The notes under the pieces: model-generated
The model's database searches: none
Told to the model about the DNA's origin: nothing
What the model saw: only the letters and a program-made list of their open reading frames with translations
Program-made: the position numbers and the translations under genes
Source of the DNA: an uncultured Desulfomonile sp.
GTDB taxonomy: Bacteria > Desulfobacterota > Desulfomonilia > Desulfomonilales > Desulfomonilaceae
Direction: 5' to 3'
DNA length: 64,000 nucleotides
NCBI GenBank assembly: GCA_903896745.1
Contig: CAITZA010000363.1
Coordinates: forward strand, 1-64,000
Shown: positions 1 to 64,000 of the stretch, piece after piece
How positions within the stretch are numbered: the first letter of the stretch is position 1
Layout of the letters: each line of letters starts with the position of its first letter

Positions 1-400
1 GTTTGCAGAAAATTCGTGGCTGAAAGGGGTTGCTACAAATGTTCGAGCTATTTTTCAACCCAGTCTGAAGATCAAGCCCAAAAGAAATGCGCACGGATGG
101 GTTACAGCGAACCCAACTATTTTGGTTCCGTTCAGGCAGTATTCCGTTGGATGCTCCCCAACTGCGATTGCGGTGACGACGAAGATTGAGAAGCCAGGAT
201 CACTACCCGGAATTTGTCGCAGCCCATCGCCGCTCCTGTCGGTCAATCTGCCAATCCCGGGCAGTGGTCCGCTCACTAAAGACTTGCTACCCAAGGCGAC
301 TGTTTGGGGAAAGCCTGAATTTGTTGATCGCATCCCTGTAATCGTTAAATTTTATTCTCATGAAGGAATTGAACCAGCGCTCGTAGTTAAGATTTCCTGA
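1..400 (+). CDS. possible 3' end of a gene entering from the left (unknown protein)
   Basis: Reading from base 2, the plus strand stays open for about 132 codons and stops at TGA 398-400, with natural-looking codon use. The track starts it at 122, but the frame is open to the window edge, so a larger gene truncated on the left is possible. The translation is rich in beta-type hydrophobic runs and ends PALVVKIS; I recognise no family. Its last 114 bases overlap the convergent PIG-L gene, and an antisense frame (55-333) is also open, so it could be spurious. Sequence to the left of the window would decide. Confidence 0.35.
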   Translation, partial: FAENSWLKGVATNVRAIFQPSLKIKPKRNAHGWVTANPTILVPFRQYSVGCSPTAIAVTTKIEKPGSLPGICRSPSPLLSVNLPIPGSGPLTKDLLPKATVWGKPEFVDRIPVIVKFYSHEGIEPALVVKIS

Positions 401-1072
401 ATGAGGCCTGATCGTATGGTCTCTTTGGTCAGGACAGATGCGTTGTGGCTCGCCGAGTTTGAGCATCTTTTCTTTAACGCAAGCCAGTCTGGCTGGAATC
501 ATATACATCCACTGACTTGAGTATGTTCTCATAGTCCGGTGTTTTATGGCTACTTCCGCTGACGTCAACGGAATCTGACTCGGTATGCCCTCATCATTGG
601 GAAAGGCGTTAATTTGCCAGCGCCATTTCAAGAAAGTTCCAGCCCCGTTGTATAGAGGAAACTCAAGAATGTTGAATACCATTCCTGAGAGCCTGCGAGC
701 TTCATAAACGACGAAGTTGGCGCAGTCGTGATCGGGGTGACCTCCTTCAAACGCCGTCACATAAACATTTTGAGGGTTAACGGTTTCACATATTCTGACC
801 AGCGTCCTAATGCAACTGTCCATGTTATGAATCAAGCCGAGATCCGGCAATCTCAACAACCTTATGGATGAACGCCTCAACCCCAGTATTTCGGCTGACG
901 CGAAAAGCTCCTTTTCACGCTTCAAGGCCCCGCCCATATATCCACCCGATGTCAACCACACGCAGTTAACCTCGGCGCCTTCATAAAGTAACCTCTGAAT
1001 GGTTCCATTTATGAAGACGTCATCATCAGGATGGGCAAAAACAAATAAGTAGCTTCGATCCATAGTGTTCAT
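287..1072 (-). CDS. PIG-L/LmbE family deacetylase
   Basis: 261-residue protein of the GlcNAc-PI de-N-acetylase (PIG-L, LmbE-like) fold, zinc-dependent enzymes that remove N-acetyl groups from GlcNAc conjugates. The N-terminal signature AHPDDD lies at residues 13-18 (H14 and D17 expected as zinc ligands) and the second motif GGHPDHD near 110-116 supplies the third histidine. There is no signal peptide, so it is probably cytoplasmic. It is divergent from hemB across 133 bp. The substrate cannot be told from sequence; no glycosyltransferase or thiol-biosynthesis partner is adjacent. The C-terminal about 38 codons overlap an open frame on the other strand. Confidence 0.88.
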   Translation of the reverse strand: MNTMDRSYLFVFAHPDDDVFINGTIQRLLYEGAEVNCVWLTSGGYMGGALKREKELFASAEILGLRRSSIRLLRLPDLGLIHNMDSCIRTLVRICETVNPQNVYVTAFEGGHPDHDCANFVVYEARRLSGMVFNILEFPLYNGAGTFLKWRWQINAFPNDEGIPSQIPLTSAEVAIKHRTMRTYSSQWMYMIPARLACVKEKMLKLGEPQRICPDQRDHTIRPHSGNLNYERWFNSFMRIKFNDYRDAINKFRLSPNSRLG

Positions 1073-1091
1073 CCCGCGCTGTCAATGCTTC

Positions 1092-1150
1092 ATTGTGACA
1101 ATTTCCATGCCCGCGCTGGCAATTATTGTCAATCGATGAACCATGACAAT
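1092..1150. promoter_or_regulatory. cluster of TGACAAT boxes upstream of hemB
   Basis: Three exact copies of the heptamer TGACAAT or its complement lie in the divergent PIG-L/hemB gap: TGACAAT at 1096-1102 (inside the odd palindrome ATTGTGACAAT), ATTGTCA at 1125-1131 and TGACAAT at 1144-1150. The last two form an inverted repeat with a 12-base spacer. The final copy ends 11 bases before the hemB -35 box, a position typical of an activator or of a repressor overlapping the promoter. The regulator is unknown. Confidence 0.45.
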
Positions 1151-1161
1151 GTTGGCCATTA

Positions 1162-1190
1162 TTGACACTCCCGGCAATCGAGCTTATACA
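1162..1190 (+). promoter_or_regulatory. sigma-70 promoter of the hemB operon
   Basis: A consensus -35 box TTGACA (1162-1167) is followed after exactly 17 bases by TATACA (1185-1190). Transcription would start near 1197. That leaves a short leader before the ATG at 1224 and argues against the upstream ATG at 1206 as the translation start. Confidence 0.65.
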
Positions 1191-1223
1191 TTTCCTTAAC
1201 GAATAATGACGATTGGAGATATT

Positions 1224-2219
1224 ATGCGTTTCCCGGAATACAGACCCCGACGAATGAGAAGAACTGAGGCTTTGCGTTCCATGGTTCGCGAAACTCAGCT
1301 CAATGTCAGAAATTTTATTTTACCATTTTTCTGCATAGCCGGGAAAGGGGTTAAAAACCCGTTAGCCTCCATGCCGGGCCATTTCCAGTTATCTCCGGAT
1401 GTTTTGATCAAGGAGTTACGAGAACCTGTTGATCGTGGTATTCCAGCGATCATTTTGTTTGGAATCCCCTCGAAAAAGGATTCAGTCGGTTCGGAAGGTT
1501 ATTCTAAAGACGGAATAGTTCAGCGAGCCGTACGGCAGATAAAAAGCGCTTATCCCGATCTGGTTGTTATCACCGATGTTTGCCTTTGCGAGTATACCGA
1601 TCACGGTCATTGCGGAGTTGTGATGAACAATGACGTGGACAATGATTCAACGCTGGACCTGTTGGCCAGAATAGCGCTTTCCCATGCTAATTCCGGCGCT
1701 GATATGGTTGCGCCATCGGATATGATGGACGGCAGGGTAGGGGCCATACGTGAGGCGCTTGATGAATCCGGTCATGAGTCATTGCCAATCATGGCATACT
1801 CGGCAAAGTATTGTTCAGGTTTTTATGGTCCTTTCAGGGACGCTGCCCAGTCAGCTCCAAAGTTCGGAGACCGGCGCTCCTATCAAATGGACCCTGCCAA
1901 CTCGGATGAAGCGATCCGGGAAGTTGGAATGGATGTTGACGAAGGCGCCGACATTATAATGGTCAAGCCGGCGCTGCCTTATCTGGACATTATATGGCGT
2001 GTGCGCAACGCGTTCGACCTGCCTGTGGCCGCCTACAATGTCAGCGGTGAATTTTCCATGCTAAAGGCGGCGGCCCAGAATGGCTGGATTGATTATGAAA
2101 GATGCATGATGGAGGCCCTGATTTCAATCAAACGCGCAGGCGCGGATTTGATCATTACCTACCACGCGCTGGAGGCGGCCAGACTCCTCCAGGATAACGT
2201 CAGCAAGAGGAACAAGTGA
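1224..2219 (+). CDS. hemB: delta-aminolevulinic acid dehydratase (porphobilinogen synthase)
   Basis: Condenses two 5-aminolevulinate molecules to porphobilinogen in tetrapyrrole synthesis. The protein has 331 residues, normal for HemB. The zinc site is the cysteine-ric h run [14 protein letters not shown] (Cys120, Cys122, Cys130), so this is a zinc-type enzyme. The Schiff-base lysines fall in YSAKY (about Lys195) and IMVKPA (about Lys248). I chose ATG 1224 because GGAG at 1215-1218 is well spaced before it and family members begin near FPEYRPRR; the track start at 1206 adds six residues. The stop overlaps the next gene's GTG start, so it is translationally coupled to ahbD. Confidence 0.97.
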
Positions 2220-3286
2220 AACATTTTGATTTAAGGCTAGTCGCCTGGGAGATGACCCGGGCATGTAATCTCAATTGCATTCATTGCCGTGCCGGCGCTT
2301 GCCCTCAAGCAGATCCTGATCAGTTGTCAACAGGGGAAGGCATTGATTTGATCGATGGGATCCGGAGAGTCGGAACGCCTATTCTCATAATGACGGGCGG
2401 CGAACCGTTGCTGCGACCGGATTTTTTCGAGCTGGCCAGTCATGCGGTAAAAGCAGGCCTCAGGGCTGTAATAGCTACCAACGGGGTGCTGGTCGATGAT
2501 TCTGTCGCAAAAGAACTGGCAAACATTGGAATCCCAAGGGCAAGCATAAGTATTGACGGCGCAACAGCGAGTGACCATGACAAATTCAGGAAAATACCCG
2601 GCGCATTCAATGGGGCATTGAGAGGTGTCGAGGCTTTGAAATCAGCGGGTGTGGGGGTTCAGATAAATACTACCCTGACCAGGAGAAACAGACGTCAGTT
2701 ATCTGAAATAATGAAACTTTCTGAGGAAATTGGCGCCGTGGCTTTTCATGTCTTCCTCCTTGTGCCTACCGGTCGGGCGAGAGACATGTCTGGCGAGGAA
2801 ATGGGGCCTGAGGAATATGAAGAATCTCTTCTCGAGTTCTACAATCTTGGGCGAAACTCAAAGCTGGAGACAAAGGCAACCTGCGCTCCTCAATATTACA
2901 GGATCATGAGACAGCAGGCGGCCAAGGAACTCATAACCGTTGATGAACAGAATTTTGGACTAAACGCGAGGACTCGTGGTTGCCTTGGCGGACTTTCTTT
3001 CTGCTTTGTGTCACACATCGGAGACATGCAACCATGCGGATATTTTGATGTACAGGCGGGTTCGGTCAGGCTGGAGTCTTTTGGAGACCTCTGGGAAAAC
3101 GCCAAACTATTCAAGGACCTTCGCACATTCAGTATGTTGGAAGGGAAATGCGGCAAATGTGATTATCTTCGATTTTGTGGCGGATGTAGGGCAAGAGCTT
3201 ATGAGAATTCCGGATCTTATATGTCGGAGGAGCCATACTGCGCGTACCAGCCGCCCGCTTTTTCAAAGACACGGAGGGACAAGTGA
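2216..3286 (+). CDS. ahbD: AhbD, heme b synthase (radical SAM, siroheme-dependent heme pathway)
   Basis: 356-residue radical SAM enzyme that oxidatively decarboxylates two propionates of iron-coproporphyrin III to give heme b, the last step of the alternative pathway used by sulfate reducers and methanogens. The radical SAM cluster motif is CNLNCIHC (Cys17, Cys21, Cys24) and GGEP follows. The C-terminal SPASM-like region holds the auxiliary-cluster cysteines ([24 protein letters not shown]). These motifs fit AhbD rather than AhbC as I recall them. It starts at GTG 2216 inside the hemB stop (GTGA) and ends overlapping the next GTG. ahbA, ahbB and ahbC are not in the window. Confidence 0.92.
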
Positions 3287-3912
3287 TTATTAGACAGATA
3301 CAGATCGGTGGATTTGAGATCTTTTGCTATATTCTTGGTGATCCGGAAACAGGCGCCGGCATAGTTGTAGATCCGGGTGGGCCGTCTGGGCCAGTATTGA
3401 AGGCCGCCAGAGACAGCGGAATTTCACAGATCAAGTATATTGTCAACACTCATTGCCACGTAGACCATGTTGCGGGGAACAAGGAGATGAGTGAGGCTAC
3501 AGGGGCGCCTATCGCGATACATGAACTAGACGCTGAAGCTCTTGCACATCCCAATCTGGGGATGCTGGCCATGTTCGGGGCAGAACCATCTCCTCCAGCC
3601 ACAGTTCATCTTAAAGACGGGGATTCCATATTGTTTGGGGAAAAATCCGTACAGGTGTTGCACACCCCGGGACACACCCTTGGTGGTATATGTCTCTACT
3701 TCCCAGGTTACATTATAACCGGTGACACGCTCTTCGTAGGTGGGGTCGGTAGAACGGATCTGCCGGGCGGGTCATTCAGCGTTTTGCAGAATACAATAAA
3801 GAACAAACTGTTCTCCCTGCCGGAAGATACCATAGTGTTACCCGGCCACAATTACGGCGACACCCCGACATCCACCATAGGGCGGGAGAAAAGGGAAAAC
3901 ATGTACATCTAG
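3283..3912 (+). CDS. MBL-fold hydrolase, glyoxalase II-like
   Basis: 209-residue metallo-beta-lactamase-fold protein. The metal-binding motif HCHVDH is at 57-62, with downstream HTPGHT, GDTLF and LPGH motifs typical of the compact YcbL/GloB-like hydrolases of thioesters or persulfides. It begins at GTG 3283 overlapping the ahbD stop, so it is the third coupled gene of the hemB-ahbD operon. That placement hints at a heme- or sulfur-linked role, but none is demonstrated. It lacks the extra C-terminal domain of classical glyoxalase II. It converges on the PHP gene with only 12 bases between. Confidence 0.9.
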   Translation: MIIRQIQIGGFEIFCYILGDPETGAGIVVDPGGPSGPVLKAARDSGISQIKYIVNTHCHVDHVAGNKEMSEATGAPIAIHELDAEALAHPNLGMLAMFGAEPSPPATVHLKDGDSILFGEKSVQVLHTPGHTLGGICLYFPGYIITGDTLFVGGVGRTDLPGGSFSVLQNTIKNKLFSLPEDTIVLPGHNYGDTPTSTIGREKRENMYI

Positions 3913-3924
3913 CCCCCAGGCTGG

Positions 3925-4566
3925 TCATCGCATCAGGACTTTATCAGGAACAGGGCCGTACAAACCTCGACAGCGGCCCTGTTTGATCTCAACTACAAGC
4001 TCATCGATGGTCCTGATGGGATTTTCGAATTCTGTGAATGCCCTGCCGGCTTGTTCCACCAAATGGGAGTCACTCCCCCCAGTTGAGGTCAGCTTCAGCT
4101 TTCTAGCGGCTTCCATGGCCTTATTGTTCTGTATCGCCCCATTAACTCCGTTGTGTGTTTCAATCGCATCGAGCGATTCAAAATCATAAACAGCGGTTCC
4201 CAAAGATTCCCATCCCCTGAACGGATGCGCCGGAATGCAGATCCCTCCAAGGGAATGAACGCTATGCATAACCTCGTTCAGGCGCAGGCGCTCGTAACGA
4301 CCCCAAACATTCCATGAATCACTTCTTACGCCATAGATCAATAAATGTCCCAGGTCCGTCGAAACTTCCACTCCTCGAAAAACGAAGAATCCTTTGGGGA
4401 TTTCCATCAGATCAATTGGATCGGAACACGAGTATGAGTGATGCTCGGTAAAACAGATTCCGTCGAGTCCCAGCCGTATGGCTTCAAGAACAAGTTCCAT
4501 GGGGTCAAGTTGGTTGTCCTTCGAGAATTTACTGTGACAATGAAGGTCAATAAACATGATTGTCAT
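3925..4566 (-). CDS. PHP domain phosphoesterase
   Basis: 213-residue PHP (polymerase and histidinol phosphatase) domain protein. The metal ligand motifs appear in family order: DLHCHSKFSKDN near the N terminus, FTEHHS, AHPFRGWE and GSDSHL. Such stand-alone proteins hydrolyse small phosphate esters or nucleotides; the substrate is not predictable. ATG 4566 and ATG 4557 (MFIDLHCHS) are both possible starts. It appears monocistronic. Confidence 0.85.
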   Translation of the reverse strand: MTIMFIDLHCHSKFSKDNQLDPMELVLEAIRLGLDGICFTEHHSYSCSDPIDLMEIPKGFFVFRGVEVSTDLGHLLIYGVRSDSWNVWGRYERLRLNEVMHSVHSLGGICIPAHPFRGWESLGTAVYDFESLDAIETHNGVNGAIQNNKAMEAARKLKLTSTGGSDSHLVEQAGRAFTEFENPIRTIDELVVEIKQGRCRGLYGPVPDKVLMR

Positions 4567-4932
4567 TCCAGGTTCTTGATTTTTTTATTAGTCAGGTTCA
4601 TATTAAATTAAAGGCTATTAAGGTTATCAAAATGGGATTAATCCCAAAACGGCTGTATTATAGCCTGAAACATGAAAAAATAATATCATGCCGGGGATGG
4701 CGCTAAACTCGATTGTATTACCCTGGCTGAGGTTTTTTGCGGCATCCTGTTTTGACCGATACTTGTGCTGAAATTCAAACGCTTCCAGTTACCATTCCCA
4801 TCATTATGGAATTTACGGAACAGATTGTGACGGCGTTCACGGTGAATGACCGGTAGCAAATACGCTGGAGGATTTTGGAGCACAGCGGGATTGGAACATG
4901 TAGGCGATTTATGAAATAGGGGTTTTATCAAA
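4567..4932. other. intergenic region with a 14-bp perfect palindrome
   Basis: 366 bases between the divergent PHP and MBL genes. It holds the perfect palindrome TGGGATTAATCCCA at 4633-4646, flanked by A/T-rich sequence about 70 bases upstream of the PHP start, a plausible operator. The minus frame 4686-4931 in the track has no recognisable content and no good ribosome site, and I do not call it. A short plus frame ending at TAG near 4855 looks protein-like over about 28 codons and might be gene debris. Confidence 0.4.
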
Positions 4933-5652
4933 ATGGGCGCAATGTATACAATTCATCCGCTTGCTGTCGGCTTTAATGAAACCGACCAGGGAATATTAAC
5001 CTATCAACGTTTTTACGGAAAACGAATCATATTGCCCATATATTCATTTGCAATAACGGGTGGAGACAAGAAAATCCTTGTTGATACGGGTGTTGAGGAT
5101 TTCGTTGCGCCAGTGGATCTTGAGGACAGAACAGGTTTCCCTGTCAGAAAATTTGAGGATGCGTTGGGAACCATCGGCTGGAAACCGGAAGACATCGACA
5201 TCATCATTCATACCCATCTGCATAATGACCACTGTGAAAACGATTCATTATGCGTGAATGCGGAAGTTTATGTCCAGAAAGAGGAGCTCGATTTCCTGAT
5301 GAATCCGCATCCTGTTGATCACCGTTATTATGAGGACGTTCTGGATGGAGTAAACATCAAGGTAGTTGAAGGTGACGCTGAAATTGTGGAAGGCATTAGC
5401 GTAATTTTTACGCCCGGGCATACGCCTGGAGGACAGTCCGTTGTTGTTGACACCACCGATGGAAAAGCCGTGATAACCGGGTTGTGTTGCAACTCCGAGA
5501 ACTTCCCGGCCGGTGGTAATGTCATTTTGCCCGGCGTGCTGCTGGACGCAATCAAGGCTTATGACAGTATGGTTCGCATCAGGGAGACCGCAGACATCAT
5601 AATACCTGTTCATGACCTGAAGATTGGTAAATTAGGCCGGATTCCGGAATGA
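4933..5652 (+). CDS. MBL-fold hydrolase, AHL-lactonase-like
   Basis: 239-residue metallo-beta-lactamase-fold protein of the N-acyl homoserine lactonase-like group. The dinuclear metal motif HLHNDH is at 95-100, and TPGHTPGGQS and a late VPVHD histidine complete the site. The N-terminal ITGGDKKILVDTGV strand is typical of the family. Actual lactonase activity is only one possibility; many relatives have unknown substrates. The start is uncertain between ATG 4933 and ATG 4942; neither has a strong Shine-Dalgarno. No quorum-sensing gene is nearby. Confidence 0.87.
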   Translation: MGAMYTIHPLAVGFNETDQGILTYQRFYGKRIILPIYSFAITGGDKKILVDTGVEDFVAPVDLEDRTGFPVRKFEDALGTIGWKPEDIDIIIHTHLHNDHCENDSLCVNAEVYVQKEELDFLMNPHPVDHRYYEDVLDGVNIKVVEGDAEIVEGISVIFTPGHTPGGQSVVVDTTDGKAVITGLCCNSENFPAGGNVILPGVLLDAIKAYDSMVRIRETADIIIPVHDLKIGKLGRIPE

Positions 5653-5798
5653 AAGATGATTTCTGAAACTGTCATTCAGAAGGAAAAGTAATTTGCCGGC
5701 TGCGCTTCAGGCAAAATAACAACTAAAAGCAACTACCAGCAATGTTCAGGGAAGCGGAAACGAACAGGATGATCCTTGTTCGGAGGGAAGGGGATTAC

Positions 5799-6002
5799 AT
5801 GGATTTTTGTTATAGGCACCCCGAGAGGGAGGGAGTGTTTTATTGTCAAAAGGACGGAACGAGAATGTGTGAGGAATGCGCTTGCTGTCACAGTCCAAGA
5901 ATCTATTGCCAGTTTAGAACTGCCTGTATAATAAACATGTTGACCAAAGAGGGAGAGCTCAGTTCTTGCGCTGAAAAGGTAAAGTCAAAAAAATCTGCCT
6001 AA
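5799..6002 (+). CDS. small B-box-like zinc finger protein
   Basis: 67 residues from ATG 5799, which is preceded by a purine-rich AGGGAAGGGG; the track start at 5742 adds 19 residues of poor quality. The core is CYRHPEREGVFYCQKDG followed by CEECACC and YCQFRTAC, a run of Cys/His pairs resembling a B-box zinc finger. I have the impression that similar short proteins are common in sulfate reducers near redox genes. It lies just ahead of dnaJ and a hydrogenase maturation protease. The role is unknown; protein-protein contact or metal binding is inferred. Confidence 0.72.
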   Translation: MDFCYRHPEREGVFYCQKDGTRMCEECACCHSPRIYCQFRTACIINMLTKEGELSSCAEKVKSKKSA

Positions 6003-6108
6003 AAAAAACAATATCGGGACGTGACAAACGATGTTTCGATGTCCATATAACGGTGGGCTGCGATTATTTGAAAACCCGATTATCAAACATGAGTCAAGAG
6101 TATAATCC

Positions 6109-7206
6109 ATGATCAAACGAGACTATTACGAGGTTCTTGAGGTATCCAAAACTTCCAGTTCCGAGGAAATCAAGAAATCTTACCGCAAACTGGCTCTTCA
6201 GCACCATCCCGACAGGAACAAGGGCAACAAGGAGTCTGAAGAAAAGTTCAAAGAGGCCGCAGAGGCTTACGAAGTGCTGAGTGATCCTGAAAAACGTCAG
6301 ATTTACGACCGTTATGGGCATGAGGGGCTTCAGCAATCCGGTTTTCAGGGGTTCAGGAATTTTGAGGATGTTTTTTCTTCTTTTGGAGACATCTTCGAAG
6401 AGTTTTTCGGGTTTGGCTCTTCCCGATCCCGAAGGAACGTTGTTAGGCGTGGGGCCGATCTTAGGCTGGATCTAACGATAGAATTCATGGAATCCGTTTT
6501 TGGCAAGGAAACGGAAATCGAAGTTTCCAGACATGAGGTTTGTGAAGACTGCCGCGGTCAGGGAACCAAGGGGGGGGCTGCTCCATCGGTATGTTCCGGT
6601 TGTGGTGGCCGCGGCCAGGTCACCCGGTCGCAGGGTTTTTTTTCAATAAGCACTACATGTCCGAAATGTCAGGGAAGTGGGACTGAAATAAAGGATCCTT
6701 GTGAAAAATGTCGTGGCGTGGGGCGTATTCTTACATCCAAAAAACTTACCCTAAAAATACCTGGGGGTGTCGAAACGGGTTCGAGGCTTCGTCTGCAGGG
6801 GGAGGGTGAACCGGGAGATCCAGGAGCTCCCTCTGGTGACCTTTATGTTTTCATCAATGTCAGACGACATGAAACATTCAGGAGAGAAGGTGACGATGTA
6901 GTCATTGGCGTGCCTATTACTTACAGTCTTGCGGCTCTGGGCGGGGAAATTGATATCCCAACCCTGGAAGGGACAGAAAAACTCGATGTGCCCAAGGGGA
7001 CTCAGTCGGGGCAGAATCTTCGCATGCAGGGCAAGGGGGTTCCGCGTCTCAGAAGCAGGGGAAGGGGTGATTTGATAGCCATAGTCTATGTAGAAACACC
7101 AAAAGACCTCTCAAAAGAACATGAAGATGTCCTCAGAAAACTCGCGGAAATCGAGGGATCAAAGGTCACTCCCAGGAAACGCGGTTTTTTTTCGAGGAAG
7201 AAATAG
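6109..7206 (+). CDS. dnaJ: chaperone protein DnaJ
   Basis: 365-residue type I Hsp40 that delivers unfolded clients to DnaK and stimulates its ATPase. The J domain spans about 5-70 with the HPD tripeptide at 33-35. A G/F-rich linker follows, then four zinc-finger repeats [24 protein letters not shown] and CEKCRGVG starting near 145, 162, 184 and 198. The C-terminal beta domains extend to about 345 and a basic tail [10 protein letters not shown] ends the protein. dnaK and grpE are not adjacent. The next gene starts 3 bases after the stop, suggesting co-translation. Confidence 0.95.
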
Positions 7207-7209
7207 AGA

Positions 7210-7704
7210 ATGATGTCAGAAACAAGAAAAATTGTTGTCCTTGGAGTAGGAAACATTCTTCTCAAGGATGAAGGCGTAGGCGTTAAGGTTGTTGAGGAAC
7301 TTAAGAAAAAATACACTTTCCCTTCAAACGTTCAGTTGGTCGATGGTGGCACACAGGGATTATGGCTTTTGTCCACACTCCAGGACGCCGATCACCTGAT
7401 TGTCATCGACGCGGTCTTGGGAAGGTGCGAACCGGGTTCCATTTACAGACTTGAAAAGGACGATTTGCCCAAAGGGCTTCGCGCAAAGCAGTCAGCCCAT
7501 GATAGCGATCTCATAGAGGCCCTCAATTTATGCGCGCTTTTGGATCAATCCCCCGAATCCGTTGTGGTTATTGGGATTGAGCCTGAAGACATTTCCCCTT
7601 ACGGTCTTGAATTGACCCAGAAAATACAGGACCGTGTCCAGGAACTAATGGACAGGGTCCTGACAGAACTGGAAGCGCTGGGAGCGAAAGCGGTTCCGAG
7701 CTAA
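7210..7704 (+). CDS. hydrogenase maturation protease (HyaD/HybD/HycI family)
   Basis: 164-residue endopeptidase that cleaves the C-terminal tail of a [NiFe]-hydrogenase large subunit after nickel insertion. GVGNILLKDEGVG supplies the nickel-contact acid (about E21), VIDAV the aspartate (about D67) and SAHDSDL the histidine (about H97), the same order as in HybD. Start may be ATG 7210 or ATG 7213. No hydrogenase structural gene is in the window, so the substrate is encoded elsewhere. The coupling to dnaJ is unusual and suggests a shared protein-maturation unit. Confidence 0.88.
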   Translation: MMSETRKIVVLGVGNILLKDEGVGVKVVEELKKKYTFPSNVQLVDGGTQGLWLLSTLQDADHLIVIDAVLGRCEPGSIYRLEKDDLPKGLRAKQSAHDSDLIEALNLCALLDQSPESVVVIGIEPEDISPYGLELTQKIQDRVQELMDRVLTELEALGAKAVPS

Positions 7705-7739
7705 CCCAACATTCATCACCAAAAAGTTCCAAAAAATAT

Positions 7740-7768
7740 TTGAACGAATAAGTACTCTGTGCTAGAAA
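7740..7768 (+). promoter_or_regulatory. possible promoter of the cytochrome c3 gene
   Basis: TTGAAC (7740-7745) is followed after 17 bases by TAGAAA (7763-7768), with a second -10-like TATAGA just after. The match is moderate, but it sits in the 136-base gap ahead of the cytochrome gene, where a promoter is expected. Confidence 0.35.
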
Positions 7769-7840
7769 TATAGAACGGGCTAAAAGTTAGCCTGTTTTCA
7801 ACATGTTCAGTTATTTCAATTTTAGGAATTTGGAGGCCTG

Positions 7841-8257
7841 ATGATGCGCAGTAGAGTCAAAATTATTCTAACCCTTTGCCTAACTATCGCAATTTGTGCT
7901 GCCTTTTCATTGGCTTATGCGGCCACTAAGGCGCCGGAAGGCGATCTCCTGATTCATTCGAAAGATGTCTTCAAGGAATTCAAGCAAGGGCCGGTAAAAT
8001 TCCCTCATGTGAAACACAAAGCCATCAAGTGTGAAGATTGTCACCATGACTTCAAGGATGGTAAAAATGTTTGGAAAGAGGGACAGGAAGTCAAGAAATG
8101 CGCAGCCTGTCATAAACTTGAGGCTGAGGGAAAAGTCGCAAAACTGGAGAAGGCATATCACGACAATTGTGTGAACTGCCATAAGAAGGCTAAGGCCGAC
8201 AATAAACCCACGGGACCAATCGCTTGTGCAAAATGCCATGAGAAAAAAGAGAAATAA
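7841..8257 (+). CDS. periplasmic tetraheme cytochrome c3
   Basis: 138-residue class III cytochrome, the periplasmic electron shuttle between hydrogenases or formate dehydrogenases and membrane complexes in sulfate reducers. A signal peptide covers about residues 1-27 (cleavage near AYA-ATK). Four CxxCH heme sites are visible: CEDCH, CAACH, CVNCH and CAKCH. Axial histidines precede them in FPHVKH, and CHHD adds the paired His typical of heme 1. Length and heme count match type I c3. GGAGG lies just before ATG 7841/7844. The gene ends in its own intrinsic terminator, so it is probably monocistronic and strongly expressed. Confidence 0.93.
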   Translation: MMRSRVKIILTLCLTIAICAAFSLAYAATKAPEGDLLIHSKDVFKEFKQGPVKFPHVKHKAIKCEDCHHDFKDGKNVWKEGQEVKKCAACHKLEAEGKVAKLEKAYHDNCVNCHKKAKADNKPTGPIACAKCHEKKEK

Positions 8258-8290
8258 TACCTTTTAGGTCCGGGTCATGACTGACGTGGT

Positions 8291-8319
8291 AAAAGCCCCT
8301 TTTTCTTGTGGGGCTTTTT
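8291..8319 (+). terminator. intrinsic terminator after cytochrome c3
   Basis: Perfect 9-bp stem AAAAGCCCC / GGGGCTTTT (8291-8299 with 8310-8318) with a 10-base loop, running into a T tract. Confidence 0.88.
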
Positions 8320-8446
8320 CATTTTTACGAGCTTGACCTTTGCATTTGGTCAAGTGTATTACTTATAAAAAAATCCCTTATCAAATCTCAAGGCAGTTCA
8401 ACATAGTTTTCCTTAAGCATTGTTGTATCAGCGCAAGGAGCTAACC

Positions 8447-10108
8447 ATGAAACACAGAAGAAAAGTTTCGATGAGTTGGATATGGTTAATTTTTATTTCG
8501 CTCGGTGTTTTGGGTAACGGAATTGTTCAACATTACGTTTCTACAAACTGTTTTGCCCAGGAGAGTAACCAGCCGGCAGTCCAAAAGCCCGCAGAACAGC
8601 CCCAAACCCAGGCGGCGTCTAAAGAAGAGCCAAAATCCTCATCAAAATCATCGTCCCAGCCGGACGATCAATCATGCATCGCATGTCACAACCCAGACAT
8701 CCTCAAAATGTCCAAGGAAGACCTGGCAGAGCAGGTTAACGTTGGCGATAAGCCGGTCCCCCCACGGAAAAGGCCTCACTTCGTGTTTGGAGACCTGAAT
8801 TTGTCCATTGATGAGGCCAAGTACGCCGACAGCGTCCACAAGGACATTACCTGCATGGGGTGTCACAAGGATGCCACAGACGCGCCTCATAATCAAAGAC
8901 TGGCGCCTGTCGATTGCAAGGAATGCCACGAAGATTCGGTAACTAGTATAATGGCTAGCGCTCATGGAGAAAAACTTGGCCCCAAGGCGCCGCCATGTTT
9001 CGGTTGTCATGATGTTCATTACGGTAAGGCTCAGTCAAATTACGATGAGGATTTCAGGAAAAAGGCCTGTCTCGACTGTCACAAGGCTTATGGAATAGAT
9101 AACGTGAAGGTTCACGCAAATCTCAACGCCTATTCGAGTCACATGAAGCTCGATTGCATGCTTTGCCATAAGGGAGACAAACCCGGTGTTCACAACATTC
9201 CTGCCGGAAAAAACAAGATTGTTTCCTGTGAAAAATGCCACAACAAGGATACGGTCCTGTCCGAAAAGAAGGCGCCACCGGTCGATATGTTAACTTATCT
9301 TGCCCAAACCACATTTATCAATAGCGAGCTTTTTAACAAATTCAGCTACATCATCGGCGCCCACAGGATTCCGGCGCTTGATACTCTGCTAATACTGGTC
9401 GTGATTGGAACGTTCGCTCTCCCGATATTCCATGGCGGTATCAGGTTCTTGACAAGGCGCAAGGGCCCTCACCACGGTTCTGATGAGAAAATATACCTGC
9501 ATCCGGTTTTCGAGAGACTGTGGCACTGGTTCCAGGCCCTATGTATCATTATGCTCGTAATAACCGGCATCATGATTCACTGGCCGGAATATTTCCCGGG
9601 GTGGTTCCAGTGGGCCGTAGACGTTCATAACTGGTTCGGGTGGGGCGCTGTGATATCATTTGTCCTGTGGTTGATTTATGCCATCTTCTCTGGAAGGATT
9701 TCGCACTATTTCCCGAAGAAAGGTGAAATTCCCCACGGAATGATTAAACAGGCAAAATTTTACGGATACGGAATTTTCAAGCATGAACCCCATCCGTATG
9801 CCCCGACGGAAGACAACAAGTTTAATCCTCTACAGAAAATCGCCTACTTGCAATTCCAGTTGTTTTTCCTGCCGGTTCTACTGGTGAGCGGAATTCTGTA
9901 TATGTATCCTGAATGCTTCGCAGGTATTATTACTGCTATTGGCGGCCTAAAAATACTCGCTATTGTTCACCTGATCCTTGGAGCGCTATTCGCGGCTTTC
10001 CTTGTGGCCCACATGTATCTGGCAACCACTGGAGAGACTGTAGGTGAAAACTTCAAGGCGATGATTTTTGGATATGGTACGAAGGAAGATCATCACAGCC
10101 ACAAGTAA
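8447..10108 (+). CDS. seven-heme cytochrome c fused to a membrane cytochrome b (CbcL/FdnI-like)
   Basis: 553 residues from ATG 8447, chosen because AGGAG lies 6 bases upstream; the track start adds nine residues. A signal anchor at about 10-30 and a low-complexity Q/S/P linker lead to seven CxxCH sites between about 77 and 265 (CIACH, CMGCH, CKECH, CFGCH, CLDCH, CMLCH, CEKCH). A membrane part from about 310 to 540 carries the cytochrome b561/formate dehydrogenase gamma fold (HPVFERLWHW, VHNWFGW, late HLILGALFAAFLVAH). This resembles Geobacter CbcL, which joins a multiheme c domain to a HydC/FdnI-type quinone-reactive cytochrome b. I infer electron transfer between menaquinone and periplasmic cytochromes such as the neighbouring c3. 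Confidence 0.88.
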   Translation: MKHRRKVSMSWIWLIFISLGVLGNGIVQHYVSTNCFAQESNQPAVQKPAEQPQTQAASKEEPKSSSKSSSQPDDQSCIACHNPDILKMSKEDLAEQVNVGDKPVPPRKRPHFVFGDLNLSIDEAKYADSVHKDITCMGCHKDATDAPHNQRLAPVDCKECHEDSVTSIMASAHGEKLGPKAPPCFGCHDVHYGKAQSNYDEDFRKKACLDCHKAYGIDNVKVHANLNAYSSHMKLDCMLCHKGDKPGVHNIPAGKNKIVSCEKCHNKDTVLSEKKAPPVDMLTYLAQTTFINSELFNKFSYIIGAHRIPALDTLLILVVIGTFALPIFHGGIRFLTRRKGPHHGSDEKIYLHPVFERLWHWFQALCIIMLVITGIMIHWPEYFPGWFQWAVDVHNWFGWGAVISFVLWLIYAIFSGRISHYFPKKGEIPHGMIKQAKFYGYGIFKHEPHPYAPTEDNKFNPLQKIAYLQFQLFFLPVLLVSGILYMYPECFAGIITAIGGLKILAIVHLILGALFAAFLVAHMYLATTGETVGENFKAMIFGYGTKEDHHSHK

Positions 10109-10135
10109 CAGACTATCATAGAGGTTATCGTATTT

Positions 10136-10166
10136 GGCGGTCTCATTTTGGGGCCGCCATTTTTTT
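10136..10166 (+). terminator. intrinsic terminator after the cytochrome fusion gene
   Basis: Stem GGCGGTCTC / GGGGCCGCC with G-T pairs (10136-10158), followed by a run of seven T. Confidence 0.78.
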
Positions 10167-10254
10167 GATGGACCATGGAAAATGATCTGATGCTCAGAAT
10201 GACCGGTTGTTTGAATACTTGAGCTGAAAACCTCAGTTGTGAATGTCCTGATGC

Positions 10255-11694
10255 CTAATTTCTTGCGAACGCTCCTGAGATAAGCTCTGACCAGTCGTCA
10301 TTTCCGGGTTTGGGAGGTTTGTTGATATGAGGGTACTGTTTTAGTTCATTTTTCCGGCTAAGACCAAAAAATAGGCTGACCTCCCTTGTTATTGGCGTTT
10401 CTCGCCAATCCACAAGGCGCAGGAACCTTCCAAGGTTCAAATCCCACCAGTCGTTTTTTGATGGAATTATTTCCGGAACCTTCAAATAGCTGCCTTTTTC
10501 CAAATCCCACGAATACTCTGCGAATGGCCAGAACCTGTATTTTGCATATACCAGCGCTCCTTTTCGGTAACGCTTGAGTATGCGACTGAGAAAAAAGAAT
10601 CTCTGCTCAGTCGTAACCTCATCTCGGCTCACCGAAATGTACCCATCGCCTGTTCCGCCCGATTCTATTCCTTTGTTTCTATCCTTCTTGTAACTATAGA
10701 TGTAGAAAAAATTCAGCTCATCAATTCCCCCACCAGTCCCGTAAGTAAAAAACGGCCGCAGACTGTAACGTTTGTGACCCGACTGATAATGATGGTAGTA
10801 GCTGAAGAAGGGCCACAATATGTCAGTATTTGAGGCATATACCGTTTCATGACTCATGTATACCGGAAAGGGCATGGCTCTGAACGATGTGAACTGCTCT
10901 GTGCAAGGATATTTGTCTGTGGCCTGAAAGAAAGGCCAAAGGAAAAACGAGTTATGATAATCGTTTCTGATGGAATCCCTTCCAAAAAGTGGCCATATCT
11001 TGAAAGTCTGTCTGTCTCGACTATTGGAATAGGTTCCAATGGGCCACAGGAATCTGCGAGTATACGCTCCGTCGTCCTCACTTTCATAATAGAGCGGGAA
11101 TAGGATGAATTTGTTTGAGTCTACTCCAAAACGTCTATGGGAGAACCCGTAAAAAGGAAAGAATCCCCAATATTCCTGCCCGAGGTCAGACCGACCCTTA
11201 TACATTGTCAGGAAACGGGAATAATAATCGAACGGAGCAACCTTAAACCAGGTGGATTCATATACAGGCAGAATACGAATCTTTTTCCGGAACTGTGACT
11301 CCTCTTTGAATCCAATCGGATACAGAATGTCCAAACGCTCGAATTTTCCAGGAACCTTTGACCTGAAGAAGAATGGTGGAATCCCCCATCCTTCACCGAT
11401 GGTCCATGTATGACTGTCGGCTTTTGGATCAATCTTTCTTATTGTGAAATCCGGATCTATGGCGAAAAACGTCCCGGGAGTTGCAATTTGCAGAAAATTG
11501 TATATCGAACCAAAGCAAAAGGAGTTCATGCAGAGAATCAGAGCAAGGATTAAAAAACCATGCGATCCGAGTCCAGGCAGCCCACCTGAAAACCTTGATC
11601 CATACTGCAATGTTTTGACGGCCGGATGCATGTAAACACTACACTCAGCACGGTTCATAGCTGACATGAGGATTGTTTTTTCTGCCGGTTTCAT
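10255..11694 (-). CDS. unknown envelope protein with aromatic WPFF-type repeats, in mla operon
   Basis: 479 residues. A hydrophobic stretch FLILALILCMNSFCFG at about 47-62 looks like a signal peptide, so the mature protein may begin near 65 and a later start such as Met22 is possible. The rest is very rich in F, W and Y and repeats short blocks such as FFPFYG, LFPLYYES, FLWPIG, KIWPLFG, FLWPFF and ILWPFF about every 20-40 residues. This regular alternation suggests strands of a beta-barrel or beta-solenoid. I do not recognise a named family. It starts 14 bases after mlaD ends and is the last gene of the mlaEFD operon, so a role in outer-membrane lipid transport is inferred. Confidence 0.75.
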   Translation of the reverse strand: MKPAEKTILMSAMNRAECSVYMHPAVKTLQYGSRFSGGLPGLGSHGFLILALILCMNSFCFGSIYNFLQIATPGTFFAIDPDFTIRKIDPKADSHTWTIGEGWGIPPFFFRSKVPGKFERLDILYPIGFKEESQFRKKIRILPVYESTWFKVAPFDYYSRFLTMYKGRSDLGQEYWGFFPFYGFSHRRFGVDSNKFILFPLYYESEDDGAYTRRFLWPIGTYSNSRDRQTFKIWPLFGRDSIRNDYHNSFFLWPFFQATDKYPCTEQFTSFRAMPFPVYMSHETVYASNTDILWPFFSYYHHYQSGHKRYSLRPFFTYGTGGGIDELNFFYIYSYKKDRNKGIESGGTGDGYISVSRDEVTTEQRFFFLSRILKRYRKGALVYAKYRFWPFAEYSWDLEKGSYLKVPEIIPSKNDWWDLNLGRFLRLVDWRETPITREVSLFFGLSRKNELKQYPHINKPPKPGNDDWSELISGAFARN

Positions 11695-11708
11695 TTTCCG
11701 GCCATCCC

Positions 11709-12737
11709 TTATCTGAAGACCGAGCCAAGAATGATTGCCAAAGTGCTGATAGGGGTTACCTCAGAAACTTCTTCGGCTGTCTTGTTCATGTTTCGGATTG
11801 CCCGGCGGGCTTCGAAATAGATTTCGGGGTCGCTAATCAATCTTCCAAGGGTTCCGGGTCCGTTTTGAACCCTTTGAGAAAGTCCTCTAAAATCACGAAT
11901 CAGCCCCTGGGCTTCCCTATGCAGGGATTCGTCGGTAACCAGCTTTCCGAGTGTGCCTCTGCCGGATTTTACATCTTGGGTGAGACTGTCCAGATCCGAA
12001 GCCAGCCTGTCGAATTTTGAGCCGGTCTTGTCGAGATTCTTTGAAAAGCTCTCCATATCATCGACAGATTTATTTACTTTGGGCTTGTTTCTTGAAACCA
12101 CATCATTGATACCCTTAAATGCGTTTTCAGCATTGTTTACGGTTTCATTAATTTTTTCCTTGTTCGCTGCGACAATGTCGCGTGCATCTTTTGTCACAGC
12201 GTCAGTATTGGTAAGTATTCTATCGACTTTCTGGGCGCCTTTTTCATCCACCAACTGTCGTCGGGTCTCAGCGGTAATTACCTGTAAATCCTGTGAAACT
12301 ACAGCGAGACTCTCCAAGACTTTCTGAGTGTCAGTAGGTTCGCTTATCAGCTTGATCTCTTCTCCTGGTTTCAGTTTTCTCGCGTTCGGTTTTCCGGGTT
12401 CTATGACCAAAAATCTATCGCCCAACAGACCTCGTGTTTTCACCATAAGACGTGAACCCTCAGGGATCACATTTTTGTAAGAGGCGTTAATTTCCATTGA
12501 AACAACGGCCCTTCCGCTATCCGGTTCAAAAGTTATGTCCCTGACCGAACCAACTTTTATTCCGGCAATTTGAACCTGACTACCCGGAGAAATCCCTTCA
12601 ACGGAACGAAACTTGGCCTTTAGCAGAAAGCCGTTTGAACTGCCATAATCCAGAACCTTGAACCATACGTAGGCGATTATTCCCAGGGCCACCAGGAAAA
12701 ATATTCCCACTCGGAGTTCAAGAGAAATTTTATTCAT
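11709..12737 (-). CDS. mlaD: MlaD-type MCE domain lipid-binding protein
   Basis: 342-residue periplasmic subunit of an MCE phospholipid transporter. One N-terminal transmembrane helix (about 8-26, VGIFFLVALGIIAYVWF) anchors it in the inner membrane. The MCE domain follows at about 38-118 (SVEGISPGSQVQIAGIKVG through RLMVKTRGLLGDRFLVIE). Residues 140-320 are mostly helical or coiled-coil, longer than in E. coli MlaD and closer to deltaproteobacterial MCE proteins, which may form a needle. It sits downstream of the ATPase and permease genes in the same direction. Confidence 0.92.
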   Translation of the reverse strand: MNKISLELRVGIFFLVALGIIAYVWFKVLDYGSSNGFLLKAKFRSVEGISPGSQVQIAGIKVGSVRDITFEPDSGRAVVSMEINASYKNVIPEGSRLMVKTRGLLGDRFLVIEPGKPNARKLKPGEEIKLISEPTDTQKVLESLAVVSQDLQVITAETRRQLVDEKGAQKVDRILTNTDAVTKDARDIVAANKEKINETVNNAENAFKGINDVVSRNKPKVNKSVDDMESFSKNLDKTGSKFDRLASDLDSLTQDVKSGRGTLGKLVTDESLHREAQGLIRDFRGLSQRVQNGPGTLGRLISDPEIYFEARRAIRNMNKTAEEVSEVTPISTLAIILGSVFR

Positions 12738-12752
12738 GAAACAATGCCTTTC

Positions 12753-13499
12753 TCAATCAATTTTGATGGGTCCATCCGGTGAACCTGTCAAAAATTGACG
12801 AACCAAAGGATCAACGCTTTGCGACAATTCTTCGGGTTTTCCCTTTGCGACAATTTGTCCATCATTCAACACCATGATTTCGTCCGATATATCCATTACC
12901 CCACGAATGTCATGGCTGATGATGACGTAGGTCATTTCCCTCTGGGCATGTGTCTTTTGTATCAGTCTGTATATGGTAGACTTTGTTATGGGGTCTAAAC
13001 CGCTCGTAGGCTCATCGAAGAAGACTAGATCCGGCTTGGTGACAAGCGCTCTGGCCAAGCCGGCCCTCTTGCGCATACCTCCCGACAATTCTGAAGGAAA
13101 TTTTTCACCATGATTCAGGAGCCCTACCTGTTCAAGATGATCATCGACCATTTCTGAAATCTGCCTGTCTGAAAGCTTCGTCCTCTCCTTCAGTGGGAAC
13201 GCCACATTTTCCCGTACGTTAAGCGAATCGAACAAAGCGCCCTCCTGAAAAAGTATCCCGAATCGAACACGAATCTTGTTGAGTTGAGCCAGATTTAGGG
13301 TGACCAGGTTTTTTCCATCGAGCCATATTGCTCCCGAATCGGGTTTTTCAAGTCCGATCATGATTTTTAGCAGGACAGACTTTCCCGCGCCCGAACGTCC
13401 CATCAGGCTGGTGACACTTCCAGAGTTAATCCGAAAACTGGTCCCGTCCAGGACTTTCTGATGATTGAACCGCTTATGTACGTTTTCTACTTCTATCAT
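12753..13499 (-). CDS. mlaF: MlaF-type ABC transporter ATP-binding protein
   Basis: 248-residue ATPase that powers the MCE lipid transporter with MlaE. Walker A is GRSGAGKS at 34-41, the ABC signature LSGGMRKR, and Walker B LVFFDEPTSGLDP, a set characteristic of the MlaF/Mkl branch (GGMRKR in place of GGQQQR). The H-loop is IISHD. It lies between mlaE and mlaD with short gaps. No MlaB STAS protein is seen, so ATPase control may differ from E. coli. Confidence 0.95.
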   Translation of the reverse strand: MIEVENVHKRFNHQKVLDGTSFRINSGSVTSLMGRSGAGKSVLLKIMIGLEKPDSGAIWLDGKNLVTLNLAQLNKIRVRFGILFQEGALFDSLNVRENVAFPLKERTKLSDRQISEMVDDHLEQVGLLNHGEKFPSELSGGMRKRAGLARALVTKPDLVFFDEPTSGLDPITKSTIYRLIQKTHAQREMTYVIISHDIRGVMDISDEIMVLNDGQIVAKGKPEELSQSVDPLVRQFLTGSPDGPIKID

Positions 13500-13528
13500 T
13501 TCACATACTTGTCGAACGTCTTATCGAT

Positions 13529-14329
13529 CTAGAACATTATTGCCGTCATGACATAATCACTAATGAGTATTAGTACCGACGAAATGACCACAGCCTTTGT
13601 TGTTGCGACGCCGACGCCACGAGATCCGCCGGTGGCATAAAATCCTTTGTAACAGGCTACCATGGACATAATCAGGCCAAACACTACCGCCTTGATCAAT
13701 CCGTGCGTAATATCCGAAATGTCCACATAATTTCTGATCCCGGACATAAAAGCTCCAGGATCGATGTCCAGATAACTCGTTGATACGAAGTAAGCTCCCA
13801 CCATCCCCGAAAACCCGTAAATACATGCCAGAAACGGAAGAGTAATTATTGAAGCCACCATGCGGGGAGATACCAGATAGTGTATTGGATCTACCGCCAT
13901 ACTCGATAAGGCGTCAATCTGCTGGGTGTTGCGCATGCTTCCAAGTTCGGCGGTCATCGACGATCCTACACGGCCTGTCACCATCAGTGCGCTTAACACC
14001 GGTCCAAGCTCTCTGGCCAGCGCAAGAGCCACTGTGGCGCCTACGAGAGATTCAGCTCCATACCTATGCATGCCGTTGTATCCCTGCAGCGCCGTTACCA
14101 TTCCGGTGAATGCCCCTGTTATGATAATGAGAAAAGCTGATTGGCTCCCAATGAAATCAAGATGCCGCAAAAATTCTCTGATCCTGTAAGGAGGCCAGAA
14201 GAAAGATTTTAGGGCCATAACAGTCATTATCAACGCGCCGCCCAATTGGCTCAGAAAGCCCGACACCACTGTCAGCGCCATCTTTATAAGACTGTTATCT
14301 TCTGTTGACATCATCAGTAATGCTTTCAT
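13529..14329 (-). CDS. mlaE: MlaE-type ABC transporter permease
   Basis: 266-residue inner-membrane permease of the MCE transporter with about five or six membrane segments. Recognisable family stretches include GQ/GSQSAFLIIITGAFTGMVTALQGY, the conserved ELGPVLSALMVTGRVGSSMTAELGSM block and GLIMSMVACYKGF near the C terminus. It is the first gene of the operon. A 12-bp palindrome ACGTAATTACGT sits 11 bases upstream of its start. Soluble MlaC and outer-membrane MlaA are absent from the window. Confidence 0.94.
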   Translation of the reverse strand: MKALLMMSTEDNSLIKMALTVVSGFLSQLGGALIMTVMALKSFFWPPYRIREFLRHLDFIGSQSAFLIIITGAFTGMVTALQGYNGMHRYGAESLVGATVALALARELGPVLSALMVTGRVGSSMTAELGSMRNTQQIDALSSMAVDPIHYLVSPRMVASIITLPFLACIYGFSGMVGAYFVSTSYLDIDPGAFMSGIRNYVDISDITHGLIKAVVFGLIMSMVACYKGFYATGGSRGVGVATTKAVVISSVLILISDYVMTAIMF

Positions 14330-14712
14330 AATTAACTATACGTAATTACGTCGTTTATAGCCCATGTTCACTTAACTGGATAATGAGCGCAACTCCGGCC
14401 CATCTCGATAAAGCATGATAAAACACGAAATTAATCGAGTAATTATTCATTTAATCAAACCAGGCGCATAGACCGGCAATGTCCGTATTCTAATATAATG
14501 GATTAATAAATGTCAATATCATTCTGATAATCTAGGAATTTGAGTTGTTAGTAGCTTATATTCTCAATAACTTTACCTGTGATGTGTGGGGCGACACGGA
14601 ACCAGAATCGATCATGATTTTCTAAAACAGATTGAATGACGAATGCCTCGATGGTATGTTAGGCCGCCTGAAAGAAAGCTAACCAAATAAATGAAATCCA
14701 TTAGGAGCTGGA
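14330..14712. other. divergent mlaE/dnaE intergenic region with palindrome and promoter
   Basis: 383 bases without a gene. The perfect palindrome ACGTAATTACGT (14340-14351) next to the mlaE start may be an operator. For dnaE, TTGAAT (14632-14637) and TATGTT (14655-14660) are 17 bases apart and form a fair sigma-70 promoter about 50 bases before the ATG. A second -10-like TATAAT occurs near 14495 without a good -35. I see nothing else. Confidence 0.4.
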
Positions 14713-17700
14713 ATGGGTTCGCCTGAATTTGTACATCTTCACCTGCATTCACAATATTCGTTGCTGGACGGCGCTATCAAAATCCCGGACTTGATTGCGA
14801 AGATCAAGGAATACAAGATGCCTGCGGTGGCAATGACTGATCATGGGGTTCTGTTTGGGGCAATGGAATTCTATTCGAGTGTACAGGCAAGCGGGCTAAA
14901 ACCTATTGTGGGGTGTGAGGTTTATGTAGCTCCCGGATCTCGTCACGACAAGGGTGGAAGGAACGGAGATTCACGATCCAACCATCTAATTTTGTTATGT
15001 GAGAACCTTAAAGGATACAAGAATCTGTGCAAACTTGTAACGCTCGGATTTCAGGAGGGTTTCTATTACAAGCCACGAGTAGATAGGGAAATTCTCCAGA
15101 AATATAATGAGGGTCTGATTTGTTTAAGCGCATGTTTGAAGGGTGAGGTTGCCGACAAAATAATCAGGGGGGATGAGGCAGGCGCTTTTGAGGCCGCATC
15201 ATGGCATCGAGAGATATTTGACTCTGGCCGTTATTTTCTTGAGCTCCAGGAAAACGGGATTGAGGAACAGACCAAGGTAAATGAAAAGTTGATTGAGTTC
15301 TCCAGGAGGCTTGATGTCGGAATAGTGGCGACAAACGACTGTCATTATCTTGATCAGCGGGACCATAGAGCTCATGAGATTCTTTTATGCATTCAGACCG
15401 GCAAAAAGCTCGAAGACATTAACAGGATGTCCTTCAGTTCCGAACAGTTCTATGTGAAATCTCCAGAGATAATGGCCTACGATTTCAGAAACCACCCAGT
15501 GGCGATAAAAAACACACTTGAAATAGCCGAAAGGTGTGGGCTGCTGTTGGAATTCGGTCAGGTTCACATGCCAAGATTTAATCTTGGAACGGGTGAAACC
15601 TTGAGGGAACGTTTTGAGCGTGATACCAGAGTCGGCTTTGAACAAAGGGTTGGGAAGCTCGTTCAGCTTGGTGAGTTATCCGAGAGGAAATTGGGGGAAT
15701 ATAAAACCCGACTCTCCAATGAAATAAAAATGATACAGGACATGGGATTTTCCGGCTATTTTCTGATCGTAGCGGATTTTATAAACTATGCGAAAGGTCA
15801 TGACATTCCGGTTGGTCCAGGTCGTGGATCCGCCGCCGGGTCTCTTGCTGCCTATTCTCTGGGAATTACAGACATCGACCCTATCAAATACAATTTGCTT
15901 TTTGAGCGTTTTCTAAACCCCGAACGCAAGAGCATGCCCGATATTGATGTGGATTTTTGTACGGAAGGCAGGGACAAGGTAATAGAATATGTCTCAAATA
16001 AATACGGTAAAGACCATGTGGCGCAGATAATAACCTTTGGGCGGATGCAGGCAAAGGCGGTGGTCAGGGATGTCGCCAGGGTGCTTGGTTTTCCTTATTC
16101 TGAAGCAGATCAGATAGCCAAGCTGATCCCGGATGCCCTGAAAATGACACTGGATAAAGCCATTAAGGATGAGGCAAGGCTTAAGGAGATGATGGAAAAC
16201 TCATCCGAAGTCAAAGATTTGATCCTGACCGCAAAGTCTCTCGAAGGTATTACACGGCATGCGTCCACGCACGCCGCCGGCGTAGTTATTTCCGATAAGC
16301 CGCTAGTTGAAAGCCTGCCACTCTACAGGGGCCAGAATGATGAAACACTTACCCAGTTTGATATGACATGGGTGGAAAAAATTGGCCTTGTCAAGTTTGA
16401 TTTCCTGGGATTGAAGACTCTGACCGTCCTCGACCGGGCAATAAAGTTGATTTGTGAAAGTCAGGATCCCGAGTTTGATATAAATGCCATTCCTTTCGAT
16501 GACGCCCAAACTTTCGAGATGTTGTCAAAAGGTGATACCCTGGCTGTATTCCAGCTAGAGTCTTCGGGAATGCGGGAAGTTTTGACCAAGTTCAAGCCTT
16601 CCGTATTTGAAGACCTCATAGCAATCCTGGCATTATATAGACCTGGACCCCTGGAATCGGGCATGGTTGACGACTTTATCAATCGAAAGCATGGTCGGAC
16701 CCAGATCGAATATCCGCTTGAACAACTCGAATCGATTCTGAAGGAAACGTACGGAGTAATTGTTTACCAGGAACAGGTCATGAGTATTGCCAAGGAATTG
16801 GCTGATTACTCGCTTGGTGAAGCTGATTTGTTAAGAAGAGCCATGGGAAAGAAAAAAGCTTCAGAAATGGCCGAACAAAAGACCAGATTTGAAAAAGGGG
16901 CTGCAAAGAACAAAATTGATCCGGAAAAAGCCGCATATATATTCGACCTGATGGAAAAATTCGCGGGTTACGGCTTCAATAAGTCCCATTCGGCGGCCTA
17001 CGCAATGATTACATACCAGACAGCGTATCTGAAATCACATTATCCGTCTGAATTTATGGCCGCCCAGCTCACATGTGATACCGGAAACCCAGACAAGATT
17101 ACCTCATACATTTCGGAATGCCACAACATGGGACTCAAAATCCTGCCGCCACATGTAAACGCATCTTTCCAGACTTTTCATGTCTCGGATTCCAAAATAG
17201 TCTTTGGCCTTGGAGCTGTCAAAAATGTTGGGGAAAATGCCGTCAATTCCATTCTCGAAGCTCGGAAAGAAGGGGGCGCTTTTTGCAGTATTCACGATTT
17301 TGCTCGAAGGGTTGATCTCAGAAAAGTTAACAAAAAGGTTTTGGAAAGCCTTATCAAATGTGGGGCTTTTGACGGCATGGGACCCAACAGGCGCTCAATG
17401 CTGGATGCGCTGGATTCCACACTTGAACAGGCGTCAAGTTTCCAACGCGAAAAGAGTGAAGGCCAGTTCAATCTCTTTTCAACAGAGTGTGTTGCTGGCG
17501 CGTCGAGTAATCTCACTGACATTCCTATCCAAAGCTCCCCTGAGTGGGATGATCTTCTCAAACTTTCCTACGAAAGGGAATTGATAGGTTTTTACGTAAC
17601 CGGTCATCCGCTAATGAATTTCGAGTCTATTATCAGGGAGTTTGCCAGCTCCAGCACGTCCAGACTGGTTTCGGTTCCTGCCTCCACATTGGTCAGGATT

Positions 17701-18180
17701 GCCGGAATGGTCAAATCCATAAAGGAAATAAACACCAGGAAAGGTGACAGAATGGCGTTTGTCACGTTTGAAGATCTTGAGGGGGTCGTTGAAGTGACCG
17801 TTTTCTCGGATCTTTACGCGTTGACAAGAGACTTGTTTAATTGTGGCGAGCCATTGATGCTCTCCGGGTTGCGGGAAGGTGAGGCAGACTCTCCGAAAAT
17901 ACTGGCCCAGGAAATTCACTTGCTTAAGGACGCCCCAAGGCATTTCAGCAGGTCAGTGGTTGTAAGGATGTCCACATTAGGATCTGATTCGGGACAAATC
18001 AGATCCTTGAAGACTATTCTGTCGCGTCACCGGGGAAAGGTACCGGTAAAGTTGGCAATTACCATTCCAAACAGATCTGAGACGATTATCAGCCTCGGAT
18101 CAGTTGGTTGTGATCCATCCGAGGCTTTTCTTTCGGAGCTCAGGAAGCAGTTCGGATACGATCCTGTGGCAACCGCTTGA
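14713..18180 (+). CDS. dnaE: DNA polymerase III alpha subunit
   Basis: 1155-residue replicative polymerase catalytic subunit. The N-terminal PHP domain begins FVHLHLHSQYSLLDGA. The polymerase core includes GPGRGSAAGSLAAY (about 370) and the catalytic aspartates in MPDIDVDF (about 413). Fingers, helix-hairpin-helix (about 840-900) and OB-fold (about 985-1060) regions follow. Length and order are those of proteobacterial DnaE1. AGGAG lies five bases before ATG 14713. It is followed after 43 bases by a topoisomerase pair, making a small DNA-replication operon. Confidence 0.97.
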   Translation: MGSPEFVHLHLHSQYSLLDGAIKIPDLIAKIKEYKMPAVAMTDHGVLFGAMEFYSSVQASGLKPIVGCEVYVAPGSRHDKGGRNGDSRSNHLILLCENLKGYKNLCKLVTLGFQEGFYYKPRVDREILQKYNEGLICLSACLKGEVADKIIRGDEAGAFEAASWHREIFDSGRYFLELQENGIEEQTKVNEKLIEFSRRLDVGIVATNDCHYLDQRDHRAHEILLCIQTGKKLEDINRMSFSSEQFYVKSPEIMAYDFRNHPVAIKNTLEIAERCGLLLEFGQVHMPRFNLGTGETLRERFERDTRVGFEQRVGKLVQLGELSERKLGEYKTRLSNEIKMIQDMGFSGYFLIVADFINYAKGHDIPVGPGRGSAAGSLAAYSLGITDIDPIKYNLLFERFLNPERKSMPDIDVDFCTEGRDKVIEYVSNKYGKDHVAQIITFGRMQAKAVVRDVARVLGFPYSEADQIAKLIPDALKMTLDKAIKDEARLKEMMENSSEVKDLILTAKSLEGITRHASTHAAGVVISDKPLVESLPLYRGQNDETLTQFDMTWVEKIGLVKFDFLGLKTLTVLDRAIKLICESQDPEFDINAIPFDDAQTFEMLSKGDTLAVFQLESSGMREVLTKFKPSVFEDLIAILALYRPGPLESGMVDDFINRKHGRTQIEYPLEQLESILKETYGVIVYQEQVMSIAKELADYSLGEADLLRRAMGKKKASEMAEQKTRFEKGAAKNKIDPEKAAYIFDLMEKFAGYGFNKSHSAAYAMITYQTAYLKSHYPSEFMAAQLTCDTGNPDKITSYISECHNMGLKILPPHVNASFQTFHVSDSKIVFGLGAVKNVGENAVNSILEARKEGGAFCSIHDFARRVDLRKVNKKVLESLIKCGAFDGMGPNRRSMLDALDSTLEQASSFQREKSEGQFNLFSTECVAGASSNLTDIPIQSSPEWDDLLKLSYERELIGFYVTGHPLMNFESIIREFASSSTSRLVSVPASTLVRIAGMVKSIKEINTRKGDRMAFVTFEDLEGVVEVTVFSDLYALTRDLFNCGEPLMLSGLREGEADSPKILAQEIHLLKDAPRHFSRSVVVRMSTLGSDSGQIRSLKTILSRHRGKVPVKLAITIPNRSETIISLGSVGCDPSEAFLSELRKQFGYDPVATA

Positions 18181-18223
18181 AAAATAGCTCATTTATCAAA
18201 ACAACAAAAATGAGAAATTATTG

Positions 18224-20626
18224 ATGCGCAATTCTGAATCATTGGGGGTAACAAACGAAGCAGGTGTCAGGGAAACTTCGCTAAGAACTGAAGTTGAAAA
18301 GCGATACCTTGCGTATGCCCTGTCTACAATAGTGGCCCGGGCGTTGCCGGATGTTCGTGACGGCCTAAAACCTGTCCATCGCCGAATTCTCTTTGCCATG
18401 AGCCGTATGCGGCTGGATGATGCCGCAAAAATGCGTAAATCGGCTGCGGTAGTGGGAGAGGTCATCGGTAAATATCACCCCCACGGTGACCAGGCCGCCT
18501 ATGACTCGCTAGTAAGGATGGCTCAGGATTTTAGCCTGAGATACACTCTGGTTGATGGCTCAGGCAACTTCGGATCAATTGACGGCGATTCTCCGGCTGC
18601 GATGCGTTATACCGAAACCCGTCTCAGCGCTTTTGCTAACTTGCTCCTACGGGAGATCGATCAGGGAACCACTACATTCAGGCCCACCTATGACGGCATG
18701 GGTGATGAGCCGGATGTGTTGCCGGCTCTTGTGCCGAATCTGTTGCTGAATGGATCGTCCGGTATAGCCGTAGGCATGAGCTGCTCTTTTCCGCCTCACA
18801 ATCTGAGGGAGGTTCTTCAGGCATGCAGGGAAGCTATCAAGAATCCGGACATTGATACCGCCGGCCTGTTAAAATTCATCAAGGGTCCGGATTTTCCCAC
18901 CGGAGCTCAAATCATACTTGATGATGACAATTTTCATGATATCTACAAGACCGGACATGGGGCCATACGAGTAAGGGCTTCTTATATTACAGAGAGCGTT
19001 TCACGAGGCAAGACCAACCTGGTCATCACCTCAATGCCTTATTCGGTCAACAAATCCAGGCTCATTGAAAGAATAGCCAACCTGATTAGGGATAAACGGT
19101 TGAGGAGCGTCTACGATGTTCGTGATGAAAGCGCTCAGGATATTCGGGTGGTTCTTGAACTTAGAGGCGCGGATATCAAACCTGATTCCGTCATGGCTTA
19201 TCTCTACAAGCACACGGACCTGCAAATCAATTTCCCGCTAAATTTCATCGCCATTAATCCTGCTGGATCGCCTGATCGTTTATCTCTGGGAAAAATAATC
19301 AGATACTTCCTCGATTTTCGATATGAAAAAACCGTCCAGAGACTCCAGTTCAGACTCGCTGCTCTCAACAAGAGGATTCATGCCCTCGAAGGCTTTGAAA
19401 AACTTTTTGATGACCTGGATATGGCGCTTCAGATTATACGTTCAGCCAGAAGTAAACAGGAAGCCGCCTCCGGACTAAAGAGTTACTTTGGTCTTGATGA
19501 TGAACAGGTGGACGCAATCCTGGAACTGCGCCTATATAGGCTTGTCGGTATGGAAATTGGAAAAGTCCTGGACGAACTCCACGCAAAAAGAAAAGAAGCA
19601 AGAGACATTTCTACCTATTTGTCCAGTCCACAAAAGCTGTGGAATATGATTGACTCAGAATTTTCAGAGATGATTGAGAAGTTTGGGGACAGGAGACGAA
19701 CCCTGGTAATCAGGGAAGAAAAAGCGCTTTCACTGGAATACAATCCTGAAGAATTTACGGACCAGGATGATGTGACAGTCATCCTCACCAGGGATGGCTG
19801 GATTCGTCGTATTAAATCAGAAGTTGTTGACATAAGCGCTCTAAAGTTTCGTGATGGTGACAGCCTGTTCTCAATTGTCAGGGTAAATACTTCCAAGACA
19901 TTGGCGCTATTTTCGAATTTCGGGAAGGTTTATGTTATCAAGGCGGCGGAGGCGCCAGCGACAGGTGGTTTTGGCGATCCGGTGAGCTCATTGGTGAACC
20001 TGTCGGATGGAGAGTTGCTAGTAGGTTTGATTGCACCGGATCCGGTAAAACACGAGCCTCCACAAGATGCCGCTCCAGACGCATTATCTGATGAAATGGC
20101 AGATACTGCGCAAGATGATCAACCTACGCTGTTCGGTAATGCTGATTCTCAAAGGATTGTAGAGGATATTGGCGAACGCCCGCAACTATACGGATTATTG
20201 GTCACAAAAATGGGTCGTGGATTCAGGTTTGATCTGGAATCCACACGTGAAACTACAAAGCGAGCAGGAAGAAAGATCATAAACCTTCAGGAGTCTGACC
20301 AGGTTCTATCAGTCAGGACATTAGCTGACACCATAGTTGCGGTCGCGTCTGATAATGGGCGCATCTCGCTTTTTAGAGCCGACCAGGTTCCTGTCATGTC
20401 AGGGGTGTCCCAGGGAGTTATATTGATTAAACTTGATAAAAACCGTTTCACGACAGCAATGGAAACGATGCAGGAAGGGGAATCGGTCAGCGTTGAAAGC
20501 TCTGACGGGCGGCAAATATCTCTTGTGGCTGACAAATCACTGATTGGTAACCGTGGGACCAAAGGAAAAAAAGTTCTTGATTCAATAATTCACATTCATC
20601 AGGGTCGGAAAGTGGGCCAGGACTAA
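18224..20626 (+). CDS. parC: type IIA topoisomerase subunit A, ParC-like
   Basis: 800-residue DNA breakage-reunion subunit. [26 protein letters not shown] opens the catalytic domain and the active tyrosine is in [10 protein letters not shown] (about 125). A C-terminal beta-pinwheel starts around 510. The first pinwheel blade ([12 protein letters not shown]) is not followed by the basic QRRGGRG GyrA box required for wrapping and negative supercoiling; I find no such box anywhere in the domain. That favours a topoisomerase IV-type (decatenating) role over gyrase, though the family boundary is blurred in Desulfobacterota. I use ATG 18224; the track's first residue is a TTG at 18221. Its stop abuts the partner gene directly. 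Confidence 0.78.
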
Positions 20627-22531
20627 ATGTCAGATTCGTATACAGTAAAAGATATACAGGTTCTGAAAGGGCTTGAAGCGGTTAGAAAAAGGCCGGGTAT
20701 GTATATTGGGGGGACAGGACATGATGGCCTCCATCAACTAGTTTGGGAAATCCTTGATAATAGCGTTGATGAGGCTCTTAACGGTCATTGCTCCTCCATC
20801 GAAGTCGTTATGGAGTCGAATGGGGCCATTACAATTAAGGATTCCGGGAGAGGCATTCCTGTAGAGACTCATCCTGCAACCGGCAAGAACTCTGTTGAAA
20901 CGATATTCTGCAATCTGCATGCAGGTGGCAAATTTGACGATGACGCCTACAAGGTCGCTGGCGGTCTTCACGGAGTAGGGGCTTCAGTAGTGAATGCGCT
21001 TAGCTCGTTTCTGGCTGTAGAGGTCAAGAGAAACGGTTTCAAGTATTCACAGGAATTTTCCAGGGGCAAACCAGTCAACAGTCTTACGAAGATTGCTCCT
21101 GCGAGAGGAACCGGTACAAAGATAACATTTATTCCTGATCAGGAAATCTTCCCCTCAATCGATTTTTCCAAAGATATCATCAGACAGCGTCTGGAAGTAA
21201 AGTCTTTTCTGGTGGCCGGGCTGAAAATCAACTTTATGGACCGCATTGAAAAATCCTCCGAGATTTTTTTATATCCTCAGGGAATCGTGGACTATCTGGA
21301 CAAGCTTGTTCAGGACAAGGAAGATATTGTCGCTCAACCTTTTTATTTGAAACATGAAAATGACATAAAACTGGAAGTGGTTTTTGCGTGGACATCGCAA
21401 ACATCCAATCAAATACTGTCGTTTGTAAATTCCATTCCCACTCCAAATGGCGGGACGCATGAGAACGCCTTCCGAAATGCGTTGACCAAGACTCTGCGTC
21501 AATACATCGAAAAGCGTAATGGTCTTCCGAAAGGGGTTAAGGGAGTAACCGGCGATGATGTCAAGGAGGGTTTGATTGCAATCCTGTCCGCTTACCTGCA
21601 TGGTAATCTCGAGTTTCAGGGGCAAACCAAGGAACGCCTTAACAGTCCTGGAGCCCAGCAGATTGAACCGATTCTTAAAACAGCCTTTGAAACGTGGTTG
21701 AGCCAGAATCCGTCGCAGGCCGCAGCCATTGCCAACCGTATTGCGCTGGCCGCTCAGGCAAGAGTTGCCTCCAGAGCCGCCCGCGACGATGTAAACAGAA
21801 AGAGCGCCACAAGACGTCTCACGTTGCCAGGAAAGCTCGCAGACTGCTCGTCTGCATCAAAGGACGCTACTGAACTCTTCATCGTGGAAGGAGACAGCGC
21901 CGGTGGTTCATCCAAACAGGCGCGTGACAGAAAATTTCAGGCCATATTACCGATAAGGGGAAAAATACTTAATGTCGAGCAGGCCTCGATGGAGAAACTC
22001 AAGGGAAACAGGGAGATTTCCAACCTCGTGTTGTCCATAGGAACAGGGATGGGCAAATCCTTTGACTATTCAAAACTGAGGTATGGTAAAGTCATCATAA
22101 ACACGGATGCCGATGTGGATGGGCATCATATTGCGACCCTTCTACTAACGTTCTTTTACAGATTCCTGCCCGAGCTCATCAGGAATGGCCATGTCTATCT
22201 TGCTATGCCGCCTCTTTACAGGATTAGGGTAGGAGCCGGAAAGAAAAGCTTCATAAAGTACGTGTTTTCTGACAAAGAGAAAGACGCCCTGTTAAAAAAA
22301 CAAAATGGAAAAGAGATTGAGATTCAGCGCTTCAAAGGACTCGGTGAAATGGATGCCCCTACTTTGAAAAGCACAACAATGGATCCGGCCACCAGGACTA
22401 TTCTAAAGGTTTCTGTTGAAAATGAACCTCAAACTGATGACATATTTGATACGCTAATGGGAAAAGATGTGCGAAAGAGATTCATTTTCATAAAAGAGCA
22501 CGCAAGGGAAGTGCAGGATCTGGACATCTGA
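20627..22531 (+). CDS. parE: type IIA topoisomerase subunit B, ParE-like
   Basis: 634-residue ATPase subunit, partner of the preceding gene (ATG follows its stop with no gap). GHKL ATPase motifs are EILDNSVDEA, DSGRGIPV and GGLHGVGASVVNAL. The TOPRIM domain shows EGDSAGG (about 423) and DADVDGHHI (about 497), and RFKGLGEMD lies near the end. 634 residues is the size of ParE and of short GyrB lacking the E. coli insertion. It is functionally tied to the adjacent ParC-like subunit, hence the parE label, but gyrB is possible. Confidence 0.8.
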   Translation: MSDSYTVKDIQVLKGLEAVRKRPGMYIGGTGHDGLHQLVWEILDNSVDEALNGHCSSIEVVMESNGAITIKDSGRGIPVETHPATGKNSVETIFCNLHAGGKFDDDAYKVAGGLHGVGASVVNALSSFLAVEVKRNGFKYSQEFSRGKPVNSLTKIAPARGTGTKITFIPDQEIFPSIDFSKDIIRQRLEVKSFLVAGLKINFMDRIEKSSEIFLYPQGIVDYLDKLVQDKEDIVAQPFYLKHENDIKLEVVFAWTSQTSNQILSFVNSIPTPNGGTHENAFRNALTKTLRQYIEKRNGLPKGVKGVTGDDVKEGLIAILSAYLHGNLEFQGQTKERLNSPGAQQIEPILKTAFETWLSQNPSQAAAIANRIALAAQARVASRAARDDVNRKSATRRLTLPGKLADCSSASKDATELFIVEGDSAGGSSKQARDRKFQAILPIRGKILNVEQASMEKLKGNREISNLVLSIGTGMGKSFDYSKLRYGKVIINTDADVDGHHIATLLLTFFYRFLPELIRNGHVYLAMPPLYRIRVGAGKKSFIKYVFSDKEKDALLKKQNGKEIEIQRFKGLGEMDAPTLKSTTMDPATRTILKVSVENEPQTDDIFDTLMGKDVRKRFIFIKEHAREVQDLDI

Positions 22532-22580
22532 TTCTGGCTACTGTTCCTGTGATCTGAACAAGAGGCGCCCAGACCTGACT

Positions 22581-23867
22581 CTAGTTCTTCCTGGCGCTTC
22601 CCTGCTTATTCACCTCAATCTCCTCCAATGCCGCCTTTATTAGTCTTTTTGCAGGATCATAACTCTCCTGATTCAAGGCGTCACTGAGAATCGGAATAAC
22701 CTTATCAGGGACTTCACCGCCTAACCTTTTCAGAGACCCAATTGAAGCCATGCGGACCCGGTGATCCTTGTCCGTGACTGTCTTGGTCAAGGCCGTCAAC
22801 ACCTCGCCTGATGGGGTCTTGATCTGACTCAGACCGCTTATGGCCGAATTCCTGACACGGATATCCGGGTCATCGGTCATGGTCACCAAGGCCGACGCAG
22901 CCTTGTCAGAATCGTTGGCAACTCCTTTGAGTATTCCAATGACAACCATACGATTTTCAACCTCAGGATCGTTGATAGTCTTTAATAAGGGCCCCATGAA
23001 TTCCTGCCAACCAGACTTAAACTTTAGCAGACCCAGCAAGGCTTCCTTTCTGTCTATCGGATCGTCTGATTCCAAAGATTTTACGAATATTGGAAGAGAG
23101 TAGTCTCCCTTTTCATCAAGGGCCGCGACTGTATCCAGTATTTCCGAGCGGGTAGACGCGTCAGCGTCTGCGAACATGGCCGCTACTTTCGGCAGGGCCG
23201 CCGAAGCGTCCTTTTTCATTTTCCTCAATGCTGGGAGGGCGTGTTTGGCGGCCTTCGAGTTCTTGTCATCAAGGGCCTTGATAAGTAACGGCGCTACCTT
23301 ATCCGGTTTCTCGGGACCGATGGCGCCGAGCGCTCGAGCAGCCGCCTTGGATGTAGATTCATTAGGGCTGGCGAGCGAGTCAGCCAGGACAGGGAGGGTC
23401 GCGTCATCATATTTCCCCATTAAGGCTAGCGCAATAATAGCGTTTGAATGCAACAGTTTATCCGGGTCATCCAGCTTTCGGCGAACCAGTTCCTCCACCG
23501 CGGCGTCTCCGGAACCAAGCCGCCCCAAAGACAGGATGGATGATCGCCTGACTTCCGGATCTGGGTCGGAGGCGGCCTCTATTAAAGCTGATAGAGCTTT
23601 GTCATCCTTGGGAAAATGACCTAGCGCATCTGCCGCTGCGCTGCGAACCTTGGAGCTTTCATCCTTTAACGCTTCTGTCAAAGGCGGCACGGCCTTTGTA
23701 GGTTTGTTTCAGGAACATCCCAGTTCAAATGCCGCCTTGGCGCGAACATCCGGATCAGCGTTCTTCAAATCCTTGATGTAATCGTCAACGGAGCCGGCCA
23801 GGGTGTTGGCCACAAACACAAGAAATAGAAGGAAAGTTATTGCCGGTAACCCAATCAGACGTTTCAT
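22581..23867 (-). CDS. exported HEAT-repeat protein interrupted by one in-frame UGA (candidate selenoprotein or nonsense mutation)
   Basis: The track calls only 22581-23690 from a GTG inside a repeat, but the frame continues upstream to ATG 23867, broken by a single TGA at 23709-23711 (codon 53). The upstream part encodes a signal peptide (MKRLIGLPAITFLLFLVFVA, cleavage near TLA-GS) and half of the first HEAT repeat (VRAKAAFELGCS), and the downstream part resumes it (NKPTKAVPPL). ATG 23867 overlaps the upstream gene's TGA as ATGA, so translation is coupled. Across the stop the protein has 428 codons and roughly ten HEAT repeats, a periplasmic scaffold in appearance. A hairpin follows the UGA (see next entry). 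Alternatives are a Gly or Arg to stop mutation, or a sequencing error. Function is unknown. Confidence 0.8.
23679..23698 (-). promoter_or_regulatory. SECIS-like hairpin just after the in-frame UGA
   Basis: On the minus strand CAAAGGC and GCCTTTG form a perfect 7-bp stem around the six-base loop CGTGCC. The loop begins 17 bases after the UGA and its second base is G. As I recall the bacterial SECIS model (an upper stem, a short apical loop with G in the first two positions, and about 16-37 bases from UGA to loop), all three conditions hold. The stem also encodes conserved repeat residues (KAVPPL), so chance pairing cannot be excluded. Confidence 0.4.
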
Positions 23868-24661
23868 TCAAGAGCTTCCTTCCTGCTCAATACTTCCTTT
23901 TTCTTTTGATTCAGGAAATCCTTGTCAATTTTAAGAAATCCCTTTTGTCCAAAAAGCGCAAATCTCAGCCACTGGGAAGCAAAATAAAGCATCGCCACAT
24001 CATCATTTTTGATTTTTTCAATGATGTCGTCATCAACCTTGAACTTCTGTAAAAAAGTAGACTCAAAAACGAATTCCCTGAAACGATCAACATCATAAAT
24101 CGCCATCAAAAACATGTCCTGCATTCGCTGATCGACAATCTTCTCTTCCCATAGCCTGTCAGCGTGCATCACATCCTTCAGGTTATGGTCAATGTCATCA
24201 TAGTCGTAAAGCCCTTGTTCGTTCCTCCAGCGTTCAACAGTCCACTCTTCCGATTCACCCAAGCCGTGGCATTTTGCCTGGTCTACAATTAGTGTGTATT
24301 CCACACCCTGTTCGGTGTCCAGAGGATACAATCTGCATGAATAAGGTCTGCTGTCATATACTGTGCATCCGGATTCAGATACGAACTGGCACTGTTTCTT
24401 TTCATCTTGGGACATCTTTAGCGCCAACGCAGGCAATCCGCTTTCCCTGGAAACCAGCAAGTGAGTGTAGTTCTCTATGAAATCGGTTGATGATATCCCT
24501 AGTTTCTTGCGAAGATGAACCACATCCAGCGGATTGAGTAAAATTGTTACGTCCCTGCAACAAGAATTAAAGCAGTCTATTTTTTGATGACACCTGAATT
24601 TGAATGTATCGTCCCACGTCATCAGTTTTGATTCTTTGGATGCAGCGTCCTGCAGTTTCAT
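23864..24661 (-). CDS. YkgJ family cysteine cluster protein
   Basis: 265-residue protein with the CxxCxxCC-type cluster of the YkgJ/Fe-S or zinc-chelating family. CHQKIDCFNSCCRD lies near residue 24, followed by CQFVSESGCTVYDSRPYSCRLYPL near 91-115 and a further Cys at about 131. The C-terminal half is acidic and helical without recognised motifs. An AAGGA ribosome site precedes ATG 24661. It overlaps the downstream HEAT gene by four bases (ATGA) and follows the SEC-C/TPR gene by 26, so the three form one operon. Family members may bind metal or modify proteins; the role here is unknown. Confidence 0.85.
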   Translation of the reverse strand: MKLQDAASKESKLMTWDDTFKFRCHQKIDCFNSCCRDVTILLNPLDVVHLRKKLGISSTDFIENYTHLLVSRESGLPALALKMSQDEKKQCQFVSESGCTVYDSRPYSCRLYPLDTEQGVEYTLIVDQAKCHGLGESEEWTVERWRNEQGLYDYDDIDHNLKDVMHADRLWEEKIVDQRMQDMFLMAIYDVDRFREFVFESTFLQKFKVDDDIIEKIKNDDVAMLYFASQWLRFALFGQKGFLKIDKDFLNQKKKEVLSRKEALE

Positions 24662-24687
24662 GATAAATCCTTTCCATAAGTAGCCAA

Positions 24688-25653
24688 TTAGTTTTGTTTC
24701 TGGAGGGATGCGCTTATTCGAGCAAGATTTTCCTCAGCCTGTTTGGTTCCCGGCGAAAGCTCTAACGTCTTTCTGTAGCATTCCGCCGCCTTCTCGAGAT
24801 CACCCATCAGTTCATACGCAACCCCTCTCTGGTGATGAGCCCCTACATAATCCGGTCTGTGGAATACTGCGTTGTTAAAGCAGTGAAGAGCCTTCGAAAA
24901 ATCCCGCTTGCTGATCAGCCATATCTGCCCCATGTTGTAGTGGGCCGCCACAACAGAAGGATTTATCTCAACAACCTTTTCAAATACCGCAATAGCTTCA
25001 TCGTCCCTCTTGAGGTAAGAATACGCGACTCCCAGATTGTATAGAATAGCAGGGTTGTCCGGCGCTATTCTGATAAGGTTTTCCAGCCTGAGACAAGCCG
25101 AGTTGTAATCCTCAGCTTCCATTTCCGAAAAGGCCCTCTGAATCTGAACTTGGAAAAGGAAGAAATTGGATTCCGGACGGTTCTCTTCAGACTGGAGTTG
25201 CCGAATAATCTCCGATAAATGACGTTTCTGGCTTTCATCCGTGGTCAGCGAAAGGCATTCCTGAAATGCGACGCCAGCCTTCTCGAATCTGCCTGCGCAC
25301 CCTCTGGAGACGCCTAGCCGGTATAAATTCTCAGCACGACTTTGAGGCGGACATGCCGCAAGAGCTTTCTCAAAAAATTCTGCGGCCATGAGGTAGTCTT
25401 CTTCACCATCATAACATGCGGCTATTGCCTCAAAGATAAGATAGGGCTGTCCTGTCCTGTCCTGAATTGTTTTGAAATCCTCAATGGCCTCTCTCCACAA
25501 CCTGTCGGACATCTTCTTGAAAGCGGTCGCCTTGACGTTGGAAACCTCGTCTGCATCAACATGTGAGGCTGAGTCCTTCTCCAAGCAACAGTTTTTGTAC
25601 TTTGAACCGCTGCCACAAGGACACGGATCGTTTCTACCGACTAGATTGATCAT
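24688..25653 (-). CDS. SEC-C motif and TPR-repeat protein
   Basis: 321 residues from ATG 25653, which has AAGGAG five bases upstream; the track start adds 42 residues of hydrophobic junk. The zinc-binding SEC-C motif GRNDPCPCGSGSKYKNCC is at the extreme N terminus, an uncommon position compared with SecA. At least six TPR units follow from about 35 to the end (for example PAILYNLGVAYSYLKRDDEAIAVFEKV and YVGAHHQRGVAYELMGDLEKA). The SEC-C motif suggests contact with SecB or ribosomes, the TPRs a scaffold. First gene of the operon with the YkgJ and HEAT genes. Confidence 0.85.
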   Translation of the reverse strand: MINLVGRNDPCPCGSGSKYKNCCLEKDSASHVDADEVSNVKATAFKKMSDRLWREAIEDFKTIQDRTGQPYLIFEAIAACYDGEEDYLMAAEFFEKALAACPPQSRAENLYRLGVSRGCAGRFEKAGVAFQECLSLTTDESQKRHLSEIIRQLQSEENRPESNFFLFQVQIQRAFSEMEAEDYNSACLRLENLIRIAPDNPAILYNLGVAYSYLKRDDEAIAVFEKVVEINPSVVAAHYNMGQIWLISKRDFSKALHCFNNAVFHRPDYVGAHHQRGVAYELMGDLEKAAECYRKTLELSPGTKQAEENLARISASLQKQN

Positions 25654-26166
25654 GGAGGCTCCTTGAAAGAGATGTAACTGAATCCTACATTTTAATATAA
25701 TCTCGCTGATCCGCAAAGAAAATATCGCAGTAATTTTTAACAAATATAAGATAATAGACAAATAAAAATATCTTGACAATTAACGATGGATTTGATTGAA
25801 TCCGGTACTCATTATTGCTTAGGCTATTCTTTAGGCCTAATCGGTACTCAATTTTTAAATTACAGCGCAAACTCAGCTTTCGTAAGAGATCAAATGGTCG
25901 AAGTTTTCCTCGGAAGGTCCTGACTCACGCGACTTTCTGTGAGATGACTGCAGGAGCTTTAAAGGCTGGCTGGTCTCAGCAAGGTTAGCTAAAAAATCCG
26001 GGTGGTGATCTCGTATAATGTTTCCTGACTTTTCTGCTCCTTTCGAGTTGCGAAGACCATTGTAAGAGAAAGGAGGAGCCTGTAAAAGATCGAAACCCTT
26101 AAGGCGAAACATGTCAAGAGAGTCAAAGGACTCTAACAAAGCTCAAACAAACTAGGAGGTTAGTTC
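25654..26166. other. intergenic region and aprBA leader
   Basis: 513 bases between the divergent SEC-C/TPR gene and aprB. A -10-like TATAAT at 26014-26019 without a clear -35 box could start the aprBA transcript, giving a leader of about 140 bases. In that leader CTCCTTTC (26037-26044) pairs with GAAAGGAG (26068-26075), an 8-bp stem with a 23-base loop. The ribosome site AGGAGGT precedes aprB. The minus frame 25873-26139 has no protein features and is not called. The A/T-rich 25700-25860 stretch also holds TTGACA (25773) with a poor -10. Confidence 0.4.
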
Positions 26167-26610
26167 ATGCCGAGTTATGTTATTTTGGAAAAATGCGATG
26201 GTTGCAAGGGCCAGGACAAGACCGCTTGCATGTACATCTGCCCCAACGACTTGATGGTTTTGGACAAGGAGAAGATGAAAGCCTGGAACAGGGCTCCCGA
26301 AATGTGCTGGGAATGCTACAATTGCGTCAAGATTTGCCCTCAGCAGGCTATTGACGTGAGAGGCTACGCTGACTTCGTTCCTATGGGCGCCTCATGTGTT
26401 CCTCTAAGAGGTTCCGAAGACATTATGTGGACGGTAAAGTTCCGCAGCGGTCAGGTAAAAAGGTTCAAATTCCCCATCCGTACAACAGCTGAAGGATCAG
26501 CGGTACCTGATGGTGGATTTGGTGAAGTTTGCACCGATTTGGCTTCACAGTGCCTTTATAATGAGCCGGACGCTCTCAAGCTAAAAGACCTGCCCACAGT
26601 CAAGAAGTAA
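26167..26610 (+). CDS. aprB: adenylylsulfate (APS) reductase beta subunit
   Basis: 147-residue iron-sulfur subunit that carries electrons to AprA for reduction of APS to sulfite and AMP in the cytoplasm. Two [4Fe-4S] clusters are coordinated by CDGCKGQDKTACMYICP and CWECYNCVKICP, the first with the family's inserted loop. The C-terminal tail wraps AprA in known structures; here it ends KDLPTVKK, a normal length. A strong AGGAGGT ribosome site precedes it. It is followed after 18 bases by aprA. Electrons probably come from QmoABC encoded downstream. Confidence 0.97.
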   Translation: MPSYVILEKCDGCKGQDKTACMYICPNDLMVLDKEKMKAWNRAPEMCWECYNCVKICPQQAIDVRGYADFVPMGASCVPLRGSEDIMWTVKFRSGQVKRFKFPIRTTAEGSAVPDGGFGEVCTDLASQCLYNEPDALKLKDLPTVKK

Positions 26611-26628
26611 TTTGAGGAGGAACTAAAT

Positions 26629-28506
26629 ATGGCGAATTTTGAAACCGTAGAAGTAACCACTGACATTCTGCTTTGCGGCGGCGGTATGGCCTGCTGCGGC
26701 GCGGCAGTTGAAGCAGCTTATTGGGCCGCCAAGAACGGCCTTAAGGTAACACTTGTTGACAAAGCGGCCATGGACCGTTCCGGCGCTGTCGCCATGGGTC
26801 TATCGGCTATCAACCAGTATGTTGACATTAACAGCGGCGCTAACACCTGCGAAGACTATGTGCGTTACGTCCGTAACGACCTTATGGGTATTACGCGTGA
26901 AGACCTCGTTTATGATATAGCGCGTCACGTCGATTCCTCGGTTCACCTGTTCGAAAAATGGGGACTCCCGATTTGGCTGGATGCAGACGGCAAGTATGTT
27001 CATGAAGGCCGCTGGCAGCTCATGATCAACGGTGAATCCTACAAAGTCATCGTCGCGGAAGCCGCCAAGAACGCTCTGACCAAGTATGGCCATGAGTATT
27101 TTGAGAGAGTATTTATCACCACACCTGTGCTGGACGGTGACCGCATTGCTGGCGCGTGTGGATTCAGCACACGTGAAGACAAGTTCTATGTATTCAAGGC
27201 CAAGGCAGTTTTGGCGGCCATGGGTGGAGCGGTTCACGTATTCAAGCCGAGAAGCTCTGGTGAAGGTCTTGGACGCGCATGGTACCCACCATGGAACTCC
27301 GGCTCAAGCCTTTATTTCACATTGATCGCTGGCGCAGAGCAGACCTGCCAGGAAGTACGCTTCATTCCAGTGCGTTTTAAGGATGCTTACGGCCCAGTCG
27401 GCGCATGGTTCCTACTGTTCAAGTCCCGTGCCACCAACGCCCTCGGTGGTGAGTACATGGTTGATCGCAAAGACGAGCTCGCGAACTGGGGCTCATACGG
27501 CGCAGTAAAACCCATCCCAGCGAACCTGCGTAACTATCTCGGTATGTTAGACGAATTCGAAGGCAAGGGTCCCATCTATATGAGGACTGAAGAAGCCATT
27601 CAGAAGATCGCCAACCAGTATGCCGACGATCCTAAGGCCTTCAAGAAGAAAATGAAGGAACTCGAAGCCGAAGCTTGGGAAGACTTCCTCGATATGACAA
27701 TTTCCCAGGCCATTCTCTGGGCGGGCACCGATGTTCAGCCCGAAGAGAAGAAATCAGAAATCGCGGCCGCCGAGCCTTACTTCATTGGTTCCCACTCAGG
27801 CGCGTCCGGAGCATGGGTAAGCGGTCCTAAAGACCTTGCGCCACCCGAGTATTTCTGGGGCTATGAGTACATGTCAACAGTTAAGGGCATGTTCTGCGCG
27901 GGCGACGCTTCCGGCGCTTCCAGCCACAAGTTCTCCTCAGGTTCACACGCCGAAGGTAGAGCCGCTGGTAAGTCCATGGTGCGTTTCGTCCTCGACAACA
28001 ACAGCCAGCCAGCCGTTGACGCTGCCAAAGTTGAAGAGATCAAGAAAAGCGTTCTCAAGCCTCTTGACATCTTCGCCGAATTTGGCGGGAAGTCCAGCGA
28101 TCCTGACATTAACCCCGAGTTCATGAAACCCAAAATGTTCATGTTCCGCCTGCAGAAAATCATGGATGAGTATGCGGCCGGTGTTACCGCGGGATTCAAG
28201 ACCAATCAGTGGAAACTGGAAAGAGCCCTCGAACTTCTCAACTGGCTCAAGGAAGACTCCGAGAAGCTGGCGGCTCAGGATCTGCACGAACTTATGAGAT
28301 GCCATGAAAACATTCAGAGAATGTGGCAGGCAGAAGTCCACGTAAGGACCATTCTGTTCCGTGAAGAGACCCGTTGGCCGGGCTACTATTTCCGCAACGA
28401 TTTCCCCAAACTGGATGAAGCCAATTGGAAGTGTTTCGTCAACGCCACTTACAAGAATGGTCAGTGGGAAATGAAGAAAGTGCCCGTACTCTCCATCGTT
28501 GACTAA
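26629..28506 (+). CDS. aprA: adenylylsulfate (APS) reductase alpha subunit
   Basis: 625-residue flavoprotein catalytic subunit that reduces APS to sulfite and AMP in dissimilatory sulfate reduction. The N-terminal FAD-binding motif is LLCGGGMACCGAAVEAAYWA; the fumarate-reductase-like fold continues through DRSGAVAMGLSAINQY and the C-terminal GSHAEGRAAGKS flavin segment. Length and organisation match AprA of sulfate reducers. Codon use is noticeably richer in C-ending codons (GGC, AAC, ATC) than in neighbours, as expected for a highly expressed gene. A terminator follows before qmoA. Confidence 0.97.
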   Translation: MANFETVEVTTDILLCGGGMACCGAAVEAAYWAAKNGLKVTLVDKAAMDRSGAVAMGLSAINQYVDINSGANTCEDYVRYVRNDLMGITREDLVYDIARHVDSSVHLFEKWGLPIWLDADGKYVHEGRWQLMINGESYKVIVAEAAKNALTKYGHEYFERVFITTPVLDGDRIAGACGFSTREDKFYVFKAKAVLAAMGGAVHVFKPRSSGEGLGRAWYPPWNSGSSLYFTLIAGAEQTCQEVRFIPVRFKDAYGPVGAWFLLFKSRATNALGGEYMVDRKDELANWGSYGAVKPIPANLRNYLGMLDEFEGKGPIYMRTEEAIQKIANQYADDPKAFKKKMKELEAEAWEDFLDMTISQAILWAGTDVQPEEKKSEIAAAEPYFIGSHSGASGAWVSGPKDLAPPEYFWGYEYMSTVKGMFCAGDASGASSHKFSSGSHAEGRAAGKSMVRFVLDNNSQPAVDAAKVEEIKKSVLKPLDIFAEFGGKSSDPDINPEFMKPKMFMFRLQKIMDEYAAGVTAGFKTNQWKLERALELLNWLKEDSEKLAAQDLHELMRCHENIQRMWQAEVHVRTILFREETRWPGYYFRNDFPKLDEANWKCFVNATYKNGQWEMKKVPVLSIVD

Positions 28507-28526
28507 CCTCTAAACTCATGTTCATG

Positions 28527-28557
28527 CTCTGAGCGTCTACCCAAAGGGCGCTCAGAG
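28527..28557 (+). repeat. intercistronic hairpin after aprA
   Basis: Perfect 9-bp inverted repeat CTCTGAGCG / CGCTCAGAG (28527-28535 with 28549-28557, 13-base loop) with no T tract. It may stabilise the 3' end of the aprBA message. A small ATCGAT repeat follows at about 28564-28582. Confidence 0.6.
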
Positions 28558-28580
28558 AAACAATCGATACTGAGTAATCG

Positions 28581-28617
28581 ATGAGGGGGCGTTTGTGCTC
28601 CCTCATAACCTTTTTTT
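28581..28617 (+). terminator. intrinsic terminator between aprBA and qmoABC
   Basis: ATGAGGGGGC / GCTCCCTCAT form a 10-bp stem (one G-T pair) with a 6-base loop, 28581-28606, followed four bases later by seven T. The qmoA ribosome site begins immediately after, so qmo expression depends on readthrough or on a promoter inside the hairpin region. The track's qmoA start at 28581 falls inside this stem. Confidence 0.72.
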
Positions 28618-28628
28618 GGGGAGGAAGC

Positions 28629-29891
28629 ATGGCTGGAGAAAAGACCGTACTGGTCGTTGGGGGCGGTATTAGTGGAATTACGGCTGCTGTCGAAGCTGCT
28701 GAAGCTGGTTGCAAGGTGATTCTGGTCGAAAAGCAACCCTATTTAGGAGGGCGGGTCGCCCGGATGAACAAGTATTTTCCGAAGCTTTGTCCTCCCACTT
28801 GCGGCCTGGAAATCAATTTCAAGAGAATCAGAAAAAACCCGGATATTACCGTCTATACCCTTGCAAACGTCGAATCGGTGTCGGGATCTTCCGGCGCTTA
28901 TACCGCTACAATCAAGATTAACCCAAGATATGTGGAAGATCACGCCGCCACCTCGAAGTGTGTGGATGACTGTCCCGCCGACATATCTAACGAATTCAAC
29001 TATGGCATGGATAAATGCAAGGCAGTCCGACTCCCTTACGAAATGGCCTTCCCAATGAGTCTTGTTGCAGACGCGGAGGCTTTACGGGCTGTTAACGGGT
29101 CAGAATTGGGCGCCTTCATGGATTCGTGCGAATCCAGGGGAATCAGAATCGATCTACATGCGCAGCCAGAGACCTTCAAGGTCGATGTAAGTTCTGTTAT
29201 ATGGGCTACAGGATGGGTTCCTTATGACGCAACCAAGCTTGATAAACTTGGCTTTGGCAAGTTCGCCAATGTAATTACCAACGTGATGATGGAAAGGTTG
29301 GCCAATGTTGGTGGTCCAACCGCTGGCCATATAGTCAGACCGTCCGACGGGAAAAAGGTAAATAACCTGGCTTTTGTTCAATGCGCAGGGTCCAGGGACG
29401 AAAACCATCTGCCATATTGCTCATCGATCTGTTGCCTTGCCTCGCTAAAGCAGGCCACATATCTTCGCGACTATAACCCCGAGGCTCAGGCACATATTTT
29501 CTATATAGATTTAAGAGCTTACGGGCGTTTTGAATATTTCTTTGACAGGGTCCGTAACGATGAAAAAATTCTCCTCACCAAGGGGAAGATAGTCAATATT
29601 TTTGAGGATCCAGTAACCAAAGACGTCATAGTTGAGGGCGAGGACATCATGTCCGGCGAGAAAATCCGGCGTGCATTCGACATGGTCGTACTGGCCACTG
29701 GAATGCAACCCACCACAAGTATCGACAAGATTCCGACCGCCGGTGTGGAATATGACGAATTTGGATTCCTTGTATCTGATCAGGGAATTCACGCCGCAGG
29801 GGTGACTAAGCGACCTATGGACGTGGGCACGTGCTTGCAGGACGCCACCGGAGCTGCTCTCAAAGCCCTTCAAGACACGTTGGGGAGGTAA
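28629..29891 (+). CDS. qmoA: quinone-interacting membrane-bound oxidoreductase subunit A
   Basis: 420-residue HdrA-like flavoprotein of the Qmo complex, which links menaquinol to APS reductase. The FAD motif VLVVGGGISGITAAVEAAEAG starts the protein; HdrA-type cysteine motifs include PKLCPPTCGLEINF, and QCAGSRD with CSSICCLASLKQA lie in the C-terminal half. I set the start at ATG 28629, after GGGGAGGAAG and just before the FAD motif; the track start adds 16 residues lying in the terminator hairpin. qmoB begins 4 bases after the stop. Confidence 0.95.
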   Translation: MAGEKTVLVVGGGISGITAAVEAAEAGCKVILVEKQPYLGGRVARMNKYFPKLCPPTCGLEINFKRIRKNPDITVYTLANVESVSGSSGAYTATIKINPRYVEDHAATSKCVDDCPADISNEFNYGMDKCKAVRLPYEMAFPMSLVADAEALRAVNGSELGAFMDSCESRGIRIDLHAQPETFKVDVSSVIWATGWVPYDATKLDKLGFGKFANVITNVMMERLANVGGPTAGHIVRPSDGKKVNNLAFVQCAGSRDENHLPYCSSICCLASLKQATYLRDYNPEAQAHIFYIDLRAYGRFEYFFDRVRNDEKILLTKGKIVNIFEDPVTKDVIVEGEDIMSGEKIRRAFDMVVLATGMQPTTSIDKIPTAGVEYDEFGFLVSDQGIHAAGVTKRPMDVGTCLQDATGAALKALQDTLGR

Positions 29892-29895
29892 TTTC

Positions 29896-32178
29896 ATGAG
29901 CCAGAAAACAGGTGTGTACATTGACACGGGTTACGGTATTGGTGAGGCCCTGGACATAGACGCGCTTTCAAAAGTTGCCACCAAGGAGTTCAAGGCTGCG
30001 CTCTGCCGCGCCGATTCATACTGGACTTCTCCTGATAAGCTTGCCATCATTCGTAACGACATCGCAAACGAGGGGCTCACTGCTGTCCTTTTAGCCGGCC
30101 CGTCATCGCGCGTATTTCAGCAGGAATTGTCTTTTGAAGGTGTCATAACCGAGAGGGTCAATCTTCGGGAACATGTTGTTTGGTGTCATCCGGCCAATGA
30201 TGAAGACACCCAGATGCTTGCTGAAGATTATATGCGAATGTCTTTGACAAAAATCGGGAAATACGAGGACAGGCCTGCCTTCCTGGAACCGAAGGAAAAG
30301 GGCATTCTAGTGATCGGTGGTGGCTATACTGGACTTACTGCGGCGCTCGAAGCGGCTGACGCAGGGTATCAGGTATATCTGGTGGAAAAGGAATCCCAAC
30401 TAGGTGGATGGGCGACGAAGTTCTCTAAAGTTTTTACAGGGAAACCTCCCTACGACCAAATTGTAGATTCGCCGGTCAGCAAGAAAATTGAGGCTGTTCT
30501 CTCCCACAAGAACATCAAGGTTTTCCTGGGTAAGAGGGTATACAGCATTGGTGGCGCGCCTGGAATGTTCGATGTTGTGATCAGGCCTGATGGCGCGTGG
30601 AATGAAAACCTGGTCAAGACCCAGAATGAATGGTTAGCCGCCAAGAAGGCCAAGGAAGGTAAAGGCGAAGAACCCGAGGCCGCCAAGACATCTGAGGAAG
30701 CGGCCGTTCCTGCGGAAGTCTTCGTTGACGAGGTGGATTTCGAACACGAAGACGTTTCTGTTGGCGCAGTTGTCCTTGCAGCCGGCTGGCGACCCGAAGA
30801 ACCTTCCGGAATGGAACATTTGGGATACGGTAAGTATGCGGATGTTATCACCAGCCTCCAGCTAGAGGAGCTCGCTCTTAACGGAAAAATAAAGAGGCCC
30901 TCTGATGGCAGGGAAGTCAAGACTATCGCCTTTCTGGAATGCATTGGTGATGATGTTCAGCATCCATGGTTATACAGCTCTGCCGTAGGTTGCCTCGTGG
31001 CCCTAAAACAGGCTCACTACCTCAGAAAGTCTAACCCTGACGGACGCGCCTATATTTTCTATGATAACATGCGAGCCCCCGGGCAGTACGAGAAGTTTTA
31101 CAGGGCTATGCAGGACGATCCGGGAGTGTTCCTGTCAAAAGGTATTCCGGTTTCGGTTTCCAACGGTTCGTCTAGCCTCTCCCTTGAAGTTAAGGATACA
31201 CTGCTGGGTGAAAAGCTTAAAGTTTCCGTGGATCTGATAGTGCTCTCTACCGGCATGATTCCGGCCACGAAGGACGCCGCTATAGTCAACCTCAAGTACA
31301 GACAGGGCCCGTTCTTACCCGAAAATCCCAACGGTTTTAATGATTCTCACTTCATCTGTTTTCCGTATGAGACACAGAGGACCGGTATATATACCGCGGG
31401 ATGCGTCAGAGGCCCAATGGACTTTCTTTCCTGCGAGACCGATGCCACTGGGGCAGCGCTAAAGGCAATTCAGTGCGCAGAGCTTGTATCTCAGGGAAAG
31501 GCCGTTCATCCACGCGCCGGAGATGAATCATTTCCTCAGATATTTACTCAGAGATGCACCCAGTGCAAGCGTTGCACAGAAGAATGTCCCTTCGGCGCAT
31601 ACGATGAAAAACCGGACGGCACGCCCATGCCTAATCCCTCGCGTTGCCGACGGTGCGCTATCTGCATGGGGTCATGCCCTGAACGTATCATCTCGTTCCG
31701 GGATCACTCCGTAGATATGATTGGGTCGATGGTGAAGGCGATAGATGTGCCTGACGAGTACGCGGAGAAGCCTCGGGTAGTGTGTTTTATATGCGAAAAT
31801 GACGCTTTTCCGGCCATTGATATGGCAGGTATCAATCGACTACAATACAGTTCCTATATCAGATTCATCCCTTTACGATGTCTGGGCAACATTAATATGG
31901 TGTGGATTGCAGACTCCCTTTCAAAAGGAATTGACGGAATCATGCTTATTGGTTGCAAATACGGGGATGACTATCAATGCCACTTTGTGAAGGGTAGCGA
32001 ACTTGCCGAGTACAGAATGGGCAAGATTTCAGAAACCCTGCAGAGGTTGGTGCTTGAATCGGAACGTATTCGAGTTCACCAGCTAGCTATCGATGAATAT
32101 GATCAAATCCCCAAACTTGTTGATGATTTCATGGAGACTCTCTCCGGATTTGATCCTAACCCATACAAAGGCTTCTAA
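29896..32178 (+). CDS. qmoB: quinone-interacting membrane-bound oxidoreductase subunit B
   Basis: 760-residue Qmo subunit with three parts. An N-terminal segment of about 130 residues is followed by an HdrA-like FAD domain starting GILVIGGGYTGLTAALEAADAG (near 135), then two [4Fe-4S] motifs (CTQCKRCTEECP and CRRCAICMGSCP, about 555-600), then an MvhD-like C-terminal domain with FICENDAFP and GCKYGDDYQCHF. A charged low-complexity insert rich in K, E and A lies near 245-280. It passes electrons between the QmoC membrane subunit and AprAB; flavin-based bifurcation or confurcation has been proposed for such complexes. Confidence 0.95.
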   Translation: MSQKTGVYIDTGYGIGEALDIDALSKVATKEFKAALCRADSYWTSPDKLAIIRNDIANEGLTAVLLAGPSSRVFQQELSFEGVITERVNLREHVVWCHPANDEDTQMLAEDYMRMSLTKIGKYEDRPAFLEPKEKGILVIGGGYTGLTAALEAADAGYQVYLVEKESQLGGWATKFSKVFTGKPPYDQIVDSPVSKKIEAVLSHKNIKVFLGKRVYSIGGAPGMFDVVIRPDGAWNENLVKTQNEWLAAKKAKEGKGEEPEAAKTSEEAAVPAEVFVDEVDFEHEDVSVGAVVLAAGWRPEEPSGMEHLGYGKYADVITSLQLEELALNGKIKRPSDGREVKTIAFLECIGDDVQHPWLYSSAVGCLVALKQAHYLRKSNPDGRAYIFYDNMRAPGQYEKFYRAMQDDPGVFLSKGIPVSVSNGSSSLSLEVKDTLLGEKLKVSVDLIVLSTGMIPATKDAAIVNLKYRQGPFLPENPNGFNDSHFICFPYETQRTGIYTAGCVRGPMDFLSCETDATGAALKAIQCAELVSQGKAVHPRAGDESFPQIFTQRCTQCKRCTEECPFGAYDEKPDGTPMPNPSRCRRCAICMGSCPERIISFRDHSVDMIGSMVKAIDVPDEYAEKPRVVCFICENDAFPAIDMAGINRLQYSSYIRFIPLRCLGNINMVWIADSLSKGIDGIMLIGCKYGDDYQCHFVKGSELAEYRMGKISETLQRLVLESERIRVHQLAIDEYDQIPKLVDDFMETLSGFDPNPYKGF

Positions 32179-32190
32179 GGAGGTTCACTC

Positions 32191-33402
32191 ATGGCGAAAG
32201 AATTTGTCGCTGAACCTGATCTTCAGTTCACAAAAGATTTAATAGCCGCCGGAGGTACCGACCTTAAGAAGTGCTATCAGTGCGCTACTTGTTCGGTCGC
32301 CTGTCGAATTGCGCCAGATAACAACCCGTATCCTCGCAAGGAAATGATTTGGGCTCAATGGGGTCTAAAAAACAAGCTCATTAATGACCCCGATATATGG
32401 CTGTGTCATCAGTGCAATGACTGTTCGACTCAATGCCCACGAGGGGCAAATCCCGGCGACACTCTCAAAGCCATCCGAAAAATGGTCGTTCAGGAGAATT
32501 CTCGTCCGGCTTTCCTGGGAAAACTCGTCGGTGAGAAGTCCATGTTTGTTCTGGCTACGGGTATTCCCGTAATACTCGTGGGCCTGTTACTTTATGTTAG
32601 CGGATGGAGCTTTCCAGAAGGCCCTGTAACCTATTCCGCCCATCACCTGCCACCCAAAAAGGACGGGTTCATTTTTACCCCCGCTCTCCAGGTTCTGTTT
32701 ACAGGAGCCCTGTTATTTGCAGTGATTTCCCTGTTTCTAAGCCTCAAGGCTTACTGGCAAAATTTGAATGACAACAATCCCGTTCCGGCGGGACGTCAGC
32801 AAAAGCCTTTTGTCCCTAGCCTTGTTGAGGCTCTCAGTGAAATTCTTCCACACTCGACTTTCAAGGATTGTGAAGCCAACAATATAAGGTACAGTTCTCA
32901 CCTATTGGCCTTTTGGGGCATGATAGGCCTGGCGGTCACTACCGGTATTGTCGCCTTCAATGTGGACATCCTTGGGATATTGCCTCCATCTTTGAATGGT
33001 CCGGGAACGGTGCCAATCAAGATACTGGGAAACGTCAGCGCAGTGGCGTTCATTATAGGGCTCGGCATAATGCTCATGCGAAGGCTGACCGCCCCAGATC
33101 AGACCGGAGGAAGTTCCTATTTTGACTGGTTTTTTATCTATACCATCCTGGGTACAGGTCTAACGGGATTGCTCACTGAGCTATTCAGATGGTCCGGAAT
33201 AATCGGAGGAACCTACGTCGTTTACACAATACACCTGATCTTTGTAATGACGCTCCTGCTCTATTTGCCATTCTCAAAGTTTGCTCACATCGGGTATAGG
33301 ACCGTTGCGATTGCCTGGTCCAAGTCGGTTGGGCGGAACCTAAAAACCACGGTAAGGCCGAACTATGTTCCTTCGGCTTCCGCAGAAACCGCCGCAGAGT
33401 AA
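32191..33402 (+). CDS. qmoC: quinone-interacting membrane-bound oxidoreductase subunit C
   Basis: 403-residue membrane subunit fusing an HdrC-like iron-sulfur domain to a cytochrome b of the HdrE/NarI type. CYQCATCSVACRIAP and CHQCNDCSTQCPRGA (about 30-95) bind two [4Fe-4S] clusters. From about 110 six hydrophobic helices follow, including TGIPVILVGLLLYVSGW and the last pair with IHLIFVMTLLLYLPFSKFAH, where histidines can bind heme b and menaquinol is oxidised. AGGAGG precedes ATG 32191. Last gene of the qmo operon; a long hairpin follows. Confidence 0.95.
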   Translation: MAKEFVAEPDLQFTKDLIAAGGTDLKKCYQCATCSVACRIAPDNNPYPRKEMIWAQWGLKNKLINDPDIWLCHQCNDCSTQCPRGANPGDTLKAIRKMVVQENSRPAFLGKLVGEKSMFVLATGIPVILVGLLLYVSGWSFPEGPVTYSAHHLPPKKDGFIFTPALQVLFTGALLFAVISLFLSLKAYWQNLNDNNPVPAGRQQKPFVPSLVEALSEILPHSTFKDCEANNIRYSSHLLAFWGMIGLAVTTGIVAFNVDILGILPPSLNGPGTVPIKILGNVSAVAFIIGLGIMLMRRLTAPDQTGGSSYFDWFFIYTILGTGLTGLLTELFRWSGIIGGTYVVYTIHLIFVMTLLLYLPFSKFAHIGYRTVAIAWSKSVGRNLKTTVRPNYVPSASAETAAE

Positions 33403-33440
33403 ATTATGGGATATGTGTAAGTAATATAAGTGGTTATCAT

Positions 33441-33477
33441 GAAACTGGGGGCCCTTGAAATGGGCCTTCCCAGTTTC
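33441..33477 (+). terminator. long hairpin after qmoC (terminator-like, no T tract)
   Basis: GAAACTGGG / CCCAGTTTC is a perfect 9-bp stem (33441-33449 with 33469-33477), extended inside by GGCCC / GGGCC. No T run follows on either strand, so it may act with Rho or as a 3'-end protector rather than as a classic intrinsic terminator. Confidence 0.55.
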
Positions 33478-33531
33478 CGGTCTGTCTATTGCGAGTAATT
33501 ACATGAAAGTGACAATTCATTCGGAGGCGGT

Positions 33532-33765
33532 TCAGCAGGATATCCTTTGCTCAAACTTGTCCCAAAGCAACCCTGCAACTTCATCGCCACATTCACCAAC
33601 TCCTGGATCGTATTGTTTAAGATACATGCTAAGGTCGCTAGTCCATCCTGATCTGTCACAATCCATATAACGCCTCAGAAAGTTACCATAAAGACCTTCA
33701 ATCATGTATGGTGTGATCCTCTCTAACTCACGAACCACGCAAAGCGCCTTGTCATTGGTTATCAT
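33532..33765 (-). CDS. small hypothetical protein
   Basis: 77 residues. GGAGG lies eight bases before ATG 33765, a good ribosome site, which is the main reason to accept it. The sequence is compact, acidic and contains ITPYMIEGLYGNFLRRYMDCDRSG; I recognise no family. No signal peptide or membrane segment. It stands alone in reverse orientation between qmoC and purB. Confidence 0.55.
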   Translation of the reverse strand: MITNDKALCVVRELERITPYMIEGLYGNFLRRYMDCDRSGWTSDLSMYLKQYDPGVGECGDEVAGLLWDKFEQRISC

Positions 33766-33845
33766 AAAATTATCCTCCGTCCTCAGATAATTTTTTGGCT
33801 GTTAAGTCCTCTTCTTATTTAGTAACTGAAACCCGAGAAGACAAT

Positions 33846-33983
33846 ATGTTTCAGAACTTTTTTGAAACTCTCAATACATCTGCCGATCGCGTCACAGATA
33901 AATTTAAATTTTACGAGGGATACCGAAACATGATATTTTATGAGGCTTACAACACACTTGAGGAAGAAAGGATACTTCATTGA
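33846..33983 (+). CDS. possible small protein coupled to purB
   Basis: 45 residues from ATG 33846 (the track starts at 33795). It is rich in aromatic and charged residues (KFKFYEGYRNMIFYEAY) and ends TGA at 33981-33983, overlapping the TTG start of purB (TTGA). Only a weak GAGAAG site precedes it. Unknown function; it may be a leader peptide that couples translation of purB. Confidence 0.4.
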   Translation: MFQNFFETLNTSADRVTDKFKFYEGYRNMIFYEAYNTLEEERILH

Positions 33984-35284
33984 TAAAGCGCTATTCCAGA
34001 CAACAGATGGGAAAGATATGGGAACCGGCGAACAGGTATCAGAAGTGGCTGGATATTGAATTGGCCGTTTGTGAGGCATGGACGGATAGAGGAATTATTC
34101 CCAGCGAAAGCATGGAAAGGATACGATCAAAAGCCGGATTCGATGTTGACAGGATAGATGAAATTGAAAAAATCACACGTCACGATGTGATTGCATTCAC
34201 TACAAGCGTGGCAGAATTCGTTGGCGAAGATTCACGTTTCATTCATCGCGGGTTAACCTCCTATGATGTTGTGGACACGGCTTTGTCCCTACTCTTGCGA
34301 GAGGCTGGAAATCTCATAAGAGATGGCATCGTAGAGCTTTTGGATGCGCTTAAGGATCGCGCGATCGAGCACAAGGACACCTCCATGGTTGGCAGGTCGC
34401 ACGGTATTCACGCCGAACCCATTACCTTTGGTTTGAAGTTAGCCCTTTTCCATTGCGAGATGGCCCGAAACCTTAAGAGATGGGATGCGGCAATAGATAC
34501 AATATCTGTCGGCAAAATATCAGGCGCTGTGGGGACGTTTGCGCACCTGGATCCAGAAATGGAGGAGGACATTCTGTCTCGTCTGGGGTTGAGGCCGTGC
34601 GAAGTATCAAATCAGATCATTCAGCGCGACAGGCATGCTGAATATTTTACATCCCTGGCGGTCATTGCAACCAGCATTGAAAAAATAGCCCTGGAAATCC
34701 GGGGTCTCCAAAGAACAGAAGTCAGCGAGGTGGAGGAATATTTTCATAAGGGTCAGAAAGGATCCTCTGCCATGCCTCACAAGCGAAATCCGGTTCTAAC
34801 AGAGAATCTGTGTGGGCTCGCCAGAGTAATCAGGGGTAACGCAATGGCTGCACTGGAGAATGTTCCGCTCTGGCACGAAAGGGATATATCTCATTCTTCC
34901 GTTGAAAGAATCATTGCGCCTGATTCCACGATCCTGGCAGATTTCATGTTGGACCGGTTGACTTTTGTGATCAAGAACATGCGAGTTTTCGACGATCAGA
35001 TGCTGAAGAATCTGGAAAGCGGTAAGGGGCTCATCTTTTCTGAATCCATTCTCATCAAGCTTGTAGACCGCGGACTCACGAGAGAAGCGGCTTACGCCAT
35101 CGTTCAGAGGAATGCCATGACCGCATGGGAACAGGGCCTGGAATTCAAGGACGTGTTGCTATCAGACCAGGAACTCCTGCGCTACCTCACCAAAGAGGAG
35201 ATAGAAGGATCATTTGATCTCAGGCATGCTCTAAGATGGACTGAAAGGATTTTCCAAAGAGTGTTTGAACATGATTCGAAGTGA
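33980..35284 (+). CDS. purB: adenylosuccinate lyase
   Basis: 434-residue enzyme of purine synthesis that splits SAICAR and adenylosuccinate with release of fumarate. The fumarase/aspartase signature GSSAMPHKRNP is near 265-275, the catalytic GLTSYDVVDTA segment near 90 and GRSHGIHAEP near 140. I keep the TTG start at 33980 because MIKRYSRQQMGKIW aligns with the usual PurB N terminus and AAGGA is suitably placed. No other pur gene is adjacent. Confidence 0.96.
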   Translation: MIKRYSRQQMGKIWEPANRYQKWLDIELAVCEAWTDRGIIPSESMERIRSKAGFDVDRIDEIEKITRHDVIAFTTSVAEFVGEDSRFIHRGLTSYDVVDTALSLLLREAGNLIRDGIVELLDALKDRAIEHKDTSMVGRSHGIHAEPITFGLKLALFHCEMARNLKRWDAAIDTISVGKISGAVGTFAHLDPEMEEDILSRLGLRPCEVSNQIIQRDRHAEYFTSLAVIATSIEKIALEIRGLQRTEVSEVEEYFHKGQKGSSAMPHKRNPVLTENLCGLARVIRGNAMAALENVPLWHERDISHSSVERIIAPDSTILADFMLDRLTFVIKNMRVFDDQMLKNLESGKGLIFSESILIKLVDRGLTREAAYAIVQRNAMTAWEQGLEFKDVLLSDQELLRYLTKEEIEGSFDLRHALRWTERIFQRVFEHDSK

Positions 35285-35862
35285 TCATGTAAGGTCCTGA
35301 AATCAGAACGATAAACGGCTCCTTGATTCAGCGGCCAACCTGATTTCCGTAAAGGATCTAAGAAATTCTTTTCGAAACTACTTTTGGCCGCTACGGCGTA
35401 GCTTGTAAAAAACTAGCGCTTTCGGGTTAATGCGCCTGATTGGGATGCTTTCGGTAATTCAACCATAAAAAATCGTAAAATAATACCATGATAAAAATAT
35501 TTATTAACAACAGGATTAAATCATGCTATGAAGTGTTCGCCGTTATGGGGTATTATTGAATGGTTAATACGGCATGTTATATAAAATAGCACTAACCTGA
35601 ATTGATAATGCCCGTAATACTCCATAATGTTATAGAAATATACGCTCTAAAGTTCTTCAGGCTGGAACAAAACCCTAGACAGGTTTTCAAACAATAATGA
35701 GACTATTTTGTATTGGCCCATGACGACTGAATGCCCGAAGTTAAGTGTCTCAAATCTTGGGTAGTATCTCCGGGACTAACAGCGGTTAACGAACATTTGT
35801 CATGAGGATACCTTTTTGAAACACGTTTCACGCCACCTCATCACAACCAGGAGAATACGATA
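35285..35862. other. gene-free region with a long inverted repeat
   Basis: 578 bases, rather A/T-rich in the middle, with no credible ORF. It contains a 16-bp inverted repeat pairing only by Watson-Crick and G-T pairs (35541-35556 with 35614-35629). CAGGAG directly upstream of 35863 is the ribosome site of the next gene. I find no tRNA, no clear terminator and no promoter with good spacing. Confidence 0.4.
35541..35629. repeat. 16-bp inverted repeat with 57-base loop
   Basis: CGTTATGGGGTATTAT (35541-35556) pairs with GTAATACTCCATAATG (35614-35629) over all 16 positions, three of them G-T. The unequal G-T positions mean pairing is better in RNA transcribed rightward than on the other strand. 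Could be a structured untranslated RNA or remnant of a small repeat element. Confidence 0.5.
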
Positions 35863-36984
35863 ATGAAAGTCGGAGAAATTTGGTCATTCATAGCTGAGAA
35901 GTTCAAGCGCTCTGACAGTTCTTTAAGAAGTAGCATCCAGTACAGGGAAGCGCCTCCGATTCCATCGCATAAGGCTAGAACCCCGAGGGGCTACTCAATA
36001 GTAGTCATTGGTCGATCGGGGACCTCAAAACAATTCGATGTATCGATAGCATCCGGAAGAATGGCGATCGGAGTTGCTCTTATAACATTGGCATTTTCCT
36101 TCATAGGATTATTTAGTGGGGTCAAGTTTCTTTTTTGGGGAACCCCCAAGGCGACCCATGACGCTGCAATCGAAGAGAGGCTCACTGCATTACAGGATGA
36201 GCTTAGGACTAAAGAAGTGGCGTTGGCGGTACATGAAAGCCGTCTAAGGGAACAAAACGGGTTAGGCGCTGAGACTAAAGCCCTGGTAGATTTAGGGCAA
36301 GCCTCAGGCGCGTCTGATTTACGAGGCGCTGTTCAAGGGTCTATCAATGCGTCGATAGCGTCAGTAGCCCCTTATGAAAGATCCGAGACCGCGTCTGATA
36401 CGTCTTTACTCGAAGCGGATGCGAAGACCGACTCCAAGGCATTGAAGGGACCGTTAAAGTCTGATGCGGCGGCCAAAAATGCCAAAACCGCCCCCGATAG
36501 GGTTCAGGGTCAGAAGTTTCCCCATGACCCCAATCCGATTGTAAACTTCAATACTCAGGATGTTGCCATCGCTACAGAATCCGCCGGATCAGGAACACTC
36601 AGCTTCAGGCTTGTGAAGGACCATCCCAATGTCCTCTTTTCCGGATACCTGTTTGTGTTTGTTGAGATGGAGGACAAACGCGGAGAAAACAAGATTTATG
36701 TTTATCCGGATAAAGCCAGACTAAGTGAAGGCGACTTGCCGTCAGATTTCAAGGAGGGCGAAAGTATTTCCTTCAAATACAATTCACGCGTAGAACTCCC
36801 ATTCGGAGATATCAGAACAGGCGCATCGCTAGCTCGCGTATCCATACTGCTATACGGTGACAATGGGAAGATAGTCTTCCAGAGGGGATTTGAAAAGAAA
36901 GAGCTAAACGTTGTATCCGCCAACGCCAACAAACCCGATTCAACAAGACAAAAAACGGCTCTGGACAAAAGGAGACCGCTCTAA
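35863..36984 (+). CDS. unknown single-pass membrane protein
   Basis: 373 residues. About 65 cytoplasmic residues precede one transmembrane helix (about 70-88, GVALITLAFSFIGLFSGVKF), then a short coiled coil (EERLTALQDELRTKEVALAVHESRL, about 104-128), a disordered A/S/K/D linker to about 220, and a folded beta-rich domain of about 125 residues (FNTQDVAIATESAGSGTLSF to QRGFEKKELN). CAGGAG supports ATG 35863. The type II topology puts the C-terminal domain in the periplasm. I recognise no family. Confidence 0.75.
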   Translation: MKVGEIWSFIAEKFKRSDSSLRSSIQYREAPPIPSHKARTPRGYSIVVIGRSGTSKQFDVSIASGRMAIGVALITLAFSFIGLFSGVKFLFWGTPKATHDAAIEERLTALQDELRTKEVALAVHESRLREQNGLGAETKALVDLGQASGASDLRGAVQGSINASIASVAPYERSETASDTSLLEADAKTDSKALKGPLKSDAAAKNAKTAPDRVQGQKFPHDPNPIVNFNTQDVAIATESAGSGTLSFRLVKDHPNVLFSGYLFVFVEMEDKRGENKIYVYPDKARLSEGDLPSDFKEGESISFKYNSRVELPFGDIRTGASLARVSILLYGDNGKIVFQRGFEKKELNVVSANANKPDSTRQKTALDKRRPL

Positions 36985-37010
36985 TAAGGGAGACAGATTA
37001 CTAGCCAAAT

Positions 37011-37052
37011 AAAAAACAGCCCACAAGCGCAATTTCTGCGGTAGTGGACTGT
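37011..37052 (-). terminator. intrinsic terminator of the panC-panD unit
   Basis: On the minus strand ACAGTCCAC / GTGGGCTGT (37052-37044 with 37024-37016, one T-G pair) closes an inner GCA/TGC stem and is followed by a T run at 37015-37011. It lies 23 bases beyond the panD stop. Confidence 0.75.
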
Positions 37053-37074
37053 CGCACATCAAAGAAAATATGAT

Positions 37075-37431
37075 TTAGCTGATTCGCGATATCTTGTTGG
37101 CGCCATCCACGAATACATTTCTCGAGTGATGATTGCGGCATTCAGCATCATCCATGTGAACGTAAGAACATATTATTACGAGATCCTTGACTGAAACCTT
37201 CCGAGCGGCCGCCCCGTTGAGGCAGATCACACCGGACCCAGAGGGTCCATTGATGACATACGTAGTAAATCGTTCCCCATTCGATACATTGTAGATGTGA
37301 ACCTGTTCATATTCTATCAGATCTGCTTCCCTCATCAGGTCAGTGTCAATAGTCACGCTACCTTCATAGTCTACACAGGCGCCGGTAACCGTCGCCCGAT
37401 GAATTTTTGATTTGAGCATCACGCGTTGCAT
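37075..37431 (-). CDS. panD: aspartate 1-decarboxylase
   Basis: 118-residue pyruvoyl enzyme that makes beta-alanine from aspartate for pantothenate. The self-cleavage site Gly24-Ser25 sits in EGSVTID, generating the pyruvoyl group; K9, Y58 and the NGAAAR motif are in place. Length is normal. It follows panC by 95 bases in the same direction and ends in an intrinsic terminator. Whether cleavage needs a PanM/PanZ-like factor cannot be judged here. Confidence 0.96.
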   Translation of the reverse strand: MQRVMLKSKIHRATVTGACVDYEGSVTIDTDLMREADLIEYEQVHIYNVSNGERFTTYVINGPSGSGVICLNGAAARKVSVKDLVIICSYVHMDDAECRNHHSRNVFVDGANKISRIS

Positions 37432-37526
37432 TTCTGAACTCCGTAAACATCAATAACAGTGAAATAGGACTCATCGCAAACCGCTCAGCTAACGGTCAGC
37501 GGTTTACGGAAAAAGTAAGGCGTCTG

Positions 37527-38369
37527 TCAACCGAGAATCATGTTATCTATTAGCCGCGTTTTTCCGATACGCACTGCAAGCGCAACCAGAGAAGCGCTAT
37601 CAGACTGGTCAACATCAGACAATGTATGGGAATCAACAATTCTAGCGTAATCGATTCTAGCGTCAGGCTCTCTGGAAATTCTGTCAACAACAGCATCCAG
37701 GATAATACGGGAAGAGGTCTCCCCCGAATGAAACATAGTTTTGGCAAAAAGCAGCGATTGATTCAGTGCAACCGCCTGTTTCCGTTCAGAAACGTCCAGG
37801 TATGAATTTCTGGAACTCATCGCCAGACCGTCCGCTTCCCTGACGGTAGGGCAACCAATGACGCTTACGTCAACATTGAGATCACTAACCATCCTTCTAA
37901 TAACCTGTAACTGTTGAAAATCCTTTTGCCCGAAGTATGCTCTGGTTGGCCTGACGATGTTGAACAGTTTGAGAACGACTGTAGCTACGCCCTTGAAATG
38001 CCCCGGTCGGGAGGAACCGCACAATGGGAGTGAAACGGTTTCCACGATGACATAGGTCTGATAACCTGGCCCATACAATTGACCGGACTCGGGTAAAAAT
38101 AGCGCGTCAACCCCGGCTGTTTGCAATTTGTGCCGATCCCCCTCCATGTCTCGGGGATAAAGCTCCAGATCTTCGTTCGGACCAAACTGGGTGGGATTTA
38201 CAAAAATGCTGGCAACTACGACATCGTTTTCCGATCGAGCCCTTTGCACAAGGCTCATGTGACCATCGTGCAGGTATCCCATGGTGGGAACGAAGCCAAT
38301 CGCAAGGTTTTGGCTGCGGGCCTCATTAGCCAGCGACTTCATTTCAGGAATGCCGGATATCGTAATCAC
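37527..38369 (-). CDS. panC: pantothenate synthetase
   Basis: 280-residue ATP-dependent ligase joining pantoate and beta-alanine. The adenylylation motifs are PTMGYLHDGHMSLV (HIGH-like) and, further on, YFGQKDFQQLQVI and the KMSKS-like MSSRNSYL. It forms a unit with panD. Transcription appears to be controlled by an upstream leader with a terminator 18 bases before the start region (see leader entry). panB is not in the window. Confidence 0.96.
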   Translation of the reverse strand: MITISGIPEMKSLANEARSQNLAIGFVPTMGYLHDGHMSLVQRARSENDVVVASIFVNPTQFGPNEDLELYPRDMEGDRHKLQTAGVDALFLPESGQLYGPGYQTYVIVETVSLPLCGSSRPGHFKGVATVVLKLFNIVRPTRAYFGQKDFQQLQVIRRMVSDLNVDVSVIGCPTVREADGLAMSSRNSYLDVSERKQAVALNQSLLFAKTMFHSGETSSRIILDAVVDRISREPDARIDYARIVDSHTLSDVDQSDSASLVALAVRIGKTRLIDNMILG

Positions 38370-38386
38370 TACACTGTCCAGAAACT

Positions 38387-38411
38387 AAAAAAGCCTTCCG
38401 AAAGGAAGGCT
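38387..38411 (-). terminator. attenuator terminator upstream of panC
   Basis: On the minus strand AGCCTTCC / GGAAGGCT form a perfect 8-bp stem with a TTTC loop (38411-38392) followed by six T. It lies upstream of panC with no gene feeding into it, so it is best explained as a regulated terminator in the panC leader. Confidence 0.82.
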
Positions 38412-38513
38412 GTGTATAGTTGCATATCTCTACCTTCCGTCCCGGTCCAGATGGATCCAAGCGGCATGATTGTAAATAAATCGTCAAAAGGGTTCCGTAA
38501 GTTACAGACCCTA
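38412..38513 (-). promoter_or_regulatory. panC leader RNA, candidate attenuator or riboswitch
   Basis: From a start near 38513 the minus-strand leader contains a hairpin with an AGGGT / ACCCT outer stem (about 38510-38487), a G/C-rich middle, and GGAAGG (38438-38433). GGAAGG can pair with CCTTCC of the terminator's first arm, giving a mutually exclusive antiterminator. Promoter, leader, antiterminator and terminator in about 160 bases is the layout of a transcription-attenuating riboswitch. A 'pan' RNA motif has been described upstream of pantothenate genes in other bacteria; I cannot confirm a match by eye. Confidence 0.5.
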
Positions 38514-38519
38514 CCTGAT

Positions 38520-38547
38520 AGTATATCCGCGTATAGTATGAGGTCAA
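38520..38547 (-). promoter_or_regulatory. sigma-70 promoter of panC leader
   Basis: On the minus strand TTGACC (38547-38542) and TATACT (38525-38520) are separated by 16 bases, predicting a start near 38513, immediately before the leader hairpin. Confidence 0.6.
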
Positions 38548-38885
38548 TGAAATTTCCTGTCAGGCTACATTTTTTCCAAATTGGTTCTGTCGATATCTTC
38601 TGATGATTACACCAACAATTAACCATTTTTAGTAACAGGCGCCTCCCTGAAATTGAACCGAATCTTGCGCGCAATTAACAGTTTGAAAGCCGAAAAATAT
38701 CATGGCCTGGTATCGAGGAATTCGCTTTGATCCCGTTGAGCATGGCAAAATCCGCTCGGGTAGGTCTGGAAGCGATTGCCAAAGAGTGGCTATTGAATTC
38801 TTGACCTCATCCTGTCATTGTGGCAAATGCATGAATAAACCACTACGAGTGTGCTTTCAGGAACATGCAGAATTGCGAGTAAACG
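38548..38885. other. intergenic, nothing clear
   Basis: 338 bases between the panC promoter and the DUF362 gene. The plus frame 38702-38902 overlaps the DUF362 start and has no protein-like features, so I do not call it. No confident promoter for the DUF362 gene was found. Confidence 0.3.
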
Positions 38886-40031
38886 ATGAAATCAATTGTT
38901 AGCGTGAGAAGATGCCAGGATTACAGGCATGAAATACTCAGGCCGCAAATAGAAAAGCTTTTTACAGACTCTTATGAAAACGGGATTTGCGCAAAGCGCG
39001 GAGACAGCGTGCTGTTAAAGCCGAACCTGTTGAGACCGGCCAGCCCTGACAAAGCTATCGTTACACATCCGATGTTTGTAGAAATTGTTGCCGAGATTTT
39101 GAGTGACTGTGGCGCCAGGCTTTCAATCGGAGACAGCCCTCCATTGGGAAATCTACAGCGAGCGCTCGCCAGGAGTGGATATGAGCCTTTCCTGAAGAGG
39201 TTGAGCATTAAATCGATGCCTTTCTTGCAAAAGAAGACGGTCGAGTTTGGGGAAGACCGCATCTATAAAAAAATAGACCTGGCTCAGGAAGTGTTTGATT
39301 TCGACAAGGTGATTAACCTGGCAAAATTAAAGACACATTGCCAGATGACCCTTACCCTCGCGGTAAAAAACCTCTTTGGAGTCGTGATCGGAACCGATAA
39401 GGCCTCATGGCATCTGAGAGCTGGAAGGATGACGGATAACTTCGCCCATGTGTTGCTACAGATTTATGAAACCGTACAGCCGGAATTGTCCATGATAGAT
39501 GGGATCCTGTCAATGCAAGGCAATGGTCCGAATAGCGGGGAACCGCGCCATGTTGGAATTATATGCGCTTCGCGAGATGCAGTCGCGTTGGATTCCGTAG
39601 TCTCATATCTCGTTGGGTTTCCGGTTGACAGCGTTAGAACCACGGTTATAGGGGAGGAACTGGGACTGGGTGTCGCATCTTCTGACAGAATTGCAGTAGT
39701 GGGCGACACTACTGAAGGATTCCCTCTGGTAGACTTTAAGGCCCCGAAATCAATGTCCATGGCGTGGAACCTCTCTTACTGGAATCCGATCAGACGCTTC
39801 ATGGAAAATCATGTCATCACAAAACCTGAAATTGATTCGGTGGTATGTCAGAACTGTGGAATCTGTATGCGGCATTGTCCGCCACAGGCCATATCGGAAA
39901 TCAATGGAAAAATGTTCATAAACCGGAAGAAATGTATCTCATGTTTTTGCTGTCATGAACTTTGTGGGTCTGACGCAATAAACATTAGACAACCCTACCT
40001 GGGCAGGCTGCTGTCATCTTTCAGCAAGTAG
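38886..40031 (+). CDS. DUF362 protein with C-terminal 2[4Fe-4S] ferredoxin
   Basis: 381 residues. Residues 1 to about 310 form a DUF362 domain (LLKPNLL, IGDSPPLGN, INLAKLKTHCQMTLTLAVKNLFG and DGILSMQGNGP are typical). A bacterial ferredoxin follows near 320-370 with CQNCGICMRHCP and CISCFCCHELCG. DUF362-ferredoxin proteins are widespread in anaerobes and presumed redox proteins without a fixed function. It is upstream of, but not co-directed with, the VOC gene. Confidence 0.88.
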   Translation: MKSIVSVRRCQDYRHEILRPQIEKLFTDSYENGICAKRGDSVLLKPNLLRPASPDKAIVTHPMFVEIVAEILSDCGARLSIGDSPPLGNLQRALARSGYEPFLKRLSIKSMPFLQKKTVEFGEDRIYKKIDLAQEVFDFDKVINLAKLKTHCQMTLTLAVKNLFGVVIGTDKASWHLRAGRMTDNFAHVLLQIYETVQPELSMIDGILSMQGNGPNSGEPRHVGIICASRDAVALDSVVSYLVGFPVDSVRTTVIGEELGLGVASSDRIAVVGDTTEGFPLVDFKAPKSMSMAWNLSYWNPIRRFMENHVITKPEIDSVVCQNCGICMRHCPPQAISEINGKMFINRKKCISCFCCHELCGSDAINIRQPYLGRLLSSFSK

Positions 40032-40173
40032 GAAGAATGGTGAAAGGGCAATTCGGATCGATGACCTCAGCGATGTCTGGTCGGAACACAGTGATACCGG
40101 ACTCAACCGACTCCCTGTATTTTTTCCTGAATGGGTCTCATGATGATCGTCAAATTTGACAGGATCAGCCGGA

Positions 40174-40755
40174 TCATTTCGTGCCATGAAAGAGTTCGCT
40201 TCCGGCGCCAGGGTAAATTCTTCTGTCAATTCCAGGAATCTTTTTTAGGGCTTCGGGCCACTTGCCTGGCTGGGGTTCAGCTCCTTCCAGCGCAGTAGGG
40301 CAGGGCTGCTTGTCTGCCATAACAGGATTTTTCCTGATGTCCTTGTCAGGTAGGGTGTAACTGAATTCTACTGGAATGTTGTTCGGGTCAAAGGAATAAA
40401 TGGAATATATGAAACCATGATCGACAACTTCCGAAACCCAGAAACCGGCTGTTTCGAGTATGCTTTTCAATTCCCAGAGGTCATCCAGGTTTTCCACGCC
40501 AAAAGAAATGTGATCAAAAATGACTTTGCCACTTAGTGGAGCGCCATGATCCTTCTCGACTGCAGGCTCAGCGCCTTCCCATTCAAAAAAAGCTATCAAG
40601 TCTCTTTCTGAAATTTCCAGAAAGTAATGTCTGTAGCCGGGCCGACCAACACCTGCCACAAGCCGCATTCCCAGGAGGTCTCTCCAGTAACGGATGGTTG
40701 AGTCCATGTTGCCGGTAATCATTGCCACGTGATTCACGCCGTTGTAAGTAATCAT
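40174..40755 (-). CDS. VOC family (glyoxalase/dioxygenase-like) protein
   Basis: 193 residues with a vicinal-oxygen-chelate fold: NHVAMITGNMDSTIRYWRDLLGMRLV begins the first beta-alpha-beta-beta-beta unit, FDHISFGVENLDDLWELKSILE the second, and PNNIPVEFSY holds the late metal-site glutamate. His (NHVA), His (FDHISF) and Glu (VEFSY) can form the metal site. An extra C-terminal tail of about 45 residues is of unknown use. The substrate is not predictable. A fair promoter lies upstream on the minus strand. Confidence 0.85.
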   Translation of the reverse strand: MITYNGVNHVAMITGNMDSTIRYWRDLLGMRLVAGVGRPGYRHYFLEISERDLIAFFEWEGAEPAVEKDHGAPLSGKVIFDHISFGVENLDDLWELKSILETAGFWVSEVVDHGFIYSIYSFDPNNIPVEFSYTLPDKDIRKNPVMADKQPCPTALEGAEPQPGKWPEALKKIPGIDRRIYPGAGSELFHGTK

Positions 40756-41260
40756 GAGTCAGTTGTCTCCCCGAAATCTTGGAGGTCATGCGTCAGTCAA
40801 TGGGCTGAGCATCGATCTGAGCCTATAATAAATATAGTGTCACTGACCTCTGAATCAAAGAAAAAATCTACTGTTGAATGACAGGCTACAACCCATTGAT
40901 GTCCACCTTTAATGCACAAAAGTTCTTAAAGCTATTGACATTAACCTTCAGAAAGTATACCCATATAATCTTAAAAAATCTTACCGTAACAGCGATTGAT
41001 CCTTTAGGGGCTCAATATCTATACACGGAAGAAAAATCTAAAAAGCAGCTTGAGATCGAAGTTACCGGAGGAGAGGGACTGACCTTTTTTCATGATCTGT
41101 TCTGAATCTCCTGCCCCATCTCAATATGTAACACGATTCTCGCTCTGGCTTGCGCATTCAGTTTATGTGTCTATGCTGGTTTAATGTTTCTCGGTAACCA
41201 AGTGACGTGCGACGTTCAATTTCCGGATTCAATTAGCGTGGAGCGTCTGACATAGAGAGG
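40756..41260. other. intergenic region upstream of the dsr operon
   Basis: 505 bases. On the minus strand TTGATT (40858-40853) and TATATT (40836-40831), 16 bases apart, could drive the VOC gene. On the plus strand TTGCGC near 41142 and TATGCT 16 bases further may drive the RsbRD-N/dsr operon. The 75-codon plus frame 40878-41105 lacks a ribosome site and is A/T-rich; I do not accept it, although its C-terminal KSKKQLEIEVTGGEGLTF looks somewhat protein-like. Confidence 0.35.
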
Positions 41261-41800
41261 ATGATTCAATTATCAATGCTTCAAAAATTGTTATCACAAA
41301 ACAGAAACGCAATTCTGAGAAAATGGTCGGATTTAATTTTTAGTTCATATCCCCCGGAGACAGCAAGCTTTCTGGCCAAGCAATCAAATGAGTTTGCCAA
41401 TCCGGTGGGGGCCTCCATAACTAATGGCGCCACGGGTATATTTGACTGGATAGTTAATGGAGCTTCAATTGATCGCAAAGAAGAGATTGACTCTCTTCTG
41501 GACGATATTGTTCGAATTCGGGCGGTGCAACAATTTTCAGCGTCCGATGCCGTCGGTTTTGTGTTTCTCTTGAAAAAGGCTATTAGAGATACTCTCTCCA
41601 GGGAAATTAGAGACCCGAATCTTGTTGACGAGCTTTTTCAACTCGATTCTACGGTCGATCAGTTGGCCTTGACTGCGTTCAACATCTACATGAAATGCAG
41701 GGAGAAGGTTTTTGAAATCAGGGCTATGGAGCTGAGAAACCGTACTTCTCGGATTTTGGAGAGAGCATGTATGAAATACGGAGCGCCTCACGAATGGTAG
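41261..41800 (+). CDS. RsbRD N-terminal domain protein heading the dsrMKJOP operon
   Basis: 179 residues resembling the N-terminal, globin-like sensor half of RsbRD (RILRKWSDLIFSSYPPETASFL is characteristic) without any STAS domain, so it cannot act as a normal stressosome antagonist. A gap of 50 bases separates it from dsrM, in the same direction. My recollection is that similar proteins precede dsrMKJOP in other sulfate reducers. Start uncertain: GAGAGG abuts ATG 41261, too close for ideal use, and Met6 is possible. A sensory or assembly role for Dsr is inferred only. Confidence 0.78.
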   Translation: MIQLSMLQKLLSQNRNAILRKWSDLIFSSYPPETASFLAKQSNEFANPVGASITNGATGIFDWIVNGASIDRKEEIDSLLDDIVRIRAVQQFSASDAVGFVFLLKKAIRDTLSREIRDPNLVDELFQLDSTVDQLALTAFNIYMKCREKVFEIRAMELRNRTSRILERACMKYGAPHEW

Positions 41801-41850
41801 CGTTTCGGAAGCAGCAATCACAACAGTGTTAGAGCAATCGAGGTGGTCTA

Positions 41851-42870
41851 ATGAACGCATGGGTTTCCCTATTAACGGCCCTGGTTGCGGTTGGAGCGTT
41901 AGCAGCAATCTCGTGGCTAGGGGTTACGGCGATTGGGTTGCAGAGTGTGTTTGGTATATACATACCATACATAGCAATCGCCATATTTCTTGTAGGTGTT
42001 GTTGGAAGGATCATTGGCTGGGCCAGGGTGCCTGTGCCATTCAGGATCCCAACAACCTGCGGTCAGGCAAAATCCCTGCCGTGGATCAAGGCTGACAATC
42101 TGGAGAGTCCTTACAACCGAATCGGGCTAATCGGAAGAATGGCTCTGGAAGTGCTCCTGTTCAGATCCCTTTTTAGAAACACGAGGGCTGAACTCAGGGA
42201 AGGGCCTAAAATTACTTATGCTTCTGCAAAATGGTTATGGCTCTTCGGTATCCTGTTTCACTACTCGTTCCTGATCATTGTGGTCAGGCATCTGAGATTC
42301 TTTATGGAACCGATCCCTTCATTTGTTGACGCCCTGTCATCAGTTGACGGCTTCTTTCAAATCATGGTTCCCACAATCTTTCTCACAGACATCTTTTTCC
42401 TTGGCGCCGTGACATATCTGTTCCTCAGGCGGGTTGCCTTGCCTCAGGTCCGGTATATTTCGCTGCCCGCTGATTACTTTGCGTTGTTCCTGATCCTCGG
42501 CATAGGGTTATCGGGTGTCCTGATGCGTCAGGTGCTAAAAGTTGATCTCCTGAGCGTCAAGAAACTCGCAATGAGTATTTTCACCCTCCATCCGATTCCA
42601 CCGGCGGATCCTATGCTGGCCGGCATAGGTCCCATTTTTTATGTTCACGTTTTCTTGGTTAGCGTTCTGATCGCCTACCTGCCATTTAGCAAGATCATGC
42701 ATGCGGGCGGAGTGTTCCTGAGCCCAACAAGAAACATGATGAACGTCAACAGGATGGAACGGTATGTTAACCCCTGGAATTATCCAGTCAAGGTTCACAC
42801 ATACGAAGAGTACGAAGACGAGTTCCGCGGAAAGATGAAAGAGGCCGGAATTCCGGTGGACAAGGAGTAA
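41851..42870 (+). CDS. dsrM: DsrM, cytochrome b membrane subunit of the DsrMKJOP complex
   Basis: 339-residue NarI-like diheme cytochrome b that oxidises menaquinol and passes electrons to DsrK. Six hydrophobic helices are visible, the third with LFHYSFLIIVVRHLRFF and the last with VHVFLVSVLIAYLPFSKIMH, supplying heme-binding histidines. The C-terminal tail (YVNPWNYPVKVHTYEEYEDEF) is typical of DsrM. dsrK starts 2 bases after the stop. Confidence 0.95.
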   Translation: MNAWVSLLTALVAVGALAAISWLGVTAIGLQSVFGIYIPYIAIAIFLVGVVGRIIGWARVPVPFRIPTTCGQAKSLPWIKADNLESPYNRIGLIGRMALEVLLFRSLFRNTRAELREGPKITYASAKWLWLFGILFHYSFLIIVVRHLRFFMEPIPSFVDALSSVDGFFQIMVPTIFLTDIFFLGAVTYLFLRRVALPQVRYISLPADYFALFLILGIGLSGVLMRQVLKVDLLSVKKLAMSIFTLHPIPPADPMLAGIGPIFYVHVFLVSVLIAYLPFSKIMHAGGVFLSPTRNMMNVNRMERYVNPWNYPVKVHTYEEYEDEFRGKMKEAGIPVDKE

Positions 42871-42872
42871 CC

Positions 42873-44495
42873 ATGAGTGTTGATAAACTTCTAAAACCTC
42901 AAGACTTGATGAACATAGATCTCCAAAAGACACCGGAAAAAGGTTGGCTTGACACGCCTACCGTCTTTAGAGATGGAACGTTTAGTTATCCGGCTGCTCC
43001 CAAGAACCTTAAATACCTGGGAATGGCTAACCCTAGAGAATGGTCTCCCACAGACCAGGACTGGCAACTTCCTGACAACTGGAGAGAAATTCTCTATAAT
43101 GGTTTTAAGGAAAGACTTTCAAAGTATCGCTCGTTTCGATTGTTCATGGATATTTGTGTAAGATGTGGCGCATGCGCGGACAAATGCCATTTTTTTATCG
43201 GTTCAGGTGATCCCAAAAACATGCCCGTGCTCAGGGCCGAACTGATAAGGTCAGTTTATCGAAAGGATTTCACACTCCCTGGAAAAATCTTCGGAAAGCT
43301 TGCCGGTGCTCGTGACCTTACCATCGATGTTGTTAAAGAGTGGTTCTATTATTTCTACCAATGTACTGAATGCCGACGGTGCTCGGTATTTTGCCCCTAC
43401 GGGATAGACACCGCCGAAGTTACGATGATCGGTCGCGAACTCCTGAACCTCATCGGGCTAAATATTAACTGGATACTTGAACCAGCGGCCAATTGCTTCA
43501 GAACGGGGAACCATCTCGGAATTCCCCCACACGGCGTCAAGGACATGTGGGAGTTCATGGCGGATGATATTGAAGATATAACCGACGTCCGCGTCAACCT
43601 ACCGATCAACAAAAAGGGAGCGGAGATACTATTTGTAACCCCATCTGGCGATTACTTCGCCGACCCGGGAACATATACCTGTATGGGTTACATGATGCTG
43701 TTCCATGAACTCGGTCTGGATTATACATGGAGCACCTATGCTTCCGAGGGTGGAAACTTCGGTCTGTTCACCTCACATGAAATGATAAAGCGGCTTAACG
43801 CCAAGATATATGCAGAAGCCAAAAGATTGGGAGTTAAGTGGATTCTGGGTGGTGAATGCGGTCACATGTGGCGCGTTATGCATCAATACATGGAAACCAT
43901 GAACGGGCCAGCGGATTTCCTTGAGGAACCGGTGTCGCCTATTACCGGAACAAGGTTTGAAAACTCCAAACAAACCAAAATGGTCCATATTACAGAGTTT
44001 ACTGCTGACCTGATCAAGAATGGAAAACTAAAACTCGATCCTAGCAGGAATGACAAGATCATAGGCACATATCACGATTCGTGTAACCCTGCCAGAGCCG
44101 CTGGATTACTTGATGAACCCCGTTATGTTATCCAGAATGTGCTCAATAACTTCCATGAAATGCCGGAAAATACCATCCGTGAGCAAACCTTCTGCTGTGG
44201 CGGTGGAGCTGGTCTGGGTAATGACGAGAACATGGAAATGAGGATGAGGGGTGGATTCCCAAGAGCCAACGCCGTGAGACATGTCAGGGATAAACATGGC
44301 GTTAACAGATTACTCTGCATGTGTGCAATCGATCGTGCTACCCTCACCGCAATGATGCATTACTGGAGTCCTGAGGTGGATGTTGGGGGTATTCACGAAC
44401 TGGTTGCAAACGCGCTGATCATGACCGGCGAAAAAGAACGCACACATGACCTCAGAGGCGAACCACTAAGCGATGATTACGAGGAGGACGAGTAG
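42873..44495 (+). CDS. dsrK: DsrK, HdrD-like iron-sulfur subunit
   Basis: 540-residue cytoplasmic subunit that reduces the DsrC trisulfide at a special catalytic [4Fe-4S] cluster. Two ferredoxin-type clusters are bound by CVRCGACADKCHFF and CTECRRCSVFCPYG. The C-terminal catalytic CCG domain shows CHDSCNPARAAG and CCGGGAGLG, as in heterodisulfide reductase HdrD. Its partner substrate DsrC is not in this window. Directly between dsrM and dsrJ. Confidence 0.96.
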   Translation: MSVDKLLKPQDLMNIDLQKTPEKGWLDTPTVFRDGTFSYPAAPKNLKYLGMANPREWSPTDQDWQLPDNWREILYNGFKERLSKYRSFRLFMDICVRCGACADKCHFFIGSGDPKNMPVLRAELIRSVYRKDFTLPGKIFGKLAGARDLTIDVVKEWFYYFYQCTECRRCSVFCPYGIDTAEVTMIGRELLNLIGLNINWILEPAANCFRTGNHLGIPPHGVKDMWEFMADDIEDITDVRVNLPINKKGAEILFVTPSGDYFADPGTYTCMGYMMLFHELGLDYTWSTYASEGGNFGLFTSHEMIKRLNAKIYAEAKRLGVKWILGGECGHMWRVMHQYMETMNGPADFLEEPVSPITGTRFENSKQTKMVHITEFTADLIKNGKLKLDPSRNDKIIGTYHDSCNPARAAGLLDEPRYVIQNVLNNFHEMPENTIREQTFCCGGGAGLGNDENMEMRMRGGFPRANAVRHVRDKHGVNRLLCMCAIDRATLTAMMHYWSPEVDVGGIHELVANALIMTGEKERTHDLRGEPLSDDYEEDE

Positions 44496-44496
44496 T

Positions 44497-44898
44497 ATGT
44501 ATAACGCCGGAAAAATAATTATCGGGATAATCATCTTCCTCTGTCTGGTTACCACTCCGTTTTGGTACAATTTTGGGAAAGTTTCCACTCCTCCCAAAAT
44601 TGAGATTGGCACTCAGGAAAAAGAGTGTGTGGAGTCCAAAGCATTCATGCAGACTTCACACATGGTGCTTCTGGAACAGTGGAGGGATGAGGTGCTTAGG
44701 GAAGGCAAACGGGTATATGTAAGCTCAAATGGAAAACAGTACCTCATGAGCCTTCAAAACACCTGTACCAAATGCCACACCAGCAAGGAAAAATTCTGTG
44801 ATCGCTGCCACAACTACCTGAACGTGGCGCCCAATTGTTGGGATTGCCACCTGGCGCCGAAGGAAAAACAATTACAGGCGGCAAGGAGTGAGAAGTAA
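44497..44898 (+). CDS. dsrJ: DsrJ, periplasmic triheme cytochrome c
   Basis: 133 residues from ATG 44497, which follows GAGGAGG in the dsrK tail; the track start at 44473 lies inside dsrK. An uncleaved N-terminal signal anchor (IIIGIIIFLCLVTTPFWYNF) faces the periplasm. Three CxxCH sites are clustered: CTKCH, CDRCH and CWDCH. The upstream Cys in KECVESKAFM matches the unusual His/Cys heme ligation reported for DsrJ. Its stop overlaps the dsrO start. Confidence 0.95.
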   Translation: MYNAGKIIIGIIIFLCLVTTPFWYNFGKVSTPPKIEIGTQEKECVESKAFMQTSHMVLLEQWRDEVLREGKRVYVSSNGKQYLMSLQNTCTKCHTSKEKFCDRCHNYLNVAPNCWDCHLAPKEKQLQAARSEK

Positions 44899-45686
44899 TG
44901 GACGAAACAAGAAGAAGGTTCCTTAAAATAGCTGGCCTTTCGGTGTTGGGAATTGGAGCAAAGCCCGTAGTTGACGCTGTGGCGGCAGGTGGGACTACGA
45001 AATATGAATCTGACCCTAAAGCTCTGAAAGCCAAGAGATGGGCGATGGTTGTTGACCAGAAGAAATGCGCCCAAGCAAAAGAAGGTTGCCAGGACTGTGT
45101 TGAGGCTTGCAACATCGCTCACAATATTCCTCACTTTGACGATCCCAAGGACGAGGTAAAATGGATATGGCGAGCGCCTTTTGAGAACGCTTTTCCAGGC
45201 CAGGGAAATGAATACCTGGAAGAGTTTATCAAGAAAAGTCTAAAAAACGCTCCATTCATGGTCTTGTGCAATCATTGCGATAACCCCCCTTGCGTGCGGG
45301 TTTGTCCTGTAAAGGCGACCTTTCGCAGGCCTGACGGAATCGTCGTCATGGACTATCACAGATGTATTGGTTGCCGATTCTGTATGGCCGCCTGCCCATA
45401 CGGCGCTCGTAGTTTGAACTGGCGTGATCCAAGACCACATATCAAAAAGGAAAATCCCGAATATCCGACTAGAACACGCGGCGTGGTTGAAAAATGTAAT
45501 TTTTGCTCTGAGCGTCTGGCAGTGGGCCTTCAGCCAGCCTGTGTGGCTGCGTGCAAGGATAAGGCCCTTATTTTCGGAGATCTGGAAGATCCCAACTCTG
45601 AAATTAGGGAAGTTTTGCGAACCCGTTCAACGATACAAAGAAAACCACAACTAGGCACACGCCCTGAGGTCTATTACATACTGTGA
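44898..45686 (+). CDS. dsrO: DsrO, periplasmic ferredoxin-like subunit
   Basis: 262 residues. The twin-arginine signal TRRRFLKIAGL at the N terminus directs Tat export. Four cysteine clusters (CQDCVEAC, CNHCDNPPCVRVCP, CIGCRFCMAACP and CNFCSERL with ACVAAC) bind several [4Fe-4S] clusters as in NrfC/HmcB-type proteins. It probably exchanges electrons between DsrJ and DsrP. ATG shares its A with the dsrJ stop (TAATG). Confidence 0.95.
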   Translation: MDETRRRFLKIAGLSVLGIGAKPVVDAVAAGGTTKYESDPKALKAKRWAMVVDQKKCAQAKEGCQDCVEACNIAHNIPHFDDPKDEVKWIWRAPFENAFPGQGNEYLEEFIKKSLKNAPFMVLCNHCDNPPCVRVCPVKATFRRPDGIVVMDYHRCIGCRFCMAACPYGARSLNWRDPRPHIKKENPEYPTRTRGVVEKCNFCSERLAVGLQPACVAACKDKALIFGDLEDPNSEIREVLRTRSTIQRKPQLGTRPEVYYIL

Positions 45687-45693
45687 GGTAGCC

Positions 45694-46851
45694 ATGCTTG
45701 AAAAAGCTCTATCTGGAACTAAAGCTTATTTTTCCTGGATAATATTCCTGGTGATCCTGTTTAGCATAGGATTCGCCTTCTATTTGAAGCAGTTGGGCTT
45801 CGGTTTAGGCATCACGGGTATGAGTCGAGACGTATCCTGGGGCCTTTACATTGGACAGTTCACTTTTCTGGTCGGTGTGGCGGCTTCCGCAGTAATGCTC
45901 GTGCTCCCCTATTACCTTCATAACTACAAGGTTTTTGGGAAAATCACGATTCTCGGAGAGTTTCTCGCGGTAGCCTCAGTTACAATGTGCCTCACATTTA
46001 TCGTGGTAGACTTGGGGCAGCCCTCCAGGGCATTCAACGTATTGCTTTACCCAACGCCGAACTCAGTACTTTTCTGGGACATGGTCGTCCTTAACGGATA
46101 TTTGTTTCTGAATATCGTAGTTGGGTGGAGCGTTCTGGAAGCTGAACGAAAAGGGGTCGCTCCGGCCAAGTGGGTCAAGTTCCTGATCTATGTGTCAATT
46201 CCATGGGCTGTTAGCATTCACACCGTAACAGCTTTTCTATACGCCGGCCTTCCAGGAAGAGGATTTTGGCTTAGCGCAGTCATGGCGCCCCGCTTCTTGG
46301 GATCCGCCTTTGCCTCTGGCCCATCCCTACTCATTCTCATTTGTTTGTTCCTACGTAAATACACAAAATTTGACGCGGGCTGGGAAGCAATACAGTCTCT
46401 CGCTAAAATTATCACCTATGCCCTGATCATCAGTGTTTTCTTCGTGCTATGTGAACTCTTCACTGTTTTCTATAGCCAGATTCCAGAACACATGTACCAC
46501 TTCATTTACCTGTTTGTAGGATTCCACGGTCACTATGGACTGGTAGCGTGGATGTGGGCGGCCATAATCCTGGCTGCGATTGCTTTGATCATACTCATTA
46601 ACCCAAACACCAGAAATAATCCGACCACCTTGGCTTTCGGATGCGCTTCAACCTTCCTGGCCTTGTGGATTGAGAAAGGTATCACTCTGGTGCTGACAGG
46701 CTACATTCCTTCACCATTGGAAACGATTACAGAGTATCACCCTACAGTTCCGGAAATCGCCATCGTTATCGGCGTATGGGCTCTAGGGCTTCTGATCCTG
46801 AGTATCCTCTACAAGGTGGCTCTCAGTGTTAAAGAGGAAGCGGCTGCATAA
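45694..46851 (+). CDS. dsrP: DsrP, NrfD-type membrane subunit
   Basis: 385-residue integral membrane protein with about ten helices, of the NrfD/PsrC family, that handles menaquinone/menaquinol on the periplasmic side together with DsrO and DsrJ. Typical segments include DVSWGLYIGQFTFLVGVAASAVML near residue 45 and VLNGYLFLNI near 130. It completes the five-gene dsrMKJOP set found in Gram-negative sulfate reducers. A strong terminator follows. Confidence 0.95.
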   Translation: MLEKALSGTKAYFSWIIFLVILFSIGFAFYLKQLGFGLGITGMSRDVSWGLYIGQFTFLVGVAASAVMLVLPYYLHNYKVFGKITILGEFLAVASVTMCLTFIVVDLGQPSRAFNVLLYPTPNSVLFWDMVVLNGYLFLNIVVGWSVLEAERKGVAPAKWVKFLIYVSIPWAVSIHTVTAFLYAGLPGRGFWLSAVMAPRFLGSAFASGPSLLILICLFLRKYTKFDAGWEAIQSLAKIITYALIISVFFVLCELFTVFYSQIPEHMYHFIYLFVGFHGHYGLVAWMWAAIILAAIALIILINPNTRNNPTTLAFGCASTFLALWIEKGITLVLTGYIPSPLETITEYHPTVPEIAIVIGVWALGLLILSILYKVALSVKEEAAA

Positions 46852-46884
46852 TAACAGTTTGTTCCTGTTTATGTCCTGAATGAG

Positions 46885-46916
46885 AAGGCGATTCGGTTTG
46901 CGAATCGCCTTTCTTG
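46885..46916 (+). terminator. intrinsic terminator of the dsr operon
   Basis: Perfect 11-bp stem AAGGCGATTCG / CGAATCGCCTT (46885-46895 with 46901-46911) around GTTTG, followed by a short T-rich tract (TCTTGTT). Confidence 0.85.
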
Positions 46917-46926
46917 TTGACGCCAG

Positions 46927-49188
46927 ATGCAACAGAACTCCTCCTGGAAACACAAAATGACAGTTGCAGACCTGCCCGGGAAACTGATAGCGCTGCGAAC
47001 GGCGCTGATTGAATATTTCACTGAAAAAACCGCCAATGGTGGCGCCGAGTCCGATCTGAAGGGCTTGTTTGAACTGTCCATTGGAAAACTTGTCACGGCT
47101 TTACTCAAATCCAATAATTTCTCAGGCTACGATGAATCAGTTTTTGGTGAGCCGGATGAGAGTTGTCAGTTTGAGAAAATAGCGGCAACACCCGGGGGAA
47201 TGGAAATTCAAGAGATCGCTCAATGTTATGAGCATTTGTGTAGTCTCAGCCTGAATCTGGATTCAAACAGGGTGGTATCTCTCAAGTTCTCCCAATCCAG
47301 AAGGCGCAGCCATGGAATGTTTTACACACCTGCGACGATTGCCAGACAGATCGTGACCCTCTCTCTCGATGCCTTAGGTTTTTGCCCCAATAGTCTTGAA
47401 TCAAGGTTAGCAGTCCTTGACCCCGCTGTTGGCGCTGGAATTTTCCTCACGGAGTTTCTCCAGGAAATCAGCTCGAGGATCGGAGAATCATCGAGAACTG
47501 ATTTTCCCCTCATGCTGGATTCGTCAATTGCCCTACACGGTGTTGATATAGACCCGGTAGCAATTCAGATGACCAAAGCTGCTATGGCGCAAACCGTTAG
47601 AGCCTGTACCGGTATCGATCGACCTGATCTGCGCAACATGAGGGTGGGGAATTCACTGATTGGCAATGATGGGAAGATCAATCAAAACCAGATCGAAATG
47701 GGGCTTTACGACCCGAGCTACGAAAAAAGCAATACCTCTACCGACAGGCGTCGCTTTGCGAATTCATGGTTTGAGCGAAAAAAGGGATTCAACTGGTCTA
47801 AAGAGTTTCCTCAATTATTTGCACGGGAAAACCCAGGCTTTGATCTCATAATTGGAAATCCACCATACGAAATTCTCTCGGTCAAGGAGTCCGGAATTCC
47901 GGATATGAAAATCGACCTGGACTATTACAGAACACACTATGAAACATGTTTAGGCAAGATCAACACCTACCGATTAATGATGGAACGATGCGTCAATCTC
48001 CTGAGAAGGGGAGGGGTCCTCGGACTGCTTGTCCCTTCCACATTTATGGCCGATTCTACGGCCTCGGTCCTGCGTAAAAAGATGTTCGTGGAATGTGAGG
48101 TAATAGACCTGATTACCATTCCGGAAAAAGCCAGGATGTTTCAGGGGGTAACTCAGGCCCTTTCGATAATTATAGCCAGAAAGGGAAAACCATCGACTAC
48201 TGTAAGATCCAGAGTATGGTGTGCTGAAAAATCTTTCGATGGCTTGTCATCCACCCGGGTAAAGCTTGATGAGTTGAACAAAACGGGATTCCGCATCCCG
48301 ATATTGAGATCCCAAATCGAAAGTGACCTACTAGATCATCTTGGCGGATTTCCATGTCTTGGATCAAAGTTTCCCGATGTTCCGCGCATAAAGGTCCATC
48401 AGGGAGAAATCAACCTTACTACTAACATGGAAATGATTTCCACATCTGAAACCGGAATTCCACTGGTGCGCGGAGAGCATATTCATCGGTTCAGTATCAG
48501 GCATCCCTCCGCGCAACCCAATAGAATGGACTGGATCAGACCGGAAAGAATAAGAACTGGAAAACATCGAAGGAACCATTACGAAAAATCAGCTTTGGGG
48601 ATGACTGACGCATCACACAATGACGGAAGGGTGGCCCTTGCGCGGGTCGTTAACCTGGATAGTCAACTAAGGCTTAAAGCAGCTTGGGTGGGTGAAGGAG
48701 TCTATTTGGGGGATATGACCAATTACCTGGATCGCACACTCGTGTCACGAAATTTTACATTGGGACTTCTCAATTCCAAACTTCTCAACTGGCGATTCAA
48801 AATTACCAGCGCCAATAATTACATTTCTGCCTCAGAACTGGAAATGCTGCCGGTACCGAGTCACGTCCACGTTAAACTTCGGCCAGATTCATACTTTAAC
48901 GAATATGAACTCATGGAAGATCTAATGTCAGAAATGATCACCAATCTTAATGGAGCTTTAACAAAAATTGACGCCATTATTGATCGGATTGATCGCCAGG
49001 AAAAAAAATTCGTTTTCATACGCCGTGCAATTGAAGAAATTGTTGATTCATTGATTGATAAAAGTCTCGAGTCGGAAGGCGAAGCGCCCTTCAGAAATAA
49101 TATTCTGCTACTGTTGGACGCGCTTGTCATCAAGATGTATTCTGCGGAGAAATATTCGGGCATTCTCGATATGGTCGAGACTAGGTAG
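46927..49188 (+). CDS. Eco57I/TaqI-type N6-adenine DNA methyltransferase, no restriction partner
   Basis: 753 residues. The AdoMet motif I is DPAVGAGIFL near 160 with GVDIDPVAI after it, and catalytic motif IV NPPYE near 313 marks an N6-adenine methylase. FYTPATIARQIV before motif I is typical of Eco57I/type IIG-like enzymes. The C-terminal third (TGIPLVRGEHIHRF, SANNYISASELEMLPVP) resembles a TaqI-like target-recognition domain. The N-terminal 120 residues are helical and I see no clear PD-ExK nuclease site. No adjacent nuclease gene exists. Start could be ATG 46927 or 46957. It lies just after the dsr terminator and before rpsB, so it may be an orphan insertion. Confidence 0.85.
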   Translation: MQQNSSWKHKMTVADLPGKLIALRTALIEYFTEKTANGGAESDLKGLFELSIGKLVTALLKSNNFSGYDESVFGEPDESCQFEKIAATPGGMEIQEIAQCYEHLCSLSLNLDSNRVVSLKFSQSRRRSHGMFYTPATIARQIVTLSLDALGFCPNSLESRLAVLDPAVGAGIFLTEFLQEISSRIGESSRTDFPLMLDSSIALHGVDIDPVAIQMTKAAMAQTVRACTGIDRPDLRNMRVGNSLIGNDGKINQNQIEMGLYDPSYEKSNTSTDRRRFANSWFERKKGFNWSKEFPQLFARENPGFDLIIGNPPYEILSVKESGIPDMKIDLDYYRTHYETCLGKINTYRLMMERCVNLLRRGGVLGLLVPSTFMADSTASVLRKKMFVECEVIDLITIPEKARMFQGVTQALSIIIARKGKPSTTVRSRVWCAEKSFDGLSSTRVKLDELNKTGFRIPILRSQIESDLLDHLGGFPCLGSKFPDVPRIKVHQGEINLTTNMEMISTSETGIPLVRGEHIHRFSIRHPSAQPNRMDWIRPERIRTGKHRRNHYEKSALGMTDASHNDGRVALARVVNLDSQLRLKAAWVGEGVYLGDMTNYLDRTLVSRNFTLGLLNSKLLNWRFKITSANNYISASELEMLPVPSHVHVKLRPDSYFNEYELMEDLMSEMITNLNGALTKIDAIIDRIDRQEKKFVFIRRAIEEIVDSLIDKSLESEGEAPFRNNILLLLDALVIKMYSAEKYSGILDMVETR

Positions 49189-49271
49189 CCTCCCGCCGGG
49201 GAGGTCGAGCCCTCCAAATTTTTTGTTTGAAAAAGATGGAATTAATGATAATAATTAGAGGTTAACTCACA

Positions 49272-49315
49272 CATCCCTGTCTGAAGGGTCGCCGCTTGTG
49301 GCGGATCATGGGATG
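49272..49315 (+). promoter_or_regulatory. structured rpsB leader
   Basis: CATCCC (49272-49277) pairs with GGGATG (49310-49315), enclosing the hairpin CGCC-GCTTGT-GGCG (49290-49303). It lies about 30 bases before the rpsB start, where ribosomal protein S2 autoregulatory leaders are found in several bacterial groups. Confidence 0.45.
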
Positions 49316-49343
49316 GAGGAAAAACCCGAAAAGGAGATTTAGA

Positions 49344-50183
49344 TTGTCTTTGGTTACAATGAAGCAATTGTTGGAAGCAGGAGTTCATTTTGGACATCAA
49401 ACGCGCCGTTGGAATCCAAAAATGAAACAGTACATTTTCGGCGCTCGAAATGGTATCTACATAATTGATTTACAAAAGACGGTTCGTCTTTTCAAGAGGG
49501 CCTACCAGTTTGTCCAGGATTCGGCGGCCACCGGTTGCGGGGTGTTGTTTGTCGGAACAAAAAAACAGGCTCAGGACGCTGTTCAGGAAGAGGCACTGCG
49601 CTGCGGACAATATTATGTGAATCAACGATGGCTAGGTGGAATGCTTACCAACTTCTCCACTATAAAGCAGAGTATTGAACGGTTGAACAACCTTGGGGCC
49701 ATACTTGAGCGACCCGAGGAAACAAACTTTACAAAAAAGGAAATCGGCAACCTGACTCGTCAGTATGACAAACTGAACAAGAACCTGGCAGGTATTAGAG
49801 AAATGAAGAAACTGCCCGGCGTTCTGTTTGTCGTTGATCCGAAAAAGGAAAATATCGCTGTAAAGGAAGCCAAGAAGTTAGGTATTCCTATTGTGGCAAT
49901 AGTTGATTCAAATTGCGATCCGGATGAAATTGATTACGTCATCCCGGGAAACGACGACGCCATTAGGGCAATCAGGCTTTTCGCGGCTAAAATCGCTGAT
50001 GCCTGTGAGGAAGGGCGTTCAATGCATGAGGCTTCGCTGAAGGAGGACGTCGGCGCTGCTGAATTTCCGGTGGTCCGAAAACTCGAAGATGCGGAAGTTG
50101 CTATACGGGCGGACATGGAATCTGACGAGGGTGACGAATATGAGTCAGATGAGACCGATGAAGATGATGAGTCCCAGGACTAG
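49344..50183 (+). CDS. rpsB: 30S ribosomal protein S2
   Basis: 279 residues from TTG 49344, which has AAGGAG seven bases upstream and gives the usual [27 protein letters not shown]-type beginning; the track start adds 16 residues of leader. The S2 core ([23 protein letters not shown]) is intact. The C-terminal about 40 residues form an unusually acidic tail ([21 protein letters not shown]-like). First gene of rpsB-tsf-pyrH-frr-uppS-cdsA-dxr. Confidence 0.96.
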
Positions 50184-50389
50184 GCTCGAGACTACGCTTT
50201 GTCCTTATTTATAGACGTTAACAGATCCAACGTGGCGCTGGATCTGCCGAAACTGGCCATGATCGCTGGGCGGCCATTATTACCGCATGTCTGAATCGTG
50301 GTCGGCGCCATGTTCAGTAACAAAAAGTATCCGAAATTCATGCGCCTCAGACACCAAGGGGCGTCTGGATTCGACAAGGAGATAGATTT

Positions 50390-50986
50390 ATGGAAGTGTC
50401 TGCAAGTTTGGTTAAAGAGCTACGTGAAAGAACCGGTTTGGGTCTCATGGACTGCAAGAAAGCTTTGGTGGAAACCGAGGGTGATCTCGACAAGGCGGTT
50501 GAACATCTTCGAAAGAAAGGGGCCTTGAAGGCAGCCAAGCGAGAGGGAAGGGCCACCTCGGAAGGACGAATTGGATCATACATTCACATGAACGGTAAAA
50601 TCGGTGTCTTGCTGGAACTGAACTGTGAAAGTGATTTTGTCGCAAAAACAGATCAGTTTGCTGAATTGGTTCATGATATTTGTATGCATATAGCTGCAAG
50701 CTCCCCACAATGGATATCTCCTGACAATGTACCGGAAGAAGTGCTTGCTAAAGAAAAAGAAATTTATATGGTTCAAGCCAAAGAGGCGGGCAAGCCCGAC
50801 AAGATGCTTGAGAAAATAGCTGAAGGAAAACTCAGGAAATTTTTTAGTGAGGTATGTCTGTTAGAGCAGCCGTTTGTCAAGGACCCGGACAGGACTGTCG
50901 GTGAATTGATAAGGGACAAGATTGCCCAACTTGGTGAAAACATGACCGTGGGTAGGTTTGCAAGATTTCAGCTTGGTCAGAATTAA
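50390..50986 (+). CDS. tsf: elongation factor Ts
   Basis: 198-residue guanine nucleotide exchange factor for EF-Tu. The N-terminal UBA-like domain holds LRERTGLGLMDCKKALVE, followed by the exchange motif CESDFVAKTDQF near 80. At about 200 residues it is the short form with a single core subdomain, rather than the about 280-residue E. coli type. AAGGAG precedes ATG 50390. It follows rpsB after 206 bases that contain small hairpins but no gene. Confidence 0.95.
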   Translation: MEVSASLVKELRERTGLGLMDCKKALVETEGDLDKAVEHLRKKGALKAAKREGRATSEGRIGSYIHMNGKIGVLLELNCESDFVAKTDQFAELVHDICMHIAASSPQWISPDNVPEEVLAKEKEIYMVQAKEAGKPDKMLEKIAEGKLRKFFSEVCLLEQPFVKDPDRTVGELIRDKIAQLGENMTVGRFARFQLGQN

Positions 50987-50995
50987 AAAGGATCA

Positions 50996-51709
50996 GTGCA
51001 ATTTAACATGTATCGTCGATGTTTGATCAAGGTATCTGGTGAGGCCCTTGCGGGCCAGCGGGGATTTGGGATTGATCCGGTAAAGACCGGGTGGATAGCT
51101 GGCGAAATCTCAAAGGCCTCCAAAAAGGGGGCCCAGATCGGTATTGTTATCGGAGGTGGTAACATACTACGGGGAGTTAACGCCGCCTCGGTTGGTGTAG
51201 ATCCCCTCATAGGCGATCACATGGGGATGATTGCCACGATCCTCAACGGGATGGCGTTGCGGTCTGCCTTGGTAAAAGCCGGTGTGGACGCCCGCTTGCT
51301 ATGTGCTTTTCAGGTTGGGGCCATGGTCGAAGTCTTTGATCAGGAGAAAGCCCAGTCATACCTTGAAGAAGGACGGGTGGTGATATTTGCGGGTGGAACC
51401 GGCAATCCGTGTTTCACCACCGATTCGGCGGCTGCGCTCAGGGCAGTTCAGATCAGAGCTGAGGTCATGATCAAGGCTACTCAGGTTGACGGGGTCTACG
51501 ATAAAGACCCCAAAATATTTAATGACGCCATACGTTTTGAATCAATCACTCCATCAGAGGTGTTGGAGCGACGATTAAAAGTTATAGATGCAGCCAGTAT
51601 TGAAATATTGCGCCGAGATGAAATCCCTGTTTTGGTTATCAATTTGCACGTTGAAGGTAATATAGAAAAAGCCCTTTCCGGTTTTAGGATCGGAACTACA
51701 ATCGCCTGA
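50996..51709 (+). CDS. pyrH: uridylate kinase
   Basis: 237-residue amino-acid-kinase-fold enzyme phosphorylating UMP to UDP. KVSGEALAG near the N terminus, GGGNILRG, GDHMGMIATILN and TGNPCFTTDSAAALRA are the substrate loops, and DGVYDKDPK closes the site. Start may be GTG 50996 (AAGGA three bases before) or ATG 51008. Lies 9 bases after tsf. Confidence 0.95.
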   Translation: MQFNMYRRCLIKVSGEALAGQRGFGIDPVKTGWIAGEISKASKKGAQIGIVIGGGNILRGVNAASVGVDPLIGDHMGMIATILNGMALRSALVKAGVDARLLCAFQVGAMVEVFDQEKAQSYLEEGRVVIFAGGTGNPCFTTDSAAALRAVQIRAEVMIKATQVDGVYDKDPKIFNDAIRFESITPSEVLERRLKVIDAASIEILRRDEIPVLVINLHVEGNIEKALSGFRIGTTIA

Positions 51710-51739
51710 ACATTCTCAACTTAATGGTATGAGGTGACT

Positions 51740-52297
51740 ATGATAGACGAAGTCCATTCCGAGCTCAAGGCCTCCATGGATAAATCCGTAGAAATCCTTC
51801 AGAAAGACTTAAAAAGAATTAGAACCGGACGAGCGTCTCTGGCTTTACTTGATGGAATAATGGTGAATTATTATGGGAGCGCGACCCCAATCAATCAATT
51901 AGCCACCCTCTCGATTCCGGAACCTCGTCAGATTGTCATACAGCCTTGGGATTCTCAGGCGGTGCCAGATATAGAAAAGGCTATCCTGAAATCAGAATTG
52001 GGACTGACTCCTATGAATGATGGCAAGGTTGTCAGGATTAATTTGCCGCCCCTTACTGCAGAACGAAGAAAAGAACTGGTTAAACTGGTTAAGAAAATGG
52101 GGGAGGAGTTCAAGGTTCAGTTACGTAATCATCGCCGAGACGCAAACGAACTGTACAAGGAAATGAAAAAAGATAAGGAAATTTCGGAGGATGACCTGCA
52201 CAAGGCACAGGAAAAAGTTCAAAAGACTACCGACGAATACATTACAAGGGTAGACGCAGTCATAGGCCAAAAAGAAGCTGAAATCATGGAAATATAA
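51740..52297 (+). CDS. frr: ribosome recycling factor
   Basis: 185-residue factor that splits post-termination ribosomes with EF-G. RTGRASLALLDGIMVNYYG and INQLATLSIPEPRQIVIQPWD are family hallmarks, followed by the three-helix bundle segment ERRKELVKLVKKMGEEFKVQLRNHRRDAN. GAGG five bases before ATG 51740 favours that start over the GTG at 51734 used in the track. Confidence 0.96.
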   Translation: MIDEVHSELKASMDKSVEILQKDLKRIRTGRASLALLDGIMVNYYGSATPINQLATLSIPEPRQIVIQPWDSQAVPDIEKAILKSELGLTPMNDGKVVRINLPPLTAERRKELVKLVKKMGEEFKVQLRNHRRDANELYKEMKKDKEISEDDLHKAQEKVQKTTDEYITRVDAVIGQKEAEIMEI

Positions 52298-52400
52298 TGA
52301 GAACTTCTGTGTAGGTTACTGTTGCGCCCATCATTCCCTTGCGCCGGCGATATTAGCTTTCCTGTCAGTTTCCCAATCCTTTACTCACGGGTGCAGGCTC

Positions 52401-53156
52401 TTGACTGATCCACAAATTAAGCTTGATGATATCCCCGTTCATGTTGCCATCATAATGGATGGCAACGGGCGGTGGGCCAAAAAACGCTTCCTGCCTCGAC
52501 TTGAAGGGCACAGACAGGGAGCGAAGGCTGTTCGACGGGTTGTAGAGTTTTGTAGACGGTCTGGAATTAGATACTTGACTCTCTATGCTTTTTCTACAGA
52601 GAACTGGAACCGTCCTGAGGGGGAGGTTTCCGGTCTTATGAAACTGCTTTCGCAGTTTCTGGATTCAGAGCTGAACGATTTACACAAGAATGATATTCGC
52701 TTCAGAACAATTGGTGAGACCAATCGATTACCGGACACACTGGTAGAAAAAATTGACGCCGCTAAATCCAGAACCGAAAACAATAAATCAATGAACCTTA
52801 ACATTGCGCTTTCCTACGGCGGTCGAAGTGAGATTGTCAGAGCATGTTGCAAAATTGCTCAAGCTTTCAGGGAAGGGCAAATGACTCTTGACGATGTAGA
52901 TGAAAAATATTTTTCATCAATGCTTGATACTGCGGGAATTCCCGATCCGGATTTACTTATCAGGACGGGTGGTGATATACGGGTCAGCAACTTTCTTCTT
53001 TGGCAGTTAGCGTATTCCGAGCTGTATTTTACAAACGTATTATGGCCCGATTTCGACGATGATGTGTTCTCCGCTGCAATTCAGGATTACAAGTCCCGTC
53101 AGAGGCGATTCGGGATGGTTCCTGAAATAAAAAATTCTCCATGGGATGAGGAATAA
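52401..53156 (+). CDS. uppS: undecaprenyl diphosphate synthase
   Basis: 251-residue cis-prenyltransferase making the C55 lipid carrier for peptidoglycan and O-antigen. The FPP/IPP motif VAIIMDGNGRWAKKR lies near 15-30, HRQGAKAVR and YAFSTENWNRP follow, and DLLIRTGGDIRVSNFLLWQLAYSE is near the C terminus. The start is a TTG at 52401 without a strong ribosome site. Its stop overlaps cdsA (TAATG). Confidence 0.95.
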   Translation: MTDPQIKLDDIPVHVAIIMDGNGRWAKKRFLPRLEGHRQGAKAVRRVVEFCRRSGIRYLTLYAFSTENWNRPEGEVSGLMKLLSQFLDSELNDLHKNDIRFRTIGETNRLPDTLVEKIDAAKSRTENNKSMNLNIALSYGGRSEIVRACCKIAQAFREGQMTLDDVDEKYFSSMLDTAGIPDPDLLIRTGGDIRVSNFLLWQLAYSELYFTNVLWPDFDDDVFSAAIQDYKSRQRRFGMVPEIKNSPWDEE

Positions 53157-53968
53157 TGCTTACAGCTAGAATAATATCCGCCCTCGTAGCCATACTGATA
53201 ATTATCCCAACATTGATTTGGGGCGGGGTTTTTGGAGTGACCCTGCTGGTTGCCCTTTTCGCGTCTGTCGGGGCCTACGAATTGACCAATCATTTGGGGG
53301 CTCTAAAAGAGATGCCTTCAAAAATCATGACCATCGGGTTAGGAATACTTGCGGTTTTCCTTTTTTACCTCACACCTGTTGGCTACGTGCCGGCCGTGAT
53401 GGCCCTATTCCCATTGGTTGCGGTTCTTCTGCATCTTTTTTGCTTTAAGGTTATTGAAGATACCATTAATTCTGTAACCCAGGTGATCTTTGTTTGCGCC
53501 TATCTGGTTATTCCTCTGGCGCACGCTGTTCTTCTATCCAGGATAGAAGAATCGAATGTCTGGATTTTTTTTGTGTTGGTGATCGTATGCCTCGGCGATG
53601 TAGGCGCGTATTTCATCGGAAAATACTACGGGAAAACCCATTTTTCCAAGAATGTTAGTCCCCGAAAGACCATTGAGGGTCTTGTGGGAGGGCTAATCGG
53701 GTCTCTCGCCGGGATGTTGATCCTCAAGATATTCGTGCCGGGCATGCCACCTCTTGTCATTCTTTTGGAAGCTACAATTCTACTGTGTGTCGCCGGTCCT
53801 CTGGGAGATTTATGCGCTTCAGCAATCAAGAGAAGACTGGGAATAAAGGACTTTGGTTCGATCATGCCTGGGCACGGCGGAATAATGGATCGGGCTGATA
53901 GCCTCATACCCACTATTCCTATTCTGTACTACTTTCTGGTAGTTTCCGGATATGGGCTACGAACATGA
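53156..53968 (+). CDS. cdsA: phosphatidate cytidylyltransferase
   Basis: 270-residue membrane enzyme that makes CDP-diacylglycerol from phosphatidate and CTP. About eight hydrophobic helices are visible. The CdsA signature is present near the C terminus as SAIKRRLGIKDFGSIMPGHGGIMDRADSL (quoted in part). It overlaps uppS upstream and dxr downstream (ATGA), so the three are translationally coupled. Confidence 0.95.
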   Translation: MLTARIISALVAILIIIPTLIWGGVFGVTLLVALFASVGAYELTNHLGALKEMPSKIMTIGLGILAVFLFYLTPVGYVPAVMALFPLVAVLLHLFCFKVIEDTINSVTQVIFVCAYLVIPLAHAVLLSRIEESNVWIFFVLVIVCLGDVGAYFIGKYYGKTHFSKNVSPRKTIEGLVGGLIGSLAGMLILKIFVPGMPPLVILLEATILLCVAGPLGDLCASAIKRRLGIKDFGSIMPGHGGIMDRADSLIPTIPILYYFLVVSGYGLRT

Positions 53969-55128
53969 AGCAAGTTTCTGTTCTCGGTAGCGCTGGGTCA
54001 ATAGGAATTCAGGCACTCGATGTCATCAGATTGCATCCCGACAAATTCCGGGTTGCAGCCTTGGCGTCAGGCTCCAGTCTGGACCTCCTTGAAGCCCAGG
54101 TGCGGGAATTCTGTCCAGCCCTTGTCTCATGCGGAAACGAAAACGTCTGCAAAGAACTTAAAATCAGGCTAAGAGATTATTCAAAGCCGATAGATATCGT
54201 TCATTCCAAAGAGGGGCTTGAATTAGCTTCCACTTATGTTTCAGCGGATATCGTGGTGGGCGGATTGCCTGGTAGCGTTGGGCTTAGGCCAGCTTTCCTG
54301 ACTGTTGCCGCTGGAAAAGATCTGGCTTTGGCAACCAAGGAAGTCTTGGTAATGGCCGGAAGTCTTTTCATGGAATCGGTAAAAGCCTCAAGAACAAGGT
54401 TATTGCCCGTTGATTCGGAACAGTCGGCCATTTTTCAATGTTTAGAGGGAAACCAGGGGCGTTCCATAAAGAAGATACACCTTACAGCTTCTGGTGGACC
54501 GTTCCGAAAAAAAAACCTTGAAGAAATTAACCGGATGACACGGGAAGAGGCTTTGCGTCATCCGCGCTGGAAGATGGGACCAAAAGTTACTGTTGATTCG
54601 GCTACACTTATGAATAAGGGTCTCGAAGTGATTGAGACCAAATGGCTGTTCGACATTCCAGCCTCACAAATAGAAGTGTTGGTGCATCCAGAAAGTATAA
54701 TTCATTCGATGGTTGAATATATGGATGGCTCAATCATTGCCCAGCTAGGGGCTACAGACATGAGAATACCTATTGGTTATGCCTTGGCATACCCCGAACG
54801 CATAAGCTCGGGAGTCGATCCTGTAGACTTTGCAAAACTGGGGGCGCTAACATTTGAGAAAGCGGATGTTGAAAAATTTCCCCTGTTACAGGCGGCATAC
54901 CAATCCCTGGATGATGACTTGAATTGCTCCCCTATAATTTTGAATGCTGCTGATGAGGTTGCTGTAAGTCTTTTCCTGTCCGGAAGCATCCCCTTTGGTA
55001 AAATAGCGCCAATCGTTATGGAAGCCCTGAACAAGATTCCTCCGGTCAGTCTTAACGGGCTCGATGAAATTGAAGCCTTTCACAACCATGTAACCCAAGT
55101 TGTGATGGAGTTGGCGCCTAACTTTTAG
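53965..55128 (+). CDS. dxr: 1-deoxy-D-xylulose 5-phosphate reductoisomerase
   Basis: 387-residue NADPH enzyme of the MEP isoprenoid pathway. The nucleotide motif GSAGSIGIQALDV is at 9-21, LPVDSEQSAIFQCLEG near 150, LTASGGPFR near 177 and the metal/substrate motif MNKGLEVIETKWLF near 215. In many proteobacteria rseP follows dxr; here the next gene is an unrelated dehydrogenase after 91 bases. Confidence 0.96.
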   Translation: MKQVSVLGSAGSIGIQALDVIRLHPDKFRVAALASGSSLDLLEAQVREFCPALVSCGNENVCKELKIRLRDYSKPIDIVHSKEGLELASTYVSADIVVGGLPGSVGLRPAFLTVAAGKDLALATKEVLVMAGSLFMESVKASRTRLLPVDSEQSAIFQCLEGNQGRSIKKIHLTASGGPFRKKNLEEINRMTREEALRHPRWKMGPKVTVDSATLMNKGLEVIETKWLFDIPASQIEVLVHPESIIHSMVEYMDGSIIAQLGATDMRIPIGYALAYPERISSGVDPVDFAKLGALTFEKADVEKFPLLQAAYQSLDDDLNCSPIILNAADEVAVSLFLSGSIPFGKIAPIVMEALNKIPPVSLNGLDEIEAFHNHVTQVVMELAPNF

Positions 55129-55219
55129 CGCAAGGACCGGCAGGTATTCCAAGAAATCTTAACTTCGCAACTTGGAGGGTCGGTAACATTTTGTCAATTG
55201 ATAAGAGGGTTGATCCGAA

Positions 55220-56182
55220 ATGAAAGTACTTTTTTGCGGTCGCATATTTGCTCAAGCTCCCGTCTTTCTGGCCAAGGCTCTGCCCACTGATGAAATTGTT
55301 AGCTGCGACACCCTGGATGCGCCTGCCCAATCAGTCGATGCGGACGTGCTGATACCTCTGATGACTCCCATTACACGCAGTATCATTGAGGGCAGTGGCG
55401 CCGGACTCATTCAGCAGTGGGGGGTCGGACTAGAGGGGGTAGACATAGGATATGCCACTGAAAAAGGCGTCAGGGTTTGTAACGTTCCGGGGGACGTTAC
55501 CTATAACGCTGATTCAACTGCTGAACATGCTATATTTCTTATGATGGCTCTCGCCAGACGAATGAATGAATTCGGCGCAAGTTTTGAATCCAACTCATGG
55601 GGAAGTCCAACAGGAAGGTCTCTTTTTGAAGCCAGGGCCCTGATCGTCGGACTCGGAAGGGTGGGGCGAGCTCTCGCCCGGAAACTCAAAGCCCTGGGCA
55701 TGCTTGTACAAGCGATAAGCAGGGATGGGAGAATTCCTGAAGAAGATAAACCCTATGTGGACAGCGTGGGAAAACTCTCGGACCTTCTCAATCTTTCGCG
55801 TGAAGCGGATTTTGTTATTTCAACAACATCGCTTAACGATCAAACTCGGGGGTTGTTTGATTCCAGATTGTTCAACTCAATGAGAGACACGGCTTTTGTG
55901 ATAAATGTGTCCAGAGGCCCTGTGGTAATAGATGCAGATTTGCTTGAAGCTCTTTCGACAGGGAAAATAGCAGGGGCTGGTCTGGACGTTTTTTCAACCG
56001 AGCCATTTAGCGCAAACCGAGATCTCCTGGCTTCTCCGAAAGTGGTTGCCTCACCGCACATTGCCGGAGTAACTATTCAAAACTATATAGGGATTTGTTC
56101 TGTGGTCGCAGAAAATATCAAACGGTTAAAAGAATTCAGGCCTCTACAATTCTGTGCAAATTTCTCTGATACTGAAATCTGA
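55220..56182 (+). CDS. D-isomer specific 2-hydroxyacid dehydrogenase family protein
   Basis: 320-residue NAD-dependent oxidoreductase. The Rossmann motif GLGRVGRALARKLKALGM is near 143-160. The catalytic Arg is in INVSRGPVV (about 232), Glu in STEPF (about 261) and the acid-base His in SPHIAG (about 279). The closest general type is phosphoglycerate/glycerate/formate-dehydrogenase-like; the substrate is not predictable. AGGG lies ahead of ATG 55220. It may be expressed from its own promoter after dxr. Confidence 0.9.
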   Translation: MKVLFCGRIFAQAPVFLAKALPTDEIVSCDTLDAPAQSVDADVLIPLMTPITRSIIEGSGAGLIQQWGVGLEGVDIGYATEKGVRVCNVPGDVTYNADSTAEHAIFLMMALARRMNEFGASFESNSWGSPTGRSLFEARALIVGLGRVGRALARKLKALGMLVQAISRDGRIPEEDKPYVDSVGKLSDLLNLSREADFVISTTSLNDQTRGLFDSRLFNSMRDTAFVINVSRGPVVIDADLLEALSTGKIAGAGLDVFSTEPFSANRDLLASPKVVASPHIAGVTIQNYIGICSVVAENIKRLKEFRPLQFCANFSDTEI

Positions 56183-56375
56183 TGAATCTTACCGACTTGC
56201 CTTCGGGAAGCTGAACACGGAAATGAAGGGGTACGAGCCGGAAAAGAAGTTTCCAGGTATGATGTGACGCTTTGGTAAGCCTGAAATGAAGATTGCAAAA
56301 TTAAGAGCCATCGTGAAATTACTTGCGTATGCGTAGGTGTTGGTGGCTAAAACCCAAGCAAGCTACAACCACATT

Positions 56376-57440
56376 TCAGGCAGTGCAGTTTTTCATCAAT
56401 TTCTTGGGATTTGAATACGGCCTCTTTATAATTTTCAGGAAATCAGTGATGAGTTTATCGCAAAGCTGATTTCGCTCAAGTTCGGTCAATCCGGCCAGAG
56501 AAGCCTGACCTCCGGCCATTTCCCTATGGCCTCCGGCTGAACCTAACTTACCGAGAAGTCTTATCAGGACATTACCAGCTTTTAAGGTTCTAGAGGTAGA
56601 TCTTAAAGACAGGGCGATCTGTTCATTAATTTCCCCCATGCAGAGCGACCAGTTCACTCCCTCTATGCGAAGCATCAGGTCCGAAAGTTCGGGTATTATA
56701 GATTCCATCCTGATTTTTCCAAGATTTGATATTGCAGCGTCCTTGTAAATAACTGAATTTGCTAGACCTGTGTAGAATTCCTCGAAATAGGCTATAGGAA
56801 GCTCCGGTTTTTCAATACAACCCAAAACTCTTGGATTAGTCAGGGGCGTCAGATAATTGAACGCGTGATAATCAGCCTTTCCTGCTCCACGAATCAAAGA
56901 ATTGGTGTCAGTCTTCAATCCATAGAGCAATGCATTTGCGATGGGTCTGGTAAGTTTGAGCCCAGCCGCAAGGAGGTATTCGGTAAGAATGGTCGAAGTA
57001 GCCCCGTAATGCGGCCGAATATCATTGAAAAGGGCCTTTTGGGACATTTTTCTTAAGGGGTGATGGTCAATTACAACAAGGGGAAGAGCGCCCTTTGCGG
57101 TGAGAAGATTGTTGCCAGAGCCCGGTTGCGCGTCAACAAGCATTGTGGAATCATATTTCGAAGCGCTCACCTTTTTCAGAGACATCATCTTTATTTTCAA
57201 CCGTTGGATCATAGCCTTATTCTCTGCCCGGGTGACGACCCCGCCATATCCCAGAGTGGTTCTGATTCCGAATTTTTTCAGGAGTAAGAAACTCAGGGCG
57301 AAAGAACTCGCTATGGTGTCAGGATCGGGGTTATTGTGGCAGAGTATGAGAGGCCTTAAGTGAGGACGATTCAAAAATAGACGAGCAAGTTCTTCAAGCT
57401 TGGATTGTGAATAGCTCAAATCCCATCTGGTCGAGTTCAT
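56376..57440 (-). CDS. DHH/DHHA1 family phosphoesterase
   Basis: 354 residues. The DHH domain shows CHNNPDPDTIASSFAL, VDAQPGSGN and VIDHHPL, metal-binding motifs of the NrnA/RecJ superfamily. The DHHA1 domain near the C terminus has GSAGGHREMAGGQA. An N-terminal extension of about 30 residues precedes it. Stand-alone members degrade short RNA, pAp or cyclic dinucleotides; which applies here is unknown. A second DHH protein (nrnA-like) is only 2 kb away. Confidence 0.88.
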   Translation of the reverse strand: MNSTRWDLSYSQSKLEELARLFLNRPHLRPLILCHNNPDPDTIASSFALSFLLLKKFGIRTTLGYGGVVTRAENKAMIQRLKIKMMSLKKVSASKYDSTMLVDAQPGSGNNLLTAKGALPLVVIDHHPLRKMSQKALFNDIRPHYGATSTILTEYLLAAGLKLTRPIANALLYGLKTDTNSLIRGAGKADYHAFNYLTPLTNPRVLGCIEKPELPIAYFEEFYTGLANSVIYKDAAISNLGKIRMESIIPELSDLMLRIEGVNWSLCMGEINEQIALSLRSTSRTLKAGNVLIRLLGKLGSAGGHREMAGGQASLAGLTELERNQLCDKLITDFLKIIKRPYSNPKKLMKNCTA

Positions 57441-57583
57441 TTTTCATCGCTCAATGAAAAAGGTATTTTTAGGACGCCAATAACTACAAGAACTAACAAA
57501 AGATTGTTTCTGTCTGCCGGATGAACGGCTCCATGATCCGTTGGAACTTCACAAAAAAGTAAAATGAAACCAGCTCAAAGTTA

Positions 57584-59170
57584 TCAATCGCTTGAATCCG
57601 GGTTATCAAACGAAGACAACATCTTTTTTACCAAACGCTCGTTCAGTACCATGCCCCTGATGGAACCTTTGGTTCTTGCATAACGATTCTCAATAAATGC
57701 CTTGAATTCAAGGTCCCTCCGATCCTTCATGTGAACTTCGCCCATCAGGGTAAGCACCTCACCCGGGGGGGCCATGGTATTTAAATCGGGGAATTCTGTT
57801 CCGGTGAGGATTGGTACGAGCTTGGAATTGTTAACGATCTTGAAAACGAGGAAAGCCCCAAACTGGGCAACTGCCTCCATTTGGAGGTGGCCACCAAAAA
57901 CAGGCATGTTTACAAAATGATCCTTAAGTATGGGATTCTGCTCAGGGCCGGGTATCCTGAATCTGGCAAATCCAATCATACCGTCGTGAAACTCACCGGC
58001 TTCCATAATTACACGATCCAGAAAAAGGAAATTGTCCCCGTACATGTGGAGCGTTTTTCGTATGTGATCTTTCTCATACACAACCCATCGTCTATTTTTT
58101 GCGGGTATGCTAATAGTCTTGGTGCGTTCCTTGGCTAGACTGATTTGAGTGAGGCCGCATAGGTCCTTGTAATATATTTGTCTGACATCTCCAGACCGAT
58201 AAAGCTTCTTGTCCACAAATTCAGATATTAGTAGTGATCCCGAAGCATCTCTCACAAATTCGGATACGATCTCTACCGCACGGCGAAGGACTGGAAAACT
58301 GCCATCGTTTCTCATACTGTTAAATAGTGAATGCACTCTATCAAACATAGCCGCATTGTCTTGTGATGAAGATATTATCTTCCATTCAGAAGCCAGAAAG
58401 GTTCTAACGGAGTTTTTCAACTCTCCAAACCCTTCGAGGGCCGAAAGAGAATCATTCATTTTCTTCAGAAAGGGGTCAATTGCAGCGGAGCATGATTTCT
58501 GGTTTTCGAGGTGAGAAACATAGTTGTACATAACGGCTATCTCAATTCCCGTGAAAAACTGGGAGGATTGAGTCCAAGCCTCAGGGAAAGCCGCTACCAG
58601 GGTATTCTTGCCGTGACGGCCCAATCTGCTGGAAAGCTTTTCGAGATACTTTTTGGTCTGACCAATAAAATATGGAAGATCGCCTCTATATGTGAGTGAG
58701 ATGTACTGTGTTTCGGAGTCACATATCGATGAAAGCCCATTGACGGCGTCCTGCAGGGAACCAGCATTTACGTAATAGACATTGCGTTTTACCGCTGTAG
58801 CCATATCCGAAAAGACACTCTTGCCTTTTAATATGTCGCCAACCGCTTTCATTACGGACGGTTTCCTTGGAAAACCTCCCGCAACCGTATGTATTAAGGC
58901 TTCCAGGCGTTCGACTCCCTTTTCCCTCAAGGTTTTTGCGACAATGTTCAATGTCTTGAAAACTTCGCTTCTTTTTTCCGAGTCAAACCTTAGGGGCACG
59001 TCCAGAAGGGTAATGCCGGTTTTTTCAAAGAAAGCTCTTTCGCGGGAATTCTTGGGGTCAAGCGATGTTCCAAAAACAGTAGCTCCGGCTCTAACTGCCG
59101 CTGAAGCAATTGAAGCTCCATAGCCGCCTTCTCTTGCCCCCAGGATTAGAACGTTTTTTCCAGTTAGCAT
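57584..59170 (-). CDS. fusion of enoyl-ACP reductase-like SDR and FabZ/FabA-like hotdog dehydratase
   Basis: 528 residues from ATG 59170 (AAGGG seven bases upstream); the track start at TTG 59224 adds 18. The N-terminal about 210 residues form an SDR: LTGKNVLILGAREGGYGASIASAAVRAG is an atypical cofactor motif, and Y-x6-K (YFIGQTKK) fits the FabI-type active site. A central region of about 170 residues is unrecognised. The C-terminal about 160 residues are hotdog-like: DHFVNMPVFGGHLQMEAVAQFGA aligns with the FabZ active loop, keeping its His and Glu but with GGH for PGV. A single chain holding dehydratase and enoyl reductase could carry out two steps of an acyl elongation cycle. No other fab gene is adjacent. 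Confidence 0.7.
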   Translation of the reverse strand: MLTGKNVLILGAREGGYGASIASAAVRAGATVFGTSLDPKNSRERAFFEKTGITLLDVPLRFDSEKRSEVFKTLNIVAKTLREKGVERLEALIHTVAGGFPRKPSVMKAVGDILKGKSVFSDMATAVKRNVYYVNAGSLQDAVNGLSSICDSETQYISLTYRGDLPYFIGQTKKYLEKLSSRLGRHGKNTLVAAFPEAWTQSSQFFTGIEIAVMYNYVSHLENQKSCSAAIDPFLKKMNDSLSALEGFGELKNSVRTFLASEWKIISSSQDNAAMFDRVHSLFNSMRNDGSFPVLRRAVEIVSEFVRDASGSLLISEFVDKKLYRSGDVRQIYYKDLCGLTQISLAKERTKTISIPAKNRRWVVYEKDHIRKTLHMYGDNFLFLDRVIMEAGEFHDGMIGFARFRIPGPEQNPILKDHFVNMPVFGGHLQMEAVAQFGAFLVFKIVNNSKLVPILTGTEFPDLNTMAPPGEVLTLMGEVHMKDRRDLEFKAFIENRYARTKGSIRGMVLNERLVKKMLSSFDNPDSSD

Positions 59171-59356
59171 CAATAAGCCCTTGTAATCCATTTTTGGGTC
59201 AAATAGCTTCTGAACATACAGCAAATGACAATTTTCGTCAACTTTGGGCGCCCCAGGTAGGCCCAGATCAGGATGGCTAGCCCAGCCAAAAACAATTCCA
59301 GAGTTCCGATTCCAACTCGTTGATATGGTAAACTCTCAGCAGAGCCCTAAGTGGAA

Positions 59357-60316
59357 TTATTTTATTTCATCTTTAATAGAGGATATTATCTGGTCTTTGA
59401 GGGACCGGAAATCGAGTCCGGATTTGATGCCCGCCGCTCTGCGATGACCTCCTCCGCCAAATTTTGCCGCGATGGCCGAAACATCCAGGTTGCCTTTAGA
59501 CCTTAGACTTACACGGGTAAAATCGTCTGAAATCTTGGTCATTAGGACGCCAACCTCAACTCCACGAGTCTCTCGGAGCTTGTTTACAAGGTTTTCTCCA
59601 TCAGACAGAGATGCGCCGGCTTCTTCAAAATCTGAATTGAAAAGGACACTAAGAGCCAGTTTGCCGTCCAGTAATAATTCCAGCCTGTTAAGTACATGTT
59701 TTTCCAGCGCTAGCCTTTGTATGGGATGTTCCTCGAAAAGATACTGAGTTATCTGGTATGAATCAATTCCGGACTCGCACATTTGGGCAGCGAGTCTAAA
59801 GGTTGAACTGTTCACACCTTCGAACCTGAAACAGCCCGTATCAGTCACCAGACCGGTAAAAAGAGCCTTAGAGGCATTATAGGAAGGTCGATGTCCGGTA
59901 GCCTTAACTATTTCAAAGATGAGAGAGGATGTGGAATTGGCCGAGGCTGAAACAAGATTGATGTCTCCGAAAGATGGATTCGTAGGGTGGTGATCAATAT
60001 TTATAAGTTTGGTGTGCGGTCTCAGTTTCCTGATTCCCGGAACAATTCGATTTTCATCAGCCGCATCTACCGAAATGATGATGTTGGGCCTTAGCTCACT
60101 CAGGTCAGCGTCAACCAGTATTTCATCAATTCCGGTCAAGAAGGAAAAGAGCTCAGGTGGTTTTGATTCAAAAACAAGAAAAGATGTCTTCCCCATTTCA
60201 GCCAAGGAAAGGTGGAGTCCAAGGCTAGATCCAACAGCGTCTCCATCTGGATTGACGTGGGTTACTATCAGGAAACGATCGGACTCCGAAATCAGTCTGG
60301 CAATTTCTTCAAACAT
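59357..60316 (-). CDS. nrnA: NrnA-like DHH phosphatase (nanoRNase/pAp phosphatase)
   Basis: 319 residues. VTHVNPDGDAVGSSLGL, VDAADENR, NIDHHPTN and DTGCFRFE are the four metal motifs of the DHH domain; the DHHA1 motif is GGGGHRRAAG. Proteins of this type, encoded beside rbfA, hydrolyse short oligoribonucleotides and 3'-phosphoadenosine 5'-phosphate. The latter is of interest in a sulfate metaboliser, but dissimilatory reduction makes no PAP. Its start overlaps the rbfA end by 8 bases. Confidence 0.93.
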   Translation of the reverse strand: MFEEIARLISESDRFLIVTHVNPDGDAVGSSLGLHLSLAEMGKTSFLVFESKPPELFSFLTGIDEILVDADLSELRPNIIISVDAADENRIVPGIRKLRPHTKLINIDHHPTNPSFGDINLVSASANSTSSLIFEIVKATGHRPSYNASKALFTGLVTDTGCFRFEGVNSSTFRLAAQMCESGIDSYQITQYLFEEHPIQRLALEKHVLNRLELLLDGKLALSVLFNSDFEEAGASLSDGENLVNKLRETRGVEVGVLMTKISDDFTRVSLRSKGNLDVSAIAAKFGGGGHRRAAGIKSGLDFRSLKDQIISSIKDEIK

Positions 60317-60665
60317 TGTCTTCCCTATCGACTGTAAGTTTGTTCAAGATACTATTTATACGGTCCGAGTAGTCGAATGAAGAATCATAAATGAAAGTAA
60401 TTTGTGGCACATATTTTAAGTCGAGTTCGTCCCTGAGCCTCTTCCTGATAAAACCCTCCGCAGATTGTAACCCGGCTAGATGGGCTTCTGTCTTGCCATC
60501 GGTCAGACAACTGAAATATATTCTAGCCGATTTTAAGTCCGAGCTCATGGTGACTTCAGTTATTGTGACTCCCTGAATGCGTGGATCCTTGGTGTCATTT
60601 TTAATGATGTCAGATACAACTTCCCGAATTAGATCGGCGACCCTGTTTTTTCTAAAATTTGACAT
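60309..60665 (-). CDS. rbfA: 30S ribosome-binding factor A
   Basis: 118-residue KH-like factor for 30S maturation and cold adaptation. RVADLIREVVSDIIKNDTKDPRIQGVTITEVTMSSDLKSARIYFS covers the family core, and the C terminus ends LDLKYVPQITFIYDSSFDYSDRIN. Standard placement downstream of infB and ylxP. Confidence 0.96.
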   Translation of the reverse strand: MSNFRKNRVADLIREVVSDIIKNDTKDPRIQGVTITEVTMSSDLKSARIYFSCLTDGKTEAHLAGLQSAEGFIRKRLRDELDLKYVPQITFIYDSSFDYSDRINSILNKLTVDREDNV

Positions 60666-60761
60666 TTGAAGTTCTTTCTCTCTGCTGGGAAAGACCGAAG
60701 AAAATTGCGTTGATATTTGTCGAGAAAGTGATCCGGCAATAACAACCGCTCAATTCATGAA

Positions 60762-61058
60762 TCAGAGTCCTCCGAACTGAATCAACTCAGTGTTAAATGC
60801 CGCAATTTCTACAAGGCGGAGGTCTTCGATGAAACTGTGGATGCTTTCCAACATACTGTGAGCGTGTCCGGATTCATTTGATACCACCGCAGCGGCAAGT
60901 ACCGAACTCTGCCATTTGTCATGATCTCCAACTTCGGCGATTGAAATGTCAAATTTTGCTCTGACCTTCCCCAAAATACTTTTTACAACCTGTCTTTTTT
61001 CTTTCAGAGAAAAGGACTGGTGTATAATTATTCTGATTGTAGCCACACCAACCACCAT
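60762..61058 (-). CDS. DUF503 (YlxP-like) protein
   Basis: 98 residues from ATG 61058 (MVVGVATIRI), the usual family start; the track start at 61103 runs back through a terminator hairpin. SFSLKEKRQVVKSILGKVRAKFDISIAEV and SVLAAAVVSNE are typical of DUF503. It lies between infB and rbfA as in Firmicutes and deltaproteobacteria, and is presumed to act in ribosome assembly, without proof. Confidence 0.9.
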   Translation of the reverse strand: MVVGVATIRIIIHQSFSLKEKRQVVKSILGKVRAKFDISIAEVGDHDKWQSSVLAAAVVSNESGHAHSMLESIHSFIEDLRLVEIAAFNTELIQFGGL

Positions 61059-61073
61059 TTGAAGTATTCCCAT

Positions 61074-61102
61074 AAAAAAATGAGGCGTGCCAAGACGCCT
61101 CA
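61074..61102 (-). terminator. intrinsic terminator between infB and ylxP
   Basis: On the minus strand TGAGGCGT / ACGCCTCA form a perfect 8-bp stem with a 6-base loop (61102-61081), followed by seven T (61080-61074). A second hairpin with AACGCT / AGCGTT arms lies upstream of it. It separates infB from ylxP-rbfA-nrnA. Confidence 0.85.
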
Positions 61103-61156
61103 AATCATCCTTAAACGCTGATCCTGAAGATCATTAAAAATCAAGCGTTACGGCGT

Positions 61157-64000
61157 TCATAGCTTGGCGGATTCCTTCGATATTACAAAGGCTTCAATTA
61201 CATCACCCACTTTAACATCCCTGAAATTTTCAATTCCTATACCGCATTCATATCCCTCTACGGCTTCCTTGACATCGTCCTTAAATCTCCGCATGGACCC
61301 AATCTTGCCTGTATGCATCACAATATTGTCTCTTAACAGTCTAATCTGATTGGATCTTTCAATCTTGCCTGAGGTTATGTAGCATCCGGCTATAAGTCCT
61401 ATCTTGGGCACACTAAATGTTTGTCTGACTTCTGCCCTTCCAGTGACAGATTCCTTCTCGATAGGCGCCAGCAGGCCTTCCATAGCCTTTCGGACTTCCT
61501 CGATAGCCTCGTAGATAACGGTGTACAATCTTAGGTCTATCTTTTCCTGTTCCACCAATTGAGCTGTCTTGACTGTGGGGCGTACGTTAAAGCCAATGAT
61601 TATTGCCCTCGAAGCGCTGGCCAACATCACATCAGACTCATTAACAGCTCCAACTCCGCTGTGAATGACCTTTTGTATTACCTCTGTCGAGGGAATAGCT
61701 AGTAACGCTTCCTTGAGAGCTTCAACAGAGCCTTGCACATCAGCTTTTATAATTATGTTTAGCTCGGGCTGCTCCAATCTGCTCATTCGGGCCATCAGGT
61801 CTTCCAATGAAGCAGGAGACGATGAGGCGGCAGAATCCTCACGGATTTTTTGTTGGCGATGCTCGCCAATCTGACGCGCCAATCTTTCTTCGTCAACCAC
61901 GAGAAAAGGTTCCCCAGCTTCAGGAACACTCGAGAATCCTTGAATCTCTGCAGGAGTAGCGGGCCCTGCTTCTTCAAGGGATCTGCCTTCGTGATCGAGC
62001 ATGGCCCTGATCTTTCCATAATGAATTCCCGCGACGAAAGGCTCGCCCAACCGCAGGGTTCCTTCTTTAATGAGCACCGTGGCAACAGGTCCCTTGCCCT
62101 TATCAAGCCTGGCCTCGATAATTGTTCCAATAGCTTTTTTGTTCGGGTTGGCTTTGAGTTCGAGCATTTCCGCCTGTAACAGTATCAGGTCCAGAAAGTC
62201 CTCAACGCCGGCGCCGGTTTTGGCGCTGACATCAGCGAACAGTGTGTCACCACCCCATGCCTCAGGGATAAGGTTTAATTCCGCAAGCTCGCGTAAAACC
62301 CGGTCCTTGTCGGCTTCTGGCTTGTCAATCTTATTTACGGCTACAATGATAGGGACATTGGCTGCGCGTGCGTGGTTGACCGCCTCTTTGGTCTGTTCCA
62401 TAACTCCGTCATCGGCAGCTACGACGAGAATGACAAAGTCCGTTACCTGAGCTCCTCGCGCTCTCATGGCTGTAAATGCTTCATGGCCCGGAGTGTCAAG
62501 GAAAACCAGTTCCCCCTTGGGAAGCCTAACCTTGTAGGCGCCAATATGTTGAGTGATGCCACCAGCTTCCTGGTCTGTAACATGGGTTGATCTAATTCTG
62601 TCCAGTAATGATGTCTTACCATGATCAACATGGCCCATTACAGTAATAACCGGAGGTCTGGAAACGAGATTTTCGGATGTGTCCGCAATTTTTTCCGGCA
62701 GCATGTCTTTTTCGGTTGGACGACTCGTTTCAGTCTCGAATCCAAATTCGTTTGCGACAAGCGTAGCGGTATCGAAATCGATAGTTTCATGCATTGCAGC
62801 CATCACGCCGAGTCGAATCAACTGCTGGATTACCTCAGCGGCTTTTACACTCATTTTATGCGCAAGGTTGGATACCGTGACAACTTCCGGAAGTTTTATC
62901 CTACGTTTAATGGCCTTAGGCACAGTGATTTCAGTTTTTCGAGGCTTCGGTTTCTTACCCTTTTTCCCCCGCCCCGCACGCTGGCGGTCATCGTAAAGAT
63001 CGGATACGTTAATGATCTCTTTGGGTTTTCTAATTCTAGCCTTATCGTCTTCCACCTTGTCATCGACGGCTGAGCGTACTTTCTTGTCTTTCTTCCTTTT
63101 GGGACGGCGTTCATCCTCAATAGGAATTTCCACGATGAGAGGTCTGAATGGCTGTTCCTGACGAGGAGCAGGTCTTTGTGAAGGCGCCTGCGGTGTATGA
63201 GCACGTTGCGGATGATCTGCAGGGCTGGGTCTGGGAGGCGCCTCAGTTGAGTGAGGAGGTCTGGGGCTCTGAGGTCGTGGCGCCTGTGGCCGCTGCTCTC
63301 GTTCAGGCTCCTTGGGCGGTTCTTTCTTTAGCTGGACACGCCCAATTATCTGCGCAGGCTGCATTCGTTTGTCTTTCTTTTTCTTTTTTCGGGCAGCTCT
63401 TTCTTCAGCTTCCTTTATTTCATCAGTGGTTTCTGTTGGTTCCTCAGTTACGCCTGTGTGGGCCTCAACCGCTTCAATACCGACCGACTCAGCTTCTCCG
63501 CGAACTTCCATGCCCCTGTCTTGAACCACTATTCCGGTGGCGGATTCAGACACGGGGTGAACCAATGTCGGTATCTCGCCAATCTTGGGAGGTAGGCCAA
63601 TCTCCACTACTTTGGGAGCTGTTTCTGTCGGGGAAGGTTTAATCGTAGAGACATCAGTATTGCTGATAGCAGGCTCATGCAGTTCTGAAGGCTGTTCTTT
63701 ACTGGCTGGTCGTGGAGCCATTTCAATTATTCTGGCCGGTTCATGTTTCCTTTGCTTGCGCACTGGCGGACTCTTTCTTAATTCGGGCGGAGGCTCTGGA
63801 CGTGTGACCGCTTCTCTAGGCTCTCCCGCTGTTTCTGTTACCTGCTCTGTTTCCGGTTGAGCGCCTTCCATGAGGTCATGAAATGGTTCACCCAGATCTG
63901 ACTGAGGAGGGTTCTTAGCCCTTCGTCGAATTACTGTTGGTCTGATTCGCTGTTCGACAACTTCCCTTTTAGGAATAGCGCTAACCAAGTGGGCTCTAAG
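61157..64000 (-). CDS. infB: translation initiation factor IF-2 (N terminus beyond window)
   Basis: At least 947 codons, and the frame is still open at the right edge; the track's Met at 63988 is an internal TTG. It places initiator tRNA on the 30S subunit. A proline- and charge-rich linker runs to about residue 350 (many PPR, RPQ and KKKKD runs). IF2_N follows (MSVKAAEVIQQLIRLGV), then the G domain with GHVDHGKTS, DTPGHEAF and NKIDKPEAD, and the C-terminal domains ending VISKESAKL. The missing N-terminal subdomain should lie to the right, with nusA probably beyond. Confidence 0.96.
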   Translation of the reverse strand, partial: LRAHLVSAIPKREVVEQRIRPTVIRRRAKNPPQSDLGEPFHDLMEGAQPETEQVTETAGEPREAVTRPEPPPELRKSPPVRKQRKHEPARIIEMAPRPASKEQPSELHEPAISNTDVSTIKPSPTETAPKVVEIGLPPKIGEIPTLVHPVSESATGIVVQDRGMEVRGEAESVGIEAVEAHTGVTEEPTETTDEIKEAEERAARKKKKKDKRMQPAQIIGRVQLKKEPPKEPEREQRPQAPRPQSPRPPHSTEAPPRPSPADHPQRAHTPQAPSQRPAPRQEQPFRPLIVEIPIEDERRPKRKKDKKVRSAVDDKVEDDKARIRKPKEIINVSDLYDDRQRAGRGKKGKKPKPRKTEITVPKAIKRRIKLPEVVTVSNLAHKMSVKAAEVIQQLIRLGVMAAMHETIDFDTATLVANEFGFETETSRPTEKDMLPEKIADTSENLVSRPPVITVMGHVDHGKTSLLDRIRSTHVTDQEAGGITQHIGAYKVRLPKGELVFLDTPGHEAFTAMRARGAQVTDFVILVVAADDGVMEQTKEAVNHARAANVPIIVAVNKIDKPEADKDRVLRELAELNLIPEAWGGDTLFADVSAKTGAGVEDFLDLILLQAEMLELKANPNKKAIGTIIEARLDKGKGPVATVLIKEGTLRLGEPFVAGIHYGKIRAMLDHEGRSLEEAGPATPAEIQGFSSVPEAGEPFLVVDEERLARQIGEHRQQKIREDSAASSSPASLEDLMARMSRLEQPELNIIIKADVQGSVEALKEALLAIPSTEVIQKVIHSGVGAVNESDVMLASASRAIIIGFNVRPTVKTAQLVEQEKIDLRLYTVIYEAIEEVRKAMEGLLAPIEKESVTGRAEVRQTFSVPKIGLIAGCYITSGKIERSNQIRLLRDNIVMHTGKIGSMRRFKDDVKEAVEGYECGIGIENFRDVKVGDVIEAFVISKESAKL

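Follow-up and report, generated by a model that had tools for sequence, protein, structure and literature searches.

Introduction

A catalogue of prokaryotic selenoproteins published in 2026 comprises 119 families (Zhang et al. 2026; PMC13188914). The catalogued selenoproteins with a bacterial SECIS-type (bSECIS) hairpin and the gene described here, called HEAT-Sec, are alike in: (i) an in-frame UGA, (ii) a hairpin with an early loop G located 16-37 nt downstream, (iii) SelA, SelB, SelC and SelD genes, (iv) a Cys homologue and (v) a CxU-type motif (PMC13188914). According to a 2026 review, a thioredoxin-like fold is found in the majority of the selenoproteins characterized so far. The deep-Sep paper states that known selenoproteins all seem to have Cys homologues and that its filter may lose selenoproteins devoid of them (PMC12013277). 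By repeat sequence and fold, the relatives of HEAT-Sec are the HEAT/PBS-lyase-like repeat proteins (PF13646, PF02985, PF03130), in which no Sec is described, whereas members of the HEAT-Sec family are predicted to be exported and to carry Sec in the loop of their first repeat.

The HEAT-Sec gene and its reading frame

The window, i.e., the whole stretch of DNA that was analyzed (64,000 nt), includes a three-gene operon on its minus strand, with the following features:

24688-25779, minus strand: SEC-C motif and TPR repeat protein, first gene of the operon (Pfam PF02810 and TPR families; syntenic); SEC-C is here the name of a metal-binding motif and does not refer to selenocysteine
23864-24661, minus strand: YkgJ-type CxxCxxCC protein (putative Fe/Zn-chelating), upstream of HEAT-Sec in the operon (Pfam PF03692, E 1.5e-8; syntenic across the family)
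22581-23867, minus strand: putative HEAT-repeat selenoprotein gene, 428 codons including the Sec codon, then TAG (Pfam, TGA column of the homologues, structure model)
23796-23867, minus strand: predicted signal peptide (export), about residues 1-24
23715-23717, minus strand: codon of Cys51, candidate partner of Sec in a C-x-U motif (Cys at -2 in 15/18 Sec-type homologues)
23709-23711, minus strand: in-frame UGA, proposed Sec53, first HEAT repeat, loop between helices 39-51 and 57-66 (homologues, AlphaFold)
23679-23698, minus strand: candidate bacterial SECIS-type hairpin, 7-bp stem, 6-nt loop CGUGCC with G at position 2

The 428-codon frame contains a single internal stop, the TGA at codon 53 (23711-23709), and is otherwise intact. 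The original prediction of an exported HEAT-repeat frame split by one TGA was thus exact in its coordinates. The start codon shares an ATGA with the stop of the upstream YkgJ-type ORF, another point on which that prediction was right, and the signal peptide that it proposed was recognized by inspection in the first 24 or so residues, the hydrophobic N-terminus being kept in 19 homologues. Cys51 and Sec53 would be the only Cys/Sec residues of the predicted mature protein. In the whole window, only six pairs of ORFs in the same frame are joined by one TGA; among the five others, that around 12753 is a normal junction between two genes, and the remainder are apparently non-coding or out of frame on inspection. 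The ORF at about 12753 (248 aa) apparently encodes an ABC-transporter ATPase, whose TGA resembles a normal stop codon shortly ahead of the next start rather than a Sec codon.

The Pfam model HEAT_2 matches the protein on both sides of the UGA (160 bits over seven stretches, the best being 34-99 with E 1.8e-47) and the curated cut-off for HEAT repeats is passed. AlphaFold, run on a 19-sequence alignment with Sec entered as Cys, returned a single continuous all-helical HEAT solenoid (mean pLDDT 92) in which position 53 lies in the loop joining helices 39-51 and 57-66 of the first repeat. The claim that one HEAT repeat continues across the stop is therefore borne out by both approaches, and an exported product that folds into one HEAT alpha-solenoid and bears Sec in the inter-helix loop of the first repeat is predicted with high confidence. 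A fold search of the PDB retrieved generic HEAT/ARM solenoids only, and, by sequence, the closest PDB entries are alphaRep proteins, which are designed HEAT proteins, and the HEAT repeat domain-containing protein 6veh. The phycobilin lyases CpcE and CpcF were considered and rejected, their NCBIfam models scoring 43.7 bits against a cut-off of 330 and 46 against 220, respectively.

These data also bear on whether the UGA is a real stop, the 52 upstream codons and the downstream ORF being two genes with reinitiation at the GTG at 23690. The ORF finder does list the downstream part separately, with this GTG as start. However, the corresponding codon is GTT or GTC, which are not start codons, in most homologues; furthermore, the frame runs on without a break, the UGA falls within a single HEAT repeat, and the downstream part would be devoid of signal peptide. 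We rejected reinitiation at this GTG and consider the two-gene interpretation to have a negligible probability.

Homologues and the UGA column

In a search of 60 relatives, the downstream frames of the homologues all halt at or near one place. When the 15 best matches (one per genome) were read upstream of this place, they all showed TGA at one column, preceded by a signal peptide, with the consensus ELGC[SGAT]-UGA-[NSTE][KR]P[AT][RK]AV in most of them. Four additional paralogues, three TGA genes and one Cys gene, complete a set of 19 full-length sequences whose identity to the window protein is 26-50%. TGA occupies the identical column in all 18 Sec-type genes (that of the window included), which come from 15 genomes belonging to 10 genera of Desulfomonilaceae. 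The only homologue with a sense codon (G007; GTCCRPL) has Cys there, and none of the 19 full-length members has TAA, TAG, Trp, Gly or Arg at this position; in the protein alignment of the 19 sequences, the Sec/Cys column is invariant. Gly or Arg at this column, the outcome named beforehand as speaking against selenocysteine, is thus absent.

The original prediction had itself raised another explanation of the TGA, a recent nonsense mutation or a sequencing error, to which a pseudogene mark or an assembly error in the source genome may be added. One base change from a sense codon would suffice and the genome is a draft of 497 contigs, but neither a mutation nor a read error could have placed TGA repeatedly at the one codon in 15 genomes belonging to 10 genera, with identities as low as 26% and the frame intact on each side. 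The homologue alignment therefore refutes this explanation, whose residual probability we regard as minute.

A Cys is found at -2 to Sec, forming a CxU motif, in 15 of the 18 Sec-type homologues. The proposed CxU motif is a feature of the ortholog group and of most members, but it is not invariant: the Cys of L014 is at -3, and neither L050 nor L051 has one next to the Sec. In the phylogenetic tree, the Cys form clusters with L014, a Sec-type paralogue (support 98/97), and it retains part of the hairpin sequence. This suggests that Cys replaced Sec in this form, and not that the ancestor had Cys, without proving the direction of the change.

Matches were found in 17 of the 18 genomes of the family and in all eight high-quality ones (8/8). 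No full-length copy was found in three family genomes, all of them incomplete drafts and one with a fragment at a contig edge. When 395 genomes from across the phylum were searched, those outside Desulfomonilaceae yielded generic HEAT matches only; no relative was found in the viral collection, nor any similar DNA in plasmids.

Selenocysteine machinery

All four genes of the Sec machinery, whose presence had been proposed as a check and for which a lack of selB or selC would have counted against the prediction, are present in the source genome: SelA (497 bits) and SelB (394 bits) score over their cut-offs, tRNA-Sec (selC), likewise over its cut-off, scores 70 bits with anticodon tca (UCA), and SelD, also over its cut-off, has its own in-frame TGA in TSG-U-AAKIGPGDL, at the usual Sec position.

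L106 (G000:C97), about 221-223: TGA of selD, internal positive control

SelB was found in 18/18 genomes of the family. A second, more diverged SelB-like protein is encoded at G005:C1:3562952-3564838 and G012:C38:821-1894 (291 and 273 bits) and is possibly a second elongation factor of the SelB type.

SECIS-type hairpin

The bSECIS model applied here is that quoted in PMC13188914, with a loop of 3-9 nt, a stem of 4-16 bp, a G in the first two loop positions, a distance of 16-37 nt from the UGA and an energy <= -7.5 kcal/mol. The hairpin of the window, CAAAGGC-CGTGCC-GCCTTTG (23698-23679), fits the model in every respect: it starts 10 nt past the UGA, its loop begins 17 nt past the UGA and its energy is about -8.4 to -9.5 kcal/mol. 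The original prediction of a 7-bp hairpin with a G in its loop at a SECIS-like place holds as far as geometry is concerned, but taken alone this hairpin is unremarkable, 14% of the other codon positions in the same gene scoring equally well in a control. Its weight as evidence therefore comes from comparison across the family.

Most relatives share the form GAGGGCG-GUUC-CGCC-U-CUC, with the loop 18 nt from the UGA. Divergent homologues form hairpins with other bases (GAGGGC-AGUUG-GCCCUC in L014, GAGAUC-GGGCA-GAUCUC in L051 and a fourth form in L050), and the hairpins of L015 and L016 are poor. RNAalifold and pair counts at fixed columns picked up no more than weak covariation, since the register of the stem differs from one homologue to the next; each sequence was instead scored separately against the bSECIS model, with synonymous recoding as the null. 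In the SECIS-type scan, which had been suggested as a check, 12 of the 18 hairpins pass on all points and six miss the energy limit, whereas 500 synonymously recoded sets of the same sequences, which are related and hence not independent samples, gave 1.3 passing hairpins on average and six at most; mean hairpin energy is -8.4 observed against -1.8 (sd 0.8) after recoding. Codon usage, compared among these same non-independent homologues, points to the same region: the same-codon rate among identical residues is 0.70 at columns 58-64, whereas the gene averages 0.36 (sd 0.076). The 12 most codon-constrained of the 418 windows compared along the gene all overlap the region of the UGA and hairpin. 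No SECIS match was found with Rfam.

Programmed readthrough likewise shows a conserved UGA with a downstream hairpin, and both features would also fit readthrough of the UGA by a near-cognate tRNA (e.g., Trp) or a regulated leaky stop. Against this stand the complete Sec machinery, with SelB in 18/18 genomes, the sole sense substitution, which is Cys and never Trp, the bSECIS-fitting geometry of the hairpin and the neighbouring Cys that makes up the CxU motif; we regard such readthrough as very improbable. Sec at position 53, as claimed initially, is supported by the TGA/Cys column, the Sec machinery and the family-wide evidence on the hairpin. UGA codon 53 would be decoded as selenocysteine by SelB and tRNA-Sec under the direction of the downstream hairpin, and, whatever the function of its product, HEAT-Sec is almost certainly a true selenoprotein gene as judged from these sequence comparisons.

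Operon and paralogue neighbourhoods

The gene order SEC-C/TPR, ykgJ, HEAT-Sec is preserved across the orthologues. Beside the operon, the window carries divergent aprB, aprA and Qmo-like genes of sulfate respiration (26167-33402; named by eye). At most loci long enough to show the neighbours, aprB is divergent from the operon and gyrB faces it; where seen, aprB is 90-94% identical between loci. In the rest of the phylum, none of the 28 examined loci of YkgJ relatives outside the family has an adjacent HEAT gene.

The neighbourhoods of the paralogues are of another kind. Three Sec-type paralogues (L101, L103 and L104) adjoin a gene encoding a membrane-anchored rhodanese, which in L101 is immediately upstream. 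The other neighbours are two Thioredoxin_3 proteins, XdhC, MauE, DGC and TauE in L103, and ArsP_1, DnaJ, MauE and DGC in L104; two of the three rhodanese-adjacent paralogues thus have MauE/DoxX, DGC and thioredoxin or ArsP-permease genes nearby. The Cys paralogue is close to Thioredoxin_3 and ArsP_1 genes. The rhodaneses of these loci have a CYGPEC loop, with Cys instead of Sec. Among their best NCBIfam matches, all far below cut-off, are NF041203, rhodanese-related (seleno)protein, and NF045694, Tso operon; these are like the paralogue loci in their thiol/sulfur context but are unrelated in sequence to the HEAT-Sec protein.

Overall, the clusters of L101, L102, L103 and L104 include membrane rhodanese, DnaJ, MauE/DoxX, DGC, Thioredoxin_3, ArsP_1 permease and TauE genes, and may represent an uncharacterised thiol/sulfur module. 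It should be emphasized that the rhodanese/MauE/DGC clusters belong to the paralogues and not to the window's own operon.

Putative function

The clue to function is provided by the three paralogues located by rhodanese genes and by the Cys paralogue, which has thioredoxin and ArsP genes close by. The loop of the first HEAT repeat would carry a CxU centre made of Sec53 and Cys51; there, at the solenoid tip, Sec/Cys could alternate between selenol/thiol and selenenylsulfide, or hold sulfane sulfur, while the HEAT surface would serve as a dock for a partner protein. HEAT-Sec proteins could thus act as periplasmic thiol/sulfur redox or transfer adaptors in the sulfate reducers of Desulfomonilaceae. 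Of the roles considered, that of a periplasmic thiol/selenol redox or sulfur-transfer adaptor is the likeliest, with about even chances of being correct, the lack of Cys at -2 in L014, L050 and L051 and the restriction of the rhodanese/MauE/DGC clusters to paralogues counting against it.

The protein could also be a selenoprotein in which Sec, instead of working in redox or sulfur transfer, is a ligand of soft metals or metalloids, for scavenging or sensing. A putative metal chelator of the YkgJ type (CxxCxxCC) is encoded upstream in the operon, ArsP_1 permeases are encoded at two paralogue loci, and L050 and L051 lack a neighbouring Cys with which to form a selenenylsulfide. However, most members have the CxU pair, and the genes adjoining the paralogues (rhodanese, MauE, thioredoxin) encode thiol/sulfur enzymes; we find a metal-ligand role somewhat unlikely, and roles related neither to thiol/sulfur nor to metal/metalloid more unlikely still. 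The best explanation as a whole, that of a Sec53 decoded by SelB in an exported HEAT solenoid acting as a thiol/sulfur adaptor, is in our judgement highly probable.

Novelty and significance

The original prediction presented a HEAT-repeat selenoprotein as an unfamiliar family, and our searches agree. The 119-family catalogue includes no HEAT-repeat or other alpha-solenoid family (PMC13188914), and the NCBIfam scan gave no specific model for HEAT-Sec but only generic HEAT proteins far below cut-off. Searches in the text of openly accessible journal papers on HEAT repeat with selenoprotein, and on Desulfomonile with selenocysteine, returned nothing relevant. Unlike the catalogued families, HEAT-Sec is limited to one bacterial family, as far as searched, and has a single Cys form; detection methods based on Cys/Sec pairs therefore likely miss it, and the deep-Sep filter may explain why it was missed earlier.

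It is also conceivable, though less likely than not, that HEAT-Sec is a lineage-specific family, the first of alpha-solenoid selenoproteins, in which Sec would have arisen in a HEAT loop with practically no ancestral Cys family, and whose members would relay sulfur or thiols in the periplasm in connection with sulfate respiration. HEAT-Sec has a repeat scaffold and almost no Cys homologues, so that it and similar proteins would probably be overlooked by methods relying on Sec/Cys pairs. This work adds a probable selenoprotein family found in every well-assembled genome of Desulfomonilaceae (8/8), beside core genes of sulfate respiration, and, since the lineage includes the cultured Desulfomonile tiedjei, HEAT-Sec is amenable to experimental testing.
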